Source: a virus
Direction: 5' to 3' (one strand)
Length of the DNA: 36,987 bases
IMG/VR virus record: IMGVR_UViG_3300023109_000056
Span: 1-36,987 of that record
Shown: one piece after another, positions 1 through 36,987 of the stretch
Numbering within the stretch: position 1 is the stretch's first letter
Layout of the letters: every line of letters starts with the position of its first letter
The notes under the pieces: generated by a model
Databases searched by the model: none
What the model saw: only the letters and a program-made list of their open reading frames with translations
Told to the model about the DNA's origin: nothing
Made by a program: the position numbers and the translations under genes

Positions 1-1
1 T

Positions 2-256
2 GAAGATGCTCCCCCTAGCGATACAGACGGGACTAACGTAGATTTACACTGTAATATCGCTGTTGTTCCTGATGGTGGCATCGAAGATGGCGAGATCGTA
101 GAAAATAGTATCGACAATAGAAACGTTATTGAGGAGGGAGAGACTGTCGCTGGTAGCACATATACGATCCCCGAAAACGAGGCGACTGTCGATAGTGCAA
201 GCGGAGACTTCACTTATTTTACTGAAGAGACGATTGACGATAACTTTGAATATTAA
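2..256 (+). CDS. 3' end of an unrecognised acidic protein (partial)
   Basis: An open frame enters from the left edge and ends at TAA 254-256, giving 84 C-terminal residues. The peptide is acidic and rich in Asp, Glu, Thr and Asn, without Lys and with a single Arg, and ends in DDNFEY. There is no recognisable domain in the visible part. It is directly followed by a late promoter box, so it is probably the last gene of the preceding transcription unit. It could be the tail of a structural or other late protein; nothing in the fragment decides this. Confidence 0.6.
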   Translation, partial: EDAPPSDTDGTNVDLHCNIAVVPDGGIEDGEIVENSIDNRNVIEEGETVAGSTYTIPENEATVDSASGDFTYFTEETIDDNFEY

Positions 257-261
257 TTTTT

Positions 262-269
262 TATAAATA
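262..269 (+). promoter_or_regulatory. T4-type late promoter box TATAAATA
   Basis: Exact TATAAATA in a T-rich context, 53 bp upstream of the ATG at 323. In T4 this octamer is the -10 element recognised by the gp55 late sigma factor; no -35 element is needed. It would drive the winged-helix-like gene and possibly rnh downstream. Confidence 0.8.
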
Positions 270-322
270 CTAGTAACTTATTCGCAGTTCAAACTGCATA
301 GATTCATAAGGGGTTGAAAAAC

Positions 323-916
323 ATGGACTTAAACGAAAGTAACTTACAAACTGAGAAAATTCAGTATAATATCTTGAACATTTTGAAGACCTTGCGTGAA
401 AACGAAGGGTACACAACTCTCGATGTTTCTGATATGGAGCAATATGGGGCACTTAAGGGTCTCGCAGAAGATGGATTCGTAGAGAAGAATGCGATGCAAT
501 TCAAGATCACTGAGAGCGGGATCAATCTTCTAGAATCAATTGAAACCTATGTAGAGAATGCTAATGTCTCACTTAGCGAGTCAACAGTGATTGATCTTAA
601 AGAGAAAGCATTGTTTGAAGAAGCACATGCTAACAGGGACGTTATCACGGTATCGTACATGCGCCCTTCTCCTCACCAAGAGAACATCATTGAAAGTGCA
701 ACCGCTACCTTTGAGAAGGAAGCAGACGGACTCCCAGTTATCCCTGTAACAGAAGAATCATACAAGGGTATTATTGATCGTCAACCAGGGCAACACTGGC
801 GTCGTTATGTAGGCGAGGCGGGCAGAAAACTCATCCGTGATAAGAAACTTGAAAGGGTTTATATCATGAATGAAGCGACTGGTTACAAGTATCTTTACTG
901 TATCCCAAAGAAATAG
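323..916 (+). CDS. Hypothetical protein with winged-helix-like N-terminal half
   Basis: 197 aa. I chose ATG 323 over the in-frame TTG at 314 because AAGGGG (308-313) sits 9 nt before it and covers the TTG context. Residues about 10-75 read as a compact helical domain ending in a 'DGFVEKNAMQFKITESGINLL' type strand-turn-helix, like the wing and last helix of winged-helix regulators. The second half has a basic stretch (RQPGQHWRRY) and a YKYLYCIPKK terminus. In T4, rnh has the DNA-binding late-transcription proteins dsbA and gp33 as neighbours, so a nucleic-acid-binding role is plausible by position, but I see no direct match to either. Preceded by a late promoter; rnh follows after 57 bp. Confidence 0.75.
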   Translation: MDLNESNLQTEKIQYNILNILKTLRENEGYTTLDVSDMEQYGALKGLAEDGFVEKNAMQFKITESGINLLESIETYVENANVSLSESTVIDLKEKALFEEAHANRDVITVSYMRPSPHQENIIESATATFEKEADGLPVIPVTEESYKGIIDRQPGQHWRRYVGEAGRKLIRDKKLERVYIMNEATGYKYLYCIPKK

Positions 917-936
917 TTTCATTTCTTCACCCATTG

Positions 937-971
937 CCTATAATCCGCTTCTTTTGAGGTTGGGTTATAGG
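937..971 (+). promoter_or_regulatory. Hairpin overlapping the rnh translation start region
   Basis: Arms 937-946 (cctataatcc) and 962-971 (gggttatagg) pair over 10 bp with one G-U, with a 15-nt loop, ending 2 nt before the rnh ATG. The loop holds the only good Shine-Dalgarno, GAGG 956-959, which is 14 nt from the ATG when linear. The structure may control rnh translation. There is no T-run after it, so it is not a typical terminator. Confidence 0.4.
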
Positions 972-973
972 GT

Positions 974-2032
974 ATGATTGACAACGGAAGGGAAACGGTT
1001 ATCATCATAGACGCATCTATGATGTCAAGAAGCATCGTAGAGGTGTGTCGCCGTCATGAAGAGACAGCAGGTGAAGGATATCAAGAATGGAGATATAAGT
1101 TCTTCGAGAGGATCCTAAACTATATAGTTGAGTTTAATCCAGTAGAGGTTGTTATCGCTCTTGATTCCCCACCGTACTGGCGCAAGAACATTTTTAAGTA
1201 TTACAAGGCATCCCGAAAGGTGATCCGAGAAAAAGACGAGGAGACTAGTGATGATTGGTTCCATTATGACGAATACTTCAAAGTTATGGAAACATTTTTT
1301 GAGAAAATCAAGAAAGCGTTCCCGTTTAAATTCATCAGTGTGCCAAAAGCGGAAGCAGATGACATCGCTGGGGTGCTATCTTCATACGAAGCATTGAAAG
1401 AATATAACAAGGTCCTGATTACCTCTGATAGGGACTTTATGCAACTACAGAGATTTCAAAATGTCTATTTATACGATCCAATTCGCAAGAATTATATAAT
1501 CTCAGAGGACCCAAAAGAAGAGTTGTTGATGAAGATCTGTCAAGGTGATGTAGGTGATTTTATCCCATCTATATGTAATAAAGAACTTTATAAGGATTCT
1601 TTCCTTCAATACTGTATCGAAGAACTCGATATCGCTAAGACAGAGAAGGCAGTTCGTATAATATTAGATGAAAATGAGGACAAATTTTACGATGCTAGTT
1701 TGGACTTCCAGCGTAAATTTGGCATAAAAGCATCGACCAGTAAAAAATTCCCCAAAAAGCGGTGTCAGGATCTTATAAGTACACATACCTTAGATGAATT
1801 TTTGGAAGAAGACGAGAACGAGCATATTAAAATGAGGTTTAAAAGAAATCATAAACTAATCGATTTAAGTGCTCAACCAAAGGCAATGAAAAAGGATATT
1901 ATTGATGCATACGAAAACGCTTCTGTAGTTAAAAAAGTAAAGCTGTACGAGTTTGTCATCAAGAATCGTTTTAATCACATTGCAAATAATATTACATTAT
2001 TCCAAAAATCCATTAAGGGACTTGTTCGATAA
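974..2032 (+). CDS. rnh: T4-like RNase H (5'-3' flap/exonuclease)
   Basis: 352 aa, close to the 305 aa of T4 RNase H. This family removes RNA primers and flaps from lagging-strand fragments at the replication fork using two metal ions. The acidic motifs of the FEN/RNase H family appear in order: VIIIDAS near the N-terminus, VVIALDSPPYWRK at about residue 60, the PKAEADDIAGVL cluster at about 125 and LITSDRDFMQL at about 148. GDVGDFIPSI at about 192 is the helix-three-turn-helix DNA-binding element. The ATG at 974 is required to keep the first Asp. The C-terminal about 130 residues are basic and lysine-rich. It lies between a small unknown gene and nrdJ (16 bp gap), so this block supplies nucleotide and fork functions. 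Confidence 0.9.
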   Translation: MIDNGRETVIIIDASMMSRSIVEVCRRHEETAGEGYQEWRYKFFERILNYIVEFNPVEVVIALDSPPYWRKNIFKYYKASRKVIREKDEETSDDWFHYDEYFKVMETFFEKIKKAFPFKFISVPKAEADDIAGVLSSYEALKEYNKVLITSDRDFMQLQRFQNVYLYDPIRKNYIISEDPKEELLMKICQGDVGDFIPSICNKELYKDSFLQYCIEELDIAKTEKAVRIILDENEDKFYDASLDFQRKFGIKASTSKKFPKKRCQDLISTHTLDEFLEEDENEHIKMRFKRNHKLIDLSAQPKAMKKDIIDAYENASVVKKVKLYEFVIKNRFNHIANNITLFQKSIKGLVR

Positions 2033-2048
2033 CTAGAGGAGATTTTTT

Positions 2049-4457
2049 ATGTCAGTAAAAGCATTAGCAGACTATACTCAATACGCCAAGTATGCGAGGT
2101 ATAACTCAGATAAGAAAAGAAGGGAAACATGGCACGAACAGGTCGAGCGTGTTGCGGATATGCACCGGAGACAACTTGGTGATAAGTTAGAGTTGATTGA
2201 AGATGATTTTAATTTCGCTATAGACATGGTGAAGAAGAGGAAGATCTTAGGTTCGCAGAGAGCACTACAATTCGGTGGAGATCCGATCCTTGATAAAAAC
2301 GCAAAGATTTATAACTGTACCGTAAGTTATGTTGATCGGGTGGACTTTTTTAAAGAGTGTATGTACTTGTTGTTGTGTGGATGCGGGGTAGGATTCTCCG
2401 TTCAAAAGCATCACGTTGCCAAATTGCCCAAACTAGTAAGTAGGGATAAGGGAACTGAGACATTTGTTATCCCTGATACCATTGAAGGATGGGCAGATGC
2501 GGTTGGGGTATTGATCCAATCATACATGAAAGATAACAGAAAGTTTAAGATGTATGATTATGGAGGGGTAGAGTATTCTTCATTTTCAGGTAAGAAGGTA
2601 GAGTTTGATTTCTCACTGATTAGACCCGAGGGATCTCCAATCTCATGGGGAGGTAAGGCACCCGGACCTAAGGGTCTCCAGAATGCGATGAAGAACATCG
2701 AAGAGGTCATCGAAAGATGCCTAGAAGACGGTCAGAAGACCCTTCGACCTATCGACGCATACGATATCATCATGCACAGTTCCGATGCGGTTATTTCAGG
2801 CGGTATTCGCCGTTCTGCGACCATCTGTCTCTTTAGTCCAGATGACGATGCGATGGCAACCGCTAAGACTGGAGATTGGTTTGTAAAGAACCCTCAGCGT
2901 GGTCGTTCCAATAACTCAGCATTGCTTATTAGGGATAACACCACTAAAGAGCAATTCTCTAAATTGATGACATCTGTTAAAGAATTCGGGGAACCTGGAT
3001 TTGTATGGGCAGACGATACCGAAGCATTGTACAATCCATGCGTAGAGATTGGGATGCGTGCATATGACGAGGATGGGAAATCCGGATTCGAATTCTGTAA
3101 CCTATGCGAGATCAATGGTCGCAAGTCAACATCAGAGGAGGACTTCTTGGAACAATGTCGAGCGGCGGCGATCCTAGGAACTATACAGGCAACATATGCC
3201 GACTTTGATTATTTGTCCCCATCATCTGCAAAGATCGTTAAGAAGGAAGCACTATTGGGCGTCTCTATGACTGGGATGATGGACAACCCTGATGTAACCT
3301 TTGATCCTGTTATCCAAAAGAAAGGCGCAAGACTTATTCTTAAGGTAAATGAGGATATCGCTGGGAAGATCGGTATTAACAAATGCGCCCGTGCTACATG
3401 CGTAAAACCAGCAGGAACCACATCATGTATCCTTGGGTCTGCATCTGGGGTACACCCTCACCATGCTAAAAGATATATGAGAAGGGTACAGGCAAATAAA
3501 CTGGAATTCCCAGTGCAACACTTTGCTGAGAAAAACCCTTCTGCTGTGGAAGAGTCGGTATGGTCGAACAATAATACTGATTTGGTAATTAACTTTCTTT
3601 GTGAGGTTCCAGACGGTGCTAAGACTAAGAATCAGATTAGTGGTATTGATCTATTAGAGCATGTTAAGACTACTCAGCAAAATTGGGTTGAAGCAGGGAC
3701 TAGGAAGGATCAACCTGTTGCTCCGTGGTTGCGCCATAACGTGTCCAACACAATCAACGTTAAACCGGAGGAATGGGATGAGGTTGAGGCATATATCTAT
3801 CGTAACCGTAAGTGGTTTGCGGGTATATCTCTTATACCAGCGGCGGGAGATCTTGATTATCCACAGGCACCATTTGTTACTGTCCTTAGTGAGAAGGAAC
3901 TTGTTCATGAATATGGGGAGGGAACTGTTTTTGCGTCCGGTCTGATTGTTGATGGGCACAAGGCATTTGGTGGTAATCTTTGGACAGCATGTGATGTTGC
4001 TCTTGGTATCGGCGAGGAATTAGTCGATATGGTTAAACCCGTGGAACCGCTACTTCCGCATAAGAATGGATACAGCGAGAAGCAATGGGCATCAAAACTC
4101 GCTAAATATGCAGGTGAACTTTCTACATTCCATGATAACCTAGAGGAATATAACAAGAATTCTTTAAAGTTAGATTGGGTGCGTAGATTTAGTCAATTTG
4201 CTGAGAGATACAGCGAAGGCGATCTGCGTAAGTGTTCTCATATGCTCAAGCACGTATACGTGTGGAAGCAGTGGGTTGACCTCAAACGAGAGTATGTTGA
4301 TATCGACTGGTCTATTGTAGAGGAAGAGAACTACCAGATTGATGTTACGGGTTTGAGTGGTGAGGCGTGTAGTGGACCGAATGGTTGCGAAGTGGGAGAT
4401 ATTGGAAGAAAAATAAACGAAAAGAAGTTGGAAAGAAAGGGTAAAAAAACTAGTTAA
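2049..4457 (+). CDS. nrdJ: Adenosylcobalamin-dependent (class II) ribonucleoside-triphosphate reductase
   Basis: 802 aa, monomeric class II reductase size. It reduces ribonucleoside triphosphates to deoxynucleotides using a cobalamin-generated thiyl radical, feeding phage DNA synthesis. Visible hallmarks: redox cysteine C90 (IYNCTVSY); the active-site N-x-C-x-E triad N329/C331/E333 in YNPCVEIG, with C331 the expected thiyl site; the second redox cysteine C350 in EFCNL; and the C-terminal shuttle pair C774/C780 (ACSGPNGC). KPAGTTS at about residue 455 is the phosphate-binding loop of the family. Shine-Dalgarno AGAGGAG (2035-2041) lies 7 nt before the ATG. T4 itself uses a class I enzyme (nrdA/B); class II is common in marine phages and allows oxygen-independent function but needs host or environmental B12. 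The gene ends 22 bp before a late promoter/hairpin element. Confidence 0.95.
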   Translation: MSVKALADYTQYAKYARYNSDKKRRETWHEQVERVADMHRRQLGDKLELIEDDFNFAIDMVKKRKILGSQRALQFGGDPILDKNAKIYNCTVSYVDRVDFFKECMYLLLCGCGVGFSVQKHHVAKLPKLVSRDKGTETFVIPDTIEGWADAVGVLIQSYMKDNRKFKMYDYGGVEYSSFSGKKVEFDFSLIRPEGSPISWGGKAPGPKGLQNAMKNIEEVIERCLEDGQKTLRPIDAYDIIMHSSDAVISGGIRRSATICLFSPDDDAMATAKTGDWFVKNPQRGRSNNSALLIRDNTTKEQFSKLMTSVKEFGEPGFVWADDTEALYNPCVEIGMRAYDEDGKSGFEFCNLCEINGRKSTSEEDFLEQCRAAAILGTIQATYADFDYLSPSSAKIVKKEALLGVSMTGMMDNPDVTFDPVIQKKGARLILKVNEDIAGKIGINKCARATCVKPAGTTSCILGSASGVHPHHAKRYMRRVQANKLEFPVQHFAEKNPSAVEESVWSNNNTDLVINFLCEVPDGAKTKNQISGIDLLEHVKTTQQNWVEAGTRKDQPVAPWLRHNVSNTINVKPEEWDEVEAYIYRNRKWFAGISLIPAAGDLDYPQAPFVTVLSEKELVHEYGEGTVFASGLIVDGHKAFGGNLWTACDVALGIGEELVDMVKPVEPLLPHKNGYSEKQWASKLAKYAGELSTFHDNLEEYNKNSLKLDWVRRFSQFAERYSEGDLRKCSHMLKHVYVWKQWVDLKREYVDIDWSIVEEENYQIDVTGLSGEACSGPNGCEVGDIGRKINEKKLERKGKKTS

Positions 4458-4478
4458 CTTCGCATCTCCTATTTTTTA

Positions 4479-4486
4479 TATAAATA
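4479..4486 (+). promoter_or_regulatory. Late promoter box TATAAATA fused to a hairpin
   Basis: Exact TATAAATA after a T6 run. Its last bases are the foot of the 5' arm of the hairpin at 4482-4524. It would drive the HNH endonuclease gene starting at 4539. Confidence 0.75.
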
Positions 4487-4527
4487 CCCATTGTGAAGGA
4501 AGAGAACCTTCCCAATGGGTATTTTTT
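4482..4527 (+). terminator. Rho-independent terminator after nrdJ, embedded in a promoter
   Basis: Arms 4482-4499 and 4507-4524 form an 18-bp stem with one mismatch around a 7-nt loop (aagagaa), followed by T's to 4527. Read-through RNA from nrdJ would contain the full stem. RNA started at the overlapping promoter would lack the foot of the 5' arm. The ATG at 4515 lies in the 3' arm and is unlikely to be a real start. Confidence 0.75.
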
Positions 4528-4538
4528 ATGAGGAATAC

Positions 4539-5438
4539 ATGAAATTAGAAAATTTAACTAGGGATATGTTGATAGAGCGAGTCAATACGGGTCGTTCTGT
4601 CTCTAAGATATCTAAAGATTTGGGATTTAGGAGTAGCGTTTTTATTTGTAATTCTATTAGGGATAGGTGTAGAGAATGGGATATACCATTCTTACATCTT
4701 CCGTGTGAGCAGTTCAAAGAGAATAAAAGAGTGTTTTTCGAGTCTTCTAAGGCACAACTAGAGGAGATGGTCACAAAATGTAAAAGTTTCTCTCAGTTAT
4801 ATAGATTAACTGGACTGAGGAAAGATATTAAAAACGAGATAGTTGAATATCTACACGATAATTACGTAGACTATTCTCATTTTATTAATAATGAAAAGAA
4901 AGATTTGACGGATATGGTTTTCGGGAAGTGGAAGGTTATCTGTTTGGGTAGCGAGAAGAAGTTTAGAACTTGGAGGTGTATGTGTGTATGTGGGGACATG
5001 TATCCAGTGTTACAGACACATTTAGTGCAGGGAAATTCTAAGTCCTGCTGTAATTGTGCTGTTGTTGCTGGAAAACATAGTTCATGTTTTACTGGATATG
5101 AGGAGATTCGAGGAGCAAAATTTTCCGAAATAAGGAAGAAAGCTGATCAAAGAGGTCTCAATTTTGATGTTACTATAGAGTATTTATGGGAGGTTTTTAT
5201 GAGACAAGAAAAGCAATGTGCTTTGACGGGTAGAGATCTATATTTTTACGAAAGGGGAAATTCAAGGGGGAATGCGTCATTAGATAGGATAGACAGTAAA
5301 CTTGGTTACATACAGGGTAATGTTCAATGGGTCCTGAACGACGTGAATATAATGAAAAACAAGTATGATGAAGATTATTTTTTGTCTATTTGTCAAGATG
5401 TTTGTAAAAAAAAACAACTCAGTGTGAAATTTTTATAA
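4539..5438 (+). CDS. HNH homing endonuclease, free-standing
   Basis: 299 aa from ATG 4539, which has GAGG (4530-4533) 5 nt upstream; the in-frame ATG at 4515 lies inside a terminator stem. Layout: a helix-turn-helix-like DNA-binding segment (about residues 5-45, 'RSVSKISKDLGFRSS'), a Cys-rich zinc-ribbon-like module (C147, C149, C151 ... C170, C171, C173), then the phage HNH nuclease core at about 185-275 with EIRGAKFSEIRKKA, CALTGRDL, the NASLDRIDSKLGYIQGNVQW strand-turn-strand and NIMKNK. This arrangement is typical of free-standing homing endonucleases that spread by cutting alleles lacking them. It sits alone between nrdJ and small late genes and is bounded by late promoter boxes at 4479 and 5434. 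It is probably a mobile insertion, and the natural target would be a nearby locus in relatives. Confidence 0.88.
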   Translation: MKLENLTRDMLIERVNTGRSVSKISKDLGFRSSVFICNSIRDRCREWDIPFLHLPCEQFKENKRVFFESSKAQLEEMVTKCKSFSQLYRLTGLRKDIKNEIVEYLHDNYVDYSHFINNEKKDLTDMVFGKWKVICLGSEKKFRTWRCMCVCGDMYPVLQTHLVQGNSKSCCNCAVVAGKHSSCFTGYEEIRGAKFSEIRKKADQRGLNFDVTIEYLWEVFMRQEKQCALTGRDLYFYERGNSRGNASLDRIDSKLGYIQGNVQWVLNDVNIMKNKYDEDYFLSICQDVCKKKQLSVKFL

Positions 5439-5441
5439 ATA
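5434..5441 (+). promoter_or_regulatory. Late promoter box TATAAATA
   Basis: Exact octamer overlapping the stop codon of the HNH gene (TAA 5436-5438), 20 bp before the ATG at 5462. Confidence 0.8.
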
Positions 5442-5461
5442 CAGTTAACCGGAGGATTATT

Positions 5462-5698
5462 ATGTTAAATAATGGACTAAGATCGCTTGTTGAAGCGACC
5501 AACAAGAAGTTGAAGGAAGAAGAGGGTATCACTGATGCTGACCTAGATAAGGGTACCGCTGCTGAGAATGTACCTGCTAAGGCGGATATAGATGAGAACT
5601 CCCCTGAATTCAAGAAGAAGGTTATGGACCTAAAGAAGTTTGGAATGAGCGACGTTCAAGCGAAAGTTAAGGCACGAGCATCATTTCTTAAAAAATAA
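5462..5698 (+). CDS. Small lysine-rich protein, candidate prohead-targeted internal protein
   Basis: 78 aa with GGAGG (5451-5455) 6 nt upstream and its own late promoter, so it is well set for strong late expression. Charged and helical, no Cys, no known domain. The N-terminus MLNNGLRSLVE resembles the N-terminus of the next gene (MGDLKRLVE), and both end in L-V-E followed by (A/E)TN. T4 prohead protease gp21 cuts after (L/I)-x-E, and T4 internal head proteins carry a short cleaved N-terminal targeting peptide, so this could be a head cargo protein. That function is inferred; the gene itself is well supported. Confidence 0.75.
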   Translation: MLNNGLRSLVEATNKKLKEEEGITDADLDKGTAAENVPAKADIDENSPEFKKKVMDLKKFGMSDVQAKVKARASFLKK

Positions 5699-5714
5699 TA
5701 CTCCATCTTATTCT

Positions 5715-5722
5715 TATAAATA
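5715..5722 (+). promoter_or_regulatory. Late promoter box TATAAATA fused to a hairpin
   Basis: Exact octamer whose last bases form the foot of the stem 5718-5753. It would drive the genes from 5770. Confidence 0.75.
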
Positions 5723-5753
5723 CCCTGTAGAGGCACCCCTCTATGGGGTATTT
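5718..5753 (+). terminator. Hairpin, probable terminator, embedded in a promoter
   Basis: Arms 5718-5733 and 5738-5753 pair over 16 bp including two G-U pairs, with a 4-nt loop. The foot AAATACCC matches that of the hairpin at 4482, although the upper stems differ. The trailing T-run is short and interrupted by G, so termination would be weaker than at 4482. The in-frame ATG at 5743 falls in the 3' arm. Confidence 0.6.
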
Positions 5754-5769
5754 GTATTTAGGGACTGTA

Positions 5770-6345
5770 ATGGGCGATTTAAAAAGACTAGTAGAGGAAA
5801 CAAATTCTTTAAGTGTCATTAACGAATTCTATGATAGCGTTTGTACATTGGAAGAATCCGAAATAAATGAGTTAGAGGCATATATTTTAGAGAAACTTGT
5901 TAACCGTGGTCGGACCATAAGTGATATTATTCCCAAGAAGAAGAACCCGCCTATTTTGGGAGCAGGTGGAAAAATAAGTCGGTCAGGCGTAAACTCTAGG
6001 GTAGATGATGCAAAATTTAACCTAAGGAAGTTAAAGGATCATGGAAAACGACTAGCAAAAATGCCACTGGATAACATCCATGGATTTGCAAATGCAATGA
6101 TAAAGAAGGACGATGACACTTCAGGAGTGGTAGGGAGGATGAAGGATTTTTTTAAGAAAGCACGCCAGAAGAAGGTAGATGGTGAACAGGCGAAAACTAA
6201 GTACGATCTAAACGATCCCCGCCCTTCACAGAGTGCAAGATATATAACCCAGTATCCAGAACCAGAAAAGGGGTTGAAGAAGGCACCTAAACCGGGGATT
6301 CCCATTGACAATATACCAGGAGTGAAAAAACGTGGCAAAGTCTGA
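5770..6345 (+). CDS. Hypothetical basic protein with LVE-type N-terminus
   Basis: 191 aa from ATG 5770, with AGGG (5759-5762) 7 nt upstream; an in-frame ATG at 5743 lies inside a hairpin arm. The N-terminus MGDLKRLVEETN parallels the preceding small protein. Residues about 55-130 are Lys/Arg-rich (KKKNPP, RKLKDHGKRL, RMKDFFKKARQKK) and could bind DNA or RNA. The C-terminal third is Pro-rich (YPEPEKGLKKAPKPGIPIDNIPG). No known domain is recognised. It overlaps the next gene by 14 bp, indicating a co-transcribed, probably co-translated pair. An internal head protein is possible on the basis of the L-V-E terminus, but this is only inference. Confidence 0.7.
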   Translation: MGDLKRLVEETNSLSVINEFYDSVCTLEESEINELEAYILEKLVNRGRTISDIIPKKKNPPILGAGGKISRSGVNSRVDDAKFNLRKLKDHGKRLAKMPLDNIHGFANAMIKKDDDTSGVVGRMKDFFKKARQKKVDGEQAKTKYDLNDPRPSQSARYITQYPEPEKGLKKAPKPGIPIDNIPGVKKRGKV

Positions 6346-7051
6346 TATATTAAAGAAACTCGAAGACACCATCAAGCGCAAGGAAACTGGTGGCAAGGAA
6401 GCATTTAATGCTAGAGAGTTTGTCGAGGCATTAGAGGACTTCGTTAGTCACAAGGACTCGAAGACTCGATTGTTCAGTGCTAGATTTCATCCATTGGATG
6501 GTCATGACGACGGGGTAGTAATACTTAAGTTCGCCAGCGCAAAGAAAAAGGACAAGCATAATGATGTGATGAAGGGGGCAAAGACTAAGTTCCTCATATC
6601 TATTGATGGGTTCGACAATATTGGCAGATGCAAAGGTAACGGTAAGTGTCGCCTTAATCTGTTCCATAAGTTGAATCGTAATGGGGAAAGAAGAGAATGG
6701 GATGAGAAGAAACATGTTAATCTGGACGGTACCCATAGCGAGATACTTCGACATCTTCTTAACTATTTCGATAAGAACCTTGTAGGGTTTACCGATTCCG
6801 CAATCAGATATATTAAGGGCGAAGATGTAGAGCAGTTCCATGAGGATGCTCCCGCACCAGCAGGGGATGCTGGTCTCTCTGGCCCAGTTACAGGCACAAC
6901 CTCAACAACATCTGGTGATGGCGAACAAGGTATCGAGAGATTCAAGCAGAGGATGCCCTTCGGCACGTTAAAGAAAAAAAAGAAAAAAGGCGATAAGGGA
7001 TGTGGTAGCGATGTCGAGAAGAGATCACTCTCGAATAAATCCGAAGACTAA
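6332..7051 (+). CDS. Hypothetical protein with poly-lysine tail, upstream of gp4
   Basis: 239 aa starting at GTG 6332 with GGAG (6319-6322) 9 nt upstream. I do not recognise the family. Residues about 35-160 look like a folded alpha/beta domain with conserved-looking segments (FSARFHPLDGHDDGVVILKF, KTKFLISIDGFDNIG, HSEILRHLLNYFDKNLVGF) and a CKGNGKC cysteine pair. Residues about 165-205 are a Gly/Ala/Thr/Pro-rich linker, followed by a basic tail beginning LKKKKKKGDKG. Its 3' end overlaps the start of gp4 by 41 bp in another frame. The head-completion context suggests a virion or assembly role, but no function can be assigned. Confidence 0.75.
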   Translation: MAKSDILKKLEDTIKRKETGGKEAFNAREFVEALEDFVSHKDSKTRLFSARFHPLDGHDDGVVILKFASAKKKDKHNDVMKGAKTKFLISIDGFDNIGRCKGNGKCRLNLFHKLNRNGERREWDEKKHVNLDGTHSEILRHLLNYFDKNLVGFTDSAIRYIKGEDVEQFHEDAPAPAGDAGLSGPVTGTTSTTSGDGEQGIERFKQRMPFGTLKKKKKKGDKGCGSDVEKRSLSNKSED

Positions 7052-7472
7052 TTTTAGTAAGGGTGTTTACCCTCTTAGGAATAAGTCTAAATACATCGGG
7101 GACAAACCTCCATATTTTAGATCCTCATGGGAACGTGAATACATGAGGTACCTAGATGAGCATGAGTTTGTCGCAAGGTGGGGTTCGGAGTGTATCTCTA
7201 TCCCATATTTTGATCCCGTAAAAAATATTAAGAGAAATTATTTTACAGACTTCTTGGTGGTATTAAAGGACAGGAGGAGAATCGTAGTTGAGATAAAACC
7301 CTCAAGTCAGACAAAACCTCCTCGAAAGAGTAAAAATAAAAAGAAGTCCACGATACTATACGAAGAGAAGATGTATAGCACTAACCAATCGAAATGGGCA
7401 TATGCCAAGAAGTATTGTGATGCTCGTGGTTGGGAATTTAAAATAATAACAGAGAAAAACTTCAATTTTTAG
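7011..7472 (+). CDS. 4: Head completion protein gp4
   Basis: 153 aa, matching T4 gp4 (150 aa). ATG 7011 is preferred over GTG 7002 because AAGGGA (6995-7000) is 10 nt upstream and the family begins near MSRRD/MSKK. The family is a small nuclease-fold protein needed to finish DNA-filled heads so that tails can attach. The characteristic run is visible: YFRSSWEREYMRYLD, a tryptophan-containing WGSE.I.IPY segment, RNYFTDFLVVL and VEIKP, with acidic and lysine residues positioned as in PD-(D/E)xK nucleases (E..D...EIK). It overlaps the upstream gene and is followed by the portal gene with its own late promoter. Confidence 0.88.
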   Translation: MSRRDHSRINPKTNFSKGVYPLRNKSKYIGDKPPYFRSSWEREYMRYLDEHEFVARWGSECISIPYFDPVKNIKRNYFTDFLVVLKDRRRIVVEIKPSSQTKPPRKSKNKKKSTILYEEKMYSTNQSKWAYAKKYCDARGWEFKIITEKNFNF

Positions 7473-7480
7473 CGATGTGT

Positions 7481-7488
7481 ATAAATAT
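7481..7488 (+). promoter_or_regulatory. Late promoter box TATAAATA upstream of portal gene
   Basis: Exact octamer 8 bp after the gp4 stop and 20 bp before the gp20 ATG. Confidence 0.85.
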
Positions 7489-7508
7489 GATAAGGAAGCA
7501 CTTGTAGA

Positions 7509-9038
7509 ATGTTTGATTTCAATAATTCAAAATCAGTAGGATTTGTAGAGCGTATCGTCAAACTCTTTGCGGATATCGAGGTAGAGGACCGCAAGGAAGA
7601 CAGGGGCGTATCGGTTACAGAGTCCCCAAAGGATACCCCATACCAACCCTTCTCTCATATGCAGTCGGGTGGATACGGACCTTACAAGCGATATGTAAAC
7701 TATGAAGAAGCGACTAAGGGTACGAAGATTAGGATCTATCGTCAGATGGCGGAGTATCCTGAGATAGGTTATGCGCTAGACACCCTAGTAAACGAGATTG
7801 TTAACCCAGATGAAACTACGGGTGATGTAATCACAATGGAGATCCTCGACAAGGATATGGTTGAGCACGTGAATAAGAAGCATGTTCTAAGGAAAGAGTG
7901 GGATTATGTTTTCTATGATCTTCTCCATATGAATAAGGATTGTCATGATATGATAAAGAGTTTCCTTATTTTGGGTGAGGTTGCATTCGAGAAGGTTGCA
8001 AACTTTAATAAACCTGAACAAGGTCTTAAGCGTGTTCGTCGCCTTGCGGTAGAGAGCACGTTTCCGGTGTACGATGATACTGGGGATGTGACCGGATTCC
8101 AATTAGGACAAGCAGGTAAGAATGGTCAGAAGTTAGTTGTACCCAAAGAAACTATTGCTTACGCTAGGTATGGTGATCTTGCATACAACCAAGATACTGG
8201 GGAAAGGGTTGCTCTTTCTTATCTAGAGAAGGTTAAGAAGGTATGGAGACAATTACAGTTACTAGAGGAAGCGGTAGTCATCTACCGTATCGTGCGTGCG
8301 CCCGAGAGACGGGTATGGAAGATCGCTACTGGTAATATGCCTAAGTCACAAGCATTGGCATACATCGAGGACCTCAAGATGCAATATCGACAGAGGAAGA
8401 CATATAACCCCGTAACGGGCGAGGTCGGTGGACAAGCAAACATCCTTAACATGTTAGAGGACTTCTGGTTCTCCCAACCTGATAGTGGTAATGGGTCTGA
8501 CGTGCAGACACTTCCGGGTGGCGATAACCTAGGGGAGATTCGAGACCTTGATTACTTCCTAAAGAAGTTGTATTTGGCAATGCGTATCCCTGAGAACAAG
8601 AGATTAGAAACCGCCATGGGGCAACCTAGTTTTAACTCTGGGGATATGGGGGAGATCAATCATCAAGAGGTAATGTTTGCTAAGATGGCGAACCGTATCG
8701 CCATGAGGATCCAAGACATGGTTTTTGATGTATTCAAGACACACCTTAAGATGAAGGGTATATGGAAACTCTATAATCTAAAAGACCGTGATTTTGCTGT
8801 TAAGTTTAAGAGGAATACATATTTCGAAGAACTCAAGCAAGCATCCCTAGAAGAGAAGAGAATGAATTTGTTTGGGACTGTGGCGAGTTTTATTGGGGAA
8901 ATCTTCTCTAAAGAATATGCGGTCAAGAAGTACCTGCACTTCTCTGAAGAGGATTGGAATGAGAATGAAAGACTCATGGAGAAAGAGAAGCAAGAGTCTA
9001 ATGTTGACCAAGGTCAAGGCATAATGGGCGGTTTCTGA
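7509..9038 (+). CDS. 20: Portal vertex protein gp20
   Basis: 509 aa (T4 gp20 is 524 aa). It forms the dodecameric ring at one capsid vertex through which DNA is packaged and ejected and on which the prohead is initiated. T4-family signatures: YRQMAEYPEIGYALDTLVNEIVNPDE at about residue 75, YRIVRAPERRVWKIATGNMPK at about 258, LPGGDNLGEIRDLDYFLKKLYLAMRIPENKR at about 337 and the YFEELKQASLEEKRMNLF region near the C-terminus. AAGGA (7493-7497) precedes the ATG by 11 nt. It begins the head operon 20-67-68-21-22-23 in the T4 order. Confidence 0.96.
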   Translation: MFDFNNSKSVGFVERIVKLFADIEVEDRKEDRGVSVTESPKDTPYQPFSHMQSGGYGPYKRYVNYEEATKGTKIRIYRQMAEYPEIGYALDTLVNEIVNPDETTGDVITMEILDKDMVEHVNKKHVLRKEWDYVFYDLLHMNKDCHDMIKSFLILGEVAFEKVANFNKPEQGLKRVRRLAVESTFPVYDDTGDVTGFQLGQAGKNGQKLVVPKETIAYARYGDLAYNQDTGERVALSYLEKVKKVWRQLQLLEEAVVIYRIVRAPERRVWKIATGNMPKSQALAYIEDLKMQYRQRKTYNPVTGEVGGQANILNMLEDFWFSQPDSGNGSDVQTLPGGDNLGEIRDLDYFLKKLYLAMRIPENKRLETAMGQPSFNSGDMGEINHQEVMFAKMANRIAMRIQDMVFDVFKTHLKMKGIWKLYNLKDRDFAVKFKRNTYFEELKQASLEEKRMNLFGTVASFIGEIFSKEYAVKKYLHFSEEDWNENERLMEKEKQESNVDQGQGIMGGF

Positions 9039-9046
9039 TTTATTTT

Positions 9047-9054
9047 TATAAATA
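9047..9054 (+). promoter_or_regulatory. Late promoter box TATAAATA
   Basis: Exact octamer 8 bp after the gp20 stop and 21 bp before the ATG at 9076. Confidence 0.85.
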
Positions 9055-9075
9055 CTTTAACCATAGGGAACTATC

Positions 9076-9681
9076 ATGGACAAATTAAACGAGAAAAGAG
9101 GAGTAGGAGTAGATCAAGAAGATCACGATTCCTTATCAGATTCTTCCTCGTTATCTGATTTAGAAGCGAAGAAATATAAGGCGAATAATATCCCCTATGG
9201 AAGATCTAAGTCAGAGCAACGTGATAAAAATAAGAAAAATACTTTAACATCTAAGAGGAAGGGCGCAGTGAACGATAAGATAGACGAAGGCAATGGCGCT
9301 AAGAAAGACGTTTACTTTAGCAGAGGAAATGATCGCCAAATTGCTGATAATGAGAGTCTAAAGGATGCTCAAGATGAAGATTCCAGTGTAAAGGGAAGCA
9401 AGGCAAATATTCGACAATATAGGGATGATCTCCCTAAGTCTGGTGCAGGTAAGAAGCACAGCGGGCAGAAACCAAAAAACAGACAATCTAATTTACGTAA
9501 AGGTACAACTAAACTCAAGGAGGAAACGATGAGTGAGCAAATTAATGATTTCGTGAATGCTATAGCACGTGATGACTATAGTAAAACTAAAGAGATGGTT
9601 GGGGATATGGTTCGTGCTAAAATGGACCAAAGGACTCAGGCAGAGGTTGATAAAATCAGGGCAGAGCAAGAGAGCAAGTAA
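9076..9681 (+). CDS. 67: Prohead core protein gp67-like with a long N-terminal extension
   Basis: 201 aa. The last 50 residues (from M152) have the gp67-type core helix DFVNAIARDDYSKTKEMVGDMVRAKMDQR, and the gene lies exactly where T4 has gene 67, between 20 and 68/21. T4 gp67 is only 80 aa and is a prohead core component removed by gp21 proteolysis. The first 151 residues are hydrophilic and low complexity (Ser, Asp, Lys, Asn) with no recognisable fold. A strong Shine-Dalgarno and ATG at 9517-9531 lie in frame, so the gp67-like part may also be made alone. Shine-Dalgarno AGGGA (9065-9069) serves the long form. The family assignment rests on position and helix pattern, not on a database search. 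Confidence 0.72.
   Translation: MDKLNEKRGVGVDQEDHDSLSDSSSLSDLEAKKYKANNIPYGRSKSEQRDKNKKNTLTSKRKGAVNDKIDEGNGAKKDVYFSRGNDRQIADNESLKDAQDEDSSVKGSKANIRQYRDDLPKSGAGKKHSGQKPKNRQSNLRKGTTKLKEETMSEQINDFVNAIARDDYSKTKEMVGDMVRAKMDQRTQAEVDKIRAEQESK
9517..9681 (+). CDS. 67: Internal in-frame start: 50-aa gp67-like core protein
   Basis: AAGGAGG (9517-9523) lies 5 nt before ATG 9529, which is in frame with the 9076 ORF (offset 453 nt). This is among the strongest Shine-Dalgarno sequences in the window and would yield a 50-aa product starting MSEQINDFVNAIARDDY. That is the size and composition expected of a small helical prohead core protein. Coordinates here include the ribosome binding site. Either both forms are made, or the upstream ORF is an added module fused to an ancestral small gene. 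Confidence 0.55.
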   Translation, partial: KEETMSEQINDFVNAIARDDYSKTKEMVGDMVRAKMDQRTQAEVDKIRAEQESK

Positions 9682-9824
9682 TGCTAAGGGAAAAGTTGCA
9701 TAACTTTGTTGAAAAGATCCAGCAGGATAACTTTGTTAATCTGGATAAGGACCTTAAGAACATTCTATGCACAAAAGTCGCCATTAAGGTCGATGAAAAA
9801 ATTAAGGTTATAACAGGAGAATAA
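9681..9824 (+). CDS. 68: 47-aa prohead core protein, gp68-like position
   Basis: ATG 9681 overlaps the preceding stop as TAATG; the frame runs to TAA 9822-9824, one base before the gp21 ATG. The product (MLREKLHNFVEKIQQDNF...) repeats the gp67-like pattern: NFV-x-x-I-x-x-D-(N/D)-(F/Y) followed by a helix with (K/R)V-type ends, so it looks like a paralogous short core helix. T4 gene 68 lies at this place and is also a small core protein. There is no strong ribosome site of its own, so translation is probably coupled to the upstream gene. It is too short for many gene finders. Family assignment is by position and pattern. Confidence 0.68.
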   Translation: MLREKLHNFVEKIQQDNFVNLDKDLKNILCTKVAIKVDEKIKVITGE

Positions 9825-9825
9825 C

Positions 9826-10551
9826 ATGCAACCACTAGATCTACTCAGAGAATACACAGACTTCAACGAATTAAGCGTTGTTAAGGAAGGCGTTGAGGGT
9901 GGAAGCGACGATACATTGATTGGTGGTATTTTTCTTCAGGGAAATATCGATAATAGAAATGGTCGTAACTATCCTACTGATATGTTGTCTGAAGCGGTAA
10001 ACAAGTATGTTAAAGAAAAGGTGTCCACTAAGAGAGCATTGGGAGAATTAAATCACCCTCCAGGGATCGAGATTAATCTTGATAGGGTTGCTCTTATTAT
10101 CACTGAACTTGCTATGGACGGGAACAACGGTCGTGGCAAGGCAAAACTCCTAGAAACCCCGAAGGGTCAAATTGCTAGATCATTAGTTGAAGGTGGATGT
10201 AGTTTTGGCGTATCCACTAGAGGTCTAGGGAAGGTCGATAAGGATACTGGCGGAAAGAATATCGTTTCTAACTTTGACCTTGTTGCTATAGATATCGTTG
10301 CGGATCCATCGGCGCCTGACGCATTTGTAAATGCTGTTAACGAAGGTCTCCAGTATTACTTGGATGAGAGTACTAACCAAATCCGAGTTATGAACAATAA
10401 GGACGCTATCGTAGAGCACGCCGCTAAGTTAGACAATATCTATACTATCCTCTCTGATATCAAGGAAGGACTTAGTTCCTTGCCTTCTAAGCAGGACGAT
10501 AAGAACAAGAGTATTGTGGATATTTTGACCATTGGGTTGGACAAAATCTAA
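9826..10551 (+). CDS. 21: Prohead core protease gp21
   Basis: 241 aa (T4 gp21 is 212 aa). This serine protease, related in fold to herpesvirus assemblin, sits in the prohead core, cleaves scaffold, core and capsid proteins after (L/I)-x-E, and then degrades itself. Visible: IDNRNGRNYP near residue 41, the catalytic His in LGELNHPP (H77), the catalytic Ser in SFGVSTRGLG (S130), and the VAIDIVADPSAPDAFV strand at about 153-169. Candidate self-cleavage sites include LRE at residues 7-9 and LDE near 179-181. AGGAGA (9815-9820) precedes the ATG and lies inside the end of the 47-aa gene. Confidence 0.94.
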   Translation: MQPLDLLREYTDFNELSVVKEGVEGGSDDTLIGGIFLQGNIDNRNGRNYPTDMLSEAVNKYVKEKVSTKRALGELNHPPGIEINLDRVALIITELAMDGNNGRGKAKLLETPKGQIARSLVEGGCSFGVSTRGLGKVDKDTGGKNIVSNFDLVAIDIVADPSAPDAFVNAVNEGLQYYLDESTNQIRVMNNKDAIVEHAAKLDNIYTILSDIKEGLSSLPSKQDDKNKSIVDILTIGLDKI

Positions 10552-10568
10552 GGTAAAGAATTTTTTTT

Positions 10569-10576
10569 TATAAATA
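10569..10576 (+). promoter_or_regulatory. Late promoter box TATAAATA upstream of scaffold gene
   Basis: Exact octamer preceded by a run of nine or more T's, 43 bp before the gp22 ATG. It gives the scaffold and capsid genes a separate strong late promoter. Confidence 0.85.
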
Positions 10577-10619
10577 CAATTAAATCATCAACAAGATAAT
10601 ACCCTTTTGGAGGAATGTT

Positions 10620-11603
10620 ATGAGTAAAACAAGTAAAATCGATCTTAGCAAGATCTTCGGTGACCAAGTCAGCGAGTTGTCAGAAGAGCAAGTAACACAG
10701 ATCTGTGGTCGCATTGAAGACATCGTTGAGTCTCGTGTTAAGGCGAAGATTGATCTTCAAACGGAAATTGCAGAAGCTGAAGCAAAAGAGAAGTATGACA
10801 CATTGCTTGGCGAATCTACAGAAGATTACACATCTACTATCTCTGGAATGGAAGAAGCGTTGCTGGAGAAAGCATCTGCTTACCAAGAAACTATCGTTGA
10901 AAAAGCGGAATCTTTCGTTGTTGAATTCGTAGAAAACAAAGAAAAGGAAATCGAGGAATTTCAAGAAGGTCTTGTTGATAAATTGGATAAATATCTTGAA
11001 CTCGAACTTGAGAAGAACATTCCTCAAGAATTCCACGAAGCGGCGGCTAAGGTTGCTGTTATGGAACCTATCGTCCAAGACGTTATGGAATCATTCAAAA
11101 AGAATTATATTAAATGTGACACTGAGAGTTTTGGTTTACTTAAGGAAGCGCATTCTGAGATCACCGATCTTAGAACTCAACTCTCGGAAGCTACGAAGGA
11201 ACAAATGGATCTTAACCATAAGTTCAAGACAGCAGAGCGCTCCATGAAAATCTCTAAAGTTTGCGAAGGGCTCACTACTGCCCAAATGGAGAAAGCACAG
11301 AAACTTCTTGAAGGAGTGGACGTGAACCAGATCGAAGATAAGTATGAAATGATTCGAGACTATGTTCTTGAAGACGTTCAAACTAGCTCTGATCTGGGTG
11401 TAGTAAGTGAATCAGCCTCCTCTTCTACTGAGGATCGTGCTGGAGACGCATCTATATCAAAGGTTGTAACTGAAGAAACTACTGTTGTAGAGACTGAAGA
11501 AGAAGCACCCAGCGAGGTAGTGACCGAATCCACCGTCGATCCTGAGCAAGCTAGAGTTATGGGATATGCGGCTGAATTCAATAAGCGTTGGGGTAAAAAA
11601 TAA
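10620..11603 (+). CDS. 22: Prohead scaffold (major core) protein gp22
   Basis: 327 aa (T4 gp22 is 269 aa). It forms the internal core around which the capsid shell assembles and is degraded by gp21. The composition is diagnostic: acidic, Glu/Lys-rich long helices (coiled coil about residues 20-150 and 175-255) with many L-x-E/I-x-E-type sites, a linker rich in Ser, Thr and Glu at about 255-310, and the ending EFNKRWGKK. It lies directly between the protease and the capsid gene. GGAGGA (10609-10614) is 5 nt before the ATG. The linker is longer than in T4. Confidence 0.9.
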   Translation: MSKTSKIDLSKIFGDQVSELSEEQVTQICGRIEDIVESRVKAKIDLQTEIAEAEAKEKYDTLLGESTEDYTSTISGMEEALLEKASAYQETIVEKAESFVVEFVENKEKEIEEFQEGLVDKLDKYLELELEKNIPQEFHEAAAKVAVMEPIVQDVMESFKKNYIKCDTESFGLLKEAHSEITDLRTQLSEATKEQMDLNHKFKTAERSMKISKVCEGLTTAQMEKAQKLLEGVDVNQIEDKYEMIRDYVLEDVQTSSDLGVVSESASSSTEDRAGDASISKVVTEETTVVETEEEAPSEVVTESTVDPEQARVMGYAAEFNKRWGKK

Positions 11604-11640
11604 TAACGAACTTTAGAGACATTAATAGGAGGAAATCAAA

Positions 11641-13035
11641 ATGGCTCATCCAATCGTAGAAAGACTTGTACAGAAGTGGGCACCCATGCTCGAAGATCTT
11701 GAGACAGATTCTCAGATCAAGAACATGGCAACACTTCTCGAAAATGAAGACCGTTACTTTAACGGACAAAACACATTGTTTGAGGACAACAATATTCATA
11801 CATTGTCATCCCCAAACGGTGTCGGAACTCAAAATCAAGATGGAACTGGTGGAAGCATTGACCAAGGCAACATGTCTGGTCTTGCTCGTTACAAGAGGAT
11901 TGCAATTCCTCTCGTTCGTCGTGTTTTCCCTGAACTTCTTGCTAATCAACTTGTAGGTGTTCAACCAATGACAGGACCAGTTGGTCTTGCGTATGCATTG
12001 CGTTTCCGTTCTAATACCAATGGTATGGGATATGGAGCAAATGCTGAATTGGGTTACAACTCACTTACTCCTACCTTTACTGCGGCAACTTCTGCTGACG
12101 TTCAAGGAACTGGTTTGCTTCATGGCGAAAAACAAAATGAGCGTGACGGACACTTCGGTGCTGGAACAATCAATTCGTTCGAACCTGAATCTCGTAGTTC
12201 TGAGGTTGGATTGACTGTTGAAAATAAAGAAATCAAGGCACGTACCCGTAAGTTGAAGGCTCGTTGGACTGTTGAAGCTCAACAAGACTTGGCTGCTATG
12301 CACAACATCGACCTCGAAGAGGAAATGATGGACCTCATGGCATACGAAATCGCTGCTGAGATTGACCGTGAAATCGTTGCTCGTATCGTTTCTGCTGCTA
12401 AGGCAGGTGGTACTTTGACTTGGGACTATGGAGTTACTGGATCCAACACTGGCGCTACTGCTGACGGACGTTGGGAACAAGAAAAATTCCGTACTCTTTT
12501 CACTGTCATTTTGACTGCTGCTGAAGAAATCGCTCGTGCGACTCGTCGTGGTGCTGGTAACTTTGTTATCGTATCTCCACGTGTTGCTGTTGCGTTGCAA
12601 TCTCTTCCTGAGTTCGATACTTCACCTGTGAAGGCGGATATCAACTCTCTTGCAGTTGGAATCTCAACAATCGGTACCCTCAATGGAATGAAGGTTTATC
12701 GTGACACTCACTCTTGGGTTGACTACGCTGTAGTTGGTTACAAGGGACAGAAAGAAAATGACTCTGGTATCGTCTACTGCCCATACATCCCTGTGATGTT
12801 TGCTAAGGCGACTGGTGAAGAGTCTTTCTCTCCACGTGCTGGTGTTATGACTCGTTACGGTATTTGTGATCACCTCTTTGGTGCTCAAAACTACTACCGT
12901 TACATTTCTGTCGAAGGTCTTGACAACTCTAGTGTTACTGCTTCTACAGGTACTGCTACCTTTACTGAGCAAGTCAGCACTGACGGTATCAATAAAACTA
13001 CATACGACCAGTACTTCGGTTCTGCTAACGTATAA
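11641..13035 (+). CDS. 23: Major capsid protein gp23
   Basis: 464 aa (T4 gp23 is 521 aa). HK97-fold capsomer protein. Recognisable T4-family segments: KWAPMLEDLE at residue 12, YKRIAIPLVRRVFPELLANQLVGVQPM at about 84, the NKEIKARTRKLKARWTVEAQQDLAAMH helix at about 195, and GAGNFVIVSPRVAVAL near 303. The N-terminal about 48 residues end in TLFED; L46-F47-E48 is a plausible gp21 cut site corresponding to the FLTE site of T4. AGGAGG (11627-11632) is 8 nt before the ATG. Arg codons are almost all CGT, unlike low-expressed genes here, consistent with very high expression. A strong terminator follows. No separate gp24 vertex gene is seen in the window. Confidence 0.97.
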   Translation: MAHPIVERLVQKWAPMLEDLETDSQIKNMATLLENEDRYFNGQNTLFEDNNIHTLSSPNGVGTQNQDGTGGSIDQGNMSGLARYKRIAIPLVRRVFPELLANQLVGVQPMTGPVGLAYALRFRSNTNGMGYGANAELGYNSLTPTFTAATSADVQGTGLLHGEKQNERDGHFGAGTINSFEPESRSSEVGLTVENKEIKARTRKLKARWTVEAQQDLAAMHNIDLEEEMMDLMAYEIAAEIDREIVARIVSAAKAGGTLTWDYGVTGSNTGATADGRWEQEKFRTLFTVILTAAEEIARATRRGAGNFVIVSPRVAVALQSLPEFDTSPVKADINSLAVGISTIGTLNGMKVYRDTHSWVDYAVVGYKGQKENDSGIVYCPYIPVMFAKATGEESFSPRAGVMTRYGICDHLFGAQNYYRYISVEGLDNSSVTASTGTATFTEQVSTDGINKTTYDQYFGSANV

Positions 13036-13056
13036 GGGTTTTATTAACCTAATTAT

Positions 13057-13096
13057 AAAAGGGCGGGGTCTTCGGATCCTGCCCTTTTTCTTTTTA
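13057..13096 (+). terminator. UUCG-loop terminator after the capsid gene
   Basis: Arms 13057-13070 and 13075-13088 pair over 14 bp with two wobble pairs around a TTCG tetraloop, followed by a T-rich tract to 13095. It closes the scaffold-capsid transcript. Confidence 0.9.
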
Positions 13097-13100
13097 CGCC

Positions 13101-13108
13101 TATAAGTA
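13101..13108 (+). promoter_or_regulatory. Variant late promoter TATAAGTA
   Basis: One mismatch to TATAAATA, immediately downstream of the capsid terminator and 24 bp before ATG 13133. Probably a weaker late promoter restarting transcription. Confidence 0.6.
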
Positions 13109-13132
13109 TTTACTGGTTCGGGGTGAATTATT

Positions 13133-14398
13133 ATGCCAGTATATATTTGCAAAGAAGGTCCACTAGCAGTAACATTTGGTTACGATAGGTTCGTATTCGC
13201 TAAGAATCAGTTAGTAGACACTAAATTCCCCCAAGTAATGAATCATCCTTCCTTTGAGATGGTATCTGATCCATACTTAATTAAGAGAGCACCCCCAGTA
13301 CAAAAGATATTTCCCCACCCAATTGAACCAGAATTTCTATCAAACGAACAGTTGGTATCTGAATTGAGGAGATATGGGGTAGAACCAAACCCATATGAGT
13401 TGACTGATAAATTAGCGTACCAGTTAAATATGCTAAGATCTTTGAACCGTAGATCAAATATCACGGTTTTGGATGATGACGGCGAACCTATGTGGTACGA
13501 AGAGTATGTTGTTCTTGAGAAGAAACTAACCGCTGAGGCAAGAGAGAGCAACCCGATAAATCCTCCCCCAGTTAAGGTATCCCTGAAGGCATCTAAAAAG
13601 AAGGGGGATGAATATAAACTTGCGACAAAGAAGGAAACGAAGAAGAAAGGTGGTTCTATAGGTGCTGTAGAGTTAAATGACGATTACGAGTTAGGCAGAG
13701 AGCACGAAGTAGATGCATTAATTAAGCAACAGTTAGACGAAAGATACGAGACAAGTACCGATAAGGTCATCACGGATAAAGAAGATCTGTTCAAGGAAGA
13801 CGAGGTTACCGTAGATGCAAGTGTATTGCATATCCAAGATTTTGAATATTTAGTTGATTTAAAACCATTCTGCTTAGAAGATTTTACTGACGAAGAGAGA
13901 GAAGAATTAACCCATAAGAATTTAAGGTTAGTTTCACTTTCAACGATGTACCTCTTCTTGAAGAACAAGGGGATGGTTTTCGATTTTGGGAAGGGTTCAA
14001 AAAGAGGGTTTATGCTCAGGGAGCAAATTAATAATCTGATAAAGACCAGTCCAAGAGCAGAGGAATATGTAGTAGAGTTAAACGTCCTACAGAAGCGTGC
14101 TAGGGAGATTGATGCTACTACCCCTAGCGACGTAAGGAAATGCTCTCTGCGGGCACTGAGGGGACGAATTTCGAAGTTAAAACACTATGGTATAGAGACT
14201 GAGTATAGTAAGAACATGGATCTTAGTGAATTGAGGAGGGTTTATAGGCGATATACGTTGCTCACTCAATTTGGGATGGATGAGGAGGATCATCAGGTAA
14301 TATATGATAAGTTTAAGGAGTATGGTCTAGAAGATCTGATCGAGGACTACATACATATAAATACTACTGATACCCTTGAAGAACAATTAAATGAATAG
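13133..14398 (+). CDS. Unrecognised 421-aa late protein between capsid and neck genes
   Basis: GGGGTGA (13120-13126) precedes the ATG. I do not recognise a family. The N-terminal about 45 residues (MPVYICKEGPLAVTFGYDRFVF) look beta-rich. Residues about 67-105 (LSNEQLVSELRRYGVEPNPYELTDKL) read like a SAP/HeH-type helix-loop-helix. A Lys-rich segment lies at about 155-180 (SKKKGDEYKLATKKETKKKGG), and further helical units follow at about 240-300 and 335-415, again with 'RRYGIE'-like short helices (ISKLKHYGIETEYS). The gene occupies the site after 23 and overlaps gp13 by 8 bp, so a head, neck or packaging-associated structural role is likely. Several SAP-like units and a basic linker would fit nucleic-acid contact, but this is inference. 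Confidence 0.8.
   Translation: MPVYICKEGPLAVTFGYDRFVFAKNQLVDTKFPQVMNHPSFEMVSDPYLIKRAPPVQKIFPHPIEPEFLSNEQLVSELRRYGVEPNPYELTDKLAYQLNMLRSLNRRSNITVLDDDGEPMWYEEYVVLEKKLTAEARESNPINPPPVKVSLKASKKKGDEYKLATKKETKKKGGSIGAVELNDDYELGREHEVDALIKQQLDERYETSTDKVITDKEDLFKEDEVTVDASVLHIQDFEYLVDLKPFCLEDFTDEEREELTHKNLRLVSLSTMYLFLKNKGMVFDFGKGSKRGFMLREQINNLIKTSPRAEEYVVELNVLQKRAREIDATTPSDVRKCSLRALRGRISKLKHYGIETEYSKNMDLSELRRVYRRYTLLTQFGMDEEDHQVIYDKFKEYGLEDLIEDYIHINTTDTLEEQLNE
14356..14363 (+). promoter_or_regulatory. Late promoter box TATAAATA inside the upstream gene
   Basis: Exact octamer within the last codons of the 13133 gene, 27 bp before the gp13 ATG. It is the only exact copy lying fully inside a coding region, and its spacing to gp13 supports function. 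Confidence 0.7.
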
Positions 14399-15305
14399 AT
14401 TTGAGACAAGATGTGATTTCACACAATACCTACTAAAGCAGTTAGGTAGTCCACTATTAGATGTTGTTGTGGAGTATGACACCGCTATCGCTGAGAATGG
14501 GTATGGTACTGACTGTGATATTGAATCGGTTACAGGTACTCCAGGGGTAACAGGAACACCGGGAACGTCCGGTACCTCGGAATTAGCATGTACGGTTAAG
14601 TCGCAAATGGATTATGTTATTAATGATTCGGTTGATTACTTCAGGGAGTATGGATCAGATGTGGGTAATGTTCAGGGTGTACTATTTATCCAGTTAGCAG
14701 AAGGTCAAAGTGTTTATCAGTTACCAGAACCATGTGACATAGTTACTGTCAACCAACCCCTCCGTGGTGGAATGGGAAATAGTATGGGATTTAATTTTGA
14801 TACCGAGGAAGCACAGGCATCCGTTGGACTGTTCTCGTTCTCCTCTACATTTGGTCACCGTGGTATATACTCCTTCATGGGCGGCGGTACATACGATAAC
14901 CTTTTGACTTTCGAGATTGCGGCAGAGTATGTTTCTATGGTAGAGATGCGATATATGCGTAAGTTTCAGATCGAGCATGGCAGGTTGCAAAATCAAGTAA
15001 AGATATACCCTACGCCAAGAACAACAGATAACGGCAGGATTATTGCCGTCGAGGTATGGAGAAAGGTTCCTGAGGAATTAGTCTTCACGCACCCGTGGGT
15101 ACGAAGGTATGCTACAGCATTGTTAAACATACAGGTAGGACGAAATACTAGTAAGTTTGACGGGATACAGTTTCCTGGTGGAGGATCATACAACTCTCAG
15201 TTTTATTATACTGAGGGTAAAGAAGATCGGGATAAGTTAGAAGAAGAGTTGATGACTGGTAAGTGGGGCAATCCTCCTGGGGGCGCAGTATTTACTACTG
15301 GTTGA
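14391..15305 (+). CDS. 13: Neck protein gp13 with a Gly-Thr-Pro insertion
   Basis: 304 aa, close to T4 gp13 (309 aa). gp13 and gp14 form the neck ring complex that seals the filled head and allows tail joining. The family start FTQYLLKQLGSPLLDVVVEYD and the segment SVYQLPEPCDIVTVNQ, MRKFQIEHGRLQNQVKIYPTP and the LLNIQVGRNTSKFDG..FPGG run identify it. It starts 8 bp inside the previous gene. Oddly, residues 48-63 are a short collagen-like stretch (TGTPGVTGTPGTSGTS) inserted between the first two helices, where relatives continue directly. The order 13-14-15 follows T4. Confidence 0.88.
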   Translation: MNRFETRCDFTQYLLKQLGSPLLDVVVEYDTAIAENGYGTDCDIESVTGTPGVTGTPGTSGTSELACTVKSQMDYVINDSVDYFREYGSDVGNVQGVLFIQLAEGQSVYQLPEPCDIVTVNQPLRGGMGNSMGFNFDTEEAQASVGLFSFSSTFGHRGIYSFMGGGTYDNLLTFEIAAEYVSMVEMRYMRKFQIEHGRLQNQVKIYPTPRTTDNGRIIAVEVWRKVPEELVFTHPWVRRYATALLNIQVGRNTSKFDGIQFPGGGSYNSQFYYTEGKEDRDKLEEELMTGKWGNPPGGAVFTTG

Positions 15306-15310
15306 TTGAT

Positions 15311-15424
15311 ATGAGCGAGGAAGATAAAAAAGAAGAGAAGAAGGAGAAACCTAAGAAGGAGTTTGACTCTGGCGAGGTGGATAAGAAGAAATACGATGAC
15401 TATTTTGGAACTCCCCCAGTATAA
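15311..15424 (+). CDS. 37-aa Lys/Glu-rich small ORF between gp13 and gp14
   Basis: ATG 15311 to TAA 15422-15424; the stop overlaps the gp14 ATG as TAATG. The product is a charged peptide (MSEEDKKEEKKEKPKKEF...) ending KYDDYFGTPPV. No Shine-Dalgarno is evident, so it would depend on coupling from gp13, whose stop is 5 bp upstream. It exactly fills the gap and hands over to gp14, which itself lacks a good ribosome site. This supports a real coding sequence, although a chance ORF cannot be excluded. Confidence 0.5.
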   Translation: MSEEDKKEEKKEKPKKEFDSGEVDKKKYDDYFGTPPV

Positions 15425-16140
15425 TGGCAGGTAGCAAGAATCCGTTATTTACCAATACTTGGTTTAAGCACGAACGGCATAATAGTTGTCGTGACTCTAG
15501 CATGTACGCACGCATGCAAGAGGAGATGATAAACATACACGGTATAACTATTTTCTATTACCCAATAACAGAATATGACTTGAATGGCATCTCTGCATTC
15601 TGGGGCGAGGACCCTATGAAAGAGTTTAAGGAGAAATACACGTTAAAGTGCCTTAGCGAGGAGGAGAATGATCAACTGACATTCAATAGTTTTGGGTTAA
15701 CCCGTGAAGAGTCAGACAGGACGATCAGCATAAGCAAGCGACAGTTTGAAAATATTACGGGGAAGAAAGAACCCCAGTTTGGCGATCACTTCCTATACAC
15801 CCAAAATGGGATCGTATATGAGATAGAGAACCTTACAGATAATAATAACATTGTCCTTGGTCAAGAGTTGTGGTGGACGATATATGCCAAACCACGTATG
15901 GTTGAGGGTGAGGTATATGGTAGAGATGATTGTGATAGCATACGTGAGGAAGTAATTGATCCAGACCCTACATGGGGAGATGCTAAGAGTCCATGCGTCA
16001 ATGACGATGGTAATGTAGACGAAAATATAATGGTAGATGTTCCGGGTCCTCAACCGATGAAGGTTGATGATAAGGATCAGTTTGATGATGAAAAAGTTGA
16101 CACTATTTTAAGGAATTCTTGGGGCGGTTGGGATGGATAA
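15424..16140 (+). CDS. 14: Neck protein gp14
   Basis: 238 aa (T4 gp14 is 256 aa). It partners gp13 in the neck. Family features: an early NTWFKHERHNSCRDSSMYARMQEEMINIHGITIFYYP segment, LNGISAFWGEDPMKEF, FGDHFLYTQNGIVYEIENLT and WWTIYAKP. The C-terminal about 70 residues are acidic and end SWGGWDG. Its ATG overlaps the stop of the 37-aa ORF and its 3' end overlaps the next ORF by 8 bp, so translation along 13-14-15 is tightly coupled. Confidence 0.88.
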   Translation: MAGSKNPLFTNTWFKHERHNSCRDSSMYARMQEEMINIHGITIFYYPITEYDLNGISAFWGEDPMKEFKEKYTLKCLSEEENDQLTFNSFGLTREESDRTISISKRQFENITGKKEPQFGDHFLYTQNGIVYEIENLTDNNNIVLGQELWWTIYAKPRMVEGEVYGRDDCDSIREEVIDPDPTWGDAKSPCVNDDGNVDENIMVDVPGPQPMKVDDKDQFDDEKVDTILRNSWGGWDG

Positions 16141-16393
16141 TACCTATAAAGAGGTTTTAAATGATTGCGTTTCTTTGTTAAAGTGCGCACATGATGTTTA
16201 TAATATTAGGGAGGATACCCCTATACAAAATCAGATAAAAGCGGTTGCAGAGAGCGTGAAGAAGTCTTTTCGTGGTCAGAGGATCAATAAGAAGACCGTA
16301 GAGACTATCCAGTTATACATTAAAAATCTTCTTACGGACGATGATACTATTATTCTCCCAGAGGGGAAGGTTTTGCTGGAGATCCTTAAGTGA
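16133..16393 (+). CDS. 86-aa helical protein between gp14 and gp15
   Basis: Starts 8 bp inside gp14 (ATGGATAA) and overlaps the gp15 start by 4 bp (GTGA). Predominantly alpha-helical by composition, with two Cys near residues 12-18 and a basic centre (SVKKSFRGQRINKKT). No family recognised. In T4 genes 14 and 15 are adjacent, so this is an extra gene in the neck operon. Tight overlaps on both sides make it a convincing gene and suggest equimolar expression with neck or tail-terminator proteins. Confidence 0.75.
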   Translation: MDNTYKEVLNDCVSLLKCAHDVYNIREDTPIQNQIKAVAESVKKSFRGQRINKKTVETIQLYIKNLLTDDDTIILPEGKVLLEILK

Positions 16394-17100
16394 GCGGGCA
16401 TCGTCCATTTATCATCGGGGAGAGTACATACGTAACAACCCTAGCGTTCATGCAGTTGTTCCAAGGGATAGAGGTTCGAAACTTCGCTGAGAGATTCGGG
16501 GAAACTATTAGGAGGATACCTGTTCAGGTATCTCTAGATACTAAAGAAAAGATCTTTTATCAGTTGAAGCATGGTGGGTTCCGTGCTATGGAACAACAAG
16601 ACACACGTCTCCCTAGGATATCCATTCAGATGAATGATATATCGCTTAGGTTAGAGGATTACACCGGGAAGGAGCAGGAACGTATCTTGTTTAGGGATGA
16701 TGATAGTATCAAGAGGGACATCCAACCCGTCCCAATTAACATAACATATACGGTAGGTATCTGGGCAAAGTACTTCGAACACTATATCCAGATCGTAGAG
16801 AATATTGTACCTCTATTTGATCCGTATGCGACAGTAGAGGTTAAGGAGAGGCAATTGGATATCGCTAGGGAAATCCAAGTGAATATTGATGGGATATCTA
16901 ATGGTAGTTCATTTAAGGTAACAGGTAATGATCAGAGGGTGGTGAAGGGTGAGGCAAACTTTACGGCAAAAAGCATCATGTACAAGACCATGAACGAGAA
17001 CACATATGATTTAATTACAAAGGTTTATGGGTCCATTATCGACATCTCTACCCCAGTTAATTCAATGACAGTGGGACTTAGCGGGTTCCCCCCTATCTAA
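16390..17100 (+). CDS. 15: Tail terminator / sheath stabiliser gp15
   Basis: 236 aa (T4 gp15 is 272 aa). It caps the sheath and tube end and forms the connector to the neck. It starts at GTG 16390 with GGAG (16378-16381) 8 nt upstream. Supporting segments: a GETIRRIPVQVSLDTKEKIFYQL run resembling the gp15 'PI...KEK' segment, LPRISIQMNDISLRLEDY, PVPINITYTVGIWAKYFEHYIQIVENIVPLFDPY, and a C-terminal sheath-like MTVGLSGFPPI. Position after 13 and 14 agrees. Followed by a late promoter. Confidence 0.85.
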   Translation: MSGHRPFIIGESTYVTTLAFMQLFQGIEVRNFAERFGETIRRIPVQVSLDTKEKIFYQLKHGGFRAMEQQDTRLPRISIQMNDISLRLEDYTGKEQERILFRDDDSIKRDIQPVPINITYTVGIWAKYFEHYIQIVENIVPLFDPYATVEVKERQLDIAREIQVNIDGISNGSSFKVTGNDQRVVKGEANFTAKSIMYKTMNENTYDLITKVYGSIIDISTPVNSMTVGLSGFPPI

Positions 17101-17105
17101 AATCT

Positions 17106-17113
17106 TATAAATA
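17106..17113 (+). promoter_or_regulatory. Late promoter box TATAAATA only 8 bp from a start codon
   Basis: Exact octamer followed by eight bases and then ATG 17122. With T4 spacing the transcript would start about 2-4 nt before the ATG, giving an almost leaderless mRNA. Confidence 0.8.
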
Positions 17114-17121
17114 CATATGTT

Positions 17122-17712
17122 ATGAGCAATAGAGAAGAATTAGACGATGCCATGGGCATAACCACTGATGCTATGTTAAACATCGATGATCTAGATGAGG
17201 ATAACGTAGATGAGTATCTCTCTGATGTAAGATCTGCGATTAAACATACAGCAGACAATCCTCATGACGAAGAGGACCAAAAAGAGATAGAGAGGTATAA
17301 TAATAGAAAGAACGAGATTGCTCAGTTCAGGAAAAAACTAGATGTCGTTGGTGAGATGGAAAACAAGGACTGGGCGCAACAGATCCTTAAGAATAGTGCC
17401 CATAATATGCTAGTAGCGCAAAAGGTTGCTTTGGATGAAATCGCTGAGGACCCGATGAGTAAAAAGATCACCTCTATGGCAGAGATTTCAAATGCGATCA
17501 CATCTGCCGCAAAAACAATGATGGACATCGATACACAAGACGAGAACCTTCAGTTGTCTAAAGAGAAGAATAGACTCCGTAAGTTAGAGGTAGAGTCTAA
17601 ACTTAACATATTGGATACCAGTAGTTTAAAGAATAATGTTGGTTCTGGTTCTACAGAGGACATGTTAGAGTTGCTTGAAACTGAGGATGACGAGAAGGTA
17701 GAAGATGTCTAG
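17122..17712 (+). CDS. 16: Probable small terminase subunit gp16
   Basis: 196 aa (T4 gp16 is 164 aa). Placed after 15 and upstream of 17, as in T4. Residues about 85-170 (WAQQILKNSAHNMLVAQKVALDEIAEDPMSKKITSMAEISNAITSAAKTMMDIDTQ) match the helical pattern of the gp16 oligomerisation core, in which a helix ending in an (S/D)P turn precedes a second long helix. N- and C-termini are acidic. gp16 forms a ring that regulates gp17 and recognises DNA for packaging. There is no Shine-Dalgarno upstream; the late promoter ends 8 bp from the ATG. It overlaps the next gene by 8 bp. Assignment is by position and helix pattern. Confidence 0.72.
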   Translation: MSNREELDDAMGITTDAMLNIDDLDEDNVDEYLSDVRSAIKHTADNPHDEEDQKEIERYNNRKNEIAQFRKKLDVVGEMENKDWAQQILKNSAHNMLVAQKVALDEIAEDPMSKKITSMAEISNAITSAAKTMMDIDTQDENLQLSKEKNRLRKLEVESKLNILDTSSLKNNVGSGSTEDMLELLETEDDEKVEDV

Positions 17713-18481
17713 AGGTTCTGATACATACAATATAGACTCATACCGAGAGTTTTGTGAAGAGTTGGGAGTACAAGATCCGCTGGATAAGGACTTCATCCCA
17801 AGGTGCTCCCAGTTCTTTAAAGAGAAGGGTCATTCTCAAGATGATGCAAATAGTATATGCTACGTTGGTTTCCAGCAGAAGTTTAAAAACATGAAGAATG
17901 ATCTAGATGATGATGAACTTACTGAAGAGAAGAGCGCTGAGGCACTCGCTACCAGAGCGAGAAAGGTATTCACATCAAATATGTCGAAGTTAGGGTTATC
18001 TCCAACTGGACGAAAAAAGAAAGCGACGGGCAGGGGCGAGGCAGGCGAAAGTTATGTCGAGGATAGGTCTGAATCGTTCGAGGATTCGGTAGAGATGTTA
18101 ATGAAGCAAGGTTACCCTAAGGAAGATGCCGAGAAAATAGCAGCGGATATCACGTGGAAGATTCAGGACAGGATTGATAAGGGCGTTGCTGGGAATGTAT
18201 TCGGGCAAATACCTAAAGACGATGATATCGAGATGCCAGATGAGATGCCAATGTTTGCACCATCGACCCAGATGAGTAGTGCTAGGAGAAAACTAGAGAT
18301 GGAATCTTTTGCAGACAAACTTGACGGTATATTTCTGACTGAGAAAAAAAAGAAGAAGAAAAAGAAAAAAACATCCAAGAAGAAATCTTCACGTCGGGTC
18401 CATGGTGCTGGCGGGTATCCTTATGAGAGAAATGAGGGTGGAGATTTAGGCGGAGATGTCGGGATGGGAGGCGGAGAATGA
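17705..18481 (+). CDS. Unrecognised 258-aa protein with basic poly-Lys tail, between gp16 and gp17
   Basis: AAGG (17695-17698) precedes the ATG; it overlaps gp16 by 8 bp. Two similar helical hairpins are visible, RCSQFFKEKGHSQDDANSIC at about residue 28 and LMKQGYPKEDAEKIAADI at about 135; both have G-(H/Y)-(S/P)-x-x-DA-x-x-I, so the protein may contain a duplicated small domain. Near residue 199 a new module begins, MESFADKLDGIFLTE, followed by ten consecutive Lys, a TSKKKSSRR basic patch and a Gly-rich end. That last module resembles the starts of the next two genes. Likely a late virion protein; the basic tail could contact DNA. Function unknown. Confidence 0.75.
   Translation: MSRGSDTYNIDSYREFCEELGVQDPLDKDFIPRCSQFFKEKGHSQDDANSICYVGFQQKFKNMKNDLDDDELTEEKSAEALATRARKVFTSNMSKLGLSPTGRKKKATGRGEAGESYVEDRSESFEDSVEMLMKQGYPKEDAEKIAADITWKIQDRIDKGVAGNVFGQIPKDDDIEMPDEMPMFAPSTQMSSARRKLEMESFADKLDGIFLTEKKKKKKKKKTSKKKSSRRVHGAGGYPYERNEGGDLGGDVGMGGGE
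18284..18481 (+). CDS. Internal in-frame start: 60-aa Lys-rich protein
   Basis: AGGAG (18284-18288) lies 10 nt before ATG 18299, in frame with the 17705 ORF (offset 594 nt). The product would begin MESFADKLDGIFLTE, then a run of ten Lys, KKSSRR and a Gly-rich tail. Its N-terminus parallels the true starts of the next two genes (MNFSDKLDAIFE, MDNYSQKLDTIFE), the strongest argument that a separate start is used or was used before fusion. Coordinates include the ribosome binding site. Confidence 0.45.
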   Translation, partial: RRKLEMESFADKLDGIFLTEKKKKKKKKKTSKKKSSRRVHGAGGYPYERNEGGDLGGDVGMGGGE

Positions 18482-18750
18482 ATTTCAGCGATAAATTAGA
18501 TGCTATCTTTGAGAAGAAGGATACCTCTCCTGAGGTATTAGAAGGCGGTCTAGCAGACAACAAGGATTTGGCCGATATTGCCAAAAAGCATGGCGTGTCT
18601 AAAGATTCCCTTGATAAGGAATTTAAGATGGGTATAGAGGTGGAGAAAGAGCACTCTGATGATATGAGAAAATCTGTAGAGATTGCTAAAGATCACCTAG
18701 AAGAGGACCCCAAATATTACACCAAACTTAAGAAAATAGAAGATTCGTAA
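18478..18750 (+). CDS. 90-aa protein with KLDAIFE N-terminus, candidate internal head protein
   Basis: Starts at ATG 18478, overlapping the previous stop by 4 bp; GGAGG (18467-18471) is 6 nt upstream. The N-terminus MNFSDKLDAIFE matches the pattern F/Y-S/A-x-KLD-x-IF shared with both neighbours. The remainder is charged and helical, with LADIAKKHGVSKDSLDKEFKMGIEVE reading like a helix-turn-helix-sized unit and a VEKEHSDDMRKSVEIAKDHL segment containing His. IFE followed by K fits an (L/I)-x-E gp21 site, which would release about 78 residues inside the head. The function is inferred. Confidence 0.75.
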   Translation: MNFSDKLDAIFEKKDTSPEVLEGGLADNKDLADIAKKHGVSKDSLDKEFKMGIEVEKEHSDDMRKSVEIAKDHLEEDPKYYTKLKKIEDS

Positions 18751-18757
18751 TAATTTT

Positions 18758-18765
18758 TATAAATA
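18758..18765 (+). promoter_or_regulatory. Late promoter box TATAAATA only 8 bp from a start codon
   Basis: Exact octamer, 8 bp before ATG 18774. The AAAGG at 18765-18769 would be present only in read-through transcripts, not in RNA started here. Confidence 0.8.
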
Positions 18766-18773
18766 AAGGTACA

Positions 18774-19127
18774 ATGGATAATTATTCACAAAAATTAGAC
18801 ACTATATTTGAGAATGTCTCAGACAATGCTTTCTCTTATGATATTCAGAGGACACGGTCTGGCGAAAAATCATCTTACCTAAAAGCATTTGATGAGAAGG
18901 CAAAGACTTATGCGGATGACCTAAAGGATCTTGTCGCTCGTGGTGGCGAAGAGCGACTCCGTAAAGAATTGCGTAAGATTGAAAAAGAGATTCGGGATGA
19001 ACTTGATAAGAAAGAAGAATTCCATGGACTAAAATTACCTGATGATCTTACCCCAAGACTCAGGGTCCAAATAAAGGGGTACGAATACGTCGGTAGTCAA
19101 TTAACTAAAGGAGACAATAATGGCTGA
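18774..19127 (+). CDS. 117-aa protein with KLDTIFE N-terminus, candidate internal head protein
   Basis: MDNYSQKLDTIFE at the N-terminus is the third copy of the shared peptide. After it come a short Asp/Asn/Ser-rich stretch and a long charged helix (about residues 35-85: KTYADDLKDLVARGGEERLRKELRKIEKEIRDELDKKEEF), then a compact end. No known family. It has its own late promoter placed so close that the transcript is almost leaderless. It overlaps the next gene by 8 bp. A cut after IFE (residue 13) by gp21 would leave a mature 104-residue protein. The function is inferred from the shared N-terminus. Confidence 0.75.
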   Translation: MDNYSQKLDTIFENVSDNAFSYDIQRTRSGEKSSYLKAFDEKAKTYADDLKDLVARGGEERLRKELRKIEKEIRDELDKKEEFHGLKLPDDLTPRLRVQIKGYEYVGSQLTKGDNNG

Positions 19128-19647
19128 TAAGTGGGATAAAGCATATAGTGTTGTAAATGAGAACTTTGGGTGGACGGGTGTACCTCGTCACTTGAACGAG
19201 GCAGATCCATATCCTCAACAAGGACAACCTCAGCAACAACAGCAACAAGCGCCTCCTCAACAAGACATGGGAGACATGAACCAAGAGCAACCTCAACAAG
19301 GTGACCAACAACAACGCTCAGACGGACAGTGGGATGACGATATCAAGTCACAAGTTAATGACATGGCAGGAAAGAGTTTGAAGGACCTTTATGCTGGTCT
19401 TGAAGACGATCAAGCAAAAACCGACTTCGTTAAGAATGTAGCGGGACCCGGAATTAAGGCGCAGTTAGGAATCGACAATATCCCTTATAAGGAATTGCAC
19501 GGTATCCTAGGAAGTGCTGGTGGTGAAGAAGAAGATCAAGGTGGCGAAGAGCAACAATTTGATGACCAAGAAGATCAAGGTGGCGAAGAACAACAACAAG
19601 CGCCAGAACAAGGTCAGCAGCAACAGTTGCAACAAAGCAGATATTAA
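19120..19647 (+). CDS. Gln-rich low-complexity late protein upstream of terminase
   Basis: 175 aa; AAAGGAGA (19107-19114) is 5 nt before the ATG. N-terminus MADKWDKAYSVVNENFGWTGV, then a Pro/Gln tract (about residues 30-65), a short folded-looking middle (DDIKSQVNDMAGKSLKDLYAGLEDDQAKTDFVKNVAGPGIKAQLGIDNIPY, about 70-125), then a Gly/Glu/Gln tail with a duplicated EDQGGEEQQ unit. Not recognised. Its terminator at 19675 ends the gp16-to-here transcript. Gln-rich disordered tails in phage virion proteins are often flexible, but no role can be assigned. Confidence 0.75.
   Translation: MADKWDKAYSVVNENFGWTGVPRHLNEADPYPQQGQPQQQQQQAPPQQDMGDMNQEQPQQGDQQQRSDGQWDDDIKSQVNDMAGKSLKDLYAGLEDDQAKTDFVKNVAGPGIKAQLGIDNIPYKELHGILGSAGGEEEDQGGEEQQFDDQEDQGGEEQQQAPEQGQQQQLQQSRY
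19531..19596 (+). repeat. Direct repeat within the Gln-rich gene
   Basis: A 27-bp unit at 19531-19557 recurs at 19570-19596 with one mismatch (period 39), encoding EDQGGEEQQ twice. Consistent with slippage-driven expansion of a disordered tail. Confidence 0.8.
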
Positions 19648-19674
19648 TCTAAAAAATTAAATTATTAAATAAAT

Positions 19675-19707
19675 AATAGAGGCAACTTCGGTTGCCTTTA
19701 TTTTTTT
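19675..19707 (+). terminator. UUCG-loop terminator upstream of gp17
   Basis: Arms 19675-19686 and 19691-19702 pair over 12 bp with one wobble around a TTCG tetraloop, with T's to 19707. It separates the small-gene operon from the terminase gene. Confidence 0.9.
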
Positions 19708-19720
19708 ACGGGAATATTTT

Positions 19721-21328
19721 ATGCCAGTACCTTATGATGGTAAGAGAATAATTCGTCCGGGCACCCAGCATGATTGGACTCCTGAGATGAAGCGGGAGTT
19801 AAAGGCATCCAAGAAAGACTTAATGCATTTTGCACTGAACCATGTCAAGGTTCAGACGGTAGATAAGGGCGTATCTACATTAGAGTTTAGACCTTACCAG
19901 GAAAGGATGTTTAAATCCATGCTGAGTGAGAACCGGATGATATGCTTAAGTCCTAGACAGACGGGGAAAACAACAACCGCAGGCATATATGCTCTATGGA
20001 GGGCATTGTTCACAAATAAGAAGATGAACATATACATCCTCTCAAATAAGGGGGAATCGGCAAAGGACTTTTTAAATCGTATCAAAGAGGTATATAGTGA
20101 CTTGGATCCGTATTTGAAGCGAGCGATTATAGAGTGGAATAAGACCTCTATCGTGTTCGAGAACGGAACGGCAATCCATACAAGTACGACAACCCCAGAC
20201 TCTATCCGTGGTAGATCAGTATCCCTTCTTATCTTGGATGAGTTTGCTCACGTTCGCCCCGAGGTGGCAGACCCTTTCTGGACATCAGCGCAACCTACCG
20301 TAGCGTCTGGTTCTGCCCAGATCTGTATCATATCGACCCCTAATGGAAATACTGGACAATTCGCTGAGTTATGGAAGGGTGCCGAGTTGGGGGCAAAGGA
20401 TCCATTAAAGGGTAATGGGTTTACGCCATTCCGGATAGAATGGGACGAACCTCCGGGAAGAGGTGAAGAGTTCAGGAGGAAGATGATTGCTGAAACATCG
20501 CTCATGACTTGGCAACAAGAATACAACTGCTCATTTCTAGGATCTTCCTCCACTCTTATCAATGGTGAGATGCTAGGGAAATTGGCAGACATGGTATGTG
20601 ACCCCGTAAAGGAGTTCCCTAATTTTGAGGTATGGGAGCAACCGCAACCAAATAGGATATATCTGTTAGGTTGTGATGTTGCGATGGGTGTAGGTAGGGA
20701 TTACAGCGTTATTCAGGTAGTTGATATAACAGACCCTAATAGGTTTAAGCAGGTTGCGGTGTTTGCGGATGACTATATCCGAACCCCAGATTTTACCAGA
20801 AAGATAAACGAGATTGGAAAATTGTATAACTATGCATTCGTAATAGTTGAAAATAATACTTATGGTGCCCAGATTTGTCGTGACTTATGGAATGATTATG
20901 AATATGAATGGTTATATTTCGAGAAAGGGAAGAAAGAGAAAGGCATCAACGCAAATAGGAAGACGAAGGTAAATTCGAATGCTTCCCTTAAAAGGTATGC
21001 GGAAGAGGGTAAATTAGCGGTATATGATAAAAAGACTATTAAGGAGATGGAGGGGTATATCCAGTTAGGTGAGGACAAGTATGGGTGTGAGGAAGGAGAA
21101 AATAGTCACGACGATAGGGTTGATGCCTTGAGATGGGCAACTTATTTCGCAGTTTCTGATTATTGGAGAGATTTGGAAGAATTTATTCGAGACGAGCGTG
21201 GTATACAGGTTAGTGAGTATGAGTTCGAGGATATGGGCATTGGTGACGAAACTTTTCAACCAATTATTTTTAAAGATGACGCCAATGAGGATCCATATGT
21301 TGACGAAGACGGTTTAATGTGGGGGTAA
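19721..21328 (+). CDS. 17: Large terminase subunit gp17
   Basis: 535 aa (T4 gp17 is 610 aa). The packaging motor ATPase and headful nuclease docks on the gp20 portal. ATPase domain: FRPYQERMF adenine-binding region at about residue 56, Walker A SPRQTGKTT (77-85), Walker B LLILDE (169-174), and coupling motif ISTPNG (204-209). RNase H-fold nuclease domain: D319 (LLGCDVAMG), E377 (VIVENNTYG) and the HDDRVDALRWA cluster (463-473), giving the expected metal-binding acids. GGGA (19710-19713) lies 7 nt before the ATG, just after a terminator. No exact late promoter box precedes it; an AT-rich AAATAAATA at about 19668 is the nearest candidate, so gp17 may rely on read-through and so be made at low level. 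Confidence 0.97.
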   Translation: MPVPYDGKRIIRPGTQHDWTPEMKRELKASKKDLMHFALNHVKVQTVDKGVSTLEFRPYQERMFKSMLSENRMICLSPRQTGKTTTAGIYALWRALFTNKKMNIYILSNKGESAKDFLNRIKEVYSDLDPYLKRAIIEWNKTSIVFENGTAIHTSTTTPDSIRGRSVSLLILDEFAHVRPEVADPFWTSAQPTVASGSAQICIISTPNGNTGQFAELWKGAELGAKDPLKGNGFTPFRIEWDEPPGRGEEFRRKMIAETSLMTWQQEYNCSFLGSSSTLINGEMLGKLADMVCDPVKEFPNFEVWEQPQPNRIYLLGCDVAMGVGRDYSVIQVVDITDPNRFKQVAVFADDYIRTPDFTRKINEIGKLYNYAFVIVENNTYGAQICRDLWNDYEYEWLYFEKGKKEKGINANRKTKVNSNASLKRYAEEGKLAVYDKKTIKEMEGYIQLGEDKYGCEEGENSHDDRVDALRWATYFAVSDYWRDLEEFIRDERGIQVSEYEFEDMGIGDETFQPIIFKDDANEDPYVDEDGLMWG

Positions 21329-21361
21329 CCCCTTACATATATACGGTCAAGATATTTTTTT

Positions 21362-21369
21362 TATAAATA
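21362..21369 (+). promoter_or_regulatory. Late promoter box TATAAATA upstream of tail sheath
   Basis: Exact octamer after a T-run, 41 bp before the gp18 ATG; opens the tail transcription unit. Confidence 0.85.
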
Positions 21370-21410
21370 CAATTAATAAGTCATAACTTACGGAAGTATA
21401 GGAGAAACTC

Positions 21411-23294
21411 ATGCCAAATTCAGCGCCATCAGTAGAAATTTTTGAAAGGTCCTTTTCTCAGAACGTTGCAGTTGATTCTGCCACGGTATTCGGAACAATG
21501 GGATTGTTTTCTAGAGGACCTGTTAACGAACTTACACTATTGACTTCTCCTGAGGAATTGAGAGAGGTTTTCGGCACTCCAGTTGATGATGTCACTGCGA
21601 AGTTCTTTTATCCAGTAGATAAAATCTTGGAAATTTCACCAGTATATGTTATCCGTGTAGAAAACCAAGACAAGAAGTGTGCAGGTTCTATTATCGGGAT
21701 CAGTGGTACCGAAGCAAACAGTGTAGACGCACCTGTAGAGGTTAAGGCATACCCTCTCAGTTATACTTCAATATATGAGTCTGACGAAGAATCTGATATC
21801 CAAATTGATCTAGACGCTCTTGACCTATCCAATGCTATTAGTGTAATCGCAACTGGACCTGGAGAATCTTACGAGAATGTTGGGTACTCTATTGTAAATT
21901 ATGATGACTACGCTAAATTACAAGATCTTGCCGCTGACCTAGCAAGTTCTGATACTGATGCTGAGATTGAAGCGGTTGGAGAGACTGCATACAATGCTGC
22001 TGTGTCTGGTTCAGGAATTTCTGATAACTTGGTAGCAGACCTTATTGATCCTAACGACGAATTTTCTGTAGATAGTGAGTTACTTAACACTTACTTGTCT
22101 TTTGAGTTTGGACCGACTAGCGCAAGTCAATTCGCATTCTATGAGTATGACGGATCTTCTTTGGTTAACCAATATCTTGTATCTGTTGACCCAGAAGAGA
22201 AGGATGCTAGAGGAGAAAGTATTTTCGCCAATAACATTGTTAATGAAACTTCAACTAAGTTGAGGGTATTTGTTGGTTCTAGTAAATTGACCGCAGCGAA
22301 TGTTGACCCTGTATCTACCCCTAAGGTTAATCTAGGTGGTGCAGACGCATTAACTACTAACATCGACAGCACTATCGACGATGCAATGGTTGAGCAATTG
22401 ATCTTAAACTTCTCTTCTCGTGAAGAGTTCCCAAATCTTACCGCATTCGTTGACCTTGACTTCGGGTTGAGCGTTAAGCAAAAAATGAATGCGATTGCAG
22501 TAGCAAGAAAGGACACCGTAGCGCTATTGAATGTAGCGGGTAGTACAATGATTGACACTGCTACTAGTAAGAAGAAGGCAAACCAAACTAAGTTGGTAAA
22601 ACAATATGCAGATAGTACCCTAGGTATTGATTCTTCATATGCCGCTCTCTACGCTAACTACTTCGAGGTTCGTGACAGGTTCAATAATGAGAATGTTTGG
22701 ATCCCTGCCACTGGTCACGTTGCTAATAAGGTAGCGTTTACAATAGAAAACTTTGCTCCTTGGTTCGCAGTTGCTGGTTTCGAGCGTGGTGTCATCACTG
22801 GTGATATCCGTAGGGTTGCTTTTAATCCTAACGAAGAACAACGTAAGGTTCTTTACCCTGCACGTGTTAACGCTATCGTTAACTTCCGTGGAGAAGGTAT
22901 CGTAATCTTCGGACAGAAGACCTTGCAAAGTTTTGCATCGAACACTGACCGTCTAGACATTAGAATGCTTCTTATCGATATCAACAAGACTGTGCGCCAA
23001 GTAAGTCGCCAGACCTTGTTCGCTAAGAACACTGCTAACACTAGAAGAATCTGGAGAAATGCTGTAACTTCTTACTTGGACGGTGTCCTTGCGAACGAAG
23101 GTATTTCTGAGTACGATGTTATCGCAGATGAAACTAACAACCCAGATGCTGTTGTCGCTAGAAAAGAATTCTACGGTTACATCGCAGTAAGACCTGTAAA
23201 CTCTATCGAGTTTATCAAGATCTACATTGCCGATGTTAGCGGAGAGTTGACTATCGCAGAAGCACTTGACACTCTACAGGCAAATAACCTGTAA
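21411..23294 (+). CDS. 18: Tail sheath protein gp18
   Basis: 627 aa (T4 gp18 is 659 aa). It forms the contractile sheath around the tube. Family features: start PSVEIFERSFSQNVAVDSATVFGTMGLFSRGPVNELTLLTS; a variable outer part; then the conserved C-terminal core with GHVANKVAFTIENFAPWFAVAGFERGVI, RRVAFNPNEEQRKVLYPARVNAIVNFRGEGIVIFGQKTLQ, DRLDIRMLLIDINKTVRQVSRQTLF, and the handshake-strand region near YIAVRPVNSIEFIKIYIADVSG. AGGAG (21400-21404) is 6 nt before the ATG. Codon use is shifted toward GTT/GCT/CGT in conserved parts, as expected for a high-copy virion protein. Confidence 0.97.
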   Translation: MPNSAPSVEIFERSFSQNVAVDSATVFGTMGLFSRGPVNELTLLTSPEELREVFGTPVDDVTAKFFYPVDKILEISPVYVIRVENQDKKCAGSIIGISGTEANSVDAPVEVKAYPLSYTSIYESDEESDIQIDLDALDLSNAISVIATGPGESYENVGYSIVNYDDYAKLQDLAADLASSDTDAEIEAVGETAYNAAVSGSGISDNLVADLIDPNDEFSVDSELLNTYLSFEFGPTSASQFAFYEYDGSSLVNQYLVSVDPEEKDARGESIFANNIVNETSTKLRVFVGSSKLTAANVDPVSTPKVNLGGADALTTNIDSTIDDAMVEQLILNFSSREEFPNLTAFVDLDFGLSVKQKMNAIAVARKDTVALLNVAGSTMIDTATSKKKANQTKLVKQYADSTLGIDSSYAALYANYFEVRDRFNNENVWIPATGHVANKVAFTIENFAPWFAVAGFERGVITGDIRRVAFNPNEEQRKVLYPARVNAIVNFRGEGIVIFGQKTLQSFASNTDRLDIRMLLIDINKTVRQVSRQTLFAKNTANTRRIWRNAVTSYLDGVLANEGISEYDVIADETNNPDAVVARKEFYGYIAVRPVNSIEFIKIYIADVSGELTIAEALDTLQANNL

Positions 23295-23304
23295 TAGCAA
23301 CCTG

Positions 23305-23312
23305 TATAAATA
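23305..23312 (+). promoter_or_regulatory. Late promoter box TATAAATA upstream of tail tube gene
   Basis: Exact octamer 24 bp before ATG 23337. Confidence 0.85.
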
Positions 23313-23336
23313 AATTAGGACATAAGGAGAAACATC

Positions 23337-23882
23337 ATGGCTTGGAACTTAGCAAACTTTAGAAAAAACATCCCTGCGGTAGCGCTCAATCAATACTTTG
23401 AGATCTCAATCGATGGGATTGCTGGTCACGACGACCAGAGATTGACTGCTCTTGCTAGGACAACTGAGTTGCCAGCGATGCAACATGAGACCCTAGGTGT
23501 TCCTTATCGAGCACTGGAAATGAAGATTGAGACCAAGGTAACATTCACCGATTGGAATGTTACATTTCTCTGTGAGCAGGAACATGATTTGAGAACTAGA
23601 CTCCTTGAGATCCAAGCGCAGATGTACAAGTTGGATAGTGCTTCTAATGAGCCGCATGACGTTTATAAATTTGATCGTATGAATGTTTCTAAGGTTGGTT
23701 ATAATGGAAATGCGATCTCTGACACGACGTGTATTTTCTTTGGTGCGTTTCCTTCTAATGTAGGTCCAGTATCCCTAGATCAAGCAGGCGGGTCTTTTGA
23801 CACCTTCGACGTTACATTTACTTATGATTACTTCGTTCCTAAAGATGGTTCAATCGCAAACTGGTCAGGGACTCCTAACTAA
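23337..23882 (+). CDS. 19: Tail tube protein gp19 (copy 1)
   Basis: 181 aa (T4 gp19 is 163 aa). Forms the hexameric inner tube. N-terminus MAWNLANFRKNIPAVALNQYFEI; LARTTELPAM.HETLGVPYRA; the tube-fold segment FTDWNVTFLCE; and the ending VGPVSLDQAGGSFDTFDVTFTYDYF, the typical gp19 C-terminal signature. AAGGAGA (23324-23330) is 6 nt upstream, and it has a dedicated late promoter, so this copy has the best expression signals of the three tube-like genes and is probably the main tube subunit. Confidence 0.95.
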   Translation: MAWNLANFRKNIPAVALNQYFEISIDGIAGHDDQRLTALARTTELPAMQHETLGVPYRALEMKIETKVTFTDWNVTFLCEQEHDLRTRLLEIQAQMYKLDSASNEPHDVYKFDRMNVSKVGYNGNAISDTTCIFFGAFPSNVGPVSLDQAGGSFDTFDVTFTYDYFVPKDGSIANWSGTPN

Positions 23883-23896
23883 GAAGTAGGTAAATA

Positions 23897-24457
23897 ATGG
23901 CATGGAATCTTGCAAATTTTCGCAAGAAGATACCGCAGGTCTCGTTAAATCAGTATTTTGAGATTGAGATTAGCGGTCTAGACGTTATAAAGCCAGACGC
24001 TGATAGTAAGACTACAGGGGCGTTCGATGACGTATTAAACGCCCTTGTTAGGACAACTGAGGTCCCTACTAAGACCTTGGAGACTGAGAATGTAGCATAT
24101 TACGGCGCAGATTACAAGGTTAATTCAAAAGCGACCTATAGTGATTGGAATGTCACCTTTATGGAGACTACCGCTAATATTAGAAATATATTTTTGAATT
24201 GGACGGAATTAGCATATAATACTAAGGCGTTGCAGAACAACCCGCACTCTACCTATAAATCCAACGAATCTAAGGTTTTTAAACTCGATCACCGTGGAAA
24301 TTCAACAAAGAGGACAGGGGTTAGATTTTATGGCCTTTGGCCAACAACTGTCGGTCCTATGTCATTTGATCAGGCGGGTGGATCATTAGTAACATTTGAC
24401 GTATCGTTTACGTATGATTACTTTGAAATAATCAAACGAGATGTTTCTAATTCTTAA
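23897..24457 (+). CDS. Tail tube paralog (copy 2)
   Basis: 186 aa. The N-terminus MAWNLANFRKKIPQVSLNQYFEIEI is nearly the same as copy 1, as are YSDWNVTFME and the ending VGPMSFDQAGGSLVTFDVSFTYDYFE, so this is a tandem duplicate. It begins 14 bp after copy 1, with a weak ribosome site (TAGG) and no promoter of its own. The middle differs, with an insertion near residues 32-43 (IKPDADSKTTGAFD). It may be a minor tube subunit, a ring near the tail end, or a replacement under other conditions. That it is expressed is inferred from an intact frame and conserved signature. Confidence 0.88.
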   Translation: MAWNLANFRKKIPQVSLNQYFEIEISGLDVIKPDADSKTTGAFDDVLNALVRTTEVPTKTLETENVAYYGADYKVNSKATYSDWNVTFMETTANIRNIFLNWTELAYNTKALQNNPHSTYKSNESKVFKLDHRGNSTKRTGVRFYGLWPTTVGPMSFDQAGGSLVTFDVSFTYDYFEIIKRDVSNS

Positions 24458-24469
24458 ATAGGATTGCTG

Positions 24470-24477
24470 TATAAATA
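24470..24477 (+). promoter_or_regulatory. Late promoter box TATAAATA
   Basis: Exact octamer 26 bp before ATG 24504, giving the third tube-like gene separate control. Confidence 0.8.
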
Positions 24478-24503
24478 TATTTGCAAGAAGCGCAACTATA
24501 TAC

Positions 24504-25154
24504 ATGGCAGAATCTAATTCATCTGGAGAGCAGTCCGAACTATTTAAGTTTGGCGAACAGGTCCCTACGTTCGCACGTGGGTACCAATTCGCCCTGAATC
24601 TGGAATTCCCCGCAGGCGTTTCAGTAACCGCAAAGAGAATAGGGACAAAGTCTGCGCCTGATGAGAAGATCTATACTATGCTGTGTGATTCTATGACATT
24701 GCCCCAGCGGACATTCGAGACAGAGGAAATCATGGTTCAATATGGTAAACCTCCTATAAAGATCGCTAGGCAGGTTAGGTATACCAACTGGGCAGTTGTA
24801 TTTAGGACCCCTGCTGGGATGGGACTAAGGGATATGTTCCTTGCGTGGCAAGATGAGATACAGTCTACTGGTAATGGCGGTGGTGAAGGTGGTCGCCGTA
24901 TGGATTACAGTTTACCAGAGAAGTATAAAATAGATGGGAGTGAGGCAAAGATAAAATTAAAACCTGGTTCCGGTTCCGATGCGACAGGAGCAACCTATAA
25001 ATTCTATGGGTTATATCCGTCTGATGTAAATGGGGTAACGCTTTCTCATTCTGATACTAGTATAGTAACATTTTCTGTTGACTTTTCGTATGATTTCTAC
25101 GAAGTAGAGTTCAATACAGCAGACAGTGATAATGAAGAAAAAGATAATACTTAA
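24504..25154 (+). CDS. Divergent tail-tube-like protein (copy 3; gp19 or gp54-like)
   Basis: 216 aa. More divergent, but with the same plan: LCDSMTLPQRTFETEEIMVQYGKP corresponds to the RTTELP..TLE region, VRYTNWAVVFR to the FxDWNVTF strand, and GATYKFYGLYPSDVNGVTLSHSDTSIVTFSVDFSYDFYEV to the C-terminal signature. It has an extra N-terminal segment (about 20 residues), a Gly-rich loop (GNGGGEGGRR) and an acidic tail. T4 has tube-fold relatives gp48 and gp54 that nucleate the tube on the baseplate; a gp48 is found separately at 30106, so this copy may serve the gp54 role. There is no good Shine-Dalgarno. Confidence 0.82.
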   Translation: MAESNSSGEQSELFKFGEQVPTFARGYQFALNLEFPAGVSVTAKRIGTKSAPDEKIYTMLCDSMTLPQRTFETEEIMVQYGKPPIKIARQVRYTNWAVVFRTPAGMGLRDMFLAWQDEIQSTGNGGGEGGRRMDYSLPEKYKIDGSEAKIKLKPGSGSDATGATYKFYGLYPSDVNGVTLSHSDTSIVTFSVDFSYDFYEVEFNTADSDNEEKDNT

Positions 25155-25202
25155 TAAAAAAATTATTAGGTAGTATAATTACGTTCATACGGAGGTTGAT
25201 AT

Positions 25203-26006
25203 ATGAGTAATGACGTACTAAGTCAGTTTAAGAACTTAAAGAAGGATATCCCTGATTGTAAGTTTGATTTACCGGGGTCAGGAGAATCTATATTCTTTAG
25301 ACCATTCACAACAAAGGATCAGAAGGCGCTCCTTAAAGCGATGGAGAAGGATGACTATGATCTTGCTCAAGAGGCGTTTGATGCCCTCTTAAATCGATGT
25401 GTATCCAATGATGGGTTCAATGCCCTTAATCTTTACCCGAAGGACCGTGAGTCGCTTTTAATCGCCCTTAGGAAGGAATCGGTTAAAGATGAGTACGAGG
25501 ACTCTTGGATTTGTAGAAATGAGGTTGGAGATGGTGACGAAAAGACTGAATGCGGTCATGAGAACACTGTTGAGTTAAAATTGAGCGAACTTGATTTTAC
25601 GCAACTAGATAAGGGTTCCTTCTTGAAGGAGATCCCATTGACAGATAGAGATTGTACCCTAGTTATGGATATGGCAAAGCGTGGCGACGAGAAAAATGTC
25701 ATGAACCATGCTAAAAAGCACTCTAAAGGACTAAAGGACACTAGTAGAACCGAGTTGTTGCATGCGACAATGGCATCCTTTATCCAGTCCATCAAGATGG
25801 GAGAGGAAGAGGTTACTGACCTCCCGTTTACAGATAAGGTCGCTATTATTGACGATTTATCAATGGCAGACCGTGCCTCTGTTCAAGAGTATATTAAAGA
25901 ATTAGAGAAATATGGGTATGAGATGAATATCGGGGAGCATACGTGTGAGCAATGTGGACAAACCACCGCACGTGAACTGGACTGGATGTATTTTTTCGCA
26001 TTGTAA
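25203..26006 (+). CDS. 26: Baseplate hub / tail assembly chaperone-like protein, gp26 family
   Basis: 267 aa; GGAGG (25191-25195) is 7 nt upstream. The pattern FFRPFTTKDQKALLKAMEKDD, a short helical repeat NRCVSND..NALNLYPKDRESLLIALRKES, then a C(x)n-C segment (WICRNEV...ECGHENTVELKLSELDF) is that of the T4 baseplate hub protein family (gp26). A second Cys cluster (HTCEQCG) lies near the C-terminus. The 3' end carries the phased slippery heptamer T TTT TTC (25991-25997) followed by four codons and TAA, and a -1 shift would join the 73-codon ORF downstream. Proteins with this position before a tape measure gene act as assembly chaperones in many phages. The gp26 label is by pattern and not by search. 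Confidence 0.78.
   Translation: MSNDVLSQFKNLKKDIPDCKFDLPGSGESIFFRPFTTKDQKALLKAMEKDDYDLAQEAFDALLNRCVSNDGFNALNLYPKDRESLLIALRKESVKDEYEDSWICRNEVGDGDEKTECGHENTVELKLSELDFTQLDKGSFLKEIPLTDRDCTLVMDMAKRGDEKNVMNHAKKHSKGLKDTSRTELLHATMASFIQSIKMGEEEVTDLPFTDKVAIIDDLSMADRASVQEYIKELEKYGYEMNIGEHTCEQCGQTTARELDWMYFFAL
25991..25997 (+). promoter_or_regulatory. Candidate -1 ribosomal frameshift site T TTT TTC
   Basis: In the gp26-like frame the codons read taT TTT TTC gca ttg taa, exactly the X XXY YYZ phase. The -1 frame is open from 25976 (after TGA 25973-25975) and continues into the 26006 ORF. A shift would give a 341-aa product instead of 267 aa. Only a weak 5-bp hairpin (26020-26024 with 26031-26035) is visible downstream. 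Confidence 0.5.
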
Positions 26007-26227
26007 TGATAGGTGATACTACATATTTTAATGTATGTAACGAGGAATGCTCTATTTGGTATTATTCTGAGAGATCAGCATTAACCAAGGCGGATACAGA
26101 CGAAATGTACCCGTATGAGAGACAACTCACGTTGGATTTGTTTAAAAGTTTTGAAGAAAGTCTAGAAGAGAAGAGGAAAGAGGCGGAAGGCGCTCAATCC
26201 GGTAAAACATCACAGACTGCTTGGTGA
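26006..26227 (+). CDS. 73-codon ORF before the tape measure; probable frameshift extension of gp26-like gene
   Basis: ATG 26006 overlaps the upstream stop as TAATG and has no Shine-Dalgarno. The peptide (MIGDTTYFNVCNEECSIWYYSERSALTKADTDEMYPYERQL...) has a Cys pair near residues 11-15, aromatic residues and a charged helical tail ending SGKTSQTAW. It lies in the -1 frame relative to the gp26-like gene, with the slippery heptamer inside the overlap. It may be expressed as a fusion (like lambda gpGT), by termination-reinitiation, or both. T4 gp51 and gp28 are small hub-assembly proteins of comparable context, but no direct match is evident. Confidence 0.65.
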   Translation: MIGDTTYFNVCNEECSIWYYSERSALTKADTDEMYPYERQLTLDLFKSFEESLEEKRKEAEGAQSGKTSQTAW

Positions 26228-26236
26228 CGGTATTGC

Positions 26237-26244
26237 TATAAATA
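26237..26244 (+). promoter_or_regulatory. Late promoter box TATAAATA only 6 bp from a start codon
   Basis: Exact octamer, then ctagta, then ATG 26251. Transcription would start at or immediately before the start codon. It is the last exact late box until 35121. Confidence 0.8.
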
Positions 26245-26250
26245 CTAGTA

Positions 26251-29200
26251 ATGGCGAAAATTGGACAGAAACCCGAGACCCTCAAAGACGGGGATCTCGG
26301 GGAGATAGAAAAACTCGTTGGTGGGATCTTCACCAAGGGGATGGTACCGCTATTGGAAAGTACCGTAGATAATAGAAATGAGATAAACTCTAAGAATAAG
26401 CGGTACTTCGATCAGACCGCTAAAACGATAGATTCCGTTAATGCTACATTAGGACGGCATGAAAAAGGGAGGAAGGGAAGAGAGAGGATAGAGGAGGAGT
26501 GGTACAAAAGTAACCAACGAGACCTTGGTGAGCAAGGAAAAAAGGTGGATGATATTTATGCCTTGCAAAAAGAGACGAATCAGGAGATCACAAATAAAAC
26601 CCAAAAAATCAATACAAATATAACTAGTTTTTGGGGCAAAAAGTTTGCTCATATGAAGGAAGAGGAAGAAGAGAAAGAAACTAGGCGAACTTTTGAAAGA
26701 AAAACAACCTTCTCTAAAATTATAGATGTAATAAAGGCAAGTAAGGCGAAGCAGGAGGATCTAAAAAAGAAGGGCGATTCGATCCTAGCAAAGTTTGGTA
26801 AATTTTTCGGAAAGGCGGGTGCGATAATAAAATTACTAGCGATACCATTCACCTTTGTTTTTAAGAAGTTATTTTCGATAGGGGGACCCATCCTAAAGTT
26901 TTTAGTTTCTCCGCTTAGGTGGTTGTTTAAGAAATTATTTCTGGGGTCTAAGTTTAAACTCTTAATGGTGGGTGCTATTGGTGCAGGGATATATGCATAT
27001 AGTGATAAAATATCTGGGTTTATACGGAAAATGGTAGATAAGGTGGACTGGGATAAAGTCTTCGGTTGGGCATTCGATAAAATAATGTTTGGCGTGGAGA
27101 TTATAACTAAACTCGCTAATAAATTAGGAGAATATCTTGCTAAGGTAGACTGGGGTGGTATATGGGACAAAATAAAGGAACCTGTCGGGAAGGCACTCGG
27201 TGGGTTATTTGACGCCATTATGGTGGTTGGTGCCCCTATATGGGAAGCGATTAAGAGTGGGATTTCTATGCTATGGAGTAAGTTTTGGGAGAGTCCCGGT
27301 ACCCATATTGCTAACTTCGTATCTGTTATGTGGACTGGCATATGGTCGGCACTTTCTAATCCGGGTGCAGTACTTGCATTCGCAGGTGGTGCTGTTGTTG
27401 TTGGATCTATAGCATCTATATTTTTGGGATCAATTGGTAGGTTGCTAATAGGTGCCCCTCTTAAATACTTAGGGTTTGGGATCTTAAAGACCTTTGGTTG
27501 GATATTAAAAAAAGTAGCAGGTGGAGTATTTAAATACGCATTAGCTCCGGCTCTAAAATGGGGATTTAGGACTATCCTAGCACCATTACTTACTGGGTTA
27601 ATGGGAAAGTTGGGAATCACCACTGCCCTCAATTACATTAAGGGCGCAGGAAAGAATTTCACCGGGTTCCTTAAAGGCACCAAAGAAACTGCTATCAGTT
27701 CTATGAAAAAACCATTTGTGGCATCATCGATGACACGGACCAAGGCGAACTATTCTGGGAAGGGCTTAACGTCGGATGGTCTTAGCAAGGGCCTTCCTTC
27801 TGGACAACCTCCAAAGGGAAAATGGTATAAGGGAAAGGGTGGAGTAATCGCTGGTCTGGCAGTTGGCACTGGTGTCGTAGGCGGAACTCAATTATTGGGC
27901 TCTTCCCCGGAAGCGACTCTTGTCGCTAGTTCAGCAACAAATGTTGGGCTAGATATTGCAGGTGCTGTAGCTAGGAGAAAAGAAGCCAAGGTTGCTAAAA
28001 AAGTTGCTCAAGAAGCAACTCAAACGGTCAGTCTGAGAGCAGGGTCGGCATGGGGAAAGAGTGCATCTAAGAATATAGCGGAAAAAGCATCCAGTCTGAG
28101 AGCAGGATCGGCATGGGGAAAGAATATATCTAAGGAGATAGCGGAAAAGGCAGGCAAGTCTGTAACCAAGAAGGTTTTAGACACAACTGGCGAGATAATT
28201 GCTAAAAAAACAATTTTACTCACATCGAAGGCTGTGGCAAAGGGCGTTGTCAAGAAGATTCCTCTTGTAGGGATAGGTGCAGGAGCAGTATTTGCTGCAA
28301 ACCGACTTTGGAATGGGGACCTCGCAGGTGCGGCTATGGAGGTATATTCTGGTCTGATCTCAACAATTCCTTATTTTGGGACGATAGCGTCTGCTGCGAT
28401 AGATTATGAAATACTAAAGAGAGATTTAACTAGATTATCCAATACAATGAAATTAGACAAACAAATAGAGAATCTAAGGAATGTCATAAATGAAAATGTA
28501 TTAACTTTGGAAAATACAGCGGATCAATTTGAGAGCATAACTAGCAGGATGAGGACTCGACTTGATAAGATATTAGAGGATGGCGTTGATAAGTTTGATG
28601 TTTTCCGAGCGACAAAAATGCAGGATGATTTTAATATGCTAATTAAAAATCGGACGGATTATGAGAACAAAATTTTAGAATTGAAGAAAAAGAGGAAGGA
28701 GTCTCCAGATGAATTTACCCAAAGCGATATGTCTTTCCTTATGGAGTATGAAAATAGGTTAAGAACGGTTAAGGGTGAAATACAGGATCAGTCTCCGAAA
28801 ATAGAATCGATAACAAAACAGCTAGAGGAGGCAGGGTTCACAAACCTAAAAGAGTATCGTACTGAGAGAATGAAAGAACTTGTAAATAAGGTGAATTCTG
28901 GACAGGACGTTACTAAGGATGAGGCAAGGGAGGCAAAGGCTCTATTTGAGTCAGAAACTGATAATAGGAAAAACAATATTAATACGGAGATTCAAATCCT
29001 ACAAGCAGAACTTATGAAAGAGCAGGCAGAGTTAAAGGTATTGAGGGATGATTCTAGTGGTATGTGGGGAGCCATACAAGCTGAGTATGGATTTGGCGGC
29101 GGCATGGAGGCTCAGGCAGAGGTTAGTGATAGGATCGGATTTATCCAAGCAAAAATTGAGAAAATCAATATTGAAGAGATGGCAATCTCAAAAACCTATT

Positions 29201-30096
29201 TTGAGATATCGGATAAGATGGGTAAAATATTAGAAGATACCTCGAATATAAAAGAACTCAACAAGGAACAACTCAGCAAGATGACCGATGAAGAACTATC
29301 TAAGGCAATACAAGAGAACCAAGAGAAAGAAGGTGAGAAGTCTAAAGAGGTGTTGAAACTTTTAACGGAAGAGGAGACTAGGCGAAAGAAGGAGCAGGAT
29401 CTAAAGGCTTTGCCGTTGCATGCACAAATAGCAGAGATGATGATAGGGCCGAATACTCCACTTGGCGGGTTATTTAAAGATGCAAAGGAAAGTTCGGCTA
29501 TGTTAGCAAAAAAAGCAGCGGGAAAGGCAAACGAATCTCTCGGCATTGCCCTCGGCGGAAGGTCAATTTCAGATCTCAAAAATCAGGCATCCGCAGGCGT
29601 AAAGGATAAAATGAAGGGCGTGTTTGAGTCCGAATCCTTTAAGAAACTAAGGGAGGGTGTAAAACCAGAGAACTTTAAGAAAAAGTTGGACGAAACTAGT
29701 TCGGACCCTAGGATTAAAACTAGGATGGACAATCTTGGGAAGAGTATGTTCGGTGATGGTAGTTCTTACGAGACCCCTCTTCCTCCCCCAGAAAAGAGAA
29801 CCGCAGAATCTGATTTAGCGGTCCCTGCTCCGGTAGGGGACGGGTCAGCAGATGTATCGGATATAAAAGCATCAATGGGCGGAGAACCGGAGGGCGTGAA
29901 ACTATCTCCAGAGAATCAGGCGATTGTGGCCGCTGTTAACGGAACCACCATTGCCTCCGCCGAAAAACTAGCGGAGGCATTGGTAAAGACTGCAAAGGTG
30001 GCCGCAGAAAGTGGAGGGGCTACAAAACATGGGCAAGATTTGTCCGCTAAAAATAACAACACTTCAACTAGAAAAGAAACAAGCGTAGGACGATAG
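26251..30096 (+). CDS. Tape measure protein (gp29 counterpart)
   Basis: 1281 aa, the largest gene. It lies after the chaperone-like pair and before the tube-cap gene gp48, where T4 has gp29 (590 aa), which sets tail length. N-terminal about 130 residues are charged helices. Hydrophobic, glycine-rich segments follow at about residues 188-255 (IIKLLAIPFTFVFKKLF, FKLLMVGAIGAGIYAY), 373-413 (LAFAGGAVVVGSIASIFLG), 530-552 and 663-690, as in tape measures that insert in the cell envelope. Residues about 730-1060 form long charged coiled coils. A 21-aa unit is tandemly duplicated at about 594-635. The C-terminus is Pro/Ala-rich. Translation of the late transcript would be nearly leaderless; no Shine-Dalgarno is visible. 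More than twice the length of T4 gp29. Confidence 0.82.
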   Translation: MAKIGQKPETLKDGDLGEIEKLVGGIFTKGMVPLLESTVDNRNEINSKNKRYFDQTAKTIDSVNATLGRHEKGRKGRERIEEEWYKSNQRDLGEQGKKVDDIYALQKETNQEITNKTQKINTNITSFWGKKFAHMKEEEEEKETRRTFERKTTFSKIIDVIKASKAKQEDLKKKGDSILAKFGKFFGKAGAIIKLLAIPFTFVFKKLFSIGGPILKFLVSPLRWLFKKLFLGSKFKLLMVGAIGAGIYAYSDKISGFIRKMVDKVDWDKVFGWAFDKIMFGVEIITKLANKLGEYLAKVDWGGIWDKIKEPVGKALGGLFDAIMVVGAPIWEAIKSGISMLWSKFWESPGTHIANFVSVMWTGIWSALSNPGAVLAFAGGAVVVGSIASIFLGSIGRLLIGAPLKYLGFGILKTFGWILKKVAGGVFKYALAPALKWGFRTILAPLLTGLMGKLGITTALNYIKGAGKNFTGFLKGTKETAISSMKKPFVASSMTRTKANYSGKGLTSDGLSKGLPSGQPPKGKWYKGKGGVIAGLAVGTGVVGGTQLLGSSPEATLVASSATNVGLDIAGAVARRKEAKVAKKVAQEATQTVSLRAGSAWGKSASKNIAEKASSLRAGSAWGKNISKEIAEKAGKSVTKKVLDTTGEIIAKKTILLTSKAVAKGVVKKIPLVGIGAGAVFAANRLWNGDLAGAAMEVYSGLISTIPYFGTIASAAIDYEILKRDLTRLSNTMKLDKQIENLRNVINENVLTLENTADQFESITSRMRTRLDKILEDGVDKFDVFRATKMQDDFNMLIKNRTDYENKILELKKKRKESPDEFTQSDMSFLMEYENRLRTVKGEIQDQSPKIESITKQLEEAGFTNLKEYRTERMKELVNKVNSGQDVTKDEAREAKALFESETDNRKNNINTEIQILQAELMKEQAELKVLRDDSSGMWGAIQAEYGFGGGMEAQAEVSDRIGFIQAKIEKINIEEMAISKTYFEISDKMGKILEDTSNIKELNKEQLSKMTDEELSKAIQENQEKEGEKSKEVLKLLTEEETRRKKEQDLKALPLHAQIAEMMIGPNTPLGGLFKDAKESSAMLAKKAAGKANESLGIALGGRSISDLKNQASAGVKDKMKGVFESESFKKLREGVKPENFKKKLDETSSDPRIKTRMDNLGKSMFGDGSSYETPLPPPEKRTAESDLAVPAPVGDGSADVSDIKASMGGEPEGVKLSPENQAIVAAVNGTTIASAEKLAEALVKTAKVAAESGGATKHGQDLSAKNNNTSTRKETSVGR
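28030..28155 (+). repeat. 63-bp tandem duplication in the tape measure gene
   Basis: Units 28030-28092 and 28093-28155 encode SLRAGSAWGK-x-x-SK-x-IAEKA twice. A recent in-frame duplication; tape measure repeats of this sort change tail length by small steps. Confidence 0.85.
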
Positions 30097-30105
30097 GGGA
30101 TAGTT

Positions 30106-30900
30106 ATGGCAGAGGGACCAGGAGGAGATGTTAGTTTAGCAGGCGGTAAGTTACTGACGAATAACTTAATCTCTAAGTATTTCGGACAAGATGCGGATAA
30201 TTATTTTCATGTCGAACTACGGGCGAAGCGTCCTCAGGCAGCAGATTTCCAAGGGAATCAGCGTGGGGTAAACGTTAGTTCTAAGGAACAGGAAGATGTC
30301 GGGAACTTTAAGATCATATACAGCAGGGATAGTTACTCAGTAGACCATGGTCACCAATGGGGCGAAGGTGGTTTCGGATGGTCTATAAAGAAGGGTATCG
30401 AAATGTCAGGGATGAATACTGGACAATTAAATAATATGCTTAGTACCATTGACTCGGTTGCAAGCGGCACGGGTGGTCTTGTGGACGAGAGAACCCAGTT
30501 CGGCAACCTAGACGTTCCTCAAGTTTATAATGGGTCAACACAGAGGTCCATGTCTATACAATTCATATTGTTGAGGGACACAGGGAACCCTAACATTGTA
30601 GAGACGGTAAATACTATTAGGAATCTAACATACCCCACCGCAAAGGATGGGAGTGGATTATCTGGTGGTGCAACCAAAGCATTATCATTTGCTGGTAGTT
30701 TTAGATACGGGACCCCTCCATGTATATGGACGGTTAAGTGTTCCAATGGTGCCCAGGGTCTAAAGAAAGCGGGGTGTACTGGGATGAATATTGAGTATTT
30801 CGGTCCTTGGGTAGGTAGCAAGGGGTTACCAACTTATGCGCAGGTGACTATGAACTTTTCTAGTCTTTACCAGAACACTTTTGATACGGATTTCCTATAG
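30106..30900 (+). CDS. 48: Baseplate tail-tube cap gp48
   Basis: 264 aa (T4 gp48 is 364 aa). It sits on the hub and starts the tail tube. The RSMSIQFILLRDTGNPNIVETVNTIRNLTYP segment (about residues 147-177), the TPPCIWTVKCSNGA strand and the ending YFGPWVGSKGLPTYAQVTMNFSSLYQNTFD fit the tube-fold C-terminal half of gp48. AGGGGA (30095-30100) is 5 nt upstream. It follows the tape measure by 9 bp, as in T4 where 29 precedes 48. Shorter than T4 gp48, mainly at the N-terminus. Confidence 0.85.
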   Translation: MAEGPGGDVSLAGGKLLTNNLISKYFGQDADNYFHVELRAKRPQAADFQGNQRGVNVSSKEQEDVGNFKIIYSRDSYSVDHGHQWGEGGFGWSIKKGIEMSGMNTGQLNNMLSTIDSVASGTGGLVDERTQFGNLDVPQVYNGSTQRSMSIQFILLRDTGNPNIVETVNTIRNLTYPTAKDGSGLSGGATKALSFAGSFRYGTPPCIWTVKCSNGAQGLKKAGCTGMNIEYFGPWVGSKGLPTYAQVTMNFSSLYQNTFDTDFL

Positions 30901-30914
30901 AAGGGCGAGTAAGG

Positions 30915-31316
30915 ATGGCGGTACCATACAATAAGGACAGTAGTTTAAATCTATATTCCGACATCTTTGTAGATGGTCGGTTTATGGTGGATATATGGGA
31001 TTCCTATAGGGTATCTACTGAATTCCTAGACAATGATGAGTTGTATGTTGAGCATATTGTTAAGCAATATGATAGGTGGGATCTGTTAGCGGAAGAGTAT
31101 TATGGTGAGCGTGCATTCTGGTGGGTATTAGCGATAACAAATAATGTCGAGGACCCTTTCGCTATATATTTCGACTATGCGGTAGAATCGTCTATTAAGA
31201 CGCTTAGGATAATACGACTGGATGCGCTACGTCAGTTTATCCAAGTTGTACGGGATAAAAGATTAGAGGATGATGTTAAGTTGAAGCGTAAACTAAAGAG
31301 GGAAGGTTCTAAATGA
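30915..31316 (+). CDS. 53: Baseplate wedge protein gp53
   Basis: 133 aa (T4 gp53 is 196 aa). The LysM-like core is clear: YDRWDLLAEEYYGERAFWWVLAITNNVEDPF (about residues 50-80), the motif shared by gp53 proteins and other contractile systems. In T4 gp53 links wedge modules around the hub. The C-terminal 30 residues are basic. AAGGG (30901-30905) is 9 nt upstream; it overlaps gp27 by 4 bp (ATGA). Confidence 0.92.
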   Translation: MAVPYNKDSSLNLYSDIFVDGRFMVDIWDSYRVSTEFLDNDELYVEHIVKQYDRWDLLAEEYYGERAFWWVLAITNNVEDPFAIYFDYAVESSIKTLRIIRLDALRQFIQVVRDKRLEDDVKLKRKLKREGSK

Positions 31317-32725
31317 GTGTAGGGTCGTGCGATCTTCACCGTGGAGGCGGTGGTGCTTCATTAGATGAGGGTAAGACTGCCCTAGTATTAGAAGATGTTG
31401 CGATGGGTGCCGCCGCAAACATGAAGTTTATGGAGAGCATTTATAGTCCGTATAGGTATGGTAGTCTGAGTTTGCTGGATGTTGGTCCCATTATGGAATT
31501 AACAACACTGTTTACCACCACAGAAGACGATAGGATGTTTATAACATTAAAGAATGCTATGGATACGGGGGACGGCGTTAAGGTCCCTGTTGGGTTGTAC
31601 AATTCGGAGTTTGAACCTGCCGAGCGCCAAGATCTTATGCAAAAGAACTTGAAGGAGATAAAGTATGAGATAGCAGAGGAACCATTTTTTAGGAAGATGC
31701 TAGAGTCCCCAGTTAGGAAAGCATACGTCAACATGACCGCCGCTGAGATGATAAAGGATATATTAGAGACCCATGTATTTACTGGGAATGACGCACCGAC
31801 TATCGAGATAAGACTTGAGGGTGAAGATAAACCAGTTATTAAGAATTTTATAAGTCCTTATTGGAAGGTAAGGAAGGTTATTGATTATCTAGTAGAGCGA
31901 CACGAGAAGGGACCTTTGGTAGTTTTTCCATACACTGAAGACGGCGAGACCCTAATTGTAATTACAACCTTGGATAGTCTTTCTAAGGGAGTACTAGGGG
32001 AAGGTGCTGAGATCGCAGTCCGTATCCAATCGGAGATTTCAGAGGGCAACATAATGCGACCAGACTATAGGATCAAGGGTCCAAGTCTTAGTGCTCGATA
32101 TGAGGGTATACAAGGATCTACAGTAGTTGCCTTTAATTATTTCGCAGGGTCGAAGCAAGATTATGGGAAGGATATTGGAGATGAGGATTCTAAAGCGAAA
32201 GCAAAGTATTCTTTCGAAGAGGGTGTAGACGAATATCAGGATTCTGAGGATAGGTACGGTAAAAGTTTTGTATCGGGGATTTATAAAGAAGGGGTAGAGC
32301 AGTATGGTGATGGACTACTGGGTAACTATGGGTTTTATAAGGAAGAGGAGCAGTCTAGACCTGATAATAAGGTTGTTGTAGATTTAGATGATCGCCCTGA
32401 GATAGAGGCGAAGATGCGGAGTCGTTTTTATCGTTATATGCATGATCAGTTGGTTTGCGAGGCGACATTAATCCCTCATGCAGGTATAAGTATAGGTAAG
32501 ATATATCAGATAAACTTCCCTTCATCTAAGAAGACGATTGGCGATGAACCTGATTATAATGAAACTATTTCTGGAAAGTGGTTATTGGTTCAAATTACAC
32601 ATTCTACGTTTAAGCGTGAGCAGGACGATGCTCTCCAGTACGTAATCATAGGCACGTTCGTTCGGGCGGGTCTGGAGGTTCAGCACCATGAAGCATTGAG
32701 TGGTGAGACCTTGGGGTCAAAATAA
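31313..32725 (+). CDS. 27: Baseplate central hub gp27
   Basis: 470 aa (T4 gp27 is 391 aa). Trimeric hub ring that carries the gp5 needle and matches the six-fold tube to the three-fold spike. Supporting pattern: MKFMESIYSPYRYGSLSLLDVGPIMELTTLFTT near residue 37, ESPVRKAYVNMTAAEMIKDILETHVF near 131, NFISPYWKVRKVIDYLVERHEKGPLVVFPY near 179, and SGKWLLVQITHSTFKREQDDALQYVIIGTFVRAG near the C-terminus. An insertion rich in Tyr, Asp and Glu (about 280-355) accounts for the extra length. GAGGGAAGG (31299-31307) precedes the ATG, and the gene hands over to gp5 by TAATG. Confidence 0.9.
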   Translation: MSVGSCDLHRGGGGASLDEGKTALVLEDVAMGAAANMKFMESIYSPYRYGSLSLLDVGPIMELTTLFTTTEDDRMFITLKNAMDTGDGVKVPVGLYNSEFEPAERQDLMQKNLKEIKYEIAEEPFFRKMLESPVRKAYVNMTAAEMIKDILETHVFTGNDAPTIEIRLEGEDKPVIKNFISPYWKVRKVIDYLVERHEKGPLVVFPYTEDGETLIVITTLDSLSKGVLGEGAEIAVRIQSEISEGNIMRPDYRIKGPSLSARYEGIQGSTVVAFNYFAGSKQDYGKDIGDEDSKAKAKYSFEEGVDEYQDSEDRYGKSFVSGIYKEGVEQYGDGLLGNYGFYKEEEQSRPDNKVVVDLDDRPEIEAKMRSRFYRYMHDQLVCEATLIPHAGISIGKIYQINFPSSKKTIGDEPDYNETISGKWLLVQITHSTFKREQDDALQYVIIGTFVRAGLEVQHHEALSGETLGSK

Positions 32726-35115
32726 TGGACCTAGAGAATATGTTTACCCAGATCTACAAAGGTATCGTTGTAGATAACAAGGATCCTCGTGATATTGGTC
32801 GGGTGAAGGTCCATGTCCCTGCGGTGTATCCTGATTTCGATAATGACGATTCTCATATTACAAAGCATACATTACCTTGGGCAGAACCAATGCTGTCCCT
32901 ATTCAATAGTGGTGGGGATAACCTAAAGAATTTTTCCCGTGACGATGAGAATTACCAAGACGGTTACCAGTACAACAAAACAGGGACAAGTGGGATATAT
33001 ACGGTACCCGGTCAAGGGTCGCATGTATATGTATTCTTCGAGGGGGGTAATCATATGCACCCGATATACATGGGTGCAGACCCCAATGAATCTGACTGGT
33101 TGACCCAGAAGATGATGGTGAAGGATAGGATCTTTTTAAAGTTAGAACAGATCAGAGATTTTAAAGAAAGGTTTGCCCCAGTTGACCCAACCACGGGCAC
33201 GGATGGTGACGGGTGGGCAGACGGTGCCCATGTTAACGCTAGGATGGGTGCAGAAGGAGAAGGAGAAGGCGGTCCATATCCAATTGCGGGTCAGGCACCA
33301 GACGGGTTAGAAAACGCCACTGAGGGTGAATCTCAGATTGGGTTAGACGATACTGAGGGTGGTCCGTATGCACCAAGGTTGCGTGCGATTGACAACGCTA
33401 TATTCCAAGGGGAAGGGTATGAGCGGATTGACTACACTGAGAGTGACAATCTTATTCCCCGTGCCTCAGGCAGTACGGTTGGGTTAGATGTTAAACCGTT
33501 GATCGACGCTGAGGAGATCGAGGGTGACATTAACAGATCTGAGTTCCCTCATAAATATGGTGATATGTTTGACCCTATAGCGGGCACGGGCGAGGACGCC
33601 TCCGAACCATCGGATTACAATATAGAAGACGATTTGAGACATCTGAATAGGGATATCACCACGATGGTAACCAAGGGTGGCACAACTATCGTTATTGATA
33701 ATAGAGAAGGGCAAGAGAACTTCTATTTGGTCCATAAGAATTACCTGTTTAACGTGGATGAGTTCGGTAGCGTCAAGGAATTTTGTGGACAAAATAATGT
33801 AGAGCAACCTAGGAGTCCTACCTATAACGGAGAGGAAGAAGAGGATGGTTTACAGGATACTACGGATGAAGAGGTCCGGGCAGATAAGGAACTCGGGGTA
33901 TCAGGTCAGTATAAGATCCATGTACTAGGTAACTTTTCAACCTATACGAAAGGAAACGCCTTCATGCAGGTCGATAGGAACATGCAGATCGATGTTAATG
34001 ATTCTTATGGTGTGAGGGTACGTAAGGGAGATGTCGATATTGTTATCGAAGGTGAAGGTCAGGATGAGGAAGGAGGAGATGCAGATGACCCACGAGGCGA
34101 AGGATCAGAGGGGGTAGAAGGACCAAAGGAAGATCAATTCGGTGATCTAAATGTTGCGGTTAAGAATGGCAATATAGAATTATACTGTAAAAAGAACGCA
34201 AATATCCATGTTGGAGGGCAGTGTAATCTAAGAACTGAGGGGGATTTCCGGGTACATTGCAGGAAAGATTATCACCTGCTTGTGGAGGGAGACTATCATG
34301 AGTTTGTAAACGGTCGTAGGTTCAGCACTGTGGAAGACTGTGCTGAGTATAGGTATAAAAAGAACAGATTGACTGAGATTGACGAAAATGATCTAAAGAA
34401 GGTTGGAGAAAGAAACGAGGTAGCTACAGGTGACCTTAATATATCTTCAGGCGACTGGCATTTCAGTGGTGCGGAGATTCGTGTGGAGAATGATATCCAT
34501 CTTAACGGAAATTTTAGATGTGAAAGCGAGTTGAGGGTAATCGCTCTTTATGTTGATGAGGATATTCAGTGTACTGGTGCGATTAAGGCGGAGTTAAAAA
34601 TTATTAGTTTAGAAGATGTGGAGTCTTGTGGTGGCGGAGGGGGAAAGGGAGTCTCTCTTTTTGAGCACAAGCACAAGGTCAAAGGTCTAAAGGTCAAAGG
34701 TCGTAAGAGAAGGGGGAGCAAGAAGGTTACTGGTAGGACGAAAAAGGGGAAAACGAAGAAACCAAAGAAAGTCGCTCAGGATTGTTCTGAGCCAGAATTG
34801 CCAGCGTATCTTCTCCCAGAACCAGCGTTTGCTCCAGAAGATATGACTACCGAAGGTGCTGGCGAATTACCAGAAGATCAGATATATGATGCCGATACTG
34901 CTGATTGGAGAACTCCAGTTAGTTCTGAAGAAGAAGGTGGTGGGGGCGGAGAAGGAGACGGTGATGATGTAAATTCACTCTTCGAGGATGCAGTGGGTGC
35001 AACCTCGTGTGATAGTGATGGTTATCAGGTAAAGGTTGCCCTCCGGACACACGACTCCCGCTCAATTAAACCAGAAATAAGATCAGCGGTCCCAGAGAGT
35101 GATTCTGAAGAGTAA
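32725..35115 (+). CDS. 5: Baseplate hub spike gp5, no lysozyme domain visible
   Basis: 796 aa (T4 gp5 is 575 aa). Needle-like spike that punctures the outer membrane. Residues 1-140 are the OB-fold: YKGIVVDNKDPRDIGRVKVHVPAVYPD, LPWAEPM, GTSGIYTVPGQGSHVYVFFEGGN.MHPIYMG. Residues about 140-300 are Gly/Asp/Glu-rich linker where T4 has its lysozyme; no lysozyme catalytic pattern is visible. A VgrG-like domain follows (LNRDITTMVTKGGTTIVIDNREGQENFYLVHKNYLFNVDEFG, about 310-350), then repeated beta-helix strands (YKIHVLGNFSTYTKGN through IQCTGAIKAELKI, about 390-630). The end has a basic stretch (about 648-682) and an acidic Gly-rich tail. Its ATG overlaps the gp27 stop. Confidence 0.9.
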   Translation: MDLENMFTQIYKGIVVDNKDPRDIGRVKVHVPAVYPDFDNDDSHITKHTLPWAEPMLSLFNSGGDNLKNFSRDDENYQDGYQYNKTGTSGIYTVPGQGSHVYVFFEGGNHMHPIYMGADPNESDWLTQKMMVKDRIFLKLEQIRDFKERFAPVDPTTGTDGDGWADGAHVNARMGAEGEGEGGPYPIAGQAPDGLENATEGESQIGLDDTEGGPYAPRLRAIDNAIFQGEGYERIDYTESDNLIPRASGSTVGLDVKPLIDAEEIEGDINRSEFPHKYGDMFDPIAGTGEDASEPSDYNIEDDLRHLNRDITTMVTKGGTTIVIDNREGQENFYLVHKNYLFNVDEFGSVKEFCGQNNVEQPRSPTYNGEEEEDGLQDTTDEEVRADKELGVSGQYKIHVLGNFSTYTKGNAFMQVDRNMQIDVNDSYGVRVRKGDVDIVIEGEGQDEEGGDADDPRGEGSEGVEGPKEDQFGDLNVAVKNGNIELYCKKNANIHVGGQCNLRTEGDFRVHCRKDYHLLVEGDYHEFVNGRRFSTVEDCAEYRYKKNRLTEIDENDLKKVGERNEVATGDLNISSGDWHFSGAEIRVENDIHLNGNFRCESELRVIALYVDEDIQCTGAIKAELKIISLEDVESCGGGGGKGVSLFEHKHKVKGLKVKGRKRRGSKKVTGRTKKGKTKKPKKVAQDCSEPELPAYLLPEPAFAPEDMTTEGAGELPEDQIYDADTADWRTPVSSEEEGGGGGEGDGDDVNSLFEDAVGATSCDSDGYQVKVALRTHDSRSIKPEIRSAVPESDSEE

Positions 35116-35120
35116 ACCTC

Positions 35121-35128
35121 TATAAATA
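35121..35128 (+). promoter_or_regulatory. Late promoter box TATAAATA upstream of gp25
   Basis: Exact octamer 5 bp after the gp5 stop and 16 bp before ATG 35145. Confidence 0.85.
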
Positions 35129-35144
35129 ATGTAGGGAGTTTACT

Positions 35145-35531
35145 ATGCCTTTTTATGATCTAGATAGCAATTTCACGCTCAATGCTGTGGGGGACCTTAA
35201 TGTTGTTACGGACTCTGATGCGATTAATCAAGCGTTAAGGAATATATTACTTACCCCGTCTGGGTTTCGCCCCGGCGAGGTGAGGGATAATCCAACGTAT
35301 GGCATAGGGGTATCTGAATTTTTATTCGAGAAGGTAAACTCATTAGATGCGAATACGATCCGTGATAAGGTAGCGGAGAAGATAATTCGGTATGAATCAA
35401 GGATTGCGCTAGAGGAGGTGACAGTGACCCCCCTCCCCGAGACTAATAACTATGAGATAGAAATATACTATGTCCTCAACTCAGGGACCCGAGAGGTCCA
35501 AGAATTCAAGACAATCCTAACCAACTTATAA
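35145..35531 (+). CDS. 25: Baseplate wedge protein gp25
   Basis: 128 aa, essentially T4 gp25 length (132 aa). It anchors the first sheath ring to the wedge and is conserved in all contractile machines. Visible: DLDSNFTLNAVGDLNVVTDSDAINQALRNILLTPSGFRPGEVRDNPTYGIGVSEFLFE, with the helix-strand LLTPSGFRPGE at the place of the usual 'GER' turn, and the C-terminal NYEIEIYYVLNSGTREVQEFKTILT strands. AGGGAG (35133-35138) is 6 nt upstream. The stop codon overlaps the next late promoter. Confidence 0.93.
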   Translation: MPFYDLDSNFTLNAVGDLNVVTDSDAINQALRNILLTPSGFRPGEVRDNPTYGIGVSEFLFEKVNSLDANTIRDKVAEKIIRYESRIALEEVTVTPLPETNNYEIEIYYVLNSGTREVQEFKTILTNL

Positions 35532-35534
35532 ATA
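35527..35534 (+). promoter_or_regulatory. Late promoter box TATAAATA upstream of gp6
   Basis: Exact octamer overlapping the gp25 stop (TAA 35529-35531), 16 bp before ATG 35551. Confidence 0.8.
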
Positions 35535-35550
35535 TAGAAAAGATGATGGC

Positions 35551-36987
35551 ATGAAGATAGACTATACAAAGTATGATCAACAAAGCATCCATGAGGAGTT
35601 AATAACTTACCTCAAGGATACGTCTACCTTCAAGAACGTTGACATTAAGGGAACGACGTTCAATGAGTTGATTAACCTTGTAGGGTATAATGCGTCTCTA
35701 TTTGGTTTCTATGTTAATCAGATCGCAAATGAACCATTCTTGGATTCTGCAAAGTTATACAAGAATCTAAATAGGATCGCTAACAATCTAAGGTACAAAC
35801 CTCGTGGAAAGGGTAGTGCCATTGTCCCCGTTACCGCCAAGTTATCTAAGGAATACGTCCTATCTAATAACGAGGGATTTATCGAGGTACCTTCATACTC
35901 AACCTTCCCTGTAAACGGAACGACGACTACGGGATCGACATTTTCGTTCACCAACCCTAAACCCCTTATTATCCCAGTTAATCAGTTTGGGGTTTCATTC
36001 TTGAAGAGTTCTCATCTTAAATATAGCGGTGAGGTTTCTGGTAACGGGAATATTAGTTCTGACCGTGTATCCCTTTTTGCGACAGAAAAAAACCCAGTGA
36101 CGGTATTGGATGCTAACGGGAATATTATAGGGGAACTAGGGAGTTCTATATTTTCAACCCCTAGCGACACCCTTACGGATTTCAAGGTTGATACGGTTTA
36201 TAGTCTGATTGTTAGGAAGGATAGTAATGGTGATTTTAATCTAGTTATCTATCCAGAAACAACCACCCTCCTCGCTGACGAGATTGCTAAGTTCAAGGTC
36301 AATGAGGATAGATCTGTTACCATAACTAAGAACTACTCTATGAACAGGTTATATAAGGGTCGTGTCGGTATCCGAAACCTAGAGTATGTTCAGTTCGAGG
36401 CGATCCCTGTTTTTGGGAATGATAGGTTTCTTTCAAAGTTACAGATGGTTATCCCTAGGTACTCTCCAACCGTGGATTTTCTCATAAATGGGGAGATATA
36501 TTCCTTTTCTAGTGGCGAGGAAGATATCGTTATAACCACCGATGAGATCCCAAGTGGTAGTTTTTCTCTAACCGAGGACATCAACATCGTACTGACTATT
36601 GGCGATGAGAATTCTATTAACTATGGCGCAATTTTAGAATTAAAAACTGGTTCTCAACTGGAAGGGACGGACGTGGTTGTTGCTAAGTTACCAATTAATA
36701 ATGACACGGTTGAGAACGGGAATCTTAAGATACTAGAGAATGAGTTCTTGAAGGGTGAGACAAAGCAAGGGGTTGTTGAATTTGAACAAGGTGATACTCA
36801 GAAGAGGGTGATATTCTCTGATCCATTTGAAATTGGAGATGGGAGTACAACCGCTATCCCAGAGTCGAGCGATAAGAACTATGCAATCACGTTGTCTGCC
36901 AATGGTAATGTTACTACCTTTTTCTCCGACAAGAGAACAAATGGGTTTAACGTCAATATAGAGTCCGATACTGGGTTCTCAGGCAAG
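35551..36987 (+). CDS. 6: Baseplate wedge protein gp6 (5' part)
   Basis: 479 codons are open to the right edge (T4 gp6 is 660 aa), so the 3' end is missing. The largest wedge component; it dimerises into the inner baseplate ring. N-terminal signature: a FKNVDIKGTTFNELINLVGYNASLFGFYVNQIANEPFLDSAKLYKNLNRIANNLRYKPRGKGSA run, as in gp6/gpJ proteins, where 'NE.FLDSA' and 'a..L.Y.P....SA' are diagnostic. ATG 35551 is the first usable start; ATGs at 35540 and 35543 run at once into stops. No clear Shine-Dalgarno; the leader from the late promoter would be about 10 nt. The order 25-6 follows T4 (53, 5, 6 and 25 are linked there). Confidence 0.9.
   Translation, partial: MKIDYTKYDQQSIHEELITYLKDTSTFKNVDIKGTTFNELINLVGYNASLFGFYVNQIANEPFLDSAKLYKNLNRIANNLRYKPRGKGSAIVPVTAKLSKEYVLSNNEGFIEVPSYSTFPVNGTTTTGSTFSFTNPKPLIIPVNQFGVSFLKSSHLKYSGEVSGNGNISSDRVSLFATEKNPVTVLDANGNIIGELGSSIFSTPSDTLTDFKVDTVYSLIVRKDSNGDFNLVIYPETTTLLADEIAKFKVNEDRSVTITKNYSMNRLYKGRVGIRNLEYVQFEAIPVFGNDRFLSKLQMVIPRYSPTVDFLINGEIYSFSSGEEDIVITTDEIPSGSFSLTEDINIVLTIGDENSINYGAILELKTGSQLEGTDVVVAKLPINNDTVENGNLKILENEFLKGETKQGVVEFEQGDTQKRVIFSDPFEIGDGSTTAIPESSDKNYAITLSANGNVTTFFSDKRTNGFNVNIESDTGFSGK

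Follow-up and report, generated by a model that had tools for sequence, protein, structure and literature searches.

In lambda (G/GT) and HK97 (gp13), short and -1-extended tail assembly chaperones are encoded directly before the tape measure gene, the arrangement that we propose here. The lambda slippery site reads G GGA AAG, and the E/E+E' pair of P2, which is believed to belong to a different protein family, uses the poly-T heptamer T TTT TTG. A 2016 review counted T4 as the exception to the conservation of the frameshift among long-tailed phages (PMC5009743). The chaperone genes of T4-like phages were identified by Vladimirov, Gautam and Davidson (2022, Virology 566:9-15; cited in PMC10885494 and PMC12846349); in the passages that draw on that study, some T4-like phages are said to replace the frameshift by two genes, one short and the other longer and fused (PMC10885494), and poly-T slippery sites are attributed to T4-like TAC-N genes (PMC12846349). 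The phenomenon is thus already known for T4-like phages and widespread in phages, and the locus analyzed here is a new, divergent example of it that adds an uncultivated lineage, itself divergent, to the T4-like groups with this frameshift. With the T4-like chaperones of Vladimirov et al., as far as they are described in the citing papers, it shares the gp26-family short form, the putative gp51-type extension, the tape measure neighbor and the poly-T site.

The window, by which we mean the whole analyzed stretch of 36,987 nucleotides (IMG/VR record IMGVR_UViG_3300023109_000056), carries a sheath gene and three tandem tail tube (gp19-like) genes (23337-23882, 23897-24457 and 24504-25154; profile matches to phrog_45 with E values of 2.5e-20, 1.1e-25 and 2.7e-24, in that order) upstream of a gp26-like gene (25203-26006). 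The latter is preceded by a Shine-Dalgarno sequence (CGGAGG, 25190-25195; duplex energy, -10.8 kcal/mol), and its 267-amino-acid product falls in the T4 baseplate/gp26 family (PF12322 and phrog_150, both E=1e-28), in agreement with the identity proposed in the first-pass annotation. The gp26/gp51 locus, all features of which lie on the plus strand, sits between the tail tube genes and a 1,281-amino-acid ORF (26251-30096). Profile searches with this ORF found no specific match to a tape measure family; we read it as the tape measure gene because of its length, its position downstream of gp26/gp51 and the gene order in HTVC008M, in which an annotated tape measure gene follows a short way downstream of gp51. 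The inferred tape measure protein also contains a tandem duplication of approximately 21 residues (SLRAGSAWGK..., 28030-28155), a motif not present in L021, the relative discussed below.

In frame 0, the gp26-like gene ends in TAT TTT TTC GCA TTG TAA, which puts the heptamer T TTT TTC (25991-25997) in exact slippery phase, as first annotated; the accompanying statement that it lies four codons before the stop was loosely counted, since two sense codons and then the stop follow it. Also as first described, the -1 frame is free of stops from 25976 to 26227 and takes in a 73-codon ORF (26006-26227, if annotated alone), and the computed products are the predicted 267 amino acids for normal reading and a 341-amino-acid fusion when ribosomes slip at the heptamer. 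The 73-codon ORF begins with an ATG, at 26006, that shares bases with the gp26-like stop codon (TAATG, 26004-26008; a possible reinitiation site) and indeed has no Shine-Dalgarno sequence, with a duplex energy of +0.8 kcal/mol versus the -10.8 at the gp26 start. Most genes of the window have such a sequence, but the inferred tape measure start at 26251 does not and scores badly too (+1.3), so the poor value at 26006 is by itself weak evidence. Another gene, at 17122, is likewise poor in this respect (+1.6). Compared with most relatives, the junction has one extra codon before the stop, plus the TAATG.

The AlphaFold model of the window's gp26 (pLDDT 80, pTM 0.65) strongly matches gp26-type baseplate hub proteins in a viral structure library, and its best matches in the PDB are the HK97 tail assembly chaperone 2OB9 (top), 3FGX and 3KLU, of which the latter two are presumably tail assembly chaperones of the same kind. 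Individually, these PDB matches are weak (Foldseek E values of 2 or worse; VIA Z scores of 5.7 to 6.1 over approximately 90 residues), and a sequence-profile search against the PDB turned up noise only. The weak match to 2OB9 covers gp26 residues 1 to 98; the gp26-family protein is longer than the lambda and HK97 chaperones, and the fold match is confined to roughly its first 100 residues.

A tblastn search with the 83-amino-acid -1 product against phages returned no match even at E=1, and homology of the extension was therefore taken from position, from L021 and from profiles. The extension matches the phrog_634 gp51 profile weakly (E=0.016; approximately 8e-4 in a small target set), contains a PYER motif and was the best-scoring, if weakly matching, ORF of the window in a gp51-domain search. 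Its position and its similarity to the -1 product of L021, a relative with the same layout, add to this weak profile match in support of the 73-codon ORF as a putative divergent gp51-type C-terminal domain, an identity that the first-pass annotation did not give. The nearest relative, L021 (IMG/VR), is 72% identical in the sheath and approximately 51% identical in gp26 (versus 17 to 24% for gp26 of the reference families compared). It agrees with the window in heptamer, in spacing and in the TAATG, and its -1 product is 67% identical to that of the window, with a match that starts upstream of the heptamer, inside the overlap. Mismatches between the two are distributed 21/17/36 over the -1 codon positions, and the -1 frame has a dN of 0.28 and a dS of 1.84 (dN/dS, approximately 0.15), so that purifying selection acts on the -1 frame as coding sequence.

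We read 20 loci codon by codon, 19 of them drawn from the phage collection and the remaining one that of the window; they span Kyanoviridae, Straboviridae, Pootjesviridae, Pseudomonas phage pf16 and others. In 17 of them, an in-phase T TTT TTN lies over the last gp26 codons and the -1 frame leads into a domain that bears a P-[WFY]-E-R-like motif and that is annotated as gp51 (baseplate hub assembly catalyst) wherever it has been given a function. The window's gp26 alone as a query against viral contigs found no relative, and an alignment of 19 gp26 sequences held no stretch conserved enough for searching; relatives were reached via the sheath protein and clade alignments, and scans of viral contigs enlarged the set to 109 gp26 loci. 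The heptamer is kept in 106 of these (100 TTTTTTC, 5 TTTTTTT and 1 TTTTTTG) and, when sequences are clustered at 60% identity, the in-phase T TTT TTN is found in 16 of 19 clusters. Its codon phase is fixed in all slippery loci, and the -1 frame is open into the gp51-type domain in every inspected locus with a long enough contig. Codon choice is skewed as well: pairs of phenylalanines are written TTT TTC at the heptamer site in 100 of 106 cases versus 2 of 95 elsewhere in the same genes, in which TTT makes up 70% of the phenylalanine codons and a T precedes in 29% of cases. In Rhizobium phage RHph_Y68, FF has become FL and T TTT TTG is nonetheless kept, the same heptamer as that of P2 E/E+E'. 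Within the sequences sampled, then, the heptamer is nearly invariant across T4-like families outside the T4 group. Both the in-phase T TTT TTN and the constant -1 relation are retained among relatives, L021 included, as the first-pass annotation had anticipated for a genuine frameshift; the pattern that it had taken to speak against one, loss of the heptamer with the two ORFs apart, was seen only in the distant Vibrio phages VP-1 and D503 and not in the lineage of the window.

Chance was assessed within the window itself, whose 28 genes contain 59 in-phase heptamers of the form X XXY YYZ. Only two of these combine a distance of at most 10 codons to the stop with a -1 frame that stays open for more than 50 codons: the heptamer at 25991-25997 and A AAA AAA at 5408-5414. 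The latter is found at the end of an HNH endonuclease gene, and the -1 frame there passes through 96 open codons to reach an ORF at 5462. Since that ORF has its own, strong Shine-Dalgarno sequence, we rejected this poly-A stretch as a second frameshift site; it is probably a chance case and serves as a useful negative control. For the heptamer at 25991-25997, chance is ruled out by its conservation in the homologous loci. The endonuclease gene (HNH-type homing endonuclease, phrog_3322; 4515-5698) ends in an A9 run.

Stimulators of -1 frameshifting, either Shine-Dalgarno-like elements upstream or structures downstream, are common but not obligatory. No Shine-Dalgarno-like element was found upstream of the heptamer in the window, and the downstream hairpin is as weak as first noted, folding no better than shuffled sequences (z, -0.1 to 0.1), so that the window differs from its cyanophage relatives in having no clear stimulatory hairpin. 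Those relatives tend to carry a Shine-Dalgarno-like GAGGG approximately 9 nucleotides upstream of the heptamer; GAG occurs upstream of the heptamer in 72 of 87 loci versus 31% elsewhere, a comparison that ignores relatedness. Similarly, and again ignoring relatedness, a hairpin just 3' of the heptamer reaches z < -2 in 67% of a cyanophage-dominated set versus 5% of control windows. RNAalifold found no consensus structure for 30 cyanophage junctions, despite the strong hairpins of single sequences. The hairpins and GAGGG of the cyanophages are possible frameshift stimulators. In several cyanophage loci (L004, L023 and L026 among them), the strong 3' hairpins include the annotated gp51 start codon.

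Taken together, the sequence comparisons make it very probable that a programmed -1 frameshift gives rise to the short and long tail assembly chaperones of this T4-like myovirus, and the comparative evidence across gp26 loci supports the earlier suggestion that it uses a device of the gpG/gpGT type. Normal translation would produce the 267-amino-acid short form (gp26 family, TAC-N, lambda gpG-like). A minority of ribosomes would slip by -1 on T TTT TTC at 25991-25997 and continue into the open -1 frame (25976-26227; TAC-C, gpT-like), yielding the 341-amino-acid long form with its gp51-type C-terminal domain (TAC-NC, gpGT-like). Slipping in vivo, the efficiency of the slip and the role as chaperones are what we infer here: with lambda as the guide, short chaperones in large numbers and long ones in small numbers would bind the product of the tape measure gene that follows and recruit tail tube subunits.

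We weighed several other readings of the locus. Of these, the one that fares best keeps the frameshift as the source of the long form and adds reinitiation as a source of some free C-terminal domain. The window and L021 each keep both the heptamer and the TAATG, but 26006 has no Shine-Dalgarno sequence and other lineages do without such a start codon, so that there is no general need for a free domain; we consider this combination rather unlikely. Somewhat less likely still is a broader proposal, in which the window's lineage would make three products (the short form, the frameshifted long form and the free C-terminal domain via TAATG) and the VP-1 and D503 lineages the free or coupled domain alone. 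In both Vibrio phages, gp26 is followed by a gp51-like ORF (L016, 3214-3420, and L010, 3199-3399) with a TAATG and no canonical heptamer (GTT TTT C in VP-1), and VP-1 and D503 may indeed work differently. If the proposal is true, their free or coupled domain would be one more route, the third after frameshifting and gene duplication.

That the locus makes just two separate proteins, with the 73-amino-acid ORF translated by termination-reinitiation at the TAATG (translational coupling) and no frameshift at all, seems to us very improbable. The overlap is present in the window and L021, as well as in K575, VP-1, D503 and S-CRM01, and VP-1 and D503 retain it without the canonical heptamer. However, reinitiation alone leaves the invariant in-phase heptamer unexplained, and it fails equally for lineages that have no ATG ahead of the domain body: in Aeh1, AS-zj, Cronobacter S13, OC and C48C1, ordinary ATG initiation cannot yield the whole domain. 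Nor would it explain the single-ORF fusion of T4-type phages described below. The caveat in the first-pass annotation that the TAATG also fits termination-reinitiation may hold for reinitiation as an addition to the frameshift, rather than as a substitute for it. Slippage of RNA polymerase on the T6 run, by which one added base would lead to the same frame, is more improbable again; T6 is short for polymerase slippage, and the fixed codon phase of the heptamer is a requirement of tandem tRNA slippage and would be needless for the polymerase. Finally, an error of sequencing or assembly, or the decay of a gene whose single ORF has been split by an indel, has a negligible probability even though poly-T runs are error prone, being refuted by the conservation of the same arrangement in 106 loci, among them complete genomes such as those of P-SSM2 and Aeh1.

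The frameshift reading also accommodates the T4-type phages, of which we examined Shigella phage Sfk20. There, gp26 is followed by gp25 without a heptamer, and gp51 is encoded by a separate gene, one uninterrupted ORF with a PF12322 domain (1-201) and a phrog_634 domain (147-246). From the FF junction on, this protein can be aligned with the -1 products, its domains being joined at the equivalent point; its single-ORF architecture indicates that the fused product exists naturally, and its domain layout indicates that T4-type phages encode the long form as a gene of its own. Genes 26 and 51 of T4 would accordingly correspond in their domains to the short form and the fused long form but, unlike in the window, they are separate, divergently transcribed genes without a slippery heptamer. 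Lineages other than the T4 type, judged by the loci compared, appear to make the long form by frameshifting. The 2022 abstract of Vladimirov et al. reportedly covers frameshifting in several T4-like groups and genes 26 and 51 in T4. The remark that T4 itself is not known for such a frameshift has been answered in print: the long form of T4-type phages is a separate gene (PMC10885494). For the essential gp51 of T4, listed in PMC3004832 as a protein whose function is unknown, the long chaperone form is a fitting identity.

These results bear on annotation as well, the rule being that gp26 and gp51 are joined at the FF codons. The gp51 of cyanophages was reported to have approximately 20% of the normal length, and that of Aeh1 to be "missing" (PMC3037559). 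The frameshift explains the short cyanophage annotation, and gp51 is missing in Aeh1 because its domain is unannotated there, as it also is in Aeromonas phage AS-zj and in Cronobacter phage S13 (the three loci are L009, L011 and L013). The annotations of OC and C48C1 include only part of the gp51-type domain, beginning at an internal start codon.
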